A stretch of 64,000 bases of DNA from Verrucomicrobiaceae bacterium. GTDB lineage: Bacteria; Verrucomicrobiota; Verrucomicrobiia; Verrucomicrobiales; Verrucomicrobiaceae. Position 1 is the stretch's first letter, and each line of letters opens with the position of its first letter. A program made the translations under genes and the position numbers. The DNA is taken from assembly GCA_021298725.1 (NCBI GenBank), contig JAJTDU010000005.1:1-64000 (forward strand). Direction: 5' to 3'. The notes beneath the pieces are model-generated. The model did not search any database. It was not told the origin of the DNA and was given only the letters and a program-made list of their open reading frames with translations. This document shows positions 1 to 64,000 of this stretch, in pieces.

Positions 1-2
1 TC

Positions 3-1229
3 TGGTTCTTCCTCGACGGCGGCCTCTCGCATCTCGACAGCTTTGATCACAAGCCGCGCCTCACGCAGGATCACGGCAAGCCACTGCAAATCGCCGGCAA
101 AAAGGAGGACATCACCGGGCGCACCACCAACGCCATCCTCGGCAGCCCCTTCGCCTTTCAGCGCTATGGCGCTTGCGGAAAAATGGTCAGCGATCTCTTC
201 CCGCACATCGGCTCTTGCGTGGATGACCTCACCTTTCTCCATGGCGTGCACGGGCCGTCCCCCGATCACGAGAGCGCCATCGGCATGTTGCACGGAGGCT
301 CACTTTTGCAGGGCTTCCCCAGCGTTGGCTCGTGGGCGCACTACGGTCTCGGTTCGGAGAATCAGAACCTGCCCGGCTTCGTCGTCATGGGCTCACGCAA
401 GCGCATGTATCGCACCAATGGATTCCTGCCGCCGGTCCATCAGGGCTCGCCCTTTTTCCAGGATCCCGCCCGGCCTCTGGCCGATCTCGTGATGGCGGAG
501 AAGATCAAATCGCTCCAGCAAAACAAGATGCGGGCGGTGGGGCAGCTCGACCGCGACTTTCTGAAAACCTCTGCGCAGAATCAGATCATCGAAGCCGCCA
601 TCGCCAACCACGAAAAGGCCTACGTCATGCAGGACGCCGTGCCTGAGGCCACCGATCTCACCCAGGAGACCGCCGCCACCCTCGCGCTCTACGGCGTGGG
701 CACTGAGCACAAGGAAACCGATGAATTTGGCCGGCAATGCCTCGTCGCTCGGCGGTTGCTCGAGCGTGGCGTTCGCTTCATCGAGATCGTCAGCAACGGC
801 TGGGACCAGCACGGCGATCTCCAGAACCTGCATGCCAAAAACGCCCGCGCCATCGACCGGCCCATCGCCGGTCTGTTGAAGGATTTAAAAGGGCGCGGCC
901 TGCTGGAGGATACGCTTGTCGTCTTCGCCACCGAGTTTGGCCGCACGCCCAACACCGAAGGCGGCGGCAGCAAACCGGGCCGCGACCATCATCCCTGGGG
1001 CTTTACCATCTGGATGGCCGGCGCGGGTCTGCGCCCCGGCACCAGCCACGGCCAGCTCGACGACTTCGGCTACTTCCCGGTCGAAGGAGCCGTCGATATC
1101 CACGACATCCACGCCACCGTCCTGCACCTCCTCGGCATCGACCACCAGCGCCTCACCTACCGCTACTCCGGCCGTGATTTCCGCCTCACCGACGTGCATG
1201 GCAAACTCGTGCAGGAGATCCTCGCGTGA
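3..1229 (+). CDS. DUF1501 domain protein, 5' end outside window
   Basis: Frame 3 is open from base 3 (WFFLDGGLSHLDSFDHKPRL...) and ends IHDIHATVLHLLGIDHQRLTYRYSGRDFRLTDVHGKLVQEILA, a typical DUF1501 C-terminus; the listed ORF start at 183 is internal. Confidence 0.88.
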   Translation, partial: WFFLDGGLSHLDSFDHKPRLTQDHGKPLQIAGKKEDITGRTTNAILGSPFAFQRYGACGKMVSDLFPHIGSCVDDLTFLHGVHGPSPDHESAIGMLHGGSLLQGFPSVGSWAHYGLGSENQNLPGFVVMGSRKRMYRTNGFLPPVHQGSPFFQDPARPLADLVMAEKIKSLQQNKMRAVGQLDRDFLKTSAQNQIIEAAIANHEKAYVMQDAVPEATDLTQETAATLALYGVGTEHKETDEFGRQCLVARRLLERGVRFIEIVSNGWDQHGDLQNLHAKNARAIDRPIAGLLKDLKGRGLLEDTLVVFATEFGRTPNTEGGGSKPGRDHHPWGFTIWMAGAGLRPGTSHGQLDDFGYFPVEGAVDIHDIHATVLHLLGIDHQRLTYRYSGRDFRLTDVHGKLVQEILA

Positions 1230-1310
1230 TGAACCCAAGCCAATAGGCAAAAGAATAGCCTGATTCTCCTGCCCCCATTCTACTGCCTACCTGCTTTTCC
1301 AAATCCAACC

Positions 1311-2270
1311 ATGAGACTTCTACTCTTCCTTCTCCTCACCTCCTTCACTCACGCCGAGGAGCGCTACTTGCTCGCGGCGGACAACCAAGTCATCGAGATC
1401 AATCGCGAGGGCAAGGTGACCGATCTGCTGAAGCATCCCGGCCATGGCGGCATTTACGATGCGGCACGGCTGCCGGACGGCGGCATCGCGTATGCACATA
1501 GGGGCGGCTTGGCCGTGTTTGATGCGGCGAAGAAGCTCGTCATGGAGCACAAGGCCGTCGCAGGCCCCAAAGGTGCGGAAGCGAACAGTGTGGCCGTGCT
1601 CGAAGGCGGCAAGAAGTTCGCGCTCATGGACAGCGGCGTGAATCAGATCCGCATCGTCGATCAAAGCGGCAAGGTGGTCAGCGAGACGCCGCTGCCCGAC
1701 CTCAGCGATGACCCGTTGCACTTCCGCTATCGCATGATCCGCGAAGTGCCAGGCGCGGGTGCCTTCTGGGTCGGCCAATACGCACGCAAAACGGTGCTGA
1801 AGGTCGAAATAGGCACGGGGCGTGTGTTGCAGACGATTCCACTCGATCCGCTGCTGAAGCCTTCTCCAACCGTGAAGAAGGCCTTTGCCACCTTGCAGGC
1901 TAAAGATGGCTCACTGTGGGTCGCCACATCGACGGGATGCCAGTTGCTTCACCTGGATTCAGCAGGCCAAAAACTCGGCTGCTGGACCACCCAAGACATC
2001 GGCCTCTCCTGCCGCTATCTGCTCGGCATGTCCCAGTTGACCAACGGCCACGTCCTCATCGCCTGCGGCGACTTTCACCTCAAAACCGCCGACGAAGGCC
2101 GCGATCTCCTCGCTGAAGTCACCACCGATGGCAAAGTCGTGTGGAAGCTCACGCGCGAGCAGTTGGTGGATCAAATCGAAGGCAGCGTCGAGAAAAGCAC
2201 CGGCATGGAGGAGATGCGCATCACCAACGTCCATGCCTATGAAAGCGCTCACCTCAATGTGAAACGATGA
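1311..2270 (+). CDS. Secreted beta-propeller-like protein of unknown function
   Basis: Signal peptide MRLLLFLLLTSFTHAEE followed by repeated propeller-like blades; overlaps next gene by ATGA. Confidence 0.6.
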   Translation: MRLLLFLLLTSFTHAEERYLLAADNQVIEINREGKVTDLLKHPGHGGIYDAARLPDGGIAYAHRGGLAVFDAAKKLVMEHKAVAGPKGAEANSVAVLEGGKKFALMDSGVNQIRIVDQSGKVVSETPLPDLSDDPLHFRYRMIREVPGAGAFWVGQYARKTVLKVEIGTGRVLQTIPLDPLLKPSPTVKKAFATLQAKDGSLWVATSTGCQLLHLDSAGQKLGCWTTQDIGLSCRYLLGMSQLTNGHVLIACGDFHLKTADEGRDLLAEVTTDGKVVWKLTREQLVDQIEGSVEKSTGMEEMRITNVHAYESAHLNVKR

Positions 2271-4602
2271 AGTACTTCTTCTCCATTCTCTGCGTCGTCC
2301 ACGTCTCCTCGGTGCAATCTCAAACTGTGCCGCCGCAGATCGACCAGAGCTGCATCGAGTGCCATGACAAGGAAACCGCCAAAGGCAGTCTTGATCTCAC
2401 CGCGCTGAAGTTTGATCTCGCCGACTTTGCCACCCGCCAGCGTTGGATTCGCATCCACGACCGCGTGGAGAAAGGTGAGATGCCACCGAAGGCCGAAGAT
2501 TTGCCTGCGGAGCAACGCGCCGCCTTGGTGAAGTCGCTCTCAAGTTCGATTCATGCGGTGGATCACGCCGAAGTCATTGCGCATGGCCGTGGGCCTCTGC
2601 GGCGACTGAATCGCGATGAGTATGAGCAAAATCTCCGCGATGTGCTGCAACTCCCGAGCCTCGATATTCGCGACATGCTTCCCGAGGACCGCGAAGGGCA
2701 TCATTTCAACAAGGCCAGCGAGACGCTCGACATTTCGCGTGTACAACTCACGGCCTATCTCGACGCCGCCGAGGCCGCGCTGCGTGCGGCGATGATCACG
2801 GCAGACAAACCGCCACCAGTGACAAAATTCCTTGCTGTCGGCACCAACCTTTTTCCAAGCAACGACACCTTTGGCGAGCGCGCGGCGATGTTCTTCGCGA
2901 AGAACAACCAAGCCATCAACCTTGCCAAGGAAGACGCGAAAAAAGCCACCCATGACGAGCAGATTGAACTCGCGCTCTTCCGCTCCGCGCACTGGCCCTA
3001 CTACGGCTATCCGAAAGGCTTCATCGCGCGGCTGCCGGGAGACTACAAGGTTCGTTTCTCCGCCCGCGCCGTGCTGCAACAAGCCGGCCACAAGCTTGTG
3101 GCAGCCAAACAGGCCGTACCGATGACTTTCCGGGCGCGCAAGCCCTCCGGCCCTGATGTTTCCGGCGATGTCCGCGCCACTGGCGGCATCATGGATGTGC
3201 CACCGGAGAAAACGACCTTTGAGACGATCATCCGCCTGCTTCCCGGCGAGACTTTTGAATACAGCCTGCTCGGCCTGCCCGTGCCGCTCGCCCGCAACGT
3301 CAAAGGCGGTCCGCCGACCTATCGCTACCCTCCGTTCCCCGAAGGAGGACAACCCGGAGTCGCTTTCCAATGGCTGGAAGTGGAAGGACCGATCTCAGCG
3401 GAGACATGGCCGCCGGCGTCACATCGCGTGTTATTTGGCGATTCGCCCACCAACGACGCCAAAGCGCTGTTGCGTCGGTTCGTGAAGCTCGCCGCACGCG
3501 AACCCATCACCGAAGAGACGCTGAAGACGTTCGATGATCTCATCCAGAGCCGTCTCAATGAAAAAGCACCCTTCAACGAGGCCATGCTGGCCGGTTACAA
3601 GGCGTTCCTCTGTTCTGGGCACTTTTTGTATCTGCGCGAGCCGGAGCACGAAGACGATCATTTCGCCATCGCCTCACGTCTCTCGCATTTTTTGACGAAC
3701 ACACGCCCCGATGCCGCTTTGAGCGAGCTGGCAGCCCAAAAGCAGCTTCGCGACGACGCAGTGCTCAAAGGCGAAACCGAGCGTCTCGTCTCCAGCAGCG
3801 GCTTTGAGCGCTTCATTCGCAGTTTCACCGACTACTGGCTCAATCTCCGCCACATCCGCCGCGACGAGCCGGACATCCGACTCTATCCCGAGTATCGCTT
3901 CGATGATTATCTCGTCGAAAGCATGGAGCTGGAGACGCGCGCCTTCGTCACCGCGATGATTCGCGACAACCTGCCCGCCAAGGTGCTTGTGGATGCCGAT
4001 TTCGTCTTCGCCAACGACCGTCTGGCAAAACACTATGCGCTGCCGCCACTCGGCGGCTCGGCGATGCGCAAGATCACGCTACCAAAGGACAGCGCGCTCG
4101 GTGGTCTGCTCACGCAAGCCGCCCTATTAAAAGTCACCGCGAACGGCACCACCACCTCGCCCGTCGTGCGTGGTGCGTGGATCATGGAGCGTCTCGTCGG
4201 CGAACCACCGCCACCTCCGCCCTCCAGCGTGCCGGCCGTCGAGCCGGACATTCCTATCGGGGCTTGGAAGCAGGTGAAAGCATCACTGGGATCGACCGTG
4301 CTGGCCATGATTACACTTACACGCTTGCCGCCCACGTTGATGCCAGCGGCAAGCTGCTGGATGGCCGCAGCTTCCAAAACATTCAGGAACTAAAAGCCTA
4401 TTTGGCCGCCAATCCGCGCCAACTCGCCCACAACCTGCTCCATCAATTCACCATCTACGCCACCGGCACACCCGTGCGCTTCTCGGATCGTCCAGAGGTC
4501 GAGTCGATGCTCGATGCTTGTGCGAAGAATGGCTATCGCGTTGGCGATTTGCTGCACGCGCTGGTGCAGAGCCCGATTTTCCTTGGAGGACAGAAACCAT
4601 GA
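2267..4602 (+). pseudogene. DUF1587/DUF1592/DUF1588/DUF1585 planctomycete-type cytochrome c protein, frameshifted with apparent internal loss
   Basis: N-terminal CIECH haem motif, then family-like sequence to PPPPPPSSVPAVEPDI; the DUF1585-like C-terminus (DASGKLLDGRSFQNIQELKAYLAANP...) is in another frame from about 4250. Confidence 0.8.
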
Positions 4603-5743
4603 ACACCCCGCACGTTGCCAAAACTCTCCCACGCCGCCGCTTCTTGCGCACTGCGGGCGTCACACTGGCTTTGCCGCTGCTGGAGTGCCTAAGGCCGGTG
4701 TTTGCGCAGGGCGCGAAGCTGCCGACACCGAAGCGCATGCTGCTGATCTCGAACAATCTAGGCGTGCTGCCGAAGCCGTTCTTTCCGCAAGGTGCGGGAC
4801 CTGATTACGAGTTGTCACCTTACCTTTCGGCGCTCGCGGATTTTCGCGGTGACTTCACGGTCTTCAGCGGACTCTCGCATCCCGATGTGAATGGCGGTCA
4901 CAGCACGGAGAACTGCTTCCTCACCGCCGCACGTGGACCGACGAAGAGCGGGTTTCGCAATCAGATCTCGCTCGATCAGTTTGCGGCGGAGAAGCTCGGT
5001 CAGGTGACGCGATTCCCGACGCTGAACCTCGGGGTGAACATCGACAAGGCAAACCGCAGCCTGTCATGGACGCGCGATGGCGTGCTGCTGCCTGCCGAGG
5101 ACAGCGCGCCGGCCTTGTTTCAGAAAATGTTCGTCCAGGGCGATCCCACTGCGGTGCAAAAGCAGCTCCATCGCCTCAAAGAACGCGGCAGCATCCTCGA
5201 CACGTTGCTCGATGACACCAAGCAATTCAGCCGCTCTTCTTTGAAAAATTCGACCTCATGCTGGCCATGGCGCAGCTCGCGTTGGAGTCCGACAGCACGC
5301 GCATCGTCACGCTGATGGTGGATGCTTTTGCTACGCCTGTTTTCAAACTGCATCCCGATCAAAACACCACCGACGGCTACCACAACCTCAGCCATCACGG
5401 CCAGGCCGTTGAGAAGGTGAATCAACTCGAAGACGCCGACCGCCAGCAGATGGCGCTGCTGCACAAGCTGCTGAAAAACCTCGCTGCGAAACCCGATGGC
5501 GACGCACGTCTGCTCGACCGCACGATGATCCTCTACGGCAGCAACATGGGCGATGCGAACACGCACGATAACTCGAACCTCCCCATCCTCCTCGCCGGCG
5601 GCGGCTTCAAACACGGCCAGCATCTTGCTTTCAAGCGCGATGCCAATACACCGCTGAGCAACCTCTTCGTCACCATGCTCCAGCAGATGGGCGCGGAAGC
5701 GGATGCATTTGGATCCAGCACAGGTGTCTTGACCCTGCGATGA
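4599..5743 (+). pseudogene. DUF1552 domain protein, frameshifted with apparent internal loss
   Basis: Starts MNTPHVAKTLPRRRFLRTAGVTLALPLLE (twin-arginine-like); frame switches near 5240 from ...GSILDTLLDDTKQFSR to FEKFDLMLAMAQLALESDSTRIVTL. Confidence 0.8.
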
Positions 5744-5808
5744 AACGCACGCCAGAGGTTCTTCCGCACGGCTTTTAACCACACTCTTCGAAACAAGAGC
5801 AGGGGGCG

Positions 5809-5846
5809 AAAATCAAAACGCGCCCGATCTTTCGACCGGACGCGCT
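5809..5846 (-). terminator. Rho-independent terminator of ahcY
   Basis: Minus strand GCGCGTCCGGTC-GAAA-GATCGGGCGCGT hairpin followed by TTTTGATTTT, downstream of the ahcY stop. Confidence 0.7.
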
Positions 5847-5899
5847 TGGGGGTTTTGGGGGGGGGATTGAGGGAACGAGTTGGAAAACTCGTTCTGCGA

Positions 5900-7303
5900 T
5901 TAATAGCGGTAGTGATCCGTCTTGTAAGGGCCTTCGACAGGCACGCCGATGTAGTCGGCTTGATCCTTGGAGAGGACGGTGAGCTTCACGCCGATCTTGG
6001 CGAGGTGGAGACGAGCGACTTCTTCGTCGAGCTTCTTCGGCAGGACGGTGACGCCGATCGGGCGGCTGTCCTTGGTTTCCCAAAGTTCGATCTGAGCGAG
6101 CGTCTGGTTGGTGAAGCTGTTGCTCATGACGAAGCTCGGGTGGCCAGTGGCGCAGCCGAGGTTCACGAGGCGTCCTTCAGCCAGCATGTAGATGCTGTTG
6201 CCTGCGGGGAAGGTGTACTTGTCCACCTGGGCTTTGATGTTGAGGCGCTTCACGTCGCTACGGGTGTTGAGCTTATCGACTTGGATCTCATTGTCGAAGT
6301 GGCCGATGTTACAGACGATGGCTTGGTCCTTCATCTTCTCCATGTGGGCGACGGTGATGATGTCCTTGTTACCCGTGGTGGTGACGTAGATATCGCCATA
6401 ACCCAGGGTATCTTCGATCGGCATGACGCGGTGACCTTCCATGGCAGCCTGAAGGGCGCACACGGGGTCGATTTCGGTCACGATGACCTGAGCGCCCATG
6501 CCACGCAGTGCGGCGGCACAACCCTTACCCACGTCGCCATAACCCATGACGACACCCACTTTGCCGGCGATCATGACGTCGGTGGCGCGCTTGATGCCGT
6601 CGAGGAGGGATTCGCGGCAGCCGTAGAGGTTGTCGAATTTGGACTTCGTGACGCTGTCGTTCACGTTGATGGCAGGGAAGAGCAGCTTACCAGCCCTGGC
6701 CATTTCATAGAGGCGATGCACGCCGGTGGTGGTCTCTTCGGAGACGCCCTTCAGATCCTTCACGATGGTGTGGAAAATGCCAGGCTGGTTCTTGGCGATG
6801 TCCTTGAGGAGGTCCTTGATGACCTTCACTTCGTGGTTGTCGGACGGGGTGTTCACCCAATCGTCACCATTTTCCATTTCATAGCCTTTGTGAACGAGAA
6901 GAGTCACGTCGCCACCGTCATCGACGATCAGCTGAGGGCCCTTTTCGCCTGGGAAGACGATGGCCTTCCAGGTGCACCACCAGTATTCTTCGAGCGTTTC
7001 GCCTTTCCAAGCAAACACCGGCGTACCGGAAGCGGCGATCGCGGATGCAGCGTGGTCTTGGGTGGAGAAGATGTTGCAGGAGGCCCAGCGGACATCGGCA
7101 CCGAGTTCCTTCAGCGTCTCGATGAGCACGCCGGTCTGGATGGTCATGTGCAGGGAGCCGGTGATGCGGACGCCAGCGAGGGGCTTTTTAGGACCGTATT
7201 TCTCGCGAGTGGAGATGAGGCCGGGCATTTCGCTTTCGGCGATGTCGAGTTCTTTGCGACCGAAGTCGGCGAGGGCGATGTCTTTTACTTTATAGTCGGA
7301 CAT
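5900..7303 (-). CDS. ahcY: Adenosylhomocysteinase
   Basis: 467 aa, [29 protein letters not shown]..., NAD-binding [22 protein letters not shown]-terminus [10 protein letters not shown]. Confidence 0.98.
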
Positions 7304-7337
7304 GAGGTGTCGTATGGGTTCAGGTTTGGGGTGAAAT

Positions 7338-7375
7338 GGAACAAATCAACGTATCAGGATGCGTTGATATGTTCC
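7338..7375 (-). promoter_or_regulatory. Leader hairpin/operator upstream of ahcY containing ATCAACGCATCCTGAT
   Basis: GGAACA-A-ATCAACG-N10-CGTTGAT-A-TGTTCC inverted repeat (6+7 bp, one mismatch) 34 nt upstream of the ahcY ATG. Confidence 0.6.
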
Positions 7376-7442
7376 AAAGACTCCCTTCAGTGTCAAACGG
7401 GGATTTATCTGCGCTCCAGAGGCCGTTTGAGGCTGACCCACC

Positions 7443-8081
7443 ATGAAACTCGCCCACGCCTTCACCTTCCTCCTCGTCGCCTTTTCACTCCAAGCCGAAG
7501 ACCTCCACCCCACTGCCGAAGCCACCGGTTTTGTGCCGCTTTTCAACGGCAAGGACCTCACCGGTTGGAAAACCACCGGAAACTGGCTGGTCGAGCCGGA
7601 TGGCAGCATCTCGCTGCATCCGCGTGAGGGCGAGAAGGGCTGGCAACGCTACGACGCCTATCTTTCCACTGAGAAACAGTTCGCCGACTTCACACTCGAC
7701 CTGGAATTCAAGATCAACGCCAAGGGCAATAGCGGCGTGTTCATGCGCGTCGGCGATTTGAAGGATCATGTCAAAAGCGGCTTCGAGGTGCAGATTCTCG
7801 ACACCTACGGCCTTGAAAAACCCGGTCATCACGACTGCGGCGGCATCGTGAAGGGCATCGGCCCCTCGAAAAACATGGTCAAACCGGCTGGCGAGTGGAA
7901 TCGCTATACCATCACCGTCAAAGGCCGCAGCGTGAAGGTCATCTTCAATGGCGAGCAGGTCATCGACGCCAGCCTCGACGACATCAAGATGGCCGACCGC
8001 CCGAGTCTCGGCCACATTGCCTTCCAAGACGAGGCGCTGCGCGTCTGGTATCGCAACGTGCGGGTCAAGGAGCTGAAATAG
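7443..8081 (+). CDS. DUF1080 (3-keto-disaccharide hydrolase-like) secreted protein
   Basis: Signal peptide, FVPLFNGKDLTGWKTTGNWLVEPDGSISLHPREGEKGW, NSGVFMRVGD, RVWYRNVRVKEL. Confidence 0.88.
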   Translation: MKLAHAFTFLLVAFSLQAEDLHPTAEATGFVPLFNGKDLTGWKTTGNWLVEPDGSISLHPREGEKGWQRYDAYLSTEKQFADFTLDLEFKINAKGNSGVFMRVGDLKDHVKSGFEVQILDTYGLEKPGHHDCGGIVKGIGPSKNMVKPAGEWNRYTITVKGRSVKVIFNGEQVIDASLDDIKMADRPSLGHIAFQDEALRVWYRNVRVKELK

Positions 8082-8092
8082 GCTAGCCCTCT

Positions 8093-8875
8093 TCACTCGG
8101 CGAGCTTTCCGTCCGCCACATGCACCGTGCCGCCTCGCACGGCGATCTGCTCCCGCGCCTGCTCCACCGGCACATGACGCGGCGTGGTCGCGGGTGAACC
8201 CTGTGGGCGCGCCCAGCGGATGCCGTTCGCGATCACACGCTGCACGTCCGGGTGATGGTAAATCGGATACACCTCATGCCCCGGACTGAAGTAAAAGATG
8301 CGCCCGCTACCGCGTGTCCACGTCGCGCCGCTGCGGAACACCTCGCCGCCTTGGAACCACGACACAAAGATCAGCTCGTCCGGCGTCGGGATGCCAAACG
8401 GCTCGCCATACATCTCCGAGTGCTCGATCTCGATGCAGTCGCCCAGCCCCGCCGCGATGGGATGACCCGGATTCACCACCCAGACGCGTTCCCGCTCGCC
8501 CGCCTCCCGCCAGCACAGGGCACAGCTCGTGCCCATGAGGCGTTTGAAGACCTTCGACCAGTGCCCGGAGTGCAAAACGATCAGCCCCATGCCCGCGAGC
8601 ACCCGCTGCTGCACCCGCGTCACCGTTTCATCCAGCACCGCATCATGCGCCGCATGGCCCCACCACAGCAGAACGTCCGTTTCGTCGAGAATCGCCTGTG
8701 AAACGCCCTGCTCCGGCTCCTCCAGCGTCGCCGTGCGGATGATGAAGTCCGCATTCGTTCCCAAAGCCTCCGCCAGCGCTCCGTGGATGCCCTTCGGGTA
8801 GATTTGGGCGACGCTAGGGTTCTGACGCTCGTGGACGAATTCGTTCCAAATGGTGACGCGGATGGGGGAAGGCAT
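8093..8875 (-). CDS. ThuA-like domain protein
   Basis: [77 protein letters not shown]. Confidence 0.85.
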
Positions 8876-9115
8876 GGTGATAGGCAAAGTAAGAACACCT
8901 TTGGACCCGCCATTCCCCCTGCGCCACAATTCGCACTCACAACGAGCCAAGATCTGCACCGCAGGTCATTGGAGGATTCACCTCCTGGGAAAAGGAAGTT
9001 TTTCAGCGCCGAGAAAGGCCGACAGCCGCTGTTTTTCGGCTCAAATGCGCGAGGTCGGGAGAACTTGGAAACGGACCACTTTACGCTCGCACAGAGGGCG
9101 GCTAGTCCTGATGGG

Positions 9116-9991
9116 ATGAAACACCTCCTGCTTCCGTTCCTCCTCATCCTCGCTGGTTGCTCCACACCGCGCGGCAGCACTCCGGGCAGTCTGCCCCCCT
9201 CGCCGGGTGGCATGCCGCAGATCATCAATGTGTCAGCCTATGATCCGAAGGAGCGGCAGCGTGAAGGGCGCAGTTACTCAGAGCATGACGTCTCGGCATT
9301 GCGGGCGAATGGAGCCAGCGGCCTGATCGCTCGTGCGGGTAAAGGCGGGAACCTGGATGAGAAGTGCGCGACCTTCTTGGCCTCGGCGGATCGGGCGGGG
9401 ATGCTGCCGGGGGTCTATTACCGTGTGCAGCGGCAGGTGGATGCCGTGGCGCAGGCGGATCAGTTGGTCAATCGTGCTCTGGCTCTGGCTCGTGGTCGCT
9501 CGTGGAATGCACCCGCGCTGCTGCTGTGCGGCGATTTCGACGGCGATCTGCCTCTCGCGGCGATTCTGCGCTTCATGGACCGGGTGGAGAGCTGCACAGG
9601 CGTCATTCCCGTCGCTTATCTGGAAAACAGCACGCAGCTCAAGCAAACACTTAGCGGTGCGGATGCCGCCACGAAGGCCAAACTACGCCGCATGCCTTAC
9701 TGGCTCGCGCTTTATGCCCACGACAGCGGTTCTGGGCCTGTTTATCCCGCACCCGGGCATCCGAACGGCCTGCTCAAACAATACGACGTGTGGTCGAACT
9801 GGACGCTGTGGCAATACGGCGGCGTCGATTGGCAGGGCGGTCGTTCACGGCCCAAAGTTTACCACCATGGCCGCTACCGCTTCCCGCCCTACTTTGGCAA
9901 TCTCGACCGCCCGACGGAGCGAAACGTCTTCCAGGGCTCACACGCCGCTCTGGCAGCGTTCTGGCAGCAGCACGGGCTGAGCCTGCGCTGA
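9116..9991 (+). CDS. Glycoside hydrolase family 25-like lysozyme lipoprotein
   Basis: Lipobox LLILAGCS; GVYYRVQ, WLALYAHD, WTLWQYGGVDWQGG motifs. Confidence 0.65.
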   Translation: MKHLLLPFLLILAGCSTPRGSTPGSLPPSPGGMPQIINVSAYDPKERQREGRSYSEHDVSALRANGASGLIARAGKGGNLDEKCATFLASADRAGMLPGVYYRVQRQVDAVAQADQLVNRALALARGRSWNAPALLLCGDFDGDLPLAAILRFMDRVESCTGVIPVAYLENSTQLKQTLSGADAATKAKLRRMPYWLALYAHDSGSGPVYPAPGHPNGLLKQYDVWSNWTLWQYGGVDWQGGRSRPKVYHHGRYRFPPYFGNLDRPTERNVFQGSHAALAAFWQQHGLSLR

Positions 9992-10084
9992 TTGCCTTCC
10001 ACAAGGATCGCATTAAAGCTACCCACGATGCGGGCAGTCGTTTTTTTCGCCGCTGCCGCGATGAGACCTTCCATCTCCCCCCCC

Positions 10085-10102
10085 TTGTGAAAAGATTCAC
10101 AA
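10085..10102. promoter_or_regulatory. CRP/FNR-family-type site upstream of nuoB
   Basis: TTGTGAAAAGATTCACAA = TGTGA-N6-TCACA, perfectly symmetric, 63 bp before the nuoB ATG. Confidence 0.5.
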
Positions 10103-10165
10103 TCTGTTTGCCGCTCCTGCGCTGGGGGCGTAATTCTGGCTGTCCCCAAACCCCCACGTCGCCTC

Positions 10166-10702
10166 ATGGTCGCCCCTGCTGAATCTACCGTTGCTGCTTA
10201 CGATTCCAAAGTCGAAGGCAATATCATCTTCACCAAGATGGACGCCGCCATCAACTGGATGCGCAAGAACTCCATGTGGCCGATGCCGATGGGCCTAGCC
10301 TGCTGCGCCATCGAAATGATGGCCGCCGCGTGCAGCCGCTACGATTTGAGTCGCTTCGGCATGGAGGTGATGCGCTTTTCCCCCCGCCAGGCCGATGTGA
10401 TGATCGTAGCCGGCACCGTGACCTACAAAATGGCCCTCGCCGTGAAACGCGTTTGGGATCAGATGCCCGAGCCGAAGTGGTGCATCGCCATGGGTGCCTG
10501 CGCCAGCAGCGGCGGCATGTATCGCAGCTACGCCGTGCTCCAGGGCGTGGATCAGATCATCCCGGTGGATGTTTACATCTCCGGCTGCCCGCCCCGCCCC
10601 GAGGCGCTGCTCGAAGGCCTCATGCGCCTCCAGCGCAAAATCGAAACCGAGCACTCTTTTGTGGAGCAGAAGAAGGAACTGATTGCCGAGCTGACCGCTT
10701 AA
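10166..10702 (+). CDS. nuoB: NADH-quinone oxidoreductase subunit B
   Basis: [46 protein letters not shown]. Confidence 0.97.
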
Positions 10703-10715
10703 TTTTTCCACGATC

Positions 10716-11288
10716 ATGAACGCCGCCCAGATGACCGAGGCCCTGAAGCAAAAGTTCGGCGCTGCCGTGCTCGAAACGAAAGAATTTCGTGGTGAGCACA
10801 CGCTCGTCGTCACCCTCGAAATCGCGAAGCCGCTGCTGAAATACTGCCGCGACGAACTGGCCTTCGACTACCTCGTGGATGTCTCCAGCCTCGATTACCT
10901 GGGCCGGGAGCCGCGTTTTGAGATGGTTTACGAGCTTTACGGCTACGGGCACCACGAGCACCTGCGAGTCCGCGCTGCCGTGGCGGAAGACGTGGGAGTC
11001 CCCACCGTCAGCGACCTCTGGCCGACCGCCGAATGGCATGAGCGCGAGGTCTATGACATGATGGGCATCAAATTCAGCGGTCACCCGGACCTGCGCCGCA
11101 TCCTGATGTGGGAAGGCTACCCCTACTTCCCGCTGCGGAAGGATTTCCCCCTCGAAGGCCTGCCCAGCGACATGCCCGATGTCGGATTCACCAAGACCGC
11201 CCCGATGGCCGACGGTCCGTTCGTCACCAGCGCGGGCGTCGGCGACACGGTGACGCGTGAGCCACGCTCCCGCAGGCCGGTGGAGTGA
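10716..11288 (+). CDS. nuoC: NADH-quinone oxidoreductase subunit C
   Basis: FDYLVDVSSLDYLG, SDLWPTAEWHEREVYDMMGIKFSGHPDLRRILMWEGYPYFPLRKDFPLEG. Confidence 0.97.
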   Translation: MNAAQMTEALKQKFGAAVLETKEFRGEHTLVVTLEIAKPLLKYCRDELAFDYLVDVSSLDYLGREPRFEMVYELYGYGHHEHLRVRAAVAEDVGVPTVSDLWPTAEWHEREVYDMMGIKFSGHPDLRRILMWEGYPYFPLRKDFPLEGLPSDMPDVGFTKTAPMADGPFVTSAGVGDTVTREPRSRRPVE

Positions 11289-11297
11289 TGAGTGGAA

Positions 11298-11376
11298 GTG
11301 AGATGTAAGAGGTGAGAAGTCAGAAGTTCCGATTCGTCGCCACATCTCACCTCTGACGTCTCACTTCTGACCTCTC
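11298..11376. repeat. 7-bp-period inverted repeat element
   Basis: GTGAGAT GTAAGAG GTGAGAA GTCAGAA GT ... ACATCTC ACCTCTG ACGTCTC ACTTCTG ACCTCTC. Confidence 0.85.
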
Positions 11377-11431
11377 TCCTGCTACCAACGAAAGAGTCCA
11401 CCCTGCCCTGCGTTCCCGTTTCCTCATCACC

Positions 11432-12688
11432 ATGACACGCATCCACCTCACCACCGTCCTCGGTCTGGCGCTCGCCACGGCCGCCTCTGCTGCCACCGAC
11501 TGGGCCACTTTCCGTGGTCCGGCGGGCAACGGCACCGTCCCTGCTCTGCCAGACGCCAAATGGAGCCTCAACCAGGTCTGGAAATCGCCCACGAACCTGG
11601 GCTTCAGCAGCTTCGCCGTCTCTGGCGGCAAGGCCTACACGCTCGTCACTGGCGAAACCGATGGCAACACCGGCGAAATGCTCGCCTGCCTCGACGCTGC
11701 CAGCGGCAAGGAAGTCTGGAGCAAGCCCCTCAGCGTCATCCCGAAGTATGACGGCGGCGGCAACGCTGGAGCCAAAGGCAACGAAGGCGGCGACGGCTCC
11801 CGCTCCTCACCCGTGATCGACGGCGACAAAGTTTACGTCATCGACAGCCTCCTCCACGTCTTCGCCTTCGACGCCGCCACCGGCAAAGCCGTGTGGGATC
11901 ACGACGTGATGAAGGAAAACAGCGGCGAGATGATCAAGTGGCAAAACGCCGCCTCCCCGCTCATCGATGGCGACATCCTCATGCTCGCCGGCGGTGGCAA
12001 AGGCCAGGCGCTCATCGGTTTGAACAAAAACACCGGCAAAGTCGTGTGGAAGGGCGAGGACGACAAGATGACCCACGCCACCCCGATCCTCGCCGACATC
12101 CACGGCGTGCATCAGGCCATCTTCTTCACCCAGACCGGCCTCGTCGGCGTCGAGCCAACGAAAGGCGACGTGCTCTGGCGTGCCGAGTTCCCCTACAAAG
12201 TCAGCACCGCCGCCTCCCCGGACGTGTTTGAGGACATCGTCTATTGCTCCGCCGGTTACGGCGTCGGTGCGGGGGCCTTCAAGCTCAGCAAAAAAGGCAG
12301 CAATCTCTCCGCCGAGCAGATCTGGCGTCGTGAAAACGAGTGCTTCAACCACTGGAGCACACCCGTCGTGAAGGATGGTTATCTTTACGGCATGTTCAGC
12401 TTCAAGGAATACGGCGCTGGCCCGCTCGCCTGCGTGGACATCCGCACCGGCAAGGACATCTGGAAAGAAGGCGGTTTTGGCCCCGGCCAAGTCATCCTCG
12501 TCGGCGACAAAGTCGTCGCCACCAGCGACAAAGGTGAAGTCGTCGTCGCCGCCGCCAATCCTGAGAAATACAGCGAAGTCGCCCGCAAAGACGTGCTCGA
12601 AGGCAAGGTCTGGAGCTACCCCGTCCTCGCCGGCGGTAAAATTTACGCCCGCAGCACCACCGAAGGCGTCTGCTTGGATGTGAACTGA
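11432..12688 (+). CDS. PQQ-binding-like beta-propeller repeat secreted protein
   Basis: Signal peptide, DWATFRGPAGNGTVPALPDAKWSLNQVWK, repeated GKEVW/GKAVW/GKVVW/GDVLW blades. Confidence 0.88.
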   Translation: MTRIHLTTVLGLALATAASAATDWATFRGPAGNGTVPALPDAKWSLNQVWKSPTNLGFSSFAVSGGKAYTLVTGETDGNTGEMLACLDAASGKEVWSKPLSVIPKYDGGGNAGAKGNEGGDGSRSSPVIDGDKVYVIDSLLHVFAFDAATGKAVWDHDVMKENSGEMIKWQNAASPLIDGDILMLAGGGKGQALIGLNKNTGKVVWKGEDDKMTHATPILADIHGVHQAIFFTQTGLVGVEPTKGDVLWRAEFPYKVSTAASPDVFEDIVYCSAGYGVGAGAFKLSKKGSNLSAEQIWRRENECFNHWSTPVVKDGYLYGMFSFKEYGAGPLACVDIRTGKDIWKEGGFGPGQVILVGDKVVATSDKGEVVVAAANPEKYSEVARKDVLEGKVWSYPVLAGGKIYARSTTEGVCLDVN

Positions 12689-12715
12689 TTCGCCCAACAC
12701 GTTGGATAGGATCTC

Positions 12716-12749
12716 GAAGCCCGGAGCCAGCGCTCCGGGCTTCTTTTTT
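12716..12749 (+). terminator. Rho-independent terminator
   Basis: GAAGCCCGGAGC-CAGC-GCTCCGGGCTTC then TTTTTT. Confidence 0.92.
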
Positions 12750-12811
12750 GCCCTGGGGCCGTGCAGCCTTGACGCATCCGGCCCTCTGGCCGACTTTCGC
12801 CCCTCTCTGGC

Positions 12812-14533
12812 ATGAAGTGGCTGCAACGTGTGATCCAGGCCTGGCAAAAGGCGCGTGAAATCCCCTATTTGGGGCGCAGTTCCTTTGTCCTGGCGATGAT
12901 CCTGCTCCTGACCGCCATCGCGCTGGACTGGCACAGTTCGCATCCCGATGACGGTGCGGGGGAGGCGATCCAGCAGGCCCAGATGGCCCACATGGACGTG
13001 CCCAAGACGATTTTGGTGCTCTCACGCATTCTACCTTACCTCAATCTGTGGGTTTCAATCGGCGCACCGCTGCTGCTGTTCATGATCTGGCGGCGCTGGA
13101 ATGACCTACGCCGCCTAATGGCACCGGTGAGCATCGCCTCGGTTTCCATCGTGGCCTGGATGATCGCCAGCGAGGTGGTGGACTACGTCGCGCATTCGCA
13201 AATGACGGAGATGGGGGAGCCGCCCGCCCCTGTGGCCTTTGTGTTCAAGCTCATCTTCATCGCCCTGGCGGTGGGTTCGATACCGTTCGCCCTGCAATAC
13301 TACCGCAAGACGATCATCCTGGAGCGCTACACGCTGCGCACCTTCGTGCATCCGCTGCTGTTCTGCTTCGTGTCCTTCTGCTCGCTGTGGATCATCATGG
13401 ACCTGCTGGACAACCTGAAGGACTTCCAGTCAGCAAACTCCAGCTTTGGGGAGGTGCTCGGCTTTTACCTCGCTCTGCTGCCCTACATTTACGTCACGGT
13501 GATGCCGGTGGCCCTGCTGTTGGCCGTTTTGTATGCGCTGACCCGCATGTCACGCGCCAACGAGATCATCTCCATGCTCGGAGCTGGGCGCAGTCTGGCG
13601 CAGGTGCTGCGACCGGTCTTTCTCTGCACGCTCTACGCCGTGCTGCTGAGTCTTGCGGCGAATTATTACTGGGCACCCCGTGCCGAGGGCAACCGCAAGG
13701 CGGTGGTGCGGGCGTTGGAGGAAAAGGGCGTGGACTCCATCATGGCCTCCTCCATCATGTTTCACAACACGCAGACCCGCCGGACCTGGTACACCGCCAC
13801 CTTCCCCTTCTCCCTGCGCAGCGGGCGTGAGCGCATGCACGGCGTGCAGGTGCGGGAGGAGAGCCCAGAGGGCACCCCAGTGCGCACCATCCTGGCCCCT
13901 TCCGCCGCATGGACTCCCTCTGGCGGCTGGCGCTTCTTTGACGGTCAGGAGCTGCTCTATCAAAACGGCAGCGTGACTACAATCCAGCCTTTCCCACTTC
14001 GAGCCGACGGCACTCATGTGCTGGAGCTGCCCGGCATTGAGGAAACCCCGTGGAGCATCGTCAGCTACGCCCTGCGGGCAGATTTCATGAGCGTGCCGGA
14101 GATCGTCTCCTACCTGCACGCGCATCCGAAGGCCGCGGCAGACAAGCTCGCGCCCTTCCGCACGCATTTCTGGCACCGCTTTGCCCTGCCATGGCAGGCG
14201 CTCGCGCTGGTGCTCGTCGCCGCACCGCTGGGAGTCGCCTACTCACGCCGTGGCTCGGTCGGTGGTATTGCAGGCAGCGTGTTCATCTTTTTCATCTTCA
14301 TGTTCGTGAACAACCTCTTCCTCAACCTCGGCAAAGGCGGCCACCTGCCGCCCTGGCTCACCGTCTGGATGCCGCACCTTCTGTTTGGGGCGCTGGGGCT
14401 GGTGCTCTTCAATTACCGCTCCCAGAACCGCGACCTACCGCGCTTCAAACTCGGCTTGTCCAAGCCCAAAAAATCCCAGATCGCCCGTCCGCGCAACCGC
14501 AGCGCCCCACTGCCCGGAGCCTCGGCCACTTGA
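12812..14533 (+). CDS. LptF/LptG (YjgP/YjgQ) family permease
   Basis: LERYTLRTFVHPLLFCFVSFCSLWIIMDLLDNLKDF, MPVALLLAVLYALTRMSRANEIISMLGAGRS, LPWQALALVLVAAPLGVAYSRRGSVGGIAGSVFIFF. Confidence 0.9.
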   Translation: MKWLQRVIQAWQKAREIPYLGRSSFVLAMILLLTAIALDWHSSHPDDGAGEAIQQAQMAHMDVPKTILVLSRILPYLNLWVSIGAPLLLFMIWRRWNDLRRLMAPVSIASVSIVAWMIASEVVDYVAHSQMTEMGEPPAPVAFVFKLIFIALAVGSIPFALQYYRKTIILERYTLRTFVHPLLFCFVSFCSLWIIMDLLDNLKDFQSANSSFGEVLGFYLALLPYIYVTVMPVALLLAVLYALTRMSRANEIISMLGAGRSLAQVLRPVFLCTLYAVLLSLAANYYWAPRAEGNRKAVVRALEEKGVDSIMASSIMFHNTQTRRTWYTATFPFSLRSGRERMHGVQVREESPEGTPVRTILAPSAAWTPSGGWRFFDGQELLYQNGSVTTIQPFPLRADGTHVLELPGIEETPWSIVSYALRADFMSVPEIVSYLHAHPKAAADKLAPFRTHFWHRFALPWQALALVLVAAPLGVAYSRRGSVGGIAGSVFIFFIFMFVNNLFLNLGKGGHLPPWLTVWMPHLLFGALGLVLFNYRSQNRDLPRFKLGLSKPKKSQIARPRNRSAPLPGASAT

Positions 14534-14560
14534 AACTTCAAACCTGAAACCTTAAACATC
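14531..14560. repeat. 7-bp-period repeat
   Basis: TGAAACT TCAAACC TGAAACC TTAAACA between the upstream stop codon and the next start. Confidence 0.65.
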
Positions 14561-14561
14561 G

Positions 14562-15329
14562 TTGATGCAGCAAAACTGGTCCATCCGCAGCCGCGCCCAT
14601 CACTGCGCCCTCACTAGCCGCCCTTTCGAGGACGGTGAGAGCTTCCACACCACGATCTACTTCGATCCGCAGGAAAACGGCTACGTCCGCCGCGATGTCT
14701 GCGCCGAGGCCTGGCCGCAGGAGCGCGAGCAGCGCAAGCCCGTCGCCGCCTGGAAGAACATTTACCAAAAAGTCATCGCTGAGGCCAAACCTGAGATCGC
14801 CCCCAAAGAAAGCGCCCAGGATCTGCTCCAGCGCTTCATTGAAGACGGCGATCCCAAGACCGAAAACGCGCGCTACATCCTCGCCCTCATGCTGGAGCGC
14901 AAACGCCAGCTCGCGCAGACCGCCGAGAAGGAGGTGGATGGCGCGAAGATGCTTTTCTACGAAAACAAAAAGACCGGCGAGATCTTCATCGTGCGCGATC
15001 CCGAGCTACGGCTCGACGAAATCGCGCAAATGCAGGACGAAGTCGCCTCCATCCTCGCCTTCGGCGGTCCTGCCGCAGAAGCCGCGAAGGCAGTGGGCGT
15101 GACCCTCACCATCGATGGCGTCGTTTCGGCCACCGACACCGCACCGGAGCCGTCTGAATCCGCACCCGAAGCCGAATCCCCCTCCGAGGAGACCCTTGAG
15201 CCCACCGTGGCCGACGAGCCGGCGGACAATGAGTCCATTACGGCAGAATGTGCTGAGCACGAAGCTTCGGAAGAAGCTGCGTCAAACGAACCCAGCGAAG
15301 AACAAGCGCCATCAAGCACTGTGCTCTAG
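14562..15329 (+). CDS. Hypothetical protein with Glu/Ala/Pro-rich C-terminus
   Basis: Open 255-aa frame starting MMQQNWSIRSRAHHCALTSRPFEDGESFHT; acidic low-complexity tail. Confidence 0.65.
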   Translation: MMQQNWSIRSRAHHCALTSRPFEDGESFHTTIYFDPQENGYVRRDVCAEAWPQEREQRKPVAAWKNIYQKVIAEAKPEIAPKESAQDLLQRFIEDGDPKTENARYILALMLERKRQLAQTAEKEVDGAKMLFYENKKTGEIFIVRDPELRLDEIAQMQDEVASILAFGGPAAEAAKAVGVTLTIDGVVSATDTAPEPSESAPEAESPSEETLEPTVADEPADNESITAECAEHEASEEAASNEPSEEQAPSSTVL

Positions 15330-15463
15330 GCGTAGCAGAGTACGAATGAGTAGCCACCGACGGCTGGGCGGAGGCGCATCTTGCGGTGGCCTCCTGCCCA
15401 CCACTGCCACAGGGCGCATTGCGCTCAGGCTGCAGGGAGAACACCACTAGGCATGGACGGCCG

Positions 15464-17695
15464 TCAGCCACCCGTCTGCGGCTCATTGCGGGCGGCATTT
15501 TCAGCGGCGCGTTGCGCTGCTTCTGCCGCTTCTTGGGCAGCACGTTGGGCTTCTTCCTGGGCACGGCGCATCTGCTCTTCAGCGGCGCGGCGGGCCTGTT
15601 CTTCGGCCTGGCGCTGCGCCATCTCCTGCTGCTGGCGCATCTGCTCCTCGGCTTGTTGACGGGCCATTTCTTGCGCACGGCGCTCGGCTGCTTCCTCTTG
15701 CAGACGTTGCATCGCGGCTGCTTCGGCTTGTTGACGAGCACGTTCAGCTTCAGCGGCGGTTTGGGCTTGCTCTGCGGCCCTTTTGTCGGCCATGGCACGT
15801 TGCTGAGCCGCAAGCTCCTCTTGTTGACGTTGCTGCATGGCATGCGCTTCCGCTTGCTGGCGGGCTCGTTCGGCCTCGGCGGCGGCCAAGGCTTGATCAG
15901 CCGTAGCTTTTTCCACCATGGCACGTTGTTGGGCGGCAAGCTCCTCCTGCTGGCGCTGCTGCATGGCGGCAGCGTCGGCCTGCATGCGTGCTTTTTCGGC
16001 TTCTACCGCCGCCGCTTGCTCCACAGCCATTTTTCCGGCGGCGGCAGGCGGCTGGACGGGGGTTTCGTTCGGTTGCGGCACTGACGTTTCCGTCAAAGCG
16101 GGCGTGGTTTGCACCACAGGTGGCTGAGAGGCCGGAATTTCGGCGGGAACAGGCTGAACGGCGGGCGGTGTGGCCTCCACGGCCACGGTTGGAGCTGGAA
16201 CCCCAGGCTCCGCAGGCATCACCACGGTCGATGAAGGCGTTTTTTCTGGCTCTGCTGCTGCTGTGATCACGGGAATTACCGCTGGTGGAGTGGCGGGCTG
16301 CTCGGCTAAGACGCTGGTTTCTGTGGCTGGGATGGGTGACGCAGCCTGGAGCATCGGCTTGTCCTCAATGGCCATGGCAGGACGCACCGTTTCCGAAGAG
16401 GCTGGCTCGACCATTGGCGCACTAACCACGGTGGCAGGTGTCGCCACCGGCTGCTGCACAGCGGCGGTGAGCTTTTCTACGGCAATCGTCTCGCGAATTT
16501 CCGTCGCGACGCGCTGGGGGACGCCTTCAAAGCCATCCACAGGTCTTGGTTTTTCGACGCGTTCGGCCATTTGAGGACGCATGGCAGGTACGTCGGCGCT
16601 CAGCAGCGGGAGTTCGACCATGACTGGCTGTACCAAGGAGTCAGGGCGGCGATGGCCGGGGCGTGACCTCGGGATTTCGCCGGCCGCAATCGACTGCACC
16701 TGGATCTGAGGCACGGGACGCGCACAATCCCGTTCCATCTGGGCACGCGGTGGGCCACCGTGATGCTGGAACATGCCGCGGCGGGGCTGGTCGTCGCAGC
16801 GGACGATCTGGGTAACATTCACGCTGCTCTGGAAGATCGTCGTGTTTTGCGTCACGGGAGCGCAGTAGGTGGTGTAGCTCGGCTGCACGAAATGATTCGT
16901 GGTGATGAAGGTGTAGCTGGACGGGCCAAGATTGTACTGCGTATCACAGTCGCGATACACGCCGCTGATGGAGCCACGATCCGGTGGGAGTGGTGCCCAA
17001 CCGACGTGATCGCGACTTTGACGCCATGAAACCCAGGCGGGTGCCCATTCGCTGCCGGGTACCCAGACCCAGCCGTGGCGCGAGAGATTCACCCAGCGGC
17101 CATAGTGATAGGTGGCCCAGCCAAAGGGCTCATTGGATTGCCAGGTCCAGCCCATGGACGACCACACCCAGCAGCCATCCACATAAGGCTTCCAGCGTGC
17201 CGTGGTGAGGGTGGGCCGCCAGCAGTAGCCGTAGCCGCTCACATCCATCCAGCGGCCATAGGGGGCGAGCTGCTCATAAAAGAGCGAGTGATCACGCGGG
17301 GCCGAAACTTGCGGTGCCACGTTCACACGAGGATTGGTCATGGCGATGCGCTGCGTGACGGCATGGCTCTGCTGCCGCGCCGTATCCGCCTGTGCACGGA
17401 GGGCTTCGTTCTGCTGCCTCAAAGCCTCCAAAGAACCGCGCAACTCGGCATTCTCACGATCTTTGAGCGCCTGCTCCATTTCGGCGAGCTGCTTGTCCAT
17501 CAGCGCAGTCTTTGTCTCGATCTCCAAGGCCTGGCGCTGCAAGGCATCACGGGCCTCGGCGAGCTGGCTTTCGGTGGCGGCGTTGTAGATCGCAGCCTCG
17601 GGGGTGACACTGACGGCGGGCGGCACCGGTTTTTCACAACTGACCAGGGGAAGAAATGCGGTGACAGCGAAAAGGGAGCGGAAGCGGGCATTCAT
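15464..17695 (-). CDS. Lipoprotein, DUF6600/YXWGXW-like core plus TolA-like coiled-coil repeats
   Basis: Lipobox FLPLVSCEK; aromatic core APYGRWMDVSGYGYCWRPTL...GWTWQSNEPFGWATYHYGRWV; C-terminal 42-aa repeats AEAERARQQAEAxAMQQRQQEELAAQQRAM. Confidence 0.75.
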   Translation of the reverse strand: MNARFRSLFAVTAFLPLVSCEKPVPPAVSVTPEAAIYNAATESQLAEARDALQRQALEIETKTALMDKQLAEMEQALKDRENAELRGSLEALRQQNEALRAQADTARQQSHAVTQRIAMTNPRVNVAPQVSAPRDHSLFYEQLAPYGRWMDVSGYGYCWRPTLTTARWKPYVDGCWVWSSMGWTWQSNEPFGWATYHYGRWVNLSRHGWVWVPGSEWAPAWVSWRQSRDHVGWAPLPPDRGSISGVYRDCDTQYNLGPSSYTFITTNHFVQPSYTTYCAPVTQNTTIFQSSVNVTQIVRCDDQPRRGMFQHHGGPPRAQMERDCARPVPQIQVQSIAAGEIPRSRPGHRRPDSLVQPVMVELPLLSADVPAMRPQMAERVEKPRPVDGFEGVPQRVATEIRETIAVEKLTAAVQQPVATPATVVSAPMVEPASSETVRPAMAIEDKPMLQAASPIPATETSVLAEQPATPPAVIPVITAAAEPEKTPSSTVVMPAEPGVPAPTVAVEATPPAVQPVPAEIPASQPPVVQTTPALTETSVPQPNETPVQPPAAAGKMAVEQAAAVEAEKARMQADAAAMQQRQQEELAAQQRAMVEKATADQALAAAEAERARQQAEAHAMQQRQQEELAAQQRAMADKRAAEQAQTAAEAERARQQAEAAAMQRLQEEAAERRAQEMARQQAEEQMRQQQEMAQRQAEEQARRAAEEQMRRAQEEAQRAAQEAAEAAQRAAENAARNEPQTGG

Positions 17696-17746
17696 GGGCG
17701 TGGAGTCCATTCTGACGCCGCCCAGGAAGATGTATTCACCCGGTTC

Positions 17747-18424
17747 CTACTTCTTCCGCTTCACCACTTGCTGCGTCTGCCTCGTTTTGAGCATCAAATC
17801 AGCCCCAAGAACGCCGCTGAAGTGGCTCAGCGGATAAAGAATGCTGCGGCGGCCGATGATGCTGCCAGGGCTGATCACGCTGTTGCAGCCGATCTCGGCG
17901 TAATCGCCGACGATGGCGCCAAATTTCCGCAGGCCGGTGGGCAGGATGTCCGTGTCGGTCTTGATGGTGACTTCGAGGCGGTCCAGCCGCACGTTGGAAA
18001 GGATCACGCCAGCAGCCAGATGCGCCTTATGGCCGAGGATGGAATCACCCACGTAATTATAGTGTGGCACCTCGCAGCCGTCGAAGATGACGCAGTTCTT
18101 GAACTCACACGAGTTTCCGAGCACGCAGCCGTCGCCGATGATGACATTTTCACGGATGTAGCAGCCGGCGCGGAGCTGGCAGTTCCGCCCGATCCAGGCC
18201 GGGCCTTTGATCACCACGCCAGGCTCCAGCGTGGTGCCCTCATCAATGAACACATCCTCGCCGATGAACGCTCCCGGCGGCACCTGCGTGCGAATCTCGC
18301 GCTGCAGCCGGAACTCGAGGTAGGACTCGATCCGCGTCAGCGCCGCCCACACCGGCGAGTCATCCGGAAACAGGATGCCATGCTTCGTGTGGGTGAGATC
18401 GAGGTAGTCGCGGGCAGGGAACAC
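17747..18424 (-). CDS. Left-handed beta-helix (hexapeptide) transferase-like protein
   Basis: GAFIGEDVFIDEGTTLEPGVVIKGPAWIGRNCQLRAGCYIRENVIIGDGCVLGNSCEFKNCVI. Confidence 0.8.
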   Translation of the reverse strand: MFPARDYLDLTHTKHGILFPDDSPVWAALTRIESYLEFRLQREIRTQVPPGAFIGEDVFIDEGTTLEPGVVIKGPAWIGRNCQLRAGCYIRENVIIGDGCVLGNSCEFKNCVIFDGCEVPHYNYVGDSILGHKAHLAAGVILSNVRLDRLEVTIKTDTDILPTGLRKFGAIVGDYAEIGCNSVISPGSIIGRRSILYPLSHFSGVLGADLMLKTRQTQQVVKRKK

Positions 18425-18486
18425 TGTGCGGATGTTTCAAGCGTGGGATCGTATTCGGGCTGGGATGAACTTTAAACCGCATCAAG

Positions 18487-19053
18487 CTACACCGTCATGA
18501 TCTCCTTCTCCTTCGAGGCCACATGCTGGTCGATCTCGGCGATCTTCTTGTCGGTCATGGTCTGAATTTCCTTTTCCATGCGGTGGAGGTCATCTTCGGT
18601 GATGTGGCCGTCCTTCTCGCCCTTTTTGATGGCTTCGAGCGCATCGCGGCGGGCGGAGCGCACACGCACGCGGGCGTCTTCACCGAGCGTCTTGCACATC
18701 TTCACCATCTGCTCGCGGCGTTCCGTGGTGAGCGAAGGAATCGGCAGGCGGATGACTTTGCCCTCAATGCTGCCGTTCAAACCGAGACGCGATTCACGGA
18801 TCGCACGGTCGATGTCCTGGAGTGTGGAGGAATCAAACGGCTCGATGCGGATCAGACGTGCATCTGGCGTGGTGATCATGGCGAGCTGCTTCAGCTTCAT
18901 GTGGCTGCCGTAGCTCATCACATGCACGTCCATGTTTTCGACCAACGTGGGGTTGGCCTTGCCCGTGCGCACGGTGGCAAATTCGTGGATGGCGTGCTCG
19001 ACCGCCTTCGTCATGGCCTCGTCGGCCTCCATCATCGTCAATTCAGGGTCCAT
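18487..19053 (-). CDS. frr: Ribosome recycling factor
   Basis: FATVRTGKANPTLVENMDVHVMSYGSHMKLKQLAMITTPDARLIRIEPFD, C-terminal RRF motifs. Confidence 0.95.
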   Translation of the reverse strand: MDPELTMMEADEAMTKAVEHAIHEFATVRTGKANPTLVENMDVHVMSYGSHMKLKQLAMITTPDARLIRIEPFDSSTLQDIDRAIRESRLGLNGSIEGKVIRLPIPSLTTERREQMVKMCKTLGEDARVRVRSARRDALEAIKKGEKDGHITEDDLHRMEKEIQTMTDKKIAEIDQHVASKEKEIMTV

Positions 19054-19077
19054 ATCAGTGTCAGGTTGGAAATTTGC

Positions 19078-19723
19078 TCAGCCTTTGGCATCGACCATCG
19101 TGCCGATGTACTCGCCGACGAGTGCGCGACGGATGTTGTCCGGCTCGTTCATGCTGAAAACGCCGATGGGCATGTTGTTCTCCATGCAGAGGGAGAAAGC
19201 GGTGGAGTCCATCACCTTGAGCTGGCGTGTGAGGCACTCGTGGAAGCTGATGCGGTCAAACTTCACCGCGTCCTGGTTCTTGGCGGGATCAGAATCGTAG
19301 ATGCCATCGACCTTCGTCGCCTTGAGCACGATCTCGGCATTGATCTCGCTCGCACGCAGCGCGGCGGTGGTGTCGGTGGAGAAGAACGGATTGCCCGTGC
19401 CAGCGGCGAAGATCACCACACGGCCCAGTTCGAGATGGCGCATCGCTTTGCGGCGCACGAAGGGCTCGGCCACGTTGTCCATCTTGATCCGCCGTGGCGC
19501 GTTCCATGCCCTTGTTGCTGGCCGTCACACCGCGCCAGAAGTTACCGCCGCCCACCACTAGGGCGATCTCTAGGCCGGTTTGATGCGCCGCTTTGATCTG
19601 CGCTGCCATGTCCTCGACGATCGGCGGGGAGATGTTGTCCGTACTGCCCGGTTGTCTCAGCGCTTCACCGCTGAGTTTGAGAAGAACACGACGGAATTTT
19701 CGAGGAGCGGTGGAATCAGGCAT
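19078..19723 (-). pseudogene. pyrH: UMP kinase, frameshifted with apparent loss of about 33 codons
   Basis: FRRVLLKLSGEALRQ... [19 protein letters not shown] in one frame, then [45 protein letters not shown] in another; segment between is absent. Confidence 0.9.
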
Positions 19724-19799
19724 GAAAGATCAGAGTTGAACCATAAAGCATGAGCGCAGCGGCCTTGCAAAGCCAAATCTGCTGCGGCATCCATCGCGC

Positions 19800-20981
19800 A
19801 TGAAAGAAGACCCAACCCTTCCCGCCGACGCACGCTTTGAAACACGCGCCATCCACGTCGGCCAGGACTACCGCAGCGAGACCGGCGCGGTCATCCCGCC
19901 GATCTACATGACCTCCACCTTCGAGACCGGCAATCCCACCGGTTTTGACTACACCCGCTCTGGCAATCCGAACTTCCGCAACCTGCAATGCACGCTCGCC
20001 AGCCTGGAAAACGCGAAGCACTGCACCGTCTTCGCCAGCGGCCTCAGCGCCATCTCCGCCATCCTATTTTCGCTCAAAGCAGGCGATGTGATTCTCTCCG
20101 AGCAGCAGATCTACGGCTGCACCTACCGCATCTTTGAAAAGGTGCTGCGTCGTTTCGGCGTCACCATCAAATACGCCAACCTCGCCAATTCTGCCAACTA
20201 CGACCTCATCGCCCAGCTCAAGCCTGCGCTCGTTTGGCTGGAGTCGCCCACCAATCCGCTGCTGAAAATCCTCGACATCAAGGCCCTCAGCGCCGCCGCC
20301 CACAGCGTCGGCAGCATCGTCGCCGTGGACAACACCTTCGCCTCCAGCCTGCTCCAGCAACCGCTCGATCTCGGCGCGGATCTCTCCCTGCTGAGCACGA
20401 CGAAATACACCAACGGCCACAGCGACAGCCTTGGTGGCGCGGTTTGCTCCAACTCCGACGAGTGGCAGGAAAAAATGATCTTCGCGCAGAAAGCCATCGG
20501 TTTGCAGCCCAGCCCCTTCGACGCCTGGCTCATCTCCCGTGGTGCGAAAACCGAGGCCGTGCGCATGGAGCGCCATTGCTCCAACGCCCTAGAACTCGCC
20601 AAGCGGCTGGAGGAGCGCAAGGGACTGAAAGGCCGTAAAAGCGTCCGCAGCGTGAACTACCCCTTCCTAACCAGTCATCCGCAGTACAAGCTGGCCAAAA
20701 AGCAGATGAAGGCCGGTGGCGGCATGCTGCTCGCCGATTTTGGCCTCAGCTACAGCGACACCCTCGCCTTCATCCGCCGTCTGCGCCTCTTCACCCAAGC
20801 CGAAAGCCTCGGCGGCATCGAAAGCCTCGTCGCCCACCCCGCTAGCATGACTCACGCCTCGATCCCCAAAGAAACCCGTGAAGCCGCCGGCGTCACCGAC
20901 GGTCTCGTGCGCTTCTCCGTCGGCATCGAGCACGTCGAGGATCTGTGGGCGGACATTGACCGGGCTTTGGCGAAGAAGTAA
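19800..20981 (+). CDS. Cys/Met metabolism PLP-dependent enzyme (cystathionine gamma-synthase/lyase type)
   Basis: FETRAIHVGQDYRSETGAVIPPIYMTSTFE, SLLSTTKYTNGHSDSLGGAV (PLP lysine), SLGGIESLVAHPASMTHASI. Confidence 0.92.
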   Translation: MKEDPTLPADARFETRAIHVGQDYRSETGAVIPPIYMTSTFETGNPTGFDYTRSGNPNFRNLQCTLASLENAKHCTVFASGLSAISAILFSLKAGDVILSEQQIYGCTYRIFEKVLRRFGVTIKYANLANSANYDLIAQLKPALVWLESPTNPLLKILDIKALSAAAHSVGSIVAVDNTFASSLLQQPLDLGADLSLLSTTKYTNGHSDSLGGAVCSNSDEWQEKMIFAQKAIGLQPSPFDAWLISRGAKTEAVRMERHCSNALELAKRLEERKGLKGRKSVRSVNYPFLTSHPQYKLAKKQMKAGGGMLLADFGLSYSDTLAFIRRLRLFTQAESLGGIESLVAHPASMTHASIPKETREAAGVTDGLVRFSVGIEHVEDLWADIDRALAKK

Positions 20982-20999
20982 GGACACTTTCCTTTCTTG

Positions 21000-22475
21000 A
21001 TGACCGACCTCTTCAAACACCCTCTCTGCAACGCCGAAGACCTCGGCAAGGCGATCCCTGATCACGAACTCGGCGTGTCCGTGTGCCTGCCGCTGTGGAA
21101 GCATGTGATCGGCTATGAGGAGGGCGATCAGGAGATCGTTTCGAAGTTCAAATCCGGCTACCCGCGCTTCTGCTGCCCGCCAGCCATCACACGGCTGTTT
21201 GAAGCTGCGGAAAAGGAATTCGCCGGCGCAGGGGAACGCTGCCTCGTCTTTCCGCGTGTCGTGCATGCGGAGCGCTGCGTGCAGTTCATCGAAACCGGCC
21301 GTGTGGTCGAATGGACCGCGCATCAACTCGGTGTCGCCGTGTTTCCAGCCGACAGCTACGTCAAGGCACGCAAGTTCTGGCGCTTCTGCGGCGAATGCGT
21401 GAGCACACGGCAGGCTTGCGATGCACTTGGAGAGCACAAGAGCACCGCAAGCATTGATGAAGGCCAAGCGGCGAACCGCATCATCCGCGAACGCATCGCC
21501 CAACTGGCCGGACAGCAGCCGGAAGACGTGTTTCTCTTCCCCTCCGGTATGGCGGCCAATTTTGCAGTGCATCGCATGCTCACGCATTTGGCTCCGGGCC
21601 GCAAAACCGCGCAGCTCGACTTCCCGTATGTCGATGTGCTGAAGCTGCAGCAGTTCTTCGGCAGCGGCGCTCACTTCCTGCCGCTGATCAAAGACAGCGA
21701 GTATGACGATCTGCGCGCGCTGCTGCAAAACGAGCCGCTGGCCGGCCTGTTCTGCGAAGCGCCGAGTAATCCCCTGCTCCGCTGCGTCGATTTCGATCGC
21801 CTGTTGGCCATTCGCGCCGAATCGCAGCCCGGCGTGCCGATCATCGTCGATGATACCATCTCCACTGTCGCGCATGTCGATGCACATCGCGTGGCCGATG
21901 TGGTGACGACCAGCCTGACGAAGAGTTTCTCCGGCGCAGGCGATGTTCTGGCCGGCAGCGTCGTCTTGAATCGAAAATCACCGCATCATGCGGCCTTCTC
22001 CGCGTTTTTGACCGCGCATGCCGATCACGAACTCTGGCGTGGCGATGCCGTGGCGCTCGAACTCAACAGCCGCGACTTCGTGCAACGTGCTGTCACCATG
22101 AGCCGCAACGCGCAGGCACTCGCTGATCATCTGCGCTCGCATCCCAAGGTGGACCGCGTCTGGCATGCGAAGAGTGAAGGCGGACGCGGTTACGAGTTCA
22201 TCCGCCGCGACAGCGGCGGCTACGGCTGTCTTTTCTCCTTCACGCTCAAAAATCCCGAGCGCACGAGTCCTAAGTTCTACGACGCCTTGCGCGTGTGCAA
22301 AGGCCCCAGCCTCGGCACGAACTTCACGCTCGCCTGTCCCTACACGCTGCTCGCGCACTACGAAGAACTCGACTGGACCGAAAGCGTCGGCGTCAGCCGC
22401 TGGCTCATCCGCGTGTCCGCCGGTCTGGAAGAGACGGCGGACTTGATCGCTCGCTTTGATGAGGCGCTGGCCTGA
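21000..22475 (+). CDS. Cystathionine gamma-synthase-like PLP enzyme with long N-terminal extension
   Basis: GKAIPDHELGVSVCLPLWKHVIGYEEGDQEIVSKFKSGYPRFCC; VVTTSLTKSFSGAGDVLAGSVV (PLP lysine). Confidence 0.8.
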   Translation: MTDLFKHPLCNAEDLGKAIPDHELGVSVCLPLWKHVIGYEEGDQEIVSKFKSGYPRFCCPPAITRLFEAAEKEFAGAGERCLVFPRVVHAERCVQFIETGRVVEWTAHQLGVAVFPADSYVKARKFWRFCGECVSTRQACDALGEHKSTASIDEGQAANRIIRERIAQLAGQQPEDVFLFPSGMAANFAVHRMLTHLAPGRKTAQLDFPYVDVLKLQQFFGSGAHFLPLIKDSEYDDLRALLQNEPLAGLFCEAPSNPLLRCVDFDRLLAIRAESQPGVPIIVDDTISTVAHVDAHRVADVVTTSLTKSFSGAGDVLAGSVVLNRKSPHHAAFSAFLTAHADHELWRGDAVALELNSRDFVQRAVTMSRNAQALADHLRSHPKVDRVWHAKSEGGRGYEFIRRDSGGYGCLFSFTLKNPERTSPKFYDALRVCKGPSLGTNFTLACPYTLLAHYEELDWTESVGVSRWLIRVSAGLEETADLIARFDEALA

Positions 22476-22503
22476 GTAGATTCGATTGGCAATCGAAGCT
22501 AAC

Positions 22504-23178
22504 TCACTTTGCCGCAGGCTTGATCTTGCCTTTCTCTTCGAGCGTGTGCTTGAACTTCTCGGTCTTGGGATCGACGACGGCGCGGACGTAGCCCTGGTTG
22601 GGGTTGAGGGCTTTGAAGTTCTGATGGTAGTCCTCCGCAGGATAAAACTTCTTCAGCGGGGCGATCTCCGTGGCGATGGGATCTTTCCAGTTCTTCTGCG
22701 CGGCGTCGCGGGAGGCCAGGGCGATCTTCTTCTGCTCATCGCTGGTGTAGAAAATGGCCGAGCGGTACTGCGTGCCGTAGTCGTTGCCTTGGTAGGCGGT
22801 GCCTTTGGGCAGGAGCTTGCCGTGTTTGACCATGTCCTCCTTCGTCACGCTGGTAGGATCATGCGCGTCCCAGAAGAGGTCGATGATCTCCTTCAAGCTG
22901 ATGACCGCAGGATCGAACTCGATCTGGATGACCTCGGCATGGCCGGTTTCGCCGGTGCAGATGTCCTCATATGTCGGGTTTTCCGTCTTGCCACCGGCGT
23001 AGCCGCTGACGACTTTTTTCACGCCTTTAACCAGGAGATACTGCGCCTCGACGCACCAGAAGCAGCCACCGCCGATGGTGGCCGTTTCAGTTTTGGCGGC
23101 AGGGGCGTCAGCAGCAGAAGAAAGCGGGGCGAGGGAAGCCATGAGGAAGGTGGTTAGAAGGGTGAGCGCGGTTTTCAT
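22504..23178 (-). CDS. msrA: Peptide-methionine (S)-S-oxide reductase, exported
   Basis: TATIGGGCFWCVEAQYLLVKGVKKVVSGYAGGKTENPTYEDICTGETGHAEVIQIEFDP; signal peptide. Confidence 0.96.
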   Translation of the reverse strand: MKTALTLLTTFLMASLAPLSSAADAPAAKTETATIGGGCFWCVEAQYLLVKGVKKVVSGYAGGKTENPTYEDICTGETGHAEVIQIEFDPAVISLKEIIDLFWDAHDPTSVTKEDMVKHGKLLPKGTAYQGNDYGTQYRSAIFYTSDEQKKIALASRDAAQKNWKDPIATEIAPLKKFYPAEDYHQNFKALNPNQGYVRAVVDPKTEKFKHTLEEKGKIKPAAK

Positions 23179-23389
23179 GACGATGATACGAACGAAGGAG
23201 AAAGACGAGTCAATCATCCGTCGCATGAGAGGCGAAACTTTCGCGGGAATTCCGATGCTTTTCAATTTCCTGGCCTGAACTCACAAATCCCAGTTTCGCT
23301 ATCGCTGGATTCCAGTGCCAGAATCTTCTCCTGATCGAGGATGGAATGGCGGTGAATGCCAAGAGCATGGCAGCTCGTGCAGAATCCCG

Positions 23390-23701
23390 TCATTTCCTCA
23401 ATTCAAGAATCCCACGAATCGTTCTCGGCTCACGCCGCATGTCGAGCACTGCCACCACGGTTGTGACCTCCGGCTCTATGGCATAGTAGATGCCAAAATA
23501 GGATCTGCGGATGATGGCACGCCGGAACTGGCGGTATTTCTTTGGAAACATCTCCGGGTTCCACTCGATCCACGCAATGCTCTCGCGAAACCGCTGCATG
23601 AAATCTTCCGCACCACGCACCTTCCAAGAGTCATAAAAATCTTTCGCGTAGCGGAGATCATACTCCACCGGAGCCAGGAACTCGACCGGCTGGCTTTTCA
23701 T
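23390..23701 (-). CDS. RelE/ParE superfamily toxin
   Basis: VEYDLRYAKDFYDSWKVRGAEDFMQRFRESIAWIEWNPEMFPKKYRQFRRAIIRRSYFGIYYAIEPEVTTVVAVLDMRREP; ATGA overlap with upstream antitoxin. Confidence 0.82.
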   Translation of the reverse strand: MKSQPVEFLAPVEYDLRYAKDFYDSWKVRGAEDFMQRFRESIAWIEWNPEMFPKKYRQFRRAIIRRSYFGIYYAIEPEVTTVVAVLDMRREPRTIRGILELRK

Positions 23702-23991
23702 CGCTTGGCGAGCCTGCCTTCAAGTTCCTTCAGTGTGAGTCTCTTCGTTTTCCCTGCCTGATAATCCTGCCAACGCTGATTCAGCGTCTCCTGATGCCAC
23801 TGCGGCACCCGTGTCTCATCACCAATCCCGGACATCCAAAGTTCATCCGCCAACTTCATCCGTCGCGCCTTCGGCAAGCGAGCAAGCTCGGGGAAATCGG
23901 CCAGATGTGTCGGTGGCATTGGATGAAATGTCTTTGGCATCGCGGAGAATAATCGCATGGCCGGATCACAGCAAGCTGTGACAGTCTTCAT
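23698..23991 (-). CDS. Addiction-module antitoxin-like protein
   Basis: LPKARRMKLADELWMSG...WHQETLNQRWQDYQAGKTKRLTLKELEGRL, immediately upstream of the ParE-like toxin. Confidence 0.7.
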   Translation of the reverse strand: MKTVTACCDPAMRLFSAMPKTFHPMPPTHLADFPELARLPKARRMKLADELWMSGIGDETRVPQWHQETLNQRWQDYQAGKTKRLTLKELEGRLAKR

Positions 23992-24425
23992 TTCTTGGCT
24001 GGCAACACCTTGATGATCATTTTCCGTTCGTTCTCGGGCACAATGGGAGTCATCAGCTTTACGCAGGTCATCACGGCATCCGTTACCTGTTCGATGGTAA
24101 AAGGATAACCCTCAGGCTTTTTCGCCGACGAGGCATCGATGGTGATGGTCACATGAAAAATACCTTTCACCTGGTCATCTTCGAATGACACTGCCATGCC
24201 GTACTGCGAAGCGATATTGATGTCGGGAGCTGTGCTCCTACTAGAAGTGTTGGGTGGAATGAAAGAGTGGCAAATTGCTCCGTAGATTGCCTCATTTGAG
24301 TCCGATGCATTCATCACGGGAACCTCCAAAATCTGAATTTGTGTATCAGCATCTGATCCATGCAGATAAATAGGCATCTTCACCATCCGTAGGCCAAGCG
24401 AAGTCGCTTGAGCCGGGAGAATCAA
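23988..24425 (-). CDS. Hypothetical protein, ATGA-overlapping the antitoxin
   Basis: 145-aa open frame, start uncertain (internal MVKMPIYLHG possible). Confidence 0.5.
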   Translation of the reverse strand: MILPAQATSLGLRMVKMPIYLHGSDADTQIQILEVPVMNASDSNEAIYGAICHSFIPPNTSSRSTAPDINIASQYGMAVSFEDDQVKGIFHVTITIDASSAKKPEGYPFTIEQVTDAVMTCVKLMTPIVPENERKMIIKVLPAKK

Positions 24426-24431
24426 GAGCCG

Positions 24432-27400
24432 TCACAAAAACCGCGCTGTCCGGCTCTCCTTGCACTTCTTCACCTGCTCGGGCGTTCCTGCGGCGACGAT
24501 GCGGCCACCTTCGACACCAGCTTCGGGACCGATGTCGATGAGGAAGTCGGCTTCGGCATAAACGTCGGGGTGATGCTCAATGACGACGACGGTGTGGCCT
24601 TCATCGACGAGGCGATGCAGCACGTCGATGAGTTTGGCGACGTCCTGGATGTGCAGGCCGATGGTCGGCTCTTCGATGAGGTAGAGATTGCGCTTCCCGG
24701 CGACTTTGATGCCTTTGAGCTGCTCTTTGATCGTGCGGCCATCACCACTGCGGAGTTCGGTGACGAGCTTGATGCGCTGCGCCTCGCCGCCGCTGAGCGT
24801 AGGGCTGGGCTGGCCGAGTTGGAGATAGCCGAGGCCGGTGTCGGCGAGCAGTTTGAGCGGTCGGGCGATCTTTTGCACGGGCGCGAAGAACTCGGCGGCC
24901 TCGGTGATGCTCATGCGCAGAACCTCACCGATGTGTTTGCCGTTGTACTCGACTTCGAGTGTGGCCGCGTTGAAGCGCAGGCCGTTGCAGGTCTCGCAAT
25001 GCACACGCGTGGTCGGCAGGAAGGCCATCTCGACCTTGATCTCGCCATTGCCGCCGCAGGTCTCGCAGCGTCCGCCTTCAGTGTTGAAGGAGAAGCGACC
25101 GGATGCGTAGCCTCGCGTTCTGGCGAGCGGCACCTGTGCGAACAGCTTCCGAATATCATCCCAGATGCCCACATAGGTCGCCGGGCAGGAGCGGCTGGTC
25201 TTCCCAATCGGCGATTGATCGACCTCATGCACCGTCTGCAAATTATCAAAGCCCGAGATGCTCTTCCAAGCGTGAACGATCTTCGCCTTCGACTTGCTGA
25301 TCTTCTCCCGCACCGCTGGCGACAGAGCGCCATGCATCAGCGAACTCTTACCGCTGCCACTCACGCCGGTGAGCACGGTCAAACGACCGAGCGGAATCGC
25401 GACATCGACGTTTTTGAGATTGTTTGCCGTCGCGCCGGTCACGCGCAGCCAGCCGTCCTTAGACTTCAGCGCTGGCAAGGCTCGCCGCTCGCCGCGTGAG
25501 GGATGTTTGAGCGGTTTGTTCAGGCTTTGACCGGTGACGCTCTTCTTGTTCTTCAGCAGATGCGCCAGCGTGCCTTGCGCGATGACTTCGCCACCGAATT
25601 TGCCCGCGCCCGGCCCGAGATCGAGAATCGTGTCCGCACGCCGCATCGTTTCGTCATCATGCTCGACGACGAGCAGCGAGTTGCCCTTGTCCCGCAGCGC
25701 AGAGAGCGTGTCGAGCAGCTTCTCGTTGTCGCGAGGATGCAGGCCGATGGTCGGTTCATCGAGCACATACAACACACCGCGCAGATTGCTGCCGAGCTGT
25801 GCTGACAAACGAATGCGCTGCGCCTCACCACCGCTGAGCGTGTCAGCGCTGCGATTGAGCTGGAGATAACCTAGACCGACCTCCTGCATGAATTTGAGCC
25901 GCTGTTCGATCTCCTTCACGATGTCACGTGCGATGATCGCTTCCGTGCCCGCAAACTTCAGTTTGCCCATCAGCTTGCCTGCATCTCCCGCTGTGAGCGA
26001 GGTGAAGTCTTGAATCGTGCTGCCTTGAAGCTGCACCGCGCGGCCGATCTCATTGATGCGGCTGCCATGGCAGCTCGTGCAGAGCTGGCGTGGTGCATCT
26101 TCCTCGTCTTCGCTGTTGAAACGGCGTTCTTCCTCCATCTCGGCCTCCAGCACCGACACATCGGGCTGACGATCACTCAAATCGAGTTTGCGACCGACGA
26201 CACCAAAGCCACGGCAGTCTTTGCACCAGCCATGCGGGCTGTTGAAGCTGAACAGGCGCGGATCCAGCTCCTCAAACGACAAACCGCATGAAGGACAGCT
26301 CATCTCCGTGCTCAGCACCTGCGTCGATTTGTCCGCCAAACGCAGCTTGATCGTACCCTTGCCCATTTTGATCGCCGCTTCGACCAGCGGACGCAATTTC
26401 TCATCCGAATCGGCCTTCGTGACCTTCGCGATCACCGCGTCAATGTTGTGCTCCTTGAAGCGTTCCAGTCGTTGAAAGCCCAGCGTCTCGCGAAACTCGC
26501 CATCGACGAGCAGTGTCTCGATGCCATGCCGCTGCGCATGATCCGCCACCTCGTTGTGGAAACCTTTGCGCGCCTTGATCAGCGGTGCCAGCAGATGCAG
26601 CGGCCCTTTGGTCGCCTGCTTCATCACGGCATTCAAAATGGACTGCACGCTCTGCTTCTTCACCGGCACGTCGCACTTGGGGCAATACTGCGTGCCCAGC
26701 TTTGCAAACAGCAGGCGCAGGAAGTGATATGACTCCGTCACCGTCGCCACCGTGGATTTACCACCGCCACGCGAGATGCGCTGCTCGATGGCCACCGTCG
26801 GCGGCACGCCCGTGATCAAATCCACCTCAGGCTTCTCCATCTGCTCCACAAACGTCCGCGCATACACCGACATGCTGTCCAGGAAGCGCCGCTGCCCTTC
26901 TGCAAAGATCAAATCAAATGCCAGCGACGACTTACCCGAGCCGCTCAGGCCCGTGACGACGACGAATTCATCTCGCGGGATGTCGAGCGAGATGTTCTTG
27001 AGGTTGTGTTCACGTGCACCGCGAATGGAGATGCAGTTCGCTGTTCTCGGTTCTCGGTTCGGTGTTTTCTTCGGTGTCGTCGAAGCAAAACTGCGAACTG
27101 CGAACTGCGAACCGAGAACAGATCGAAGATAACGCCCCGTATGCGATGCCGCGCACTCCGCGACCTCTTCGGGAGTCCCAGCGATGACGAGCAACCCGCC
27201 TGCCGCACCGCCCTCCGGCCCGAGATCGATGACCCAGTCGGCGCATTTGATGACTTCGAGATTGTGCTCGATGACGAGCAGGCTGTGGCCTTCGTTGACG
27301 AGGCGTTGCAGCAGCTTCACCAGCAGCGCGATGTCATCGAAGTGCAGGCCGGTGGTCGGTTCGTCGAGCAGGAGCAGGCTGCCGGAGCCTTGCTTCGCTT

Positions 27401-30083
27401 TGGGATTCGTCGGGTTCTCAATCAGATGCCCGATGAGCTTCAAACGCTGTGCTTCACCGCCGGAAAGCGTGTTGAGCGGCTGACCGAGCTTCAAGTAGCC
27501 AAGACCGGCCTCGTTGAGCATCTGAAGCTGTGCCACGATCTGCGCGGCTTTCTTTGACGATTCGAACAGCGCGCTGCTGAACCACGCTACCGACTCCTCG
27601 GCAGTCAAACCGAGCACTTCATGGATGCTTTTGCCATGCAGCAAGATTTTCAACGCATGTGGCTGATAGCGCCGGCCCTCGCACTCGGGACACGTCACAT
27701 AGAGATCGCTGAGGAACTGCATCTCGATCTTTTCGTAGCCATTGCCCGCGCAGCGTTCGCAGCGGCCTTCGCCGGAATTGAAGCTGAAGAAGCCCGGCAT
27801 GATGCCCTGTGCCTTCGCATCCTCGGTTTCGGAGAACAGCGTGCGAATGTGATCAAACGCACCGAGAAACACCGCTGGCGTCGAGCGCGGCGTGCGTGCC
27901 AGCGGCGATTGATCCACCATCACGACCTCACGCAGGTTTTCATGGCCTGTGATCTTGCTCACGCGGCCTGGTTCTTCTTCACAAACCTCACCGCGCAGCT
28001 TTTGCAGGTTCCGGTAGAGCACGTCATGCACCAGCGTCGATTTGCCGGAGCCGCTGACGCCCGTGACGCAGCAGAACACGCCGAGCGGGATGTCCAGATC
28101 GAGCTTCTTGAGGTTGTTTTGGCGCGCACCGTGGATCTTCAGATACGGAGTCCCGCCTTTAGGCGGTTTGGTGCTCTTGGGTGTTGCGGTGTCCTTTCCG
28201 CCTGAAGGCGAGACTCCTAACTTTCTCCGCGCCTTCGGCAAAGGCACCGATTTCCTCCCGAATAAATAATCTCCCGTCAACGAACCCACCTTCGCGCTCA
28301 ACTTCGACAACGGTCCGCTGAACACCAGCTCACCGCCTTTGTCACCACGCCCAGGACCGATGTCGATGAGATGGTCAGCGCTAAGCATGACGGCTTCTTC
28401 GTGTTCAACGACAAGCAGCGTGTTGCCTTTGTCACGCAGACCTTCCATGACGCCAATGAGGCGACCGATGTCGCGCGGATGCAGGCCGATGCTCGGTTCA
28501 TCGAGCACGAACAGCGTATTCACCAGCGAAGCACCGAGACAGGTCGTCAAATTCACGCGTTGCAGTTCGCCACCGCTCAAGGTGCGTGTTTGACGGTCCA
28601 AATTGAGATAACCTAGGCCCGCACGATCCATGTAGCTGATGCGGCTGGCGATTTCATCGCGCAGCATCGCGGCGGCGTGATCGCCGTCTTTAAGCGTCCA
28701 GGATTGCACCAACGGATGCAGATCGCTCACCGGCAGACGCCACAGATCCGCCAGTGTGTGCTCGCCGATGCGGAAGCTGTGCGCCTCCTTCTTCAAACGA
28801 CCGCCGCCGCAGTCCATGCACTCCGTGTAGGCGCGGTAACGGCTCAGGAAGACGCGCACATGCATCTTGTAGCTGCGCGACTCCTGCCATTTGAAGAACC
28901 CGCGCACGCCATACCACTCACCGCGATTGTAGGCGACTTCAGGATCGTCATTCGTGCCTTCGATGAGCCATTGGCGATCGGCATCTTTGTAGTCTTCAAA
29001 CGGCTTGTGAATGTCGATGCCACGCTTCCGCGCTGCGCGTTCGAGATCGAGCTGCGACTCGCCATAGGTGCTGCCTTGAAACGGTCGCACGAGGCCTTCG
29101 TTGATGCTCAGCGACTCATCAGGAATCGCTTTTCCCATGTCGAGACCCAGTGTGCGGCCAAAGCCGCGGCAGGTCGGACACGCGCCAATAGGGCTGTTAA
29201 AGCTGAACAGGCCCGGCGTCGGTGCTGGCAGTGTGATGTCGCAGGCAGCGCAGGACCAGTCGGCACTGAAGTTTAAAGTTTCAGGATTCAAGTTGGCGGA
29301 CTCGGCCCCTGAAACGTGCGACTTGGAACCTGAAACCTCAAAAGCGACAACCACCTTCCCTTTGCCGAATCGAATCGCTGCTTCGACGGCCTCGCTCATG
29401 CGTGCGCGTTGTTTCGCGTCAAGCGTCACGCGATCCTGCACGACCATCACTTGCACTGGCAGTTTGCGCTCGGTGATTTCATCGAGGCGCACGATCTGGC
29501 CATACAACCAGATGCGAACGAAACCTTGCGCTTGCAGGAAGGCCGCAAAATCAGCCGATGCGGTGTCCTTAGGCACCGAAACGGGAAAGAGAATGAGCGC
29601 CTGCTTGCCCGCATGGCCGTGCAGCAGCGTGTGCAGGATGCTCTCCGTCGTCTCCGGCTTCACCGCCTGCTTGCATGACGGACACGTCGCCGAGGCAAGA
29701 CGCGGGAACAGCATCTTGAGGTAATCATTGATCTCCGTGATCGTGCCGACCGTCGAGCGCGTGCTGCGCATGTTGTTTACCTGCTCGATGGCGATGGCGG
29801 GCGGGATGCCTTCTATCGAATCCACCTGCGGCTTGTCCATGCGCTCGAAGAACTGCCGCGTGTAAGGAGAAAACGTCTCCACATAGCGCCGCTGGCCTTC
29901 CGCATAGATCGTGTCGAACGCCAACGACGACTTACCCGATCCGCTCGGCCCTGTGATCACATTGAGCTTACCGAGCGGCAGGTCGAGGTCGATGCCCTTG
30001 AGATTGTTCTGCCGCGCCCCGCGAATGCGGATGACGTCATCAGAAATGGGGCGGCGGTCAGTTTTTTTCGGAACACGAGACAT
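24432..30083 (-). CDS. uvrA: Tandem-fused excinuclease ABC subunit A (two UvrA units)
   Basis: Starts [36 protein letters not shown]; four Walker A motifs ([48 protein letters not shown]), four LSGGE signatures and CxxC pairs in both halves. Confidence 0.95.
27036..27121. repeat. 7-bp-period inverted repeat inside uvrA (unit 1/unit 2 linker)
   Basis: GTTCGCT GTTCTCG GTTCTCG GTTCGGT ... CTGCGAA CTGCGAA CTGCGAA CCGAGAA CAG; 13-bp perfect inverted ends CTGTTCTCGGTTC/GAACCGAGAACAG. Confidence 0.9.
28147..28217. repeat. GGAG-type REP pair (BIME-like) inside uvrA, in frame
   Basis: GGAGTCCCGCCTTTAGGCGG ... CCGCCTGAAGGCGAGACTCC; encodes [25 protein letters not shown]. Confidence 0.88.
29268..29343. 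repeat. 7-bp-period inverted repeat inside uvrA, in frame
   Basis: AAGTTTA AAGTTTC AGGATTC AAGTTGG ... CTGAAAC GTGCGAC TTGGAAC CTGAAAC CTCAAA; encodes [24 protein letters not shown]. Confidence 0.8.
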
Positions 30084-30211
30084 GGGGGGCGCGAGAGTAG
30101 CGATACGCCCCGAAGTGGCAAACGGGCGCTCCAGGCAGCGAAAAGAAAGCGGATACCGCATCTACTCCAGCGCATTGCCTGGGAGGGGTGGTCTGAGTTT
30201 CAGAAGCTGCG

Positions 30212-30991
30212 ATGATGGTTTGGGCGGTTAACCGCCGTATCTGGCAGCATGTGCGCGTGCCGAATTTCGTGGGGAGGAAGATCGTGAGTTTGAGCCCATG
30301 GGTTTTTCTCGCCGGCTTGTGCGGCAGCATGCTCTTGCATGGTGCCGATGCGATGCCGCCGCCTCAGGACGATGGAGCGATTCCGCCAGCCGTGAAGGAA
30401 GAGGATTTTGAGGCGCTGCTCACGAATTCACCGTTCACTCGCTCCCTCGGCGTTTCTGACTCGATCATTCTCACGGGCATCGCGCAATTCGAGAATGACG
30501 TCTTCGCCACCCTTCTCGATACCAAAACGATGGAGTCGCATGTGGTCTCGAAGACGGCCAACTTTCAGGGATGGCAGTTGGTCGGTGTCGGAGGAAATGC
30601 AGCCGAAATGCGGACATGGTCGGCCAAGATCCAGGTTCCAGGAGGAGAGGTCGTGTCCATCCGCTACCAACAGCCGCCGAAAAAGACCATCCTGGCAAAG
30701 TCGGGCGCTGGCTCCAGGGGCGGTTCGGCTGGAAACTCGCCGCCTTTGAGTTCCGCTCAAATGAACGAGGCGAAAAACGCCGCCGTGAACTACAAAGAAG
30801 GCTTTTCCTCCGACGGCTACCCCAGGGCACCGCCGCCAGAGATGGTGGCCAAACTCTCGCGCCTGAGCGTCTCGCAGCGCGAGGACATCAACCGCCAGAT
30901 GCTTGGCCTGCGCAACCAGGGCCTCGGCCTGGACGAGCGACGCAAGATCTATGAAAACTTGGTGGACCGTTCGGATCAGGGAAGGCGTTGA
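30212..30991 (+). CDS. Hypothetical secreted protein
   Basis: Hydrophobic N-terminus VSLSPWVFLAGLCGSMLLHGADA; no family recognised. Confidence 0.6.
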   Translation: MMVWAVNRRIWQHVRVPNFVGRKIVSLSPWVFLAGLCGSMLLHGADAMPPPQDDGAIPPAVKEEDFEALLTNSPFTRSLGVSDSIILTGIAQFENDVFATLLDTKTMESHVVSKTANFQGWQLVGVGGNAAEMRTWSAKIQVPGGEVVSIRYQQPPKKTILAKSGAGSRGGSAGNSPPLSSAQMNEAKNAAVNYKEGFSSDGYPRAPPPEMVAKLSRLSVSQREDINRQMLGLRNQGLGLDERRKIYENLVDRSDQGRR

Positions 30992-31076
30992 CGCCCTGCT
31001 TCACCCCAGAGCTGGCCTGGATGCGTGGATCACGAGTCCCGGGCCGATGACTTTTGAGCTTGTTTGTCGTGTAGGC

Positions 31077-31820
31077 TTATTTTTTCGCATCCGCCTCGGC
31101 GAGGAGCTGCTTGGCCTCATCCGCAGCGATCTCACGCACAAAAAGGTTCCGCCAGCGGATCTCGCCGCCGTGGGTTTGCAGCATGATGGGTCCTTTGCCT
31201 GGGTAGGGAACTGTTTTGTCGGGATAGTTTTCCATCGGTGCGCCATCGACGACGAGCTTGTCATTCAGCCACACCCAGGTGCGGGCGCCGATCTGGCGGA
31301 TGCGGAAGCTGTTCCATTCCCCGAAATCTTTGTCAGCGAGAACGAGCGGGTCGCGTCCGGGCGTGTCGGGTGTGTTGTTGAAGAGGCCACCAGAACCCAG
31401 GTGTGGCCTGCGGGTGGGCTTCGTAGGGTCAAAGACTTGGTTTTTGTCCCAGATCTGCACCTGGGGGACTCCGCGCAGGTAGATGCCGCTGTCGGCCTTT
31501 GGCACGGTCTTGTATTCGATGAGGAATTCCATGTCTCCAAACTCGGCGTCCGTGGTGGCGTAGGGGCCGTTGCCGTCGTTGACGAGTTCGCCGTTTTCCA
31601 CGCTCCAGTGGCTCGGAAACTCCTCGCGCATCTTGTTGAGCGCGGCGTCTTTCTTCTCGCCTTCGAGTTTCATGACGCTGTGTGGATTCAGGCCATGCCA
31701 GCCAGTGAGGTCTGTGCCATTGAAGATGGCTTTGAAGCCAGCGGGTGGGACCGGCTCTTTGGAGCAGGAGGCAAAGAGCACAGCCAAGGCGAGTGAAGAA
31801 AACAGAAGCGTCGGTTTCAT
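31077..31820 (-). CDS. DUF1080 (3-keto-disaccharide hydrolase-like) lipoprotein
   Basis: MKPTLLFSSLALAVLFASCSKE lipobox; FKAIFNGTDLTGWHGLNPHS, DSGIYLRGVPQVQIWD, GPIMLQTHGGEIRWRNLFVREI. Confidence 0.9.
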   Translation of the reverse strand: MKPTLLFSSLALAVLFASCSKEPVPPAGFKAIFNGTDLTGWHGLNPHSVMKLEGEKKDAALNKMREEFPSHWSVENGELVNDGNGPYATTDAEFGDMEFLIEYKTVPKADSGIYLRGVPQVQIWDKNQVFDPTKPTRRPHLGSGGLFNNTPDTPGRDPLVLADKDFGEWNSFRIRQIGARTWVWLNDKLVVDGAPMENYPDKTVPYPGKGPIMLQTHGGEIRWRNLFVREIAADEAKQLLAEADAKK

Positions 31821-31960
31821 GGGGGTGAAGTCATTCGTGCGCCGCTGCTGCATTCTTTCGCGGGGTCTCCAGTCGTGCGCGGACCGCCGAGTCGCTGAGG
31901 TTCATGTGCTGGCCAGGGCGGTGGTTTGAGTGTTGACGTGAAGGCGCGGCGCGTGCCAGC

Positions 31961-33217
31961 ATGCCACTTCATTCAATGGATTCCTCAACCCACCCCTCCC
32001 GCGCCCGTCAGATGGTGCTATTCTTTGCCGTTACGCTGGCGGTGATCACTTACATCGACCGGGTGTGCATCTCGCAGGCGGCACCGATGATGCAGGAGGA
32101 TCTGGGGCTGACGAAGACGCAGATGGGCTATGCTTTTGCGGCGTTTGGCTGGGCTTATGCGCTGTTTGAAATCCCCGGCGGATGGATGTGGTCGCTTTTC
32201 ACGGTGGCCACCGGCTGGGCGTGGAACTTGGCTTCGCTGGTCGTTTCGCGGTTTTTGTTCGGTGTGGGAGAGGCGGGGTGCTTTCCGAACCTAACGAAGG
32301 CCTTCACGCTGTGGTTCCCGGTGGCCGAGCGTGTCAAAGCGCAGGGCATTCTCTGGCTCAGCGCACGCTGGGGTGGAGCCTTCACGCCATTGCTCGTTGG
32401 TTGGATGCTTGCGAGCGGCGTGGAAGGGAAGGTTGGCCTCGGACTGCATTACAAGTGGGTGTTTTTGATCTTCGGACTGCTCGGCGTGGTGTGGGCGCTC
32501 TCATTTTTCCGCTGGTTTCGCGATCACCCCAAGGATCACCCGGCGGTGAATGCCGCGGAGCTGGCGCACATTGGTGAAACGGAGCCTCCGGGCGATCACG
32601 CCATGCCGTGGGCGCGGTTGGTGGCCTCGCGCACGGTATGGATGCTGTGGGGGCAGTACTTTTTCATGTCCTACGCCTGGTATTTCTACATCACCTGGTT
32701 CCCTACTTATCTGAAGGAGAAATTTATCACGCTGACGGACATGGAGCGTGCCTTGCTGGCCTGCGTGCCGTTGTTCTTCGGCGGGATCGGTTGTCTAGCC
32801 GCCGGGATGCTCTCCGCACGACTGGACCGGATGCTCGGCAGCATCGCCAGAACGCGGCGCTGGCTCGGGGTGGTTGGGATGAGTGTTGCGGGTGTGATGC
32901 TGCTGATCTCGATGCAAACGGATGCACCGGTCGCCTCCGTCCTGGCCATCGGGCTTGCGGCCTTGTGCAATGACTTGGCCATGCCCGGCGCATGGGGTGC
33001 CTGCATGGACGTGGGCGGACGTCACGCCGGGGCGCTTTCCGGCAGCATGAACATGATGGGCAACGCCGGCGGCGCGATCGCTCCGATGGTGGTGCCGCTG
33101 GTGCTCGCCGCCACGGACAACAACTGGGGAATGAACATCACGCTGTTTGCTGTGGCTTATTTCCTCGGTGCCGCGTGCTGGTTCTTCATCAACTCCGAAG
33201 AGCGGCTGCATGACTGA
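31961..33217 (+). CDS. Major facilitator superfamily transporter (ACS-like)
   Basis: YIDRVCISQAAPMMQEDLGLTKTQMGYAFAAFGWAYALFEIPGGW, 12 hydrophobic helices. Confidence 0.9.
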   Translation: MPLHSMDSSTHPSRARQMVLFFAVTLAVITYIDRVCISQAAPMMQEDLGLTKTQMGYAFAAFGWAYALFEIPGGWMWSLFTVATGWAWNLASLVVSRFLFGVGEAGCFPNLTKAFTLWFPVAERVKAQGILWLSARWGGAFTPLLVGWMLASGVEGKVGLGLHYKWVFLIFGLLGVVWALSFFRWFRDHPKDHPAVNAAELAHIGETEPPGDHAMPWARLVASRTVWMLWGQYFFMSYAWYFYITWFPTYLKEKFITLTDMERALLACVPLFFGGIGCLAAGMLSARLDRMLGSIARTRRWLGVVGMSVAGVMLLISMQTDAPVASVLAIGLAALCNDLAMPGAWGACMDVGGRHAGALSGSMNMMGNAGGAIAPMVVPLVLAATDNNWGMNITLFAVAYFLGAACWFFINSEERLHD

Positions 33218-33255
33218 ACCTGCGTACAAGCCTGTCCGCGCTCCCTTGGCCCGCT

Positions 33256-35066
33256 CTACTTCTTCTCCGTGTCAGTTTTGCCGCCGCCTTGGAGCTTTTT
33301 GAGGGCTACTTCAATGCGCTTGCGCGCCTTCGGCTCGGGCGTGTTCAATGCGTTGGCACGTTCGAGGTAGTCGAGGGCCTTGGCCTTGTCTCCGAGCGCT
33401 TGATGAGTGAGGCCGATGTGTTCGAGGATTTCGGCGTCTTCGGGGGCGATGGGCACCAGCAGCGCCTCGGCGCGCTGCAATTCCTTCAAAGCGGTGGGGT
33501 AGTTGCCTTTCTTGTAATGAAACCAGCCGAGACTGTCGATGTAGGCGGGTGTTTCTGGGAGGAGTTCGTTGGCCTTGGTGATGAGCTCGCCCGCCTTGTC
33601 GAGCTTGGTGTTCTGCTCCAGCCACATGTAGCCCAGGAAGTTCATCGTATTGGCAGCGGCCTTCGGTTCCTCACGCGGGGTGCGGGTGATGGACTTCTCC
33701 AGCATGCGGCCGGAGTCATCGAAACGCTGCATTCGCTCCAGGGTGATGCCGTATTGGTAATAAAAGACATAATCGAGCAACTCTGCCTGCGTGGAAGCCG
33801 CGTGTTTTTCTGCTTCGGCAAAGTGTTTCACGGAGGATGCCCAGTCCTCGCGTGAGCGATGCCCGATGGCGAGTTGATAATGCACCAGGGGGTGATCCGG
33901 GAACAAGCGCACGCTGCGCTGACCGAGGCGCAACATGCTTTCAAACTGCTGCGTCTGATAGAGCTGCCAGCCGAGTTTCACATAGTCGCCGATCTCACCG
34001 CCGCCGTTCTGGATCGCCGCCTCTAGCTGCGGGATGGCTTTTTCCGGCTGCTTGAGCTTGTCATACTCGATGGCGAGCAAGCGGCGCTGCTCGGCGTCAT
34101 TCGGCGCTTGTTTGACGATGGCTTCGAGTGTGCCGAGCGCCTTGTCCTTCTGCTCGGCAGCACCGTAGAGGCGGTAGAGGAGCTTGCGGGCCTCCAGGCT
34201 GTCGTGCTCGGCGGTCAGCTTCTCACAGAGCTGCCGTGCGCGGTCCAGCTCGTTCGTGAGTACGCAGTGCCGGGCGACTTCGAGCGTGACCTGCTCGGCA
34301 TCGCGCTTCGTGACGTTGTTCAGGGCGTTTTCAAAGAAGGGGGTAACGCGCTGGCGATATTCCATCTGAAACTCCGCCTGACCGAGCGGCCAGACACGTC
34401 CGGCGGTGCGGCCAGTGGCCAGCCAGAACTGCGGATCACGACTTGGCTGCCGTGCGGCTTGATTCATGACCTCCACGGCCTTCTCACGCTCGTTGAGCGT
34501 GAGGTAAAGCAGCGCCGCACCCTCGTAAACCTCCGCATGTGAGGGAAAACGCTGCAATGCCTCGGTCACGGCCTGGATCGGACGCTCATCCTTTTCAAAC
34601 AGATCCTCCGGCGGATACGTGCTGCAAAACCGCGCCAGATTCAGGAAGGTGCGGGGGAATACGGGCTGGCCCGCACGGCATCCTCGAGAATTTTCAACGC
34701 GGCAGGACGGCCCTGAAACTGCAGAGCGATGCTGGCGGTGTGCCCAGCCAGTTCCGCGTTGGTGGGATCGGCTTTGAAGACGGCTAGGTAATGCTCGAGC
34801 GCCTGACGCAGCTTTCCAGATGCTTCAAATTGAAGCGCGGTGCTGTAGTGGGCCAGGACATCGGCGTTGACCTCCCCGCCGGGCGAAAGCCGGAGGTCAG
34901 AGTGGTCAGACGCCTTGACGCCAAGGGACAAATCTGCCGGCGCGGCTGCCTGGAGAGACAAACCCACGCCGGACAGCGCTGCCATGCAGGCCACAAGATG
35001 GCAACACTGCATGGCACAACATTCGGCGCGTCGATGCCATCGATTCGCCCTGCGGAGACAAGCCAT
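33256..35066 (-). pseudogene. TPR-repeat protein, frameshifted near 34640
   Basis: Two TPR ORFs (34641..35066 and 33256..34569) join as ...ALKILEDAVRASPYSPAP|FLNLARFCSTYPPEDLFEKDERPIQAVTEALQRFPSHAEVYEG... across a +1/-1 shift. Confidence 0.75.
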
Positions 35067-35082
35067 GCCAGGAGGCTAGCGG

Positions 35083-35187
35083 TTACGACTTGTAGCGCAA
35101 ACGCTTCTTGTGACGGTTCGCGCGCATGCGCTTCTTGCGCTTGTGCTTATTGATCTTCGTTTTTCTCCGCTTTTTGAGCGATCCCAT
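35083..35187 (-). CDS. 34-aa basic AURKAIP1/COX24-domain-like small ribosomal protein
   Basis: MGSLKKRRKTKINKHKRKKRMRANRHKKRLRYKS read from sequence; GGAG Shine-Dalgarno 5' of ATG; below the ORF-track size cutoff. Confidence 0.88.
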   Translation of the reverse strand: MGSLKKRRKTKINKHKRKKRMRANRHKKRLRYKS

Positions 35188-35216
35188 GTTCGTGTTCTCC
35201 TGTGTGTTGGCTTGGT

Positions 35217-36101
35217 CTAGTGGACGACTTTATTTAACGGGTATTCCACGATGCCCTCGGCGCCCAGCGACTTGAGCCGCGGGATGATGTTGCGCACGGT
35301 GGCCTCGTCAATGACCGTTTCCACGGCCACCCATTCCGGGCTGGCGAGGTGCGAGACCGTCGGCGAGCGCTGCGAAGGCAGGCAGGCGACGACCTCATCG
35401 AGCTTTGCGGTGGGTACGTTCATCTTGAGACCCACCTTGTGACGGGCCTCCAGCGCACCTTTCAGCAGCAGCACGAGCGTCTCCATCTTCTGCCGCTTCC
35501 ATTCATCACGGGCGGCAGGTTTGCTGGAGACAAATTGGGGGTAGCTTTCCATCAGCGTGTCCACGATGCGCAGCTTGTTCGCGCGCAGGGACGAGCCGGT
35601 TTCCGTGATGTCCACGATGGCATCGACCATCTCCGGCACTTTCACTTCGGTGGCACCCCAGCTAAATTCCACCTCGGCTTCCACACCGTGCTTCGCGAGG
35701 TATTTCTTGGTCATTTCGACCGCCTCGGTGGCGATGCGCTTGCCCTGCAAGTCTTTCACGCTTTGCACGGGCGAGTCGTTTGGCACCACCAGCACCCAGC
35801 GCGTGGGCCAGGAAGTGGCCTTGCTGTAGCGCAAGTCGGTGATGACCTCGACATCAGCGCCGTTTTCCACGATCCAATCACGGCCGGTGATACCGCAGTC
35901 CAGGAAACCATGATCCACATAACGTCCGATCTCCTGCGCTCGGAGCAATCGGAGTTCCAGTTCCGCGTCGTCCACGGCAGGACGGTAGGATCGGGAAGAA
36001 ACGACGATGTTGAACCCCGCACGCTTGAACAATTCGAGCGTCGGCTCCTGCAGGCTGCCTTTTGGCAGTCCAAGGCGGAGAATATTCTTGGGTTCGGGCA
36101 T
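35217..36101 (-). CDS. hisG: ATP phosphoribosyltransferase (long form)
   Basis: [62 protein letters not shown]-terminal regulatory domain. Confidence 0.96.
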
Positions 36102-36318
36102 GGTCGGGGGAAGGGGGCGCGAATCCTAGCGGCTTTTTTCCAGCTGGCGAGGGGAATTTCAGGTCAACTCACCCGCCTCTGTCATTGTGCCTCCCGCAGA
36201 CCGTTCGGCGGGACTTCCTCGCAAGGCAGCCATTTTTCAGGCCGCCTCGGGTCATGGACACCCAAAAAGCCCGGTTGACGCCCCCGCTTTGGGGAATACT
36301 CTCCGGCCTGCCGGACGC

Positions 36319-36334
36319 ATCAACAAATCATGAT
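36319..36334 (+). promoter_or_regulatory. Candidate regulatory motif shared with the ahcY leader
   Basis: ATCAACAAATCATGAT 31 nt upstream of the metK ATG, flanked by GGACG/CGTCC; 13/16 identical to ATCAACGCATCCTGAT of ahcY. Confidence 0.5.
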
Positions 36335-36365
36335 TCGTCCATATATAACCCACACGACCACCTCC

Positions 36366-37586
36366 ATGTCCCGCTCTTACATCTTCTCGTCCGAGTCCGT
36401 CGGCGAAGGCCATCCTGACAAAGTTGCCGATACCATCTCCGACGCCATCCTCGACGCCTGCCTCAAGATCGACCTGAAAAGCCGCGTCGCCTGCGAAACC
36501 TTCGTGAAGAGCAATGTCGTCGTCGTCGGTGGTGAGATCACCATTCCGAAGCTCCAGAACAAAAAGCTCGGCACCACCAAGCCCATCGACGAGGTCATCA
36601 ACGTCGGCCAGGTCATCCGTGACGCCATTCGCGGCATCGGTTACACGAATGTGGACGATGTTTTCCACGCCGACCAGATCTTCATCAACAACTACCTCAC
36701 CATCCAGAGCCCCGACATCGCTCAGGGCGTGGACGCCGCGGAAGCCGAAGGCAAAAAGCACGGCGAACAGGGCGCTGGCGACCAGGGCATCATGTTTGGT
36801 TATGCCTGCAATGAAACGCCCGAGCTCATGCCCGCGCCGATCATGTTTGCCCACCGCCTCGGCCGTGAGCTGACCCGCATCCGCAAAGCTGGCAAGCTCG
36901 CCAAGTGGCTCCGCCCGGACGCCAAGTCCCAGGTCTCCGTCGAATACGTCGATGGCAAGCCCACCCGCATCGTGAACGTCGTCATCTCCACCCAGCACAC
37001 CGCGGACGTGAGCCACGCCGAGATCGAGAAGTTCTGCATCGAGCAGGTCATCAAGAAGGTCCTGCCGAAGAACATGCTCACCAAGGACACCGAGTATCTC
37101 ATCAACCCGACCGGCAAGTTCGTCGTCGGTGGCCCGCAGGGCGACAGCGGCCTCACCGGCCGTAAAATCATCGTCGATAGCTACGGCGGCATGGGCCGTC
37201 ACGGCGGTGGTGCCTTCTCCGGCAAAGATCCGTCCAAAGTGGACCGCAGCGCCGCCTACATGGGCCGCTGGGTCGCCAAGAACGTCGTCGCCGCCGGCCT
37301 CGCCGCGAAATGCGAAGTGCAGTTCGCCTACGCCATCGGTCACCCGCTTCCCGTGAGCGTCCACATCGACAGCTTCGGCACCGGCACCATCAGCGACGAC
37401 ATGATCCTCGCCGCCGTGCTCAAAGTGTTCTCCTTCAAGCCTGCCGACATCGTCAAGCAGCTCAACCTCCTCCGCCCGATCTACTCGAAGACCACCAACT
37501 ACGGTCACTTCGGCAAGATCGACGACAAGGACATCACCTGGGAGCTCACCAACAAGGCCGACGCCCTCAAGAAAGCCGCGAAGTAA
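36366..37586 (+). CDS. metK: S-adenosylmethionine synthase
   Basis: [68 protein letters not shown]. Confidence 0.98.
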
Positions 37587-37611
37587 TTCGCCGCGATCCT
37601 TAAACCATCAC

Positions 37612-37644
37612 GAAAGCCGCGCAGCGACCCTGCGCGGCTTTTTT
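37612..37644 (+). terminator. Rho-independent terminator of metK
   Basis: AAAGCCGCGCAG-CGACC-CTGCGCGGCTTTTTT. Confidence 0.94.
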
Positions 37645-37785
37645 CTGCACCACGATCCCGGCAGCTGCTGCCTGGCGAGTCCGCCACACTTTCGTTCCAC
37701 GCTGACGCAGAAAACGCCTCGTAACGGCCTCCAGCGGTTGTTTCGCTTTCGAGCTTCACTGACGCAGGAAGACTCGTGCGTCTGC

Positions 37786-39705
37786 TCAAAACCCTGTCCG
37801 CGTCGGTTTGGAGCCGTTTTTCGATTTTAGCTCGATCCAGTCGATCTCGACCGGTGTGTCCTGCATCGGCAAATATAGTCGCACAATGCCCAGCGGGCCT
37901 TCAGCAGGCAGTTCGACGCTGATTTCCTCCCAGTCGCCGCCTTTCAGCGTGAAATCGATGCGCTGTTCTTTGCTTCCCGCACCGCCTGGGAGCCAGTCGA
38001 AGTGGCTGGAGCCGGCTTTGGCCTTGATGCGAAATTTCGCAGTCGTGGGGCCGCTGTGTTTGCCTGCGGAGAAACCCAGGAAGCACGCAGAGCCGATGTT
38101 GGTGAGGCGTAAGATGCCTTCTTTGACGGACGCTTGGCAATCGCGGGCCTTCCAGCCTTGCAGTGCAGGATCGCCGTCGTCCTTGCCTTTGGCGGCGGAT
38201 TTCGCGGGTACTTTGGCCTTGCCCTTCGGCTGCTGCTTGCCTTCGAGTTCGGGGCGATACTTCGCCGGATCAAAGGCCGGGTTCGGCACGGGCACAACGG
38301 CCTTCGTGTCGGTGAGAAAGCCTGCGATCAAAGCATCGAGTTCGGCCACGAGTTCGGGCTTCTGCGCGGCGAGGTTGTTTTTTTCGCCGAGATCCTCGCG
38401 CAGGTTGAAGAGCAGGTGACGATGCGCGCCCTTTTCGCCGCCGTGGAAGATGCGGATGAGCTTCCAGTCATCGCGATGCACCGAAACGGCCGGCGGCAGC
38501 CAATCTGGCACGCCAGGATTGTGCGGGAAGTATTGGAAGACCGCTTTGCCAGCCAGCGCATCGCCCTTCAGCGCAGGAAGGATGCTGTGGCCGTCGAAAG
38601 TAGCCGTCTCGCTCCGCGAGACGAGCTGAGGGCTTTCTTTAGCGGATGGAGTTTTCGATGAATTGGCAGCTTTGTTTGCTGGCGAAGCGCTTTGCTCATC
38701 TCGCGGAGCGAGATGGCTACTTTGCAAGCCCTCGAGCAGCGTGGGATAATAGTCCTCGCTTTGGATGATCGCATCGCTGCGGCTGCCCGGTTGGGCGATT
38801 CCAGGCCACACCACGACACCAGGCACGCGTGTGCCGCCTTCAAACATCGTCGCCTTGCCGCCGCGCAGCGGGCGGTTGCTGGTAGGCGTGGTGCCATCGA
38901 CTTCGTTGTACATGTTCCCGCCATTGTCGGCGGTGAAGATGATGATCGTGTTGTCGGCCAGCTTCAGCCGGTCGAGGCCATCGAGCAGCGTGCCGATGGC
39001 GTCGTCCATGCTCTGGATCATCGCCGCGTAGGTCGGGCTGCGCTGCGCGTCCTTAGGGTCGATTCGACCACGATGCGTCTCGATGTTCGCCTTCTTCGCA
39101 TCAAAGGGCGCATGCACACTGAACATCCAGTAGTTCAGGTAAAACGGCTTCGCTTTCTGCTGCTCGATCCACTTCACCGCCTCCGCCGCCGGTCCCGGAT
39201 GATGCGGCAGATCAAAATCAAAACCCTGCTGCAGCGGCGAATACGGTTCCGGCCCGAGGTGCCACTTGCCAAAATGCGCCGTCGCATAGCCCGCGTCCTT
39301 CAGCGTCTCCGCCAGCGTGCGATACTCCGTCTTCAACCGCGTCACGGGATCAGGCATGATCGCCTTCTGATCCGCTGGAGCCTTCTTGCCCGTCGTCGCC
39401 TGCAAAACGACCCGCGGCTCGTGGCAGTTCGGCACCGTGATGCCCGTGCGTGCCGGACTTTGCCCCGTGAGCAACGCCGACCGCGTCGGCGAACATAGCG
39501 GACTGGCCGAATACGCCCGCGTGAACGTCATCCCGCGCTTTGCGAGCCTCTCGACGTTCGGCGTCTGGTAATACGTCGTCGTGCCGTAAAGCGTCGTGTC
39601 ACTCCAGCCGAGATCGTCGGCGAGAATGACGATGACGTTCGGCTGCGCCGCGAAAGCGGAGAGCGACGAGCCAAGGGAGAAAAGAAAGAGAAGAGAGCGA
39701 AGCAT
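37786..39705 (-). CDS. Sulfatase (arylsulfatase family) with C-terminal beta-sandwich-like domain
   Basis: [36 protein letters not shown] (C-S-P-T-R sulfatase motif), HFGKWHLG. Confidence 0.95.
38598..38723. repeat. GTAG-type REP pair (BIME-like) inserted in frame in sulfatase
   Basis: AAAGTAGCCGTCTCGCTCCGCGAGACGAG ... CTCATCTCGCGGAGCGAGATGGCTACTTT; arms 27/29 identical, each a hairpin. Confidence 0.92.
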
Positions 39706-39898
39706 CGCGGCCTGAAACGTCGTCCGCGGCCAGACATTCCGGCAAAGTCACTTATGACGCATCCGAGCAAGCATCAGAAGAAGGTGCCAAACTGCGAAGC
39801 CGCCTTTGCCATCTTCAGTCGGCAAAACCACGACTCCGCTCGGAGTCATCATGCTGATCTCATTGAACCCTTTGATTGCGTTTGGCTAATCTCACCAA

Positions 39899-40195
39899 GT
39901 GCACACGGGCGAGCATCCGCTCTTCACTTGCTACGCGGAGAGCGATGACGGCATCCATTGGCGGAAGCTGGAACTCGGTTTGCACGAGTTCAAAGGCTCG
40001 AAGGCGAAAAACAACGTCATCCCGCATGGCAAGATGGGGAAGGTGAATCCCGATGGCGGTCATCCAGCCGTCTTCAAAGACGAAAACCCCAACGCGCCTG
40101 CCGATGCGAAATACAAAACCGTCGTGCGCTCAAACTCGCCGAAGGGGCTGCTCGCGCTGAAGGACGCGGATCTTTACTCGATCAAGTTTGAGTAG
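39899..40195 (+). pseudogene. Remnant of glycosyl-hydrolase-like beta-propeller protein
   Basis: HTGEHPLFTCYAESDDGIHWRKLELGLHEFKGSKAKNNVI...LLALKDADLYSIKFE; begins and ends abruptly. Confidence 0.6.
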
Positions 40196-41780
40196 CCAGC
40201 GTGTGGCGGTGCTTTCGTCCGTTCAGCAGTGCGCCGATCCAGGTGTAGCGCACCAGATATTCGTAGCTGACCAGCAGCAGCGCAAAGACAGCGCCACAGA
40301 CCAACAAGAACTTCCACGCGGCAGCCAGCGGCCAGTCACGCACCCAAAGCTGCGCCGCGATGACGAGCGGCAGGTGCGCGAGATACATCCAGTAGGAGGC
40401 ATCGGACAGATAGCGAATCCAGGGCCGCTCCTGCGACACGAAGCGACGAAACAGGCCCATCATCGCCGCGCTCATCATCCAGACGTAGATGACTTGAAGC
40501 AGGATGGCCATGCCGCGCAGCTTTGCAGATCCGTAGGTCAGTGAGAGGCCGGCAGGATAAACCACGAGTAGCGCAAGCGGCCATATCAACCACCAGCGGC
40601 GGCCCAGCCTGCCTTCGTGATCCTGGCTGTCAAAGTACAGCGCTCCGTAGCCAAAAAAGAGGGCGTAGTAGGCCAGCAGATGCAGCGGTGGCAAAATGCT
40701 CGATGACGTGTCTGGGCCGAAATTCGGCATCGCACGGCCCATGCACCATGCAGGGATCAAAGTGAGCGGCACCAACCAGAGACCACTCAGCGGAGAAGTC
40801 ACCCAGCGACGCGGCGCAGGTTTCCATCCGATGCGATTGGCGATCCAAGCGCACATGGAAAAGCCCGCCACCATCCAGCAGAGGAACCACAGGAACCAAA
40901 GATGACTGAAAATCGGCATCTGTGTCAAAAACAGCCAGATCGCCAACACAGGGCGTGGTCTGGCTTCCTTCGCGTCTCCACCAAGCATCTCACGCACTTC
41001 CGAGCGGCCCTGCATGAGAACTTCCCTCTCCACCGGCACTTTCATGATCCTGGCGATGAATTGCGTCACGCCCCAGTCCGCCAGCGTCGCATCCAGAGCC
41101 GTCTCGCCACGCTCGTTTTTCATCTTGGCATCAGCACCCACCTTCAGCAGCTCGCGGACGATGCTCGCACGACCCAGAAACGCCGCGCCATGCAAGGCAG
41201 TGCCACCATCACGATTCGTGCGCTTGGCATCGGCACCGCGCTGCACCAGCAGCTTGACGACTTCATCGCGCCCGAACATGGCCGCGTAGCTCAGCGGCGT
41301 CACGCCCAGCACGGGATCAGGCGCGTTCACATCCGTGCCGTCATCCAGGAGGCGACGCACAAGGTCATGATCCCCTACCGCGCAGGCTTTCCACAAGGTC
41401 GGCGGCCCCTTTTCAGCCCTGCTCTCCCCAGATCCTGCTGCGACCGCGCCAAGCCAGAACATCACCGGCACGATCGTCAGCGTGCCTAGCAGCAACGGCA
41501 GAAACACCCGTCTCAACCGGTGTTCGATCACCGCCCGTAGTCCACGCCGCCGCCAAAGCATCGCCGTGAAGAAGCCGCTCAAAACAAAAAACAGCGGCAT
41601 ACGAAAGCCATGCACGGCACTGGTCAGGATCTGAAACACACGACTCGTCTGTGAGTCCTGAACCATCCATGGCCCGCCCGTAAAGGATAGCGCCGCATGA
41701 AGAGCGATGCCCAGCAGCATCGCAAATGCCCTCAGGGCATCGAGATCGTGGCGGCGGCTAGAGGCGGGCGGGAGTTCCAT
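40182..41780 (-). CDS. Acyltransferase family 3-like membrane protein with internal ankyrin repeats
   Basis: RRHDLDALRAFAMLLGIALHAALSF...MPLFFVLSGFFTAML; ankyrin repeats (TPLSYAAMFGRDEVVKLLVQRGADAKRTNRDGGTALHGAAFLGRASIVRELLKVGAD) between early and later TM helices. Confidence 0.88.
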   Translation of the reverse strand: MELPPASSRRHDLDALRAFAMLLGIALHAALSFTGGPWMVQDSQTSRVFQILTSAVHGFRMPLFFVLSGFFTAMLWRRRGLRAVIEHRLRRVFLPLLLGTLTIVPVMFWLGAVAAGSGESRAEKGPPTLWKACAVGDHDLVRRLLDDGTDVNAPDPVLGVTPLSYAAMFGRDEVVKLLVQRGADAKRTNRDGGTALHGAAFLGRASIVRELLKVGADAKMKNERGETALDATLADWGVTQFIARIMKVPVEREVLMQGRSEVREMLGGDAKEARPRPVLAIWLFLTQMPIFSHLWFLWFLCWMVAGFSMCAWIANRIGWKPAPRRWVTSPLSGLWLVPLTLIPAWCMGRAMPNFGPDTSSSILPPLHLLAYYALFFGYGALYFDSQDHEGRLGRRWWLIWPLALLVVYPAGLSLTYGSAKLRGMAILLQVIYVWMMSAAMMGLFRRFVSQERPWIRYLSDASYWMYLAHLPLVIAAQLWVRDWPLAAAWKFLLVCGAVFALLLVSYEYLVRYTWIGALLNGRKHRHTLATQT

Positions 41781-41829
41781 GGAGTGACCTCGTAAACTGC
41801 TGTGCAGAGCCGAGGTTTCGCGTTTGTTT

Positions 41830-42678
41830 TCAGCGTTTCAGCCCGAGCAGCTTCAAACTGTCGCGGTGAATCATCGCCTCGATCTGCGTCATATCCAGAC
41901 GCGGTAGCTTGGTGCCTTCCAGCATGTCGTTGAGCTTGCGGATGCCGTCGATGCTCGCGTTCACCGTGGTGAAGGGGAAATCGGTGCCGAAAAGCAGCTT
42001 GTTCCAAACGCCGTATTCTTGAGCGAGCATGAGCGAATTATAAAGCTGCCATGGCCGATAATGCAGTGCGCTGACATCCGCGAAGACGTTTTCGTGCTTT
42101 CGGATCGTCACGATGCATTCGCCTTCATAAGGGTGCCCAAGATGAGCGAGAATGATCTTCATGCCAGGGTGCTTCAGAGCGACGGGTTCGATCAATCGTG
42201 GAAGCGTGAACGCCAGCGGTGCCTGCGTGATAAACGTCGTGCCCATGTGCAGCAGCACCGGCAGGCTTTTCGCCTCCGCATATTGCCATAGCGGCTCCAG
42301 TTTTGGATCATCCGGGCTGAAGCCCGCATACATCGGCATCAGCTTGATCCCGCGCAGCCCCAGTTCCTCGCAGCCCATGCGCATCTCGCGTTCCCAGCCC
42401 TCCTGCGTCGGGTCCAGCGCCATGAAGCCGATCAAACGCCGCGCATCCCGCGCCACATACTCGGCCACCGTTTTGTCATCGACCCACAGGCCACTGAGCT
42501 TTGACTTGCCGCCGAAAACGATCGTTGTGGTGTCATCGGGTGCCGTGGCGCGGTAGGCCTCATAGGTCGCGCTCATGTCCACCTTGACTCCCGGTCGCGC
42601 ACGACCCGCTTGATGGATGAAGTCGGCGGAGAAGTCGGCAGGAAAGTTCCAGGCGTGGGAGTGAACGTCGATGATCAT
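41830..42678 (-). CDS. Amidohydrolase family (TIM-barrel, ACMSD-like)
   Basis: MIIDVHSHAWNFP, GCEELGLRGIKLMPMYAGFSPDD, MKIILAHLGHPYEGECI, LLFGTDFPFTTV. Confidence 0.88.
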   Translation of the reverse strand: MIIDVHSHAWNFPADFSADFIHQAGRARPGVKVDMSATYEAYRATAPDDTTTIVFGGKSKLSGLWVDDKTVAEYVARDARRLIGFMALDPTQEGWEREMRMGCEELGLRGIKLMPMYAGFSPDDPKLEPLWQYAEAKSLPVLLHMGTTFITQAPLAFTLPRLIEPVALKHPGMKIILAHLGHPYEGECIVTIRKHENVFADVSALHYRPWQLYNSLMLAQEYGVWNKLLFGTDFPFTTVNASIDGIRKLNDMLEGTKLPRLDMTQIEAMIHRDSLKLLGLKR

Positions 42679-42683
42679 GGTCG

Positions 42684-45600
42684 ATGAAAATAGAAAGCTG
42701 CACGTTTTCCATTTCCTTCATCCTTTCGTCATCATCGGGATCGCCATGGCCAGACGGGTGCGGCGCAGCGCGTCGATGGCGGGCAACCATGGCAGGATAT
42801 TACCATTTTTTGATGGCAATGACACACAGAGGCCGGTCGGCTCGCAGCGTTGGTTTGGAGGTGAACCATCTTCCCATCATCGCCACGACCACTTTCCTGC
42901 TTCTTGCGGGTGAGGCAGCTCTAAGCGCCGATGACCTGTTCTCATCGAAAATCGAACCGCTGCTCAAACAGCGCTGCTTTGAATGCCATTCGCATGAGAA
43001 GAAGATCAAAGGTGGTCTCGCGCTCGATTCGAAGAGCGGCTGGGAAAAGGGCGGGGAGAGCGGCCCGGTGATCTTTCCGGGCAAACCGGAGGCGAGTTTG
43101 CTCATCCAGGCGGTGAGTCATGTGGAGAAGGACCTCAAGATGCCGCCGAAGAAGATGCTGCCTGCATCCGAAATCGCGCTGCTCACCGAGTGGGTGCGTC
43201 AGGGAGCACCTGATCCGCGCGTGGCAGCCCAATCGACCACGCTTGCCGCCGATGATGCCTGGGAAGCGGAGTTTCAGAAGCGTCTCGACTGGTGGAGCCT
43301 CAAACCGATGCGCCCCGCCACCAGCGGAAGCGTGGACGCCTTCATCCAAGCCGCTCAAACGGCCGCCGGACTCGAAATGACTCCGCAGGCCGCGCCGGAG
43401 GTGCTGCGTCGTCGTTTAAGCTTCGTGCTCACCGGCTTACCGCCGTCCGACAGGTCGGACAGGTCCAACCTGTCTGACGATGTCGATCATCTTCTCGCCT
43501 CACCGCACTTCGGCGAACACTTCGCCCGCCACTGGATGGATGTCGTGCGCTACACGGACACCTACGGCTACGAATGGGACAATCCCGCCAAAGGTTCCCA
43601 CGAATACCGCGACTACCTCATCCGCGCCTTCAACGAAGACATCGGCTTCGATCAACTCCTGCGTGAACAACTCGCCGGAGACCTCCTGCCGAAGCCACGC
43701 ATCCACGCGAAGGCGCAGACCAACGAAAGCCTCATCGGGCCGATGTTTTACCATCTCGGCGAGCATCGCCACGGCAGCAGCCTCATGTTCAACGGCATCC
43801 ATCAGGAGATGGTGAACAACAAGATCGACGCCTTCTCGAAGGCCTTCCTCGCCACCACCGTCGCCTGCGCCCGTTGCCACGATCACAAGCTCGAAGCCGT
43901 CTCGCAGCGCGACTACTACGCGCTCGCCGCCATGTTCACCACGCCGCGCTGGACCTCGCGCGTCATTGATGCTCCAGACAAGAACGCCGCCGCCATCGCG
44001 CAGCTCAAACAACTGCGCCAAGGCATCCGCGGTGAACTCGCCGCGCTCTGGACAAGGAAAGGCGCTTTCCAAGCGCCCACACTCAAAGCTTGGGCGGTTC
44101 AAAACCGCCCCTCCTTGGAAAACGCGAAGCCGCAGGACATCGCGTATCCGCTGGCCCGCCTGCTGAATGACACGCTGTGGCTCACACCCCAAAATCTACG
44201 TGCCACAGCACAGCACACGACCTTCATCATCGACAAAGATCACTCCATTCTCGCCACAGGCACCACGCCGGACAAAGACAGCTACACGGTGAACTTCACC
44301 ACCGAGCCAGGCGCAGTCAGCGAGATGCAGCTTGCAGCGCTCACGCATCCCACCTTGCCCGAGCGCGGCCCGGGTCGCACGAATCGCGGCAACTTCGTGC
44401 TCAATGACCTCCGCATCGAATTGAAGCCTCGCCTCGCCGATGGCAGCACGGGCGCAGCGAAGCAAATCAAGCTCGCCACCGCACGCGCCAGCTATGCGCA
44501 GCCCGGCTACGAAGTGGAAGGCCTGCTGAAGCCTGCCACAGGCCGCCGAGGCTGGGCAGTGGGACTCGCACCGCAGAGCATGGATCACACCGCGCGTTTC
44601 ACCTTCACCGAGGCCGTCGAACTACCGCATGGCGGCGACTGGACGATCACGCTGGACCACTCGTATGGCACCGATCATCTGCTGGGGCGCTTCCGCATTT
44701 CGATGGGCCGCGAAGTGGCCTCGACCACCGATGCTGCTCAAACCGCTCGCTGGCAGGAACTGGCCGCCGAATGGCAAAAAGCTCGCGAAACGGCAAAAAC
44801 AAGGAACGGCGCTTTTCAAGCGCCCTGGGCGATCACCAACCGCCCTTCCATGGGTTGGGTCTTTGAAGGCGAAGGCATCGAAAATGGCCAAACCGACGAC
44901 GGCACGCCCCTCATCGCCCTCGGGGGCGAAAACGTCGTCGCAGGCTTGTTGCCGCGTGGCTGGCATTCGCACGCTTTGAGCTCGAAACTGCCCGGAAGCC
45001 TGCGCATGCCGCCGCAGCATCTCGTTCCAGGCAAGTTCGTGAGCCTTAACCTCGCTGGAGGCGAGTTTGGCGGTCATCTCGTCGTCGATGACCACGCCTT
45101 CCAAAACGAAACCATCGCGTTTTACACGAACCCCAAGCCGCATTGGCGCTCCTACACCGACGCCGAGCTAAAAAACGGAGCGCAGCAGGTCACCATCGAG
45201 TTTTGCACCTCCTCGCTGAATCCGAACTTCCCGCCACGCACCGGTTTGGCCAAGGGCCTCAAAAACGACGATTTCGGCCACGACAAACGAAGCTGGCTCA
45301 GCATCACCGGCATCGTCACGCATGACACCGCCGGCACGCCGCAAGATGAACTCGATGCCTTCGCCAGTTTGTATCCCAACCAGGCCGCCACGCCTTGGGA
45401 AAGCATCGCCGCGTGGTTCAATGCCGCCGTGAGCCGCTGGTGCGAAAATAAACCCCTTCCTGGCGACCGTGAAGTGCTCGATTGGCTCATCGCGAATGGC
45501 TTGCTGCCCAACAAAGCTGAATCCAGCACTAAGCTCGCACAATTCATCGCCGACTATCGCCGCATCGAGTCCGGCATCGCCTTCCCACGCACGGTGAACA

Positions 45601-46652
45601 GCATGGACGAGCGCGATGTGATGCCCGTGAAGTATCCGCTCAACGTCCGCGGCAACGTGGACACCACCGGCGAGCTCATTGAGCCCGCCTCAATGAAAAT
45701 GCTGCATGGCGAACGCATCACCAACCGCCTCGCCCTCGCCGAATCGCTGCTGCATCCCGAGCATCCGCTCACCGCCCGTGTCTATGTGAACCGCGTGTGG
45801 CAGTGGATCTTCGGCACCGGCCTCGTCGCCACACCCGATGACTTCGGCCGCCTCGGCGACAAACCCTCGCACCCCGAACTGCTCGACTGGCTCGCCCGCG
45901 AGTTCATCCGCGAAGGCTGGTCCACGAAGCAACTCGTGCGCAAACTCGTGCTCAGTCAAACCTTCCGCCAAGGATCCGGGAACAGCTCAAGGAAGGGCGC
46001 TTTTCAAGCGCCCACGGCGGTTGCAAACCGCCGCTCCTTGGATGTCGATCCCTACAACCGCCGGCTCTCCTTCTACCCCACGCGTCGCCTCGAAGCCGAG
46101 TCCATCCGCGATTCCCTGCTCGCTGTCTCCGGCCAACTCGATCCCCAACTCTATGGCCGCCCCATCCTGCCGCTTCGAACTGCCGAGGACGGCGCCAAGC
46201 GCCTCTTCGCCGGCCCGCTCGACGGCCACGGTCGCCGCTCGATCTACCTGCAAATGTCCATCATGGACCCACCGAAGTTTTTGACAGGCTTCAACCTCCC
46301 CGACCTCAAACTGCCCACCGGCCGCCGTGATGTGACCAACGTGCCCTCGCAAGCGTTGATCATGCTCAATGATCCATTTGTGAATGCCATGGCCAAGGCG
46401 TGGGCGGAGAAGTTGGTGAAAATCGAAAGCAGCGAGGAAGAAGTCGTTCGCCTCATGTTCCGTCAGGCCTATGCACGCGATCCAAGCGATACCGAGCTGC
46501 AACGCTGGCTCAAGGAGGGGCGGTTTTTAACCGCCCAAGGAGGGGCGATTTCCAACCGCCCCGAGGCGCTTGAAAAGCGGCTATCCTTAGAAGGCCTGCA
46601 GGCTCTCGCTCACGCCATCTTCAACACCAAAGAGTTCATCTATTATCGTTAA
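42684..46652 (+). CDS. PSD1 family protein (planctomycete cytochrome C / DUF1549 / DUF1553); start uncertain
   Basis: KQRCFECHSHEKKIKGGLALDSKSGWEKGGESGPVIFPGKPEASLLIQAV, HFARHWMDVVRYTDTYGYEWD, HPLTARVYVNRVWQWIFGTGLVATPDDFG; true start probably near the LPIIATTTFLLLAGEAALSADD signal segment. Confidence 0.93.
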   Translation: MKIESCTFSISFILSSSSGSPWPDGCGAARRWRATMAGYYHFLMAMTHRGRSARSVGLEVNHLPIIATTTFLLLAGEAALSADDLFSSKIEPLLKQRCFECHSHEKKIKGGLALDSKSGWEKGGESGPVIFPGKPEASLLIQAVSHVEKDLKMPPKKMLPASEIALLTEWVRQGAPDPRVAAQSTTLAADDAWEAEFQKRLDWWSLKPMRPATSGSVDAFIQAAQTAAGLEMTPQAAPEVLRRRLSFVLTGLPPSDRSDRSNLSDDVDHLLASPHFGEHFARHWMDVVRYTDTYGYEWDNPAKGSHEYRDYLIRAFNEDIGFDQLLREQLAGDLLPKPRIHAKAQTNESLIGPMFYHLGEHRHGSSLMFNGIHQEMVNNKIDAFSKAFLATTVACARCHDHKLEAVSQRDYYALAAMFTTPRWTSRVIDAPDKNAAAIAQLKQLRQGIRGELAALWTRKGAFQAPTLKAWAVQNRPSLENAKPQDIAYPLARLLNDTLWLTPQNLRATAQHTTFIIDKDHSILATGTTPDKDSYTVNFTTEPGAVSEMQLAALTHPTLPERGPGRTNRGNFVLNDLRIELKPRLADGSTGAAKQIKLATARASYAQPGYEVEGLLKPATGRRGWAVGLAPQSMDHTARFTFTEAVELPHGGDWTITLDHSYGTDHLLGRFRISMGREVASTTDAAQTARWQELAAEWQKARETAKTRNGAFQAPWAITNRPSMGWVFEGEGIENGQTDDGTPLIALGGENVVAGLLPRGWHSHALSSKLPGSLRMPPQHLVPGKFVSLNLAGGEFGGHLVVDDHAFQNETIAFYTNPKPHWRSYTDAELKNGAQQVTIEFCTSSLNPNFPPRTGLAKGLKNDDFGHDKRSWLSITGIVTHDTAGTPQDELDAFASLYPNQAATPWESIAAWFNAAVSRWCENKPLPGDREVLDWLIANGLLPNKAESSTKLAQFIADYRRIESGIAFPRTVNSMDERDVMPVKYPLNVRGNVDTTGELIEPASMKMLHGERITNRLALAESLLHPEHPLTARVYVNRVWQWIFGTGLVATPDDFGRLGDKPSHPELLDWLAREFIREGWSTKQLVRKLVLSQTFRQGSGNSSRKGAFQAPTAVANRRSLDVDPYNRRLSFYPTRRLEAESIRDSLLAVSGQLDPQLYGRPILPLRTAEDGAKRLFAGPLDGHGRRSIYLQMSIMDPPKFLTGFNLPDLKLPTGRRDVTNVPSQALIMLNDPFVNAMAKAWAEKLVKIESSEEEVVRLMFRQAYARDPSDTELQRWLKEGRFLTAQGGAISNRPEALEKRLSLEGLQALAHAIFNTKEFIYYR
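43445..43478. repeat. Small nested palindrome in PSD1 gene, in frame
   Basis: GTCCGACAGGTCGGACAGGTCCAACCTGTCTGAC; encodes SDRSDRSNLSDD. Confidence 0.65.
44053..44118. repeat. RAYT-associated REP pair copy A, in frame in PSD1
   Basis: CAAGGAAAGGCGCTTTCCAAGCGCCCACACTCAAAGCTTGGGCGGTTCAAAACCGCCCCTCCTTGG; 66 bp = 22 codons. Confidence 0.92.
44800..44853. repeat. RAYT-associated REP pair copy B (second hairpin degenerate), in frame in PSD1
   Basis: CAAGGAACGGCGCTTTTCAAGCGCCCTGGGCGATCACCAACCGCCCTTCCATGG; 54 bp. Confidence 0.85.
45988..46041. repeat. RAYT-associated REP pair copy C, in frame in PSD1
   Basis: CAAGGAAGGGCGCTTTTCAAGCGCCCACGGCGGTTGCAAACCGCCGCTCCTTGG; 54 bp. Confidence 0.93.
46511..46590. 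repeat. Compound REP copy D, in frame near the PSD1 3' end
   Basis: CAAGGAGGGGCGGTTTTTAACCGCCCAAGGAGGGGCGATTTCCAACCGCCCCGAGGCGCTTGAAAAGCGGCTATCCTTAG. Confidence 0.85.
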
Positions 46653-46708
46653 CCAAGGAGGGATGCTTTTTAAGCGCCCACAGGCGGTTAAAAAACCGCC
46701 TCTCCTTG
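46653..46708. repeat. REP pair copy E, 5' flank of RAYT
   Basis: CCAAGGAGGGATGCTTTTTAAGCGCCCACAGGCGGTTAAAAAACCGCCTCTCCTTG; starts directly after the PSD1 stop codon. Confidence 0.93.
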
Positions 46709-46717
46709 TTCATCGCC

Positions 46718-47350
46718 ATGTCACCGAAATTCTTCAACCCCTGGCGCGAGATTGATCGCACGCACAACCATCTGCCACATTGGCAGCAGGAAGGTGCATC
46801 GTATTTCGTGACATGGCGGTTGACGGACTCGCTGCCGAAAGCGCTGCTCGATCTGCATTACCACGAGTGCGAGCAGTGGATTCGTTTGCATCCAGTGCCG
46901 TGGGATGAAACGACGGAGAAGGAGTATCACCAGCTCTTCTCCACGCGCATGGATCAGTGGCTGGATCAAGGCCACGGCTCCTGCATTCTACGCACGCCCG
47001 CACACGCAGAGGTCGTGGCGGGCGCTTTGCATCACTTCGAAAGTGAACGCGTGGCTTTGATCAGCTTTGTGGTGATGCCCAACCATGTGCATGTGCTCTT
47101 AACGCTGAAACCCGAGTGGAAGCTGGAGGAAATGATTCACTCATGGAAACGCCACTCCGCCAACGAGATCAATCGCCAGTGTGGCGACACCGGTGCGCTA
47201 TGGATGAAGGACTACTTTGACCGCCTGATCCGTGACCGCGCGCACTTGAACAATTGCGTCCGCTACATCCGTAACAATCCAACCAAGGCCCGACTTCGTG
47301 CTGGGGAATATGCACTCTATGAATCTCCTTTCGCTCAAAGCATCCTCTGA
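46718..47350 (+). mobile_element. REP-associated tyrosine transposase (Y1/IS200-like HUH, RAYT)
   Basis: FFNPWREIDRTHNHLPHWQQEGASYFVTWRLTDSLP, HUH motif VVMPNHVHVLLTL, catalytic Tyr region NCVRYIRNNPTKARL. Confidence 0.93.
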
Positions 47351-48721
47351 CCAAGGAAGGGCGCTTTTTAAGCGCCCAGGGCGGTTGCAAACCGCCCCTC
47401 CCTGTTGCTCCCGCCGCCAAGTTTTGGCCTCCGCTTCCGCAGGATTCGGCATGCTCGCTCTCCGTGCGATGGCCGGGATGCCGCTGCACAATCGCGCACG
47501 AGCCAAGAACATCATCTTCTGCTTCATGGACGGCGGGCCGAGCCATGTGGACACCTTTGACCCGAAATCGATGCTCAAGAAGCACGAGGGCAAGGCCATC
47601 GGTGAGAGCGCGGTGACGAAGCGCTCGCAGTCAAACGCGGGACGCGTGTGGATGGGCAGCCCGTGGAAGTTCAAGCAACGCGGTCAAAGCGGCCTGTGGG
47701 TGAGCGATCTGCTCCCAAATATCGCACAGGTCGTGGACAAACTCTGCGTGGTGCGTTCGATGGTCGGCGAACTGCCTTTGCATGGTCAGCAGAACCTGTT
47801 GCTGCACACCGGACGCATCCTCGGCCAGGCACCGAGCTTTGGCGCATGGGTTTCGTATGGACTCGGCACGGAGAACGCGAACCTGCCCGGCTACGTCGTG
47901 CTCAACAACGACTGGGTGCCCAATGGCGGCCTTGAAAACTTCGGCAGCTCATTTTTACCCGCCAGTCATCAGGCCACGATGGTTCGCGCGAAAGGTGTGC
48001 CAGTCGATAACATCGCGCCGCAGGACGCCGCGACCATCCAGCGCCGCAAACTCGCCTTGCTGGCCGAACAAGACGCCGAATTTGCCGCCAGCACCTCCGA
48101 TGCGCGAGCTATCGAAGGTGCCATCGCGAACTACGAGACCGCCTTCCGCATGCAAAGCGCCGTGCCGGACATCGCCGACATCAGCCGCGAGCCCGAGCAC
48201 ATCCGCAAACTCTACGGTCTCGATTCCACCGACGAACACCAGCGCTTCTACGCCACGCAGGCGTTGCGAGCTCGCCGATTGGTCGAAGCCGGCGTGCGCT
48301 TCGTCGAGATCACCTGCCCCAGTTTTGACGGCAACAACTCCCCCTGGGACCAGCACGGCCTCCTGAAGCAAAACCACGAAAAAAACGCCCGCATCACCGA
48401 TCAAAGCGTCGCCGCGCTCATCACCGATCTCGATCAGCGCGGCCTGCTCGATGAAACCATCGTCCTCTGGGCTGGTGAGATGGGCCGCACGCCGCACACC
48501 CCGAAAATCAGCGCTACGGCGGGCCGCGACCACCACGTAAACGGCTACAGCCTCTTCATGGCCGGCGGCGGCTTCCAAGGCGGCATGACCTTTGGCGAAA
48601 CCGATGAATTCGGCAACGCCGTCGCCAGCAACCCCGTCAGCATCCACGACATCCACGCGACGCTGCTGCATCAAATGTCACCGATGTGCATGGGCGTGTG
48701 ATTGGCGAATTGCTAGGCTGA
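47298..48721 (+). pseudogene. DUF1501 protein, 3' frameshift with apparent loss of about 20 codons; start overlaps RAYT
   Basis: SRRQVLASASAGFGMLALRAMAG...FCFMDGGPSHVDTFDPKSML; ORF ends LLHQMSPMCMGV but the native-like tail TDVHGRVIGELLG* is in the next frame at 48680..48721. Confidence 0.82.
47351..47404. repeat. REP pair copy F, 3' flank of RAYT
   Basis: CCAAGGAAGGGCGCTTTTTAAGCGCCCAGGGCGGTTGCAAACCGCCCCTCCCTG; starts directly after the RAYT stop codon. Confidence 0.93.
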
Positions 48722-49627
48722 CTCTGCGGCGGCAATCATCCGATCAAACTGGCGCTCTACCTCGCGAATCGTCTCCGCATCGAGTTTGAAGCCCACCGGG
48801 CCGCGCACGAGTGTGTTTTTGAAGATGCCCTGCCGCACAAGCAGATGCTTCTCCACGGCCAAGAAGCCGTCCAGGCTCGTCTGCATCGAAACCAACGCCG
48901 CCAGCGGCCCGTGAATGCGATCCGCCCTCTCCGCATCGCCTGCCTCCAGCGCTTTCCAAAGCGGCACAAGGCCCCGAATCAAATCCGCACCCGGCATCGT
49001 GCCCACCACGCCGCGCTTGAATGAATCCACCAGCGCAATGCCACCCGTGCCCTCAAACACCCGGGCGCGGCCCTTCGTTGCATCACGCAACTCGCTCAAC
49101 TTTGGCCCGATGGGAGAAGCTTCCGGCTTGTACTGCACACGCTCCGGTCCGAACTCGTCCAGCAGTCGCGCCTGCATTGCGATGGGCATCGGCTTGCCCA
49201 CATACCCGCTCGCATCCTGCACGATCACAGGAATGCGGATCGCCTCAATGATGCGCGTGTAATAGGCCAGCAACTCGCTTTCGCCGATGCCGATGGAGAC
49301 CGGCGGAATCGCCATCACTGCATCCGCGCCCACGCCTTCCGCGTGCTTCGCATAACGTTCCGCCACCTTCGATGACTCCGCGCCCACGCTGATCACCACC
49401 ACACCGCGCTCCTTGCCGAATCGGCACGCCGCAGCCGCCAGTTGCTCTCTCTCATCACTATCCAGCCGCAACGTCTCCGACACCATTGCCATCACGATCC
49501 CATTCGCCCCACAGTCGTATAGCCACGCGATCTCGCGTTCGAGCGTTTCGAGATCAATCGTCTCATCCTCCAGCCAGGGAGTCTGAAAAACCGGCAGGAC
49601 ACCGCGGAGTTCGTGTTTGTTCGTCAT
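48713..49627 (-). CDS. Dihydrodipicolinate synthase/N-acetylneuraminate lyase family protein
   Basis: LRGVLPVFQTPWLEDETIDLETLEREIAWLYDCGANGIVMAMVSE, YYTRIIEAIRIPVIVQDASGYVG. Confidence 0.88.
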   Translation of the reverse strand: MTNKHELRGVLPVFQTPWLEDETIDLETLEREIAWLYDCGANGIVMAMVSETLRLDSDEREQLAAAACRFGKERGVVVISVGAESSKVAERYAKHAEGVGADAVMAIPPVSIGIGESELLAYYTRIIEAIRIPVIVQDASGYVGKPMPIAMQARLLDEFGPERVQYKPEASPIGPKLSELRDATKGRARVFEGTGGIALVDSFKRGVVGTMPGADLIRGLVPLWKALEAGDAERADRIHGPLAALVSMQTSLDGFLAVEKHLLVRQGIFKNTLVRGPVGFKLDAETIREVERQFDRMIAAAESA

Positions 49628-49637
49628 AGTTTAAAAA

Positions 49638-50417
49638 TCACCAGAGCAGTTTCCCGCCATCCAGCACCAAAACACTGCCCGTCATGAAGCTGCTGGCCTC
49701 GCTGGCCAGGTATAGCGCCAGCGGGCCGATTTCCTCCGGGCGGCCCCAGCGGCCCATCGGAATGCTGGCGGCCACTTCGCCTTCAAACTCGGGCTTTTCC
49801 TCGATCCAGCGACGATTCGCATCGGTCAGGAAGGGACCGGGCGCGATGGCGTTCACCGTGATGCCATGCACCGCCCAATCGGCGGCCACGGCCTTCGTGA
49901 ACATGGTGAGTGCGCCTTTGGAGGCCTCGTAGCTGCGACCGCGCATCGCCTTGCCAGGCCAGAGGGCGTTGATGGAGGCGATGTTGATGATGCGGCCCCA
50001 CTTTCGCGGGATCATCGCCCCGCCGAGGCGTTTCGTGAGGATGAAGGCCTGCGTGAGGTTCAAGTCGATGATCCGCTGCCAGTCCTCCAGCGCCAGATCC
50101 TCCGTCGGCGTGTTGATGCGACGACCGCCGACATTGTTGATGAGAATGTCGATGGGCGCGTGCTCCTTCAGCACGACGTCACACAATCTCTCCGCCTCCG
50201 CAGGCTTCGAGAGATCGGCTTGGATGCAGGTCACAGCATAGCCGTCGTGAATGAGCTCCTCCGCAGCCTTGGCGAGGTTCTCTTCACTAGATCCGGTGAT
50301 GATGATCTGCGCTCCAGCCTGACCCAAGGCTCGCGCCATTTCCAAACCAAGCCCGCGTGATCCACCCGTGATCAACGCACGGCGTCCGGTGAGATTGAAG
50401 CGGTCCAAAACTGACAT
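49638..50417 (-). CDS. Short-chain dehydrogenase/reductase
   Basis: FNLTGRRALITGGSRGLGLEMARALGQAGA, INNVGGRR, SYEASKGALTMFTKAVAADWAVHGITVNAIAPGPFLTD. Confidence 0.92.
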   Translation of the reverse strand: MSVLDRFNLTGRRALITGGSRGLGLEMARALGQAGAQIIITGSSEENLAKAAEELIHDGYAVTCIQADLSKPAEAERLCDVVLKEHAPIDILINNVGGRRINTPTEDLALEDWQRIIDLNLTQAFILTKRLGGAMIPRKWGRIINIASINALWPGKAMRGRSYEASKGALTMFTKAVAADWAVHGITVNAIAPGPFLTDANRRWIEEKPEFEGEVAASIPMGRWGRPEEIGPLALYLASEASSFMTGSVLVLDGGKLLW

Positions 50418-50560
50418 GAAAACAGATCGGTGCAGCGCAAAGAGTCTTTCAGGCGTTTGCGCCGTCATGTGCGCAGTCAAAAACGTGCGGCATTCATCCA
50501 GACGGCCTCTCGATGGTGAAAAGATTGACGCCCGGCCCTCGAAGCGGGTAAAAACACCGC

Positions 50561-51796
50561 ATGCATCGGCTTGTCTTCGCGCTCGGACTTCTGCTTTTCG
50601 CCCTTCAGGCCCCGGCGCAGGAGCGCCGACTGCCGGTGCTCTCGGCGAACCTCGACGCGCTGCTGAACTTCGCGCAATTGTGGCAGTGGAGCTCGGAGGA
50701 TTTTGAAAAAGCTTACGTCGTGAAGTTGGCCGACCCGGAACAGCAGGAGAAGCCGCCGCAGTTTGAGTGGGTGAACGCCACGAAGGAGCGCGCCCGCTTT
50801 TCCCGCAAAATGTACAGCAACGTGGACACGAAGCTGACGATGTTTGGCGGGTCGATCCGGCTGGAGGAGGCGATTGTGGAGTTTGTGAACGGCAAGGCGG
50901 CGCGGGCGACAGTGTCGTTTTATAATCGCGGTGACTCGGGGGACATCGAGGTGGCGGACTTTGACCGCATCCTCAAAACGATCGGTCAGAACCTCGGGCA
51001 GGTGACCAAAGTGGCCCCAAAACGACAGCTCATGTCCGCCAACGCGGCGCTGCCGGTGACGAGCTGGATGTGGAGTGCGCCCACGGGCATCGCGCTGCTG
51101 GAGCACAATGACTACCAGACCTCGAAGCCAGAGTTCCTGCGCCTGAAGCTGGCCGCGCCGAATCAGGCGGACTGGAGCATGGGCAAGATGGCCGTGGGCG
51201 TGCAGCGCATGGAGCTCATCAAGCGCGTCACCAAAACGCCGGAGGGAGACGTTTACATCGCCGGCGTGCCGATGGTGGACCAGGGGCAGAAGGGCTACTG
51301 CGTGGCGGCAAGCTGCCAGCGCCTGTTTGAGTACATGCGCATCCCCTGCGACCAGCACGAGATGGCGAAGCTGGTGAGCGTGGACGCTGAGAGTGGCGCG
51401 AACGTCTTCGACATGCAAAAGAGCCTCTCAAAGATCGACAGCGCCTTCAAGGTGACCTTCAAAGCGCTGGTGAACCCGGAGCAGTACTACACCGCCGGCC
51501 GCAAGCGCCGCGTGTCCGAGAAAGCCTTCATCGCCGATGTGAAAGCGCACATCGACCGGGGCGTGCCGCTGCTGTGGGGGCTTGCTCTTGGCCAGAAGCC
51601 GGAAGATCCGCCGCTGCCGATGGGCGGGCAGGTCAGCGGCGGCCACATGCGCCTGGTGATCGGCTACAATACGGCCAAGAACCAACTGCTCTTCACCGAC
51701 TCCTGGGGCGCAGGCCATGAGCTGAAGCGCATGGCGATGCTGGACGCCTACGATGTGACGATGGGCCTGTACTCGATGGCCCCGAGCGGCTTCTGA
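50561..51796 (+). CDS. Secreted C39-like papain-fold peptidase
   Basis: Signal peptide; VPMVDQGQKGYCVAASCQRLFEYM (Cys), SGGHMRLVIGYNTAKNQLLFTDSWG (His/Asp). Confidence 0.72.
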   Translation: MHRLVFALGLLLFALQAPAQERRLPVLSANLDALLNFAQLWQWSSEDFEKAYVVKLADPEQQEKPPQFEWVNATKERARFSRKMYSNVDTKLTMFGGSIRLEEAIVEFVNGKAARATVSFYNRGDSGDIEVADFDRILKTIGQNLGQVTKVAPKRQLMSANAALPVTSWMWSAPTGIALLEHNDYQTSKPEFLRLKLAAPNQADWSMGKMAVGVQRMELIKRVTKTPEGDVYIAGVPMVDQGQKGYCVAASCQRLFEYMRIPCDQHEMAKLVSVDAESGANVFDMQKSLSKIDSAFKVTFKALVNPEQYYTAGRKRRVSEKAFIADVKAHIDRGVPLLWGLALGQKPEDPPLPMGGQVSGGHMRLVIGYNTAKNQLLFTDSWGAGHELKRMAMLDAYDVTMGLYSMAPSGF

Positions 51797-51805
51797 AGCC
51801 GCGCC

Positions 51806-52270
51806 TCACAGCCCGCCGAGCTTGCAGATGCGCTCCCAGTGCTGCGCCTCGACCTGGGTGATGGAAAGGCGGTTTCCACGGCGCAGGATGAGCATGTCGG
51901 CCAGCTTGGGATCGGCGCGCAGCATGTCGAGCGTGACGAAGGTCTTGAAGTCGGCCTCCCACTTCACATCCACCATCAGCCAGCGCGGTTCCTCGCGCTT
52001 GCTGCCGGCGTCGAAGTATTCGGAGGACGGATCAAACTGGGTGTGATCGGGATAGGCCTCCTTGACGATTTTCACCACGCCCGCGATGCCCGGCACGGCG
52101 CAACTGGAGTGGTAGAAGAGCCCCAGATCTCCCACGGCCATTTGATCCCGCATCATGTTCCGCACCTGATAATTCCGCACCCCGTTCCACGGCTCCGTCT
52201 TCTTCGGGCGGGCCTTCAGATGATCGAAGGAAAAGACATCGGGTTCGGATTTGAGGAGCCAGTGATTCAT
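51806..52270 (-). CDS. EVE domain protein
   Basis: MNHWLLKSEPDVFSFDHL...WNGVRNYQVRNMMRDQMAVGDLGLFYHSSCAVPGIAGVVKIVKEAYPDHTQFD. Confidence 0.95.
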   Translation of the reverse strand: MNHWLLKSEPDVFSFDHLKARPKKTEPWNGVRNYQVRNMMRDQMAVGDLGLFYHSSCAVPGIAGVVKIVKEAYPDHTQFDPSSEYFDAGSKREEPRWLMVDVKWEADFKTFVTLDMLRADPKLADMLILRRGNRLSITQVEAQHWERICKLGGL

Positions 52271-52325
52271 GGGAATGGCCCACGGAATACACGGGACAGA
52301 ACGAAAGGGAAAGTGAACATGCTGA

Positions 52326-53438
52326 TCACACTGTGATCAGCCGGTTGCGGGCCGTGATGGGCCAGCGCTCGGTCGTTTGGCCGTCTTCGATGATGTAGGC
52401 CTCGCCGTGCATGGAAACGGTGGGGCAGACGTGGCGTGGGAGACCGTGGAGAGCTTGGCCGATGGTGAATTCGTGGGCGCGTTCGGTTTCGAGGACGAGG
52501 TGCTCCTCGCTTTGCATGAGGGCGACGGCATCGGGCAGTTCTTCGAAGCGGACGCGGGGATGTGGGTTCTCGGGGGCGACGGATTTATGGCCGAGGTCGA
52601 GCGTGATGCGGTTTTTGCCGGGTTTGCTGATGACGCGGGCCAGCAGCACGGCGGCGGGCTGAAAGGGTAGGTCAGCGGGATATTTGTCGCCATAACCAAA
52701 GTCCCACAGCACGGTGGTGCCGGGGCTGAGAGTGCGGTCGGGATAAGTGGCGTGAATGCCGAAGGTGGGCGAGCCACCGGCGACGAGTTCCTTCACAATG
52801 ATGCCTTCGCCCTGCAAACGGCAGCGGAACTGCAGCACAGGCTCGAAAGCGGCATCACAGCGCTCACGACGAACGTCGAGGCTGTCATCGTGAATGTGGC
52901 CGTCGTAGGCGTGCAGGCCGCGGAATTGGAGGCGCGGAGTGTCCTTGATCGCATGGGCGAGGATGGCAGCCTCATCTCCGGGAAAGATGCCGGTGCGGGA
53001 CATGCCGCAGTCGAGTTCCAGATAAACACCCAGGGTGACATTGTGCTGTTGCGCGGCGGAGGCGAGGAAACGGACGGTGTCCACGTCATCGACAATGCTG
53101 GAGAACTGCGTGTCTGGGAACTTGAGCGCAAGCTCGGCGAGACGATGCGCATTGATGCCGACACAAGGCATGGCGAGCAGCACGTCGGCAGCACCAACAG
53201 CAGCGCACATCTCCGATTCGGCGATGGTGGAGGTTTTGAACTGCGTGATGCCGAGTTTGAGCTGCATGGCGATGATCTCCGCCGTTTTGTGCGTCTTCAC
53301 ATGCGGACGCAGCCGCTGGGGATCGCCCGCGATCTTGAGCATGAGCTGAAGATTGTGCTCGATGCGACTGCGGAAGAAGAGCAGTGCGGGAGACGGGATG
53401 TCAGCTTCGTTTTCGACGTGGAACCAGGCAGGAGACAT
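52326..53438 (-). CDS. D-threonine aldolase/D-serine dehydratase-like (alanine racemase N-terminal fold) protein
   Basis: IPSPALLFFRSRIEHNLQLMLKIAGDPQRLRPHVKTHKTAEIIAMQLKLGITQFKTSTIAESEM; C-terminal LPRHVCPTVSMHGEAYII. Confidence 0.88.
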   Translation of the reverse strand: MSPAWFHVENEADIPSPALLFFRSRIEHNLQLMLKIAGDPQRLRPHVKTHKTAEIIAMQLKLGITQFKTSTIAESEMCAAVGAADVLLAMPCVGINAHRLAELALKFPDTQFSSIVDDVDTVRFLASAAQQHNVTLGVYLELDCGMSRTGIFPGDEAAILAHAIKDTPRLQFRGLHAYDGHIHDDSLDVRRERCDAAFEPVLQFRCRLQGEGIIVKELVAGGSPTFGIHATYPDRTLSPGTTVLWDFGYGDKYPADLPFQPAAVLLARVISKPGKNRITLDLGHKSVAPENPHPRVRFEELPDAVALMQSEEHLVLETERAHEFTIGQALHGLPRHVCPTVSMHGEAYIIEDGQTTERWPITARNRLITV

Positions 53439-53533
53439 GATGATTGGGATCTAAGTGATCGAGAGATTGATCTGAATTCGTTCAACGAAACAGATTTCCC
53501 AAATGAACGCGATCAAAACTTGTTTTTGCCCGT

Positions 53534-54604
53534 CTATTCCTCCGCTACCTCGCCACGCGGGAGTCGGTCTCCCCAAAACGTCGCGACAAGCAGACTGGTG
53601 AGAGCGAGGAGAGCGAGGCCGTTGAGGACGTGGAAGTTGGTGACCCAGAAGCTTTTGCCAGTGAGGATCACGAAGATGCCCAGCGAGACCTGCACCGCGG
53701 GCAAGAACATGAGCAGCGTGGCGGCCAGACGGACGCGCGGCAGAGTGATGAGCCAGACACGGGCACGAACGGCCACAAAGATAATGAGCAGCGCCACGAA
53801 GAAGCCCCAGTATTTGTGCGCGAAGAGCAGAAACACATCGGGTGGCGAGGTGGGCGGCAGCCACTGGCCCTTGGTGGTCAAAATATCGCTGGCTGCCAAA
53901 TGTGCGCGCTGGGTGTGACGCAGTGTGGCCCCGAGCACAAGCTGGCCGAAAACGCAGAAGAACAGCGTGAGCGACCAAAATCGTGCCTGGAAGGCGGCTT
54001 TGGGACCCAGCACGAGCCGTCCCTCGGTCCAGGTGCGGCTGGAAGCGAAGGCGATGAAGACAAGCAGGCAGTAGAAGACCTGGCCGAGCGTGCCGTGAGT
54101 GACCCCGAGTGGATCGGACATTTTGACGACACGCAAACCGCCCAGGGAGGCCTGCAGGACCACGAGCAGCAGGGCGAGCGTGGTAAGGCCACGCAACAAC
54201 GGCCAGCGCTGGCTGTACCATTTCAAAACGAGCCACAGTATGCCTAGAACGCCGATGAACACGGCCGTTTTGAGCGCTCCCATGAAAATCAGCACGAGAA
54301 ATCCGCCGGCGCAGAGCACAATGCCGACACCTTCGACCAAGCCAGGCCGGAACCTAGCGAACTGCCAGTAGTACATGCCCAGCACAAGAAAACCAATGGT
54401 GGTGGCGATCCAACGATGGCCGTGCTCCAACAGTAGCGCGGGCACTTTGTACCATCCCTCGGGATTGATCTTCCCGTAACAGAGTGGCCAGTCAGGCACG
54501 GCGAGTCCAACGTCCTCGGTCGTCACCGCCGCTCCCCACCAGATAAGGGCCACGCCGACGGCAAGGGTGAACAGCGAGTAGTGATGAAAAGCGCGTGAGT
54601 GCAT
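53534..54604 (-). CDS. ctaA: Haem A synthase (COX15/CtaA family)
   Basis: LIWWGAAVTTEDVGLAVPDWPLCYGKINPEGWYKVPALLLEHGHRWIATTIGFLVLG; TM-rich. Confidence 0.88.
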   Translation of the reverse strand: MHSRAFHHYSLFTLAVGVALIWWGAAVTTEDVGLAVPDWPLCYGKINPEGWYKVPALLLEHGHRWIATTIGFLVLGMYYWQFARFRPGLVEGVGIVLCAGGFLVLIFMGALKTAVFIGVLGILWLVLKWYSQRWPLLRGLTTLALLLVVLQASLGGLRVVKMSDPLGVTHGTLGQVFYCLLVFIAFASSRTWTEGRLVLGPKAAFQARFWSLTLFFCVFGQLVLGATLRHTQRAHLAASDILTTKGQWLPPTSPPDVFLLFAHKYWGFFVALLIIFVAVRARVWLITLPRVRLAATLLMFLPAVQVSLGIFVILTGKSFWVTNFHVLNGLALLALTSLLVATFWGDRLPRGEVAEE

Positions 54605-54635
54605 GACAATGAAATCATGAACGAGTGGCTAAAGC

Positions 54636-54671
54636 AGAAGGGCAAAATAATGAGATCATTATTTTGCCCTT
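54636..54671. promoter_or_regulatory. 36-bp perfect palindrome between coxB and ctaA
   Basis: GAAGGGCAAAATAATGA-GA-TCATTATTTTGCCCTTC. Confidence 0.8.
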
Positions 54672-54699
54672 CGGTGCTGCCATCCATGAGGATGGAGGA

Positions 54700-55500
54700 T
54701 CAATTGGCGGCGGTCTTAGGAGCGGCGGCTTCCGTGGTCTTCTTGAGCGCGGAGGCGGCCTGTTCCTTGGCCCAGTCGTCGTATTCTTTGGCATCGACGA
54801 CTTCGAGGATGGCCTTCATCTGGGCGTGGCCTGGACCGCAAAGCTGTCCGCAAATGATGTCCCAACTGCCGGTTTTCGTCGGCTTGAACCACATGTGGCT
54901 CTTCACGCCAGGCGTGGCGTCCTGTGCGGCACGCATCGGCACGAGGGCGAGATTGTGAATCACGTCCTTGGAGGCGACATCGACAATGACTGGGCGACCG
55001 ACTGGGAGTTTCATGGTGCCAGGGTTGACGAAGTCATCCTTGCCGTTCGGATCGTGCAGATCCTTGCCAGTGGTGTTGGTGGCACCGTTCACATTGCGCA
55101 TGTCCCAGGTGCTGAGCATCATGTCGTCACCGGGATACTGGAAGTTCCAGAGGAATTTCTCACCGAGGGCACGCATGCGGATGGTGTCTGGGGAGGTCGG
55201 GTATTCGTCGGCTTGGCGGGACCAGAGAGGGAAGGCAAAACCGAGCAGCAGGATGGCCTCAACGATGACCACGCCGATTTCGATGTGGGTCGTGGCATGA
55301 CCACGCACACCGTGATAATCGGCGCGGTCTGTTTTCTTCTGACGGAAGCGGTAAAACGCGATGGCAAGGAAGATGGACCAGCCGACGCCAAGGACGACCA
55401 TGAACCAGTGGACGAAGCCAAGCATGTGATCCACGAGGCCGCCATGTTCAGAGGCGTTCGGGGTTTGACCGATAAATTCATTGATCCAGGAGAGGTTCAT
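54700..55500 (-). CDS. coxB: Cytochrome c oxidase subunit II
   Basis: MNLSWINEFIGQTPNASEHGGLVDHMLGFVHWFM; CuA motif WDIICGQLCGPGHAQM. Confidence 0.95.
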   Translation of the reverse strand: MNLSWINEFIGQTPNASEHGGLVDHMLGFVHWFMVVLGVGWSIFLAIAFYRFRQKKTDRADYHGVRGHATTHIEIGVVIVEAILLLGFAFPLWSRQADEYPTSPDTIRMRALGEKFLWNFQYPGDDMMLSTWDMRNVNGATNTTGKDLHDPNGKDDFVNPGTMKLPVGRPVIVDVASKDVIHNLALVPMRAAQDATPGVKSHMWFKPTKTGSWDIICGQLCGPGHAQMKAILEVVDAKEYDDWAKEQAASALKKTTEAAAPKTAAN

Positions 55501-55525
55501 AGCGAGGAGGGTGAAAAAAGGTGTT

Positions 55526-55723
55526 TCAGACGGCAGGGTGCATGCTGGCGTATTTACGCTGGCGGCGGACCATGGAAAAGACGATGCCGGTGGCACAGGC
55601 GAACATGAAGGCGAGGAAGCCTAGCATGACGAGAATGGCGAATCCCTGAGCCTGACCGACGAGGCTACCCTTGTCAGCCATGCAGGTGGCACAGGCGAGA
55701 ATGGTGGAAGGCACGGAAATCAT
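55526..55723 (-). CDS. Small single-TM protein in oxidase cluster
   Basis: MISVPSTILACATCMADKGSLVGQAQGFAILVMLGFLAFMFACATGIVFSMVRRQRKYASMHPAV (internal start of the 55526..55978 ORF). Confidence 0.65.
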   Translation of the reverse strand: MISVPSTILACATCMADKGSLVGQAQGFAILVMLGFLAFMFACATGIVFSMVRRQRKYASMHPAV

Positions 55724-55725
55724 GG

Positions 55726-55932
55726 TCAGACGATGATGGTGCGCATTTTTTTGACGAGATACCACACGCCGTAGCCCAGGAGGAGGAGGCAGAGAAGACC
55801 GGCGTAAGGCTTGAGGACGATGGCACCAGAACGCGAGGCATCCTCCGGCAGGAAGTGCATCCACAGCCAGAATCCGGCGTCGCACAGAATGGCGAAGGCC
55901 AGAAAGACTATGTGGAAGTGCTTGAGGGACAT
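55726..55932 (-). CDS. Small two-TM protein in oxidase cluster
   Basis: MSLKHFHIVFLAFAILCDAGFWLWMHFLPEDASRSGAIVLKPYAGLLCLLLLGYGVWYLVKKMRTIIV. Confidence 0.7.
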   Translation of the reverse strand: MSLKHFHIVFLAFAILCDAGFWLWMHFLPEDASRSGAIVLKPYAGLLCLLLLGYGVWYLVKKMRTIIV

Positions 55933-55949
55933 GACGGCGGCGTTGGTTG

Positions 55950-56276
55950 CTACTCGTTACGATTGTAGAAGCCCTCAAAGACCAGCGGATCCTGGGCGGA
56001 GAGAATAAAAAGCACGAACAGCACGATGGCGAAGGCCACCGTGAAGGCGAGCACCTTGTAGATGACGGGGCGCTCGTGGTTGAGATGCATGAAGATCAGC
56101 GCGACGAGGCTGGCCTTAAAGGTCGCCACAATCATGCCGACAAGGATGTTCAGGCCGTGGGTAGGCAACTCAACGGTGGAAAGCCACACCGTGAAACCAG
56201 ACAGCGCCAGCAAGGCGATGCCGATGATGATGTACTTCCGGACGGATTTCTGGATTTCTTCGATGTTGTCAGACAT
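55950..56276 (-). CDS. Cytochrome c oxidase subunit IV (COX4_pro-like)
   Basis: KSVRKYIIIGIALLALSGFTVWLSTVELPTHGLNILVGMIVATFKASLVALIFMHLNHE. Confidence 0.85.
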   Translation of the reverse strand: MSDNIEEIQKSVRKYIIIGIALLALSGFTVWLSTVELPTHGLNILVGMIVATFKASLVALIFMHLNHERPVIYKVLAFTVAFAIVLFVLFILSAQDPLVFEGFYNRNE

Positions 56277-56286
56277 GACGCGGGGA

Positions 56287-56314
56287 AAGTGAGAGGTGAG
56301 ATGTAAGAAGTGAG
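56287..56314. repeat. 7-bp-period repeat
   Basis: AAGTGAG AGGTGAG ATGTAAG AAGTGAG. Confidence 0.75.
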
Positions 56315-56318
56315 CGTC

Positions 56319-57785
56319 TTACAGGAGGTACAGCAGGGGGAAGAGGAAGATCCAGACCAGATCGACGAAGTGCCAGAACAGGCCGCCGACCTCGACGCGG
56401 TTGGCGAGATGCTCGGGGTCTTCACGCAGCATTCTGCCGTTGAAGAACAGGAAGTAAGCAAGCACCCCTGCCCCAGCGACGACGTGCAAGCCATGCAGGC
56501 CCGTCAGTGTGAAATAGATGGCGTAGTAGGTGTTGAGCTTGGGCGTGAAGTTGGAGAAGAAGGTGATGTCCTTCTTTTCGATCACCACGGTGGGATGATA
56601 CGCCTCGTGGCCGTGGGAGTCAGCCGGAGCGTGGGCCTCGGCACCGTGCTTGCCGCCATGGGCTTCGCCAGCAGCGGGGGGCTCGGCCGAGTGGAACTCC
56701 TTGAAGAACAGGGACTCCTTTTGTAGCGTGGCGGACTTCGCCTTGTCACGCGTCGGATACTTTTTCTCGAAATCGGCGATATGATGGTCGCGGTTGGCGA
56801 CAAAGGCTTTCTGCCATCCCTCACCGAGGTAACGGTGGTCGAAGGCGAGCGATTGTTCAGACTGCGCGACCGCACGGGTATCGACGCCATCGACCTCCAG
56901 CGTCATCTTGTCATCCACCAGCTTGCCAGTCGCAATGGTGCCATCAACGAAAGTGAGGCTGGTGTCCGTGTATCCGAAGAATTGGGAAGGTTTGGCCGCA
57001 ATCTTCAGCGGAGCCGAGGGAATCAGCTTCACCTTGGTGTCGGAGAGGCTGTGATAATTTTTCGCGATGGTAAGCTTCCGCGCCGCTTCGTATTTGGCGA
57101 AGTCAGTGGTGGCTACGGAGGCCGCTTTTTCAGCAGCTTCGATCATTTTGGCACGCTCATCCTGCATCTTGGCAAAAGCGGCGTCACGCATTGATTTGCG
57201 CAACTCTCCGAAGGTGGCTTTGTTGAGCTCCTTCTCTTCACCGGAGGGGAATTTGAACTTCGGCACATCGCCAACGACACTGCTGAGCACGTGATTGACG
57301 GGATCGGCATCGACCGCTTTGTTGGAGCCAACAATGGTGAGTTCCAGAGCGTCCACATTCTCAAACTTAACCTGATAACCGTGCGGAAGGTGGCCGGTGA
57401 GGATGGTGCCGTCAGTGAGCTTGACCGCGTAGTGCTGGAACTTCTTGGCGTACTCCATGCTCTTGTTCACCATGAAGATCGCCGCGCAAGCGATGGTGGC
57501 GAGCATGCAGAGCTTGTACTGGGTGTATTTGCGCAGCTTGATCGAAGCCCACGCCATGACCACCGTGACTGAGGAGATGATGAGGAAGACCGTGTTCCAG
57601 AAGCCAAGCTTCACATCCAGGTCCCAAACAGGCCATGGATAGTCCGCGCCGACACGCAGGAAGATGTAGGCAGAGAACAGACCGCCGAAGAGCATGACTT
57701 CGGAGGCCAGGAAGAGCCAGATGCCGATCTTGGCGTTGTAAAGGCCGGTATCAGGCCGGGAGGTGACGGTGTATGGAATGTCCAT
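56319..57785 (-). CDS. coxC: Cytochrome c oxidase subunit III with large soluble insertion
   Basis: [26 protein letters not shown]...; [32 protein letters not shown]...[24 protein letters not shown]; about 280-aa hydrophilic insert between. Confidence 0.93.
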
Positions 57786-57812
57786 CTCGGTTCAGAAGTT
57801 CGAATTTCGCGA

Positions 57813-59762
57813 TTAGTGCTTAGCGAGGGCTTTGTCAGCGGTGGGTTTCGTTTCCGGTTTACCCTGCTCTGTTTCCCACTGCGGGAAGAAGTCAGCGCCG
57901 TGGCCGGGCACGCTGTACTCGTAAGGGCCACGATGGGCGACGGGTTCAAAGAGGAAATTGCCATGCGGTGGTGGCGTCGGTGTGGCCCATTCCAAGGTGG
58001 TGGCGCCCCAGGGATTGTCGTTCTCGATTTTTTTGCCGCCCTTGATGCTGAACCAGAAATTGATGATGAACGGCACCTGGCCGAGGGCGAGAATGAACGC
58101 ACCGACAGACATCACGATGTTCAGCGAGAGCATGTTGTCCGGAATGTTGAAGCCGAAGAAGCCACCGATGTTGTGGGTCAGCGTCGTGCTCCAGTTCTGG
58201 AATCCAGAAGTGTTTTCAAAGTACTTGCCACCGTCATACCACCGGCGGTGGAAGCCTGCCATGCCTTGGATAAACATCGGTGCAAAGACGAGGTTCATTC
58301 CAATCAGTGAGGGCCAGAAGTGCCACTTGCCGAGGCGGTCGCTCATGAAACGTCCTGTGATCTTGGGGTACCAGTGATAGACGCCTGCGAACAGGGCGAA
58401 AATGGTTCCCGGAGCCACCACATAGTGGAAGTGGCCAATGACGTAGTAGGTATCATGAAGGGCAAGGTCGATGAACGCAAAGGCCAGAGGCAGGCCGGTG
58501 AGACCACCGATGCCGAACATCGGAAGGAAGGCCGAAGCGAATAACATCTGTGTGTTGAAACGGATGGAGCCGCCCCAAAGTGAAACCATGAGGCAGGTCA
58601 GCAGCACGACCGAGGGCACAGAGATGAGCACAGTGGTGATTTGGAAGTAGGTGGACATCATCGTGCCCATGCCGGTGAGGTACATGTGATGCGCCCAGAC
58701 CAGGAAGCTGAGGAAGCCCAGCGTAAGCACGCCATAGACCAGTGACTTGTAACCCCAGAGAGGGCGACGCGCGTTGCAGGGAATGACGTCACTCAAAATG
58801 GCAAAGGCTGGCAAAATAAGCACATACACCTCGGGATGGGCGAGAAACCAGAACAGATGCTGGTAGAGCAGCGGACTACCGCCGCCAGAGATGTCGAGAT
58901 GCTTGCCACCTTCCATCAAGCCTGTGGGCAGGTAGAAGGAGGAGCCAAACACACGATCAGAAAGCTGTAGGATGGCAGCGACTTCGAGCGGTGGGAAAGC
59001 CAGCAGCAGCAGGAAGGCGATGACAAACATGGCCCAGCAGAAGAAAGGCATCTTCATCCAGGTCATCCCTTTAGTGCGCAGGTTGATGATGGTAGCGATG
59101 AAGTTGACGGAACCGAGCAATGAAGCGGAGATGTTGAACACCATCGCCGTGAGCCACCAAGTATGGCCGTGCGCCCAGACGCTGGTCACGCCGATGCCAG
59201 TGGTGGAGGCGAGCGGCGAATACATAGTCCAACCGGTCTGCACTGGACCGGTGCCGACGAAGAAGCTGTAAACCATCAGCACGCCACTGATGAAGAAGAA
59301 CCAGTAGCTCAGCATGTTCAGTTTCGGAAAAGCCATGTCGATAGTGCCGATCTGCAAGGGCATCACGAAATTACCAAAGGCGGCGAAACCAAGCGGCACG
59401 ATGCCGAAAAACACCATGATGGTACCGTGCATGGCACCAAGCATGTTGTAGATCTCACCGTTGAGGGAGCCGTCCGCGTTCATCCAGCGACCAAACATGG
59501 ACTCAAAGGCATCTCCCAGGCCAGGAATGGCACGTATTTCCGCGATGGCAGGCAGCGGGACGCCCGGGTAGGCGATGCTCCAGCGCATGAGCAGCATGAG
59601 GAAAAAGCCGAACAGCAAAAAAAGCAGGCCGGTGATGCCGTACTGGATGCCGATGGTCTTGTGATCAGTGGACCAGACGTACTTCCTCAGGAAGCCCGGC
59701 TCATGATGGTCGTGCGCATGATGGTCTTGCGCGTGTTCGTGGGAGGTGGCGGCGGCGCTCAT
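57813..59762 (-). CDS. coxA: Cytochrome c oxidase subunit I (aa3 type)
   Basis: STDHKTIGIQYGITGLLFLLFGFFLMLLMRW, LFWFLAHPEVYVLILPAFAILSDVI, WAHHMYLTGM, DTYYVIGHFHYV. Confidence 0.97.
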   Translation of the reverse strand: MSAAATSHEHAQDHHAHDHHEPGFLRKYVWSTDHKTIGIQYGITGLLFLLFGFFLMLLMRWSIAYPGVPLPAIAEIRAIPGLGDAFESMFGRWMNADGSLNGEIYNMLGAMHGTIMVFFGIVPLGFAAFGNFVMPLQIGTIDMAFPKLNMLSYWFFFISGVLMVYSFFVGTGPVQTGWTMYSPLASTTGIGVTSVWAHGHTWWLTAMVFNISASLLGSVNFIATIINLRTKGMTWMKMPFFCWAMFVIAFLLLLAFPPLEVAAILQLSDRVFGSSFYLPTGLMEGGKHLDISGGGSPLLYQHLFWFLAHPEVYVLILPAFAILSDVIPCNARRPLWGYKSLVYGVLTLGFLSFLVWAHHMYLTGMGTMMSTYFQITTVLISVPSVVLLTCLMVSLWGGSIRFNTQMLFASAFLPMFGIGGLTGLPLAFAFIDLALHDTYYVIGHFHYVVAPGTIFALFAGVYHWYPKITGRFMSDRLGKWHFWPSLIGMNLVFAPMFIQGMAGFHRRWYDGGKYFENTSGFQNWSTTLTHNIGGFFGFNIPDNMLSLNIVMSVGAFILALGQVPFIINFWFSIKGGKKIENDNPWGATTLEWATPTPPPHGNFLFEPVAHRGPYEYSVPGHGADFFPQWETEQGKPETKPTADKALAKH

Positions 59763-59773
59763 GGGGTCGTTGT

Positions 59774-59801
59774 AAGTTCAGAGTTCAGGGTTCAAAGTTG
59801 A
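59774..59801. repeat. 7-bp-period repeat
   Basis: AAGTTCA GAGTTCA GGGTTCA AAGTTGA upstream of coxA. Confidence 0.75.
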
Positions 59802-60676
59802 AAGGCCTGCGTGAAGTCGAACTCGAAATCAGCAGTGGCTTTGCCATTACGGACAGTGATGGTCTGGGACAAATTTTGGGCAAATTGCGGATGCCAAGCC
59901 TCGATGACGTAAACGCCATCGGGCAGAGCACGGCTGATCTCGTAACTTCCGTCAGCAGCGGAAACGGCAGCGTGAATGCCTTCATGAACAAACACCCACG
60001 CTTTCATCCAACGATGAACGTCACATTCAAGGCGGTAGATGCCAGGTGTGTTGAATGTGCGCACATTTTCATCGCCACGTGAAGGCTGGCCGATGTTGTC
60101 GATGTTGTCACCCTTGCCACGCGTGCCAGCCTCGTGGCGGGCGATGCGGATGTTGTGGAAGGTGAGGTCGCTGTTGCGAAAGCGGACGTTCTGGCCTGGC
60201 TGGACCGCCAGGGTGTGCGGAGAGAACTCACAACCTGTCTGGTCAATGAGAGGCGTCACTTCAGGAAGATTGCTGGCACGCTGCGATCCGCGCACGGTGA
60301 TCACTGCGTCGGCCAAGGCACCGTCCGCCGTCACTCGCCAGGTCGAATCAACAATCTCGCCATGGCCGGTGCAAAAAGGATTGCCGCCGACATCGACGAG
60401 CTTGCGCAGAGCCTTGGTGCCCGCGCCTTTGAGTGTGACCTTGCCGGTGATGCTCGATTGGGTAGCAATTTCAACCGCAGGACTCAGCGGCGCGGATGCG
60501 TGCTGGGAGGCAGAATCTGCCACTTTTCCGCAGGCGGACGTGCTGAGGGTCATCAGGACCAATGCGCCTTTGAATCCAGCTTCCAGGCTTCCTCGCATCA
60601 CTGCCACCCAAGACTCGCTACTTCCAAGAGCAGAAGTAGGAGGAAGAGTAGGAGGTAGATGTCGCGTGGCGGACAT
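59792..60676 (-). CDS. Cupredoxin/carboxypeptidase-regulatory-like exported protein
   Basis: CEFSPHTLAVQPGQNVRFRNSDLTFHNIR...RLECDVHRWMKAWVFVHEGIHAAVSAADGSYEISRALPDGVYVIEAWHPQF. Confidence 0.75.
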   Translation of the reverse strand: MSATRHLPPTLPPTSALGSSESWVAVMRGSLEAGFKGALVLMTLSTSACGKVADSASQHASAPLSPAVEIATQSSITGKVTLKGAGTKALRKLVDVGGNPFCTGHGEIVDSTWRVTADGALADAVITVRGSQRASNLPEVTPLIDQTGCEFSPHTLAVQPGQNVRFRNSDLTFHNIRIARHEAGTRGKGDNIDNIGQPSRGDENVRTFNTPGIYRLECDVHRWMKAWVFVHEGIHAAVSAADGSYEISRALPDGVYVIEAWHPQFAQNLSQTITVRNGKATADFEFDFTQAFQL

Positions 60677-60684
60677 GTGGCGAA

Positions 60685-61407
60685 TTACTTGGCCGGTGCG
60701 GCTGCCGCAGTGGCTCCAGGGCCTGCGGTGATCTCGCCGGGCACGTTTTTGTCGGCAAAGGGCTTCAGTTCCGCTTCGGTCCACTGCGTGGCGCGCTTTT
60801 CCTCGTCGCGGATTTTCTGCACCATCTCCTTGGTGACCATGGTGCCTTCATTGCCCCAGTTATTGCGGATGTAAGTCAGCACATTGGCGAGATCCTGGGA
60901 GGACATCGCCGCGCCGAAAGCCTGCATTCCTCCGGGGGTGTTGTAACCCTGGCCTTTGACAGTGATCGCACCAACGAGGCCGTGCTGAACCACACGCACG
61001 AGGCGCTCGGTGCCGCCATTGACCCACTCAGAACCTGCCAGAGGCGGGAACTGTCCGGGAATACCACCACCGTTGCCTTGATGGCAACCGCCGCAGACGG
61101 CATAACCACTCGCGCCTTTTTTCATGGCAAGAGCAAAGGGATCAAGCGCTGCGCCAGCATCACCCGCGCCTGGACGTGGGTCGCCACCACCAGAACTGAC
61201 CACTGAGAACGGATTACTGACATCGAAACTCCAGCCACCAGCCATCGGGCCGAGTTGACCGCCGGCGATGATGGCGACGAGCATGAGCAAAAACACAGCC
61301 CACAGCGGTGCGGGCTGGCTTTCGGGGGGAAGATCGGCCTTCTCGCGCTTCACGGCGGAGTGAAGTCGGTCAAGATCGGTGCTGTCAGGATGGGCGGGGG
61401 CGCTCAT
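60685..61407 (-). CDS. Membrane-anchored monohaem cytochrome c
   Basis: One N-terminal TM; CGGCHQGNGGGIPGQFPPLAGSEWVNG, GGMQAFGAAMSSQDLANVLTYIRNNWGN. Confidence 0.9.
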   Translation of the reverse strand: MSAPAHPDSTDLDRLHSAVKREKADLPPESQPAPLWAVFLLMLVAIIAGGQLGPMAGGWSFDVSNPFSVVSSGGGDPRPGAGDAGAALDPFALAMKKGASGYAVCGGCHQGNGGGIPGQFPPLAGSEWVNGGTERLVRVVQHGLVGAITVKGQGYNTPGGMQAFGAAMSSQDLANVLTYIRNNWGNEGTMVTKEMVQKIRDEEKRATQWTEAELKPFADKNVPGEITAGPGATAAAAPAK

Positions 61408-61431
61408 GGGGCAAACGGGTCGCGAGAGGGG

Positions 61432-62106
61432 CTATTTTTTGGCTGGGGAGGCGGCGACTGCCGCGCTCTGGCCGGGAACGGGATAATCTCTCTTCAAAGA
61501 GAGGAGGTATTCGACAAGGCGGTCAGCCTCGGGGGTCGGAACGACTTCATAACCCGCAGGCGGCGCGAATTTCTTCGACAGCTTCAGAGCACGGTCAGAA
61601 GGAGGACCCTGGATCTTCTGCAACTTGTAGAGCTGGGTGTAGGCGGGCATCGTGCTCCAGTCATGCACAGAACGCGGTGCGTAGAAGTGAACGTGAAGCG
61701 CAGCGGCTTCGGGGGCGCGCCAGCCGAAATTGGTGAGGTCCGGTCCCACACGCTGGATGCCAAGCAGAGCGTATTTCTCACTGAGGTAGTCACGCAACAC
61801 GTTCGAACGAGCGGCGACAGGGCGGGCTTCTTGATCCTGGCCCCAGCCTTTGTACCAGCCGTCGAGTCCGAGCTGGGAAGGACGGATCATCTGGGTGTGA
61901 CACTGATTGCAGCCCTCACGAACATAAACAAGCTGGCCCTGTGCGTTGATCGGGGCAGGCGGGAACATGCCTTCCACGCCGTCTTTATCCTTGTCATAGG
62001 CGACGGGGGTGAGCTGCTGATACTTCACCACTGGGATTACGATAAGGCAAAGCCAAGGCAGGCCGAAGGCGGCGGCGAGGCCGAGAATGAAGGAGCGGAA
62101 GTTCAT
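61432..62106 (-). CDS. ccoO: cbb3-type cytochrome c oxidase subunit II (CcoO-like)
   Basis: GQLVYVREGCNQCHTQMIRPSQLGLDGWYKGWGQDQEARPVAARSNVLRDYLSEKYALLGIQRVGPDLTNFGWR. Confidence 0.92.
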   Translation of the reverse strand: MNFRSFILGLAAAFGLPWLCLIVIPVVKYQQLTPVAYDKDKDGVEGMFPPAPINAQGQLVYVREGCNQCHTQMIRPSQLGLDGWYKGWGQDQEARPVAARSNVLRDYLSEKYALLGIQRVGPDLTNFGWRAPEAAALHVHFYAPRSVHDWSTMPAYTQLYKLQKIQGPPSDRALKLSKKFAPPAGYEVVPTPEADRLVEYLLSLKRDYPVPGQSAAVAASPAKK

Positions 62107-63584
62107 GCGTGGGCGGGAAGGGCGTGTTCGTCATGCTCACGGTGCAGCAGCGTCGGAGCCGAGCTGCGGCGGCCAAGGCCAGCGACCATGAGCAGAAGGT
62201 GAAGGAGGAACATCAAGTTCGAGAAGCTGATCAATGCCCAAGCCACGGCACGGGAGACGACATAAGCGCGGGAATTCACGACGTGGTTCATGAAGTTCTG
62301 GTCCCAGTGCTCAGGATTGTTCAGATCCGCGCCCTGCTGCCAGCCTGCCACGAGACTCATGACGACAATGGTTCCGATGCCATAGACGGAGAACCAGAAG
62401 TGGTTGCGAATCAGGCGCACGCTGAGCCATTCACAGCCGGAGAGACGCGGCACAATGTAGTAGATGGCACCGAACACGCACATGCTGAAGAAACCATACA
62501 CGCTGACCACCTGGAAGGAATACCAGGACTGCGTGAACTGAAGCGCGGAACCAGTCCAGAAAGCAGAGTTCAACGCCAAGACGAAGCCGGAAACCGGGTA
62601 GAACAACGCTCCGAAGAAGATGAAGCGCAGCGTGGGGCTGCTAGCAACGGCGCTGTGCTTACCGAGCGTCGTGAGGTGATGATTCAGGCCGACAAGACCA
62701 ACTGGGATGAGCAGAAGCACACCGGTGGCGGCACCGACGGCAGTCATCCAGGCAGGCAGCGGGCCGCCCATGTATTTCTGCATGCCTGTCCAGCCACCAA
62801 GGATGGCGAGCGTCCAAAAACCAGCCGATGCAAGCTGTGCGGAGGCGATGGGCTGCCCCGTGATCTTCGGGATGAAGTAATAAGCAGCTCCGATACCGAC
62901 CGGAACGAAGAAGAGAAGGATCACTCCGTGGATGTACCAGGCGTCAATGCCTGCTCCAAGAGCACCCAGGCCGGGGAGGCAATGCAACGCGACATTGGCC
63001 GTGATGAAAATCCAGGGGAACCAGAAGCAAGCACCCAGGATGTACCAAGTGCTGACCATGAAGCCCTCTGGACGGAAGGCGCGGCCAAACATGCGCGCAA
63101 TCGGCCAAGCGTAGCAAAGGAAGCATGCCAGCAGCACCGGCCAGACGAATTTCGGCATTTCCAACCATTCAATGGAAGTGCTCTTGCCCATCAGAATGGC
63201 CAAGATGCCGACCGTGATGGTGATGTTCCAGAAAACACCAGCGGTGATCAGCAGGCTCTTGCCGTGCTTGAGTTCCTGACCGGAACGTCGGGCCATGATC
63301 CACAGCATGACTCCAAGAGCGGCCTGAACACCCCAACCATACACAAGCGCATTGATGTGTGCTGGCTGAAGGCGGCCATACGAGATGAATGGGGCATTAC
63401 CCAGGAACTCGGGCTCCACCAGCTTGATCGCAGCGAGAACGCCGAGAATCGTGGAGAGCATGAGCCAGAAGGCACCATTGGTGAAAAGGAACAGCACAGG
63501 ACCTTTGACCGACTTGTCGATCGCCGCGCGGCGAAGATTGTCGGCCTGAAGTTCCGTGTCAGATGAGGCGGGAGTGGTCTGCAT
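62103..63584 (-). CDS. ccoN: cbb3-type cytochrome c oxidase subunit I (CcoN-like)
   Basis: GRLQPAHINALVYGWGVQAALGVMLWIMARRSG, WYIHGVILLFFVPVGIGAAYYFIPKITGQPI; ATGA overlap with ccoO. Confidence 0.93.
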   Translation of the reverse strand: MQTTPASSDTELQADNLRRAAIDKSVKGPVLFLFTNGAFWLMLSTILGVLAAIKLVEPEFLGNAPFISYGRLQPAHINALVYGWGVQAALGVMLWIMARRSGQELKHGKSLLITAGVFWNITITVGILAILMGKSTSIEWLEMPKFVWPVLLACFLCYAWPIARMFGRAFRPEGFMVSTWYILGACFWFPWIFITANVALHCLPGLGALGAGIDAWYIHGVILLFFVPVGIGAAYYFIPKITGQPIASAQLASAGFWTLAILGGWTGMQKYMGGPLPAWMTAVGAATGVLLLIPVGLVGLNHHLTTLGKHSAVASSPTLRFIFFGALFYPVSGFVLALNSAFWTGSALQFTQSWYSFQVVSVYGFFSMCVFGAIYYIVPRLSGCEWLSVRLIRNHFWFSVYGIGTIVVMSLVAGWQQGADLNNPEHWDQNFMNHVVNSRAYVVSRAVAWALISFSNLMFLLHLLLMVAGLGRRSSAPTLLHREHDEHALPAHA

Positions 63585-63587
63585 GAC

Positions 63588-63977
63588 TTACTTGGGCGGA
63601 GCGGGTGCGGCAGGAGGAGTGACCGGAGCAGCAGCGGGCGCTGGAGCAGCGGCAGCTGCTTGTTTCAACTGCGTCGGAGAACCGGGGACGACCTGGGTGC
63701 TGACCGTAGGCTTTTTGGCACCGAGTTGGGCCACGGTGGTGTCAAAGACAGCCTTCTTCTTCGCGGCATCGCTGAAGCCGAGCTTGGCAAGGTTCTCATT
63801 CTGCGCCTTGACGATCTCGGCCGTGTTGGACAGACGTTCTGGTGCGCGCGGATCATCACCGAGCTTCGAATCGGCGCTGGCCACGATGAGGGTGAACAGC
63901 ACGGCGAAGCCTGCAAAGGCTCCCAGCACCCACAGGAAGGTAGCACCGGCTTTTTTGGGTTGTTCGGACTGCGACAT
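63588..63977 (-). CDS. Small TM protein with Ala/Pro-rich tail, head of oxidase cluster
   Basis: ATFLWVLGAFAGFAVLFTLIVASADSKLG..., co-directional 4 nt from ccoN. Confidence 0.6.
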   Translation of the reverse strand: MSQSEQPKKAGATFLWVLGAFAGFAVLFTLIVASADSKLGDDPRAPERLSNTAEIVKAQNENLAKLGFSDAAKKKAVFDTTVAQLGAKKPTVSTQVVPGSPTQLKQAAAAAPAPAAAPVTPPAAPAPPK

Positions 63978-64000
63978 GGAAAAATCGGGGATCAGATCAG

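Follow-up and report, generated by a model that had tools for sequence, protein, structure and literature searches.

REP-type palindrome pairs in frame in a PSCyt1-PSCyt2-PSD1 gene next to a RAYT gene in a Prosthecobacter-like bacterium

Introduction

How does a gene come to hold several copies of a palindromic repeat and still be read from end to end? This question is raised by a locus of a Prosthecobacter-like bacterium, found in a window of 64,000 nucleotides (the whole stretch of DNA analyzed here) from a MAG of 3.49 Mb in 289 contigs that is 82% complete. Four in-frame REP-type copies (A to D) lie inside a gene for a protein of the PSCyt1/PSCyt2/PSD1 family, a large group of exported proteins resembling cytochromes, and two more (E and F) stand on either side of the adjacent RAYT gene (Table 1); thus, four of the six copies at the locus are intragenic. 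The host protein contains the PSCyt1, PSCyt2, and PSD1 domains, and its frame is open throughout. An earlier first-pass annotation, made from the DNA alone, had located the four copies and the open frame correctly.

Table 1. Features of the locus, in window coordinates
Feature	Coordinates	Strand	Description
PSCyt1-PSCyt2-PSD1 host gene	42684..46652	+	1322-aa product; ORF coordinates, true start probably downstream
Copy A	44053..44118	+	REP pair, halves either side of native LKAWA; translation RKGAFQAP-TLKAWA-VQNRPSL
Copy B	44800..44853	+	In-frame REP pair, TRNGAFQAPWAITNRPSM
Copy C	45988..46041	+	In-frame REP pair, SRKGAFQAPTAVANRRSL, in the PSD1 loop past TFRQ
Copy D	46511..46590	+	In-frame three-hairpin REP array close to the C-terminus, KEGRFLTAQGGAISNRPEALEKRLSL
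Copy E	46654..46709	+	REP pair that follows the PSD1 stop codon and precedes the RAYT gene; GAFQAP phase hits a stop
RAYT gene (Y1_Tnp, PF01797)	46718..47347	+	HUH motif PNHVHVL and tyrosine motif YIRNNP
DUF1501 gene	47319..48701	+	Native start codon of relatives absent; translation may start in the RAYT tail, through copy F
Copy F	47352..47405	+	REP pair 3' of the RAYT gene; QGRALFKR phase open, shared with the DUF1501 gene

Results and Discussion

Repeat unit and its reading phases

The copies belong to one family of about 54 nt, consisting of CAAGGA, hairpin 1 (GGGCGCTT-tty-AAGCGCCC), a short linker, hairpin 2 (GGGCGGTT-nnn-AACCGCCC), and TCCTTG. When the genus was searched with a covariance model, A, B, C, and F had E-values of 2e-15 to 7e-20, E had 5e-14, and the pair within D had 8e-12; the model was partly built from window copies, including those scored. 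The family shows the features of REP pairs, namely two inverted palindromes, dispersed multicopy occurrence, and linkage to a RAYT gene, and it is bounded by the terminal inverted repeat CAAGGA/TCCTTG. The 5' tag of the palindrome is AAGGA or GGAG, not GTAG, and degenerate REP tags have been described (PMC3733652).

None of the three forward frames is interrupted by a stop in copy A, B, or C; the first-pass annotation had reported this for A and C without naming B. Copy D is read in a phase different from that of A to C (KEGRFLTAQ..). In the GAFQAP phase, E and F read GCT TTT TAA, and A, B, and C have TTC or TTT followed by CAA, as had been noticed before. In the QGRALFKR phase of F, the loop T gives no stop.

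Lineage-specific gain in the host gene

Orthologs of the host gene at 67-90% identity were codon-aligned, and the peptides of the repeats were missing in orthologs without the repeat DNA. The related peptides previously ascribed to A, B, and C are therefore lineage-specific, and the proposed check by homolog alignment came out as expected, except for one segment: element-free homologs also have LKxWA at site A, so that the LKAWA between the hairpins of copy A is native, and the two halves of the REP pair in copy A enclose a native helix. Insert-free relatives carry RQDSRKASDVDPYNR or RQSGLVTDAARERDP at site C, where the close relative G057 reads TCA AGG AAG GCC TCC GAC, compared with TCA AGG AAG GGC GCT ... 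CGC TCC TTG GAT in the window. A hairpin-1 copy occupies site A in genome G047.

Copies A and B are common to the window and genomes G011, G057, G067, and G025. Copy C is common to the window, G011, and G025, its site being empty in G057 and other homologs, and copy D is restricted to the window and G011. The gene tree, (G067_AB,(G057_AB,(G025_ABC,(WIN_ABCD,G011_ABCD)))), has bootstrap values of 98-100%, and its topology therefore gives a stepwise gain along the lineage, with A and B first, then C, and then D.

A fragmented and incomplete MAG could give reason to suspect an assembly artefact, or a pseudogene in decay, behind the host gene. This reading is extremely improbable and already contradicted, since a separate assembly (G011, 90% identity) has the same arrangement and the frame is open in the other insert-bearing species.

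Elements also occur at the A, B, and C loops of a more distant species, G008, which branches far outside this lineage with insert-free lineages between; the gene tree makes it unlikely that its inserts and the window-lineage ones share an ancestor. The copy in the B loop looks separate, with a left junction that differs from that of the window. The G008 copies are 3-5 bases apart among themselves, compared with a mean of 7.4 to the orthologous copies, and at site C pS between the window and G008 is 0.08, against 0.55 in the flanks. As the simplest reading of these sequences, the G008 inserts were probably acquired independently at the three loops. Gene conversion is possible behind the G008 copies, whose mutual resemblance fits conversion and independent insertion equally well.

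Distribution and host genes in the genus

The survey covered 48 genomes of the genus and a GTDB scan. Loci around model matches and GTDB pattern matches were analyzed with a codon-position Markov model (229 training ORFs), by which 120 distinct copies were classified. The covariance model found the element in 31 of the 48 genus genomes. Forty-six classified copies lie inside genes and in frame, a sizeable minority that sets this family apart from mainly extragenic REPINs; 5 were on the same strand but not open (between or at the edge of frames), and 69 fell elsewhere. One clearly truncated gene, an hsdR fragment, was seen among the 120 copies. Copies are not independent events, and merging of orthologs, done by hand like the judgement of site independence and the host counts, left 27 sites in 24 genes.

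Members of the PSCyt1/PSCyt2/PSD1 family account for 15 of the 24 host genes (P below 1e-12 against genome share), two of these assignments (L300 and L318) being based solely on flanking peptide motifs. The genomes carry 20-86 PSD1 genes each, with an estimated share of roughly 3-6% of sequence, so this proportion of hosts far exceeds chance. Most hits in the family fall on one of two positions that recur, namely the linker between PSCyt1 and PSCyt2 (HWSFKPL-PRRGAFQAPSAVENRRSL-DAFID) and the PSD1 loop past TYRQ. Among the other hosts are MutS, a sulfatase, DUF7133 proteins, and Ser/Thr kinases; like the Rickettsia palindromic elements, the repeat is thus found in frame in genes of unrelated kinds.

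These host data bear on the idea that inserts spread between PSD1 paralogs by gene conversion, or by duplication of insert-bearing genes, and not by RAYT transposition. The hosts are indeed mostly paralogs, two homologous positions recur, and the G008 copies look homogenised. Nevertheless, we consider this origin quite improbable, as inserts also lie in the MutS, sulfatase, kinase, and DUF7133 genes, the orthologs L110 and L122 have the element in opposite orientation, and the insert DNA has a median identity of 83% in PSD1 hosts that are only 35-50% identical at the amino acid level.

Reading phase, loop base, and fate of the inserts

A single phase, PRKGAFQAPxAVxNRRSL with the pattern [PST]-R-x-G-x-[FL]-Q, was used at 22 of the 27 sites (P about 1e-6 against the open-frame frequencies of non-coding copies). 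A target-phase effect was rejected as the main cause of this bias, since just 21 of the 288 occurrences of CAAGGA within genes are in the favoured phase and most are in another one, which would push in the opposite direction.

The first-pass annotation had made the third loop base decisive, with C in intragenic and T in flanking copies. As a coding-specific mark this contrast is weak, because C is the commonest base outside genes too (C in 40 and T in 14 of 68 copies). T was found in none of 40 in-frame copies of the RxG phase (Fisher p = 0.002, with orthologs counted separately and hence not independent), so that the stop codons looked for in intragenic copies elsewhere did not turn up in this phase. 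The in-frame MutS copies do have loop T, in a KEGRFLSA phase where no stop is formed. T-free in-frame copies are the expected outcome of selection avoiding stops and not a special coding version; C is the default.

Residues 130-1322 were modelled with AlphaFold2 from an alignment of 50 sequences (mean pLDDT 78.7). Most of inserts C and D fell in stretches with pLDDT under 50 (model 971-985 and 1157-1168), and insert B in a lower-confidence loop. In answer to the proposed check on surface loops, these three are modelled as loops, C and D for the most part with very low confidence; insert A was modelled confidently around the native helix. From few sites, pN/pS was 0.31 at site A and 0.7-0.95 at sites B and C.

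It could be argued that the RKGAFQAP..NRRSL peptide was domesticated, with selection favouring it as, for example, a flexible linker or binding tag of exported proteins. Such use would agree with the strong phase bias, the low pN/pS at site A, the retention of inserts through several speciations, and the reuse of the same loops, yet we judge it unlikely given the higher pN/pS at B and C and the unrelated peptides, or nothing at all, in homologous loops.

Adjacent RAYT gene and its cassette

The product of the RAYT gene matched PF01797 (E=1.7e-11), the IS200-like Y1 transposase domain, and the gene is flanked by copies E and F. Its orthologs in G011 (82%) and G020 (70%) have this REP on both sides too. 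From this adjacency to REP copies, the RAYT is probably the mobiliser of the window family, in support of the role proposed for it in the earlier reading.

The cassette site of relatives is CGCTGACATGATCCCACACGACCATCGCCAATGC, which includes the DUF1501 start codon. In the window and in G011, the cassette of E, RAYT, and F replaces about 27-30 nt, including this ATG, and the DUF1501 frame is open across copy F back to ATGs within the RAYT tail. Copies E and F had been treated as flanking copies; both are outside PSD1, but F lies in a frame open with the N-terminus of DUF1501.

Other palindromes in the same loops

Homologs without the window element often have other in-frame palindromes at the corresponding loop, as seen in three gene families. 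A hairpin z below -2.5 was obtained for 26 of 60 homolog linkers, against 18 of the 475 windows used as controls (p=2e-16), and the loop peptides are unrelated, for example TRSGGILPPQ, RTSFPTRS..TNELENS, STGFQPV, and KVASALAESLRLKPQSL. The loop palindrome GAACGAGTTTTCCAACTCGTTC matches a REP array around the RAYT at G000:C134, and GAGGGATCATCTTGATCCCTC matches REP arrays around the RAYTs at G029:C29 and G000:C2; with the window family, three RAYT/REP systems are tied to these loops. A link of every loop palindrome to a RAYT succeeded for these three families only, and a RAYT partner of the remaining palindromes was sought and not found in the data examined.

The palindromes might instead have arisen de novo by short-range template switching, with the likeness to REPs being secondary. 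The loops are prone to indels, and in the MutS of G013 (L170) one arm is seemingly templated by the other, while relatives conserve one arm only; some loop palindromes, such as this one, may have such an origin. As a general explanation, template switching is very improbable, because three palindrome families are dispersed repeats clustering around their own RAYTs and 31 of the 48 genomes contain the window family.

At the linkers and in MutS, native sequence was replaced rather than purely added to, and most of the sites compared do not show a clean insertion with all host DNA retained. Junctions that are often replacements suggest that recombination may contribute.

Proposed explanation

We propose, with a probability of roughly 80%, that REPIN-like REP pairs spread by RAYTs persist in genes at tolerant loops and linkers when read in a benign phase, with the PSD1 family as the main sink. 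RAYT transposases would spread the pairs in trans, with landings at many places. Within genes, the pairs would persist almost only in variable loops or inter-domain linkers that tolerate extra residues and where the read-through phase is benign; purifying selection would act as the filter, and the peptides would be near-neutral. A 54-nt unit amounts to 18 codons, often open in several phases, and the large PSCyt1/PSCyt2/PSD1 family with its long variable linkers is the main sink. Copies A and B were the first to arrive in the window gene, followed by C and then D. Insertion often coincides with the disappearance of native linker sequence close by, and the RAYT cassette itself sits where the following gene had its start codon. 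A further and rather doubtful extension is that several RAYT/REP systems of Prosthecobacter-like bacteria provide a permanent supply of variation that rewrites the loops of exported PSD1-family proteins and MutS, with favoured phase and peptide being selected, i.e., as a loop-diversifying system.

This case shows selfish palindromes entering proteins stepwise on a resolved gene tree, with empty sites, an adjacent candidate mobiliser, and many parallel insertions in one family. It makes testable how repeats survive in coding sequence, whether selection acts on reading phase, and whether inserts are neutral or used. It is also a warning that variable loops of these proteins may be repeat DNA and not evolved protein sequence.

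Comparison with known systems

In-frame REPs themselves are already known. They were published in 2013 by Di Nocera et al., and those of the GTAG type reached their highest numbers in Opitutus terrae, a verrucomicrobium (PMC3733652). In that work, intragenic GTAG/CGTC REPs of RAYT-linked families occur in ORFs as singles and dimers encoding about 20-30 aa, some genes have two REP inserts, and two Xanthomonas recB genes are hit at about the same site (PMC3733652). The window family likewise consists of RAYT-linked REPs that encode peptides within ORFs. Among the REPs of PMC3733652, however, DNA-repair genes stand out and most copies are intergenic, whereas PSD1 is the main host here, with one dominant phase, tree-ordered gains, and several RAYT/REP families sharing loops. 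We found no prior description in the open-access literature of the PSD1 host bias, the phase bias, the tree-ordered gains, the parallel loop hits, or the RAYT/REP systems sharing loops, and these are the new aspects of the present case.

The likeness to Rickettsia palindromic elements drawn in the first-pass annotation is apt. These in-frame palindromic repeats in unrelated proteins (Ogata et al. 2000, 2002) are described in a review as elements of about 150 bp, in passages that name no mobiliser (PMC10969869); the window family similarly adds a recognisable peptide to unrelated proteins, but its unit is 54 nt and it has a REP-flanked RAYT. The resemblance is one of behaviour, and the window family is not classed in their sequence families. 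With REPINs (Bertels and Rainey 2011, PMC3116915), the window family shares inverted REP doublets and an associated RAYT gene. Pseudomonas REPINs were studied in extragenic space (PMC3116915), whereas roughly four in ten classified copies of the window family are coding.

In-frame palindromes in MutS and PSD1-family genes

The MutS loop behind SLEVVPSLKTLL was a hotspot of in-frame palindromes (loci L115 of genome G020, L301, and L148-L171). The window REP family was identified in frame in this loop in two species, and at least five unrelated palindromes, likewise all in frame, occupied it in other species. The loop of L170 (genome G013) harbored a perfect palindrome; because one arm was conserved in relatives and the opposite arm appears to have been newly made complementary, the sequence suggests that template switching may have been its origin.

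In PSD1-family orthologs (L110 and L122), REP pairs shared an identical linker position but were oppositely oriented. Additionally, hairpin 1 of the window REP was found at site A in a different genus (L145), without a clear hairpin 2, and the ortholog of copy C (L126) had one stem pair altered on both sides (T-A to A-T), with the hairpin kept.

Coordinates of REP elements in the compared loci and the window
Feature	Locus (genome)	Positions
Hairpin 1, exactly at site A	L145 (G047)	3737-3802
Ortholog of window copy C	L126 (G025)	3276-3329
Single hairpin behind hsdR N-terminal domain	L131 (G000:C144)	3068-3120
REP pair, PSD1-family gene linker	L110 (G032)	3086-3139
REP pair, PSD1-family gene linker	L122 (G010)	3081-3134
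Second REP family copy, GAACGAGTTGGAAAACTCGTTC	window	5873-5895

Probable hsdR truncation and the second REP family

The hsdR frame of L131 stopped soon after its lone REP hairpin; this is probably a REP-linked truncation of the gene within that genome. The RAYT at G000:C134 appears to be the cognate of the second REP family, GAACGAGTTGGAAAACTCGTTC. In the window, an adenosylhomocysteinase-like gene had the copy of this family just behind its stop codon, a classic REP position outside genes.
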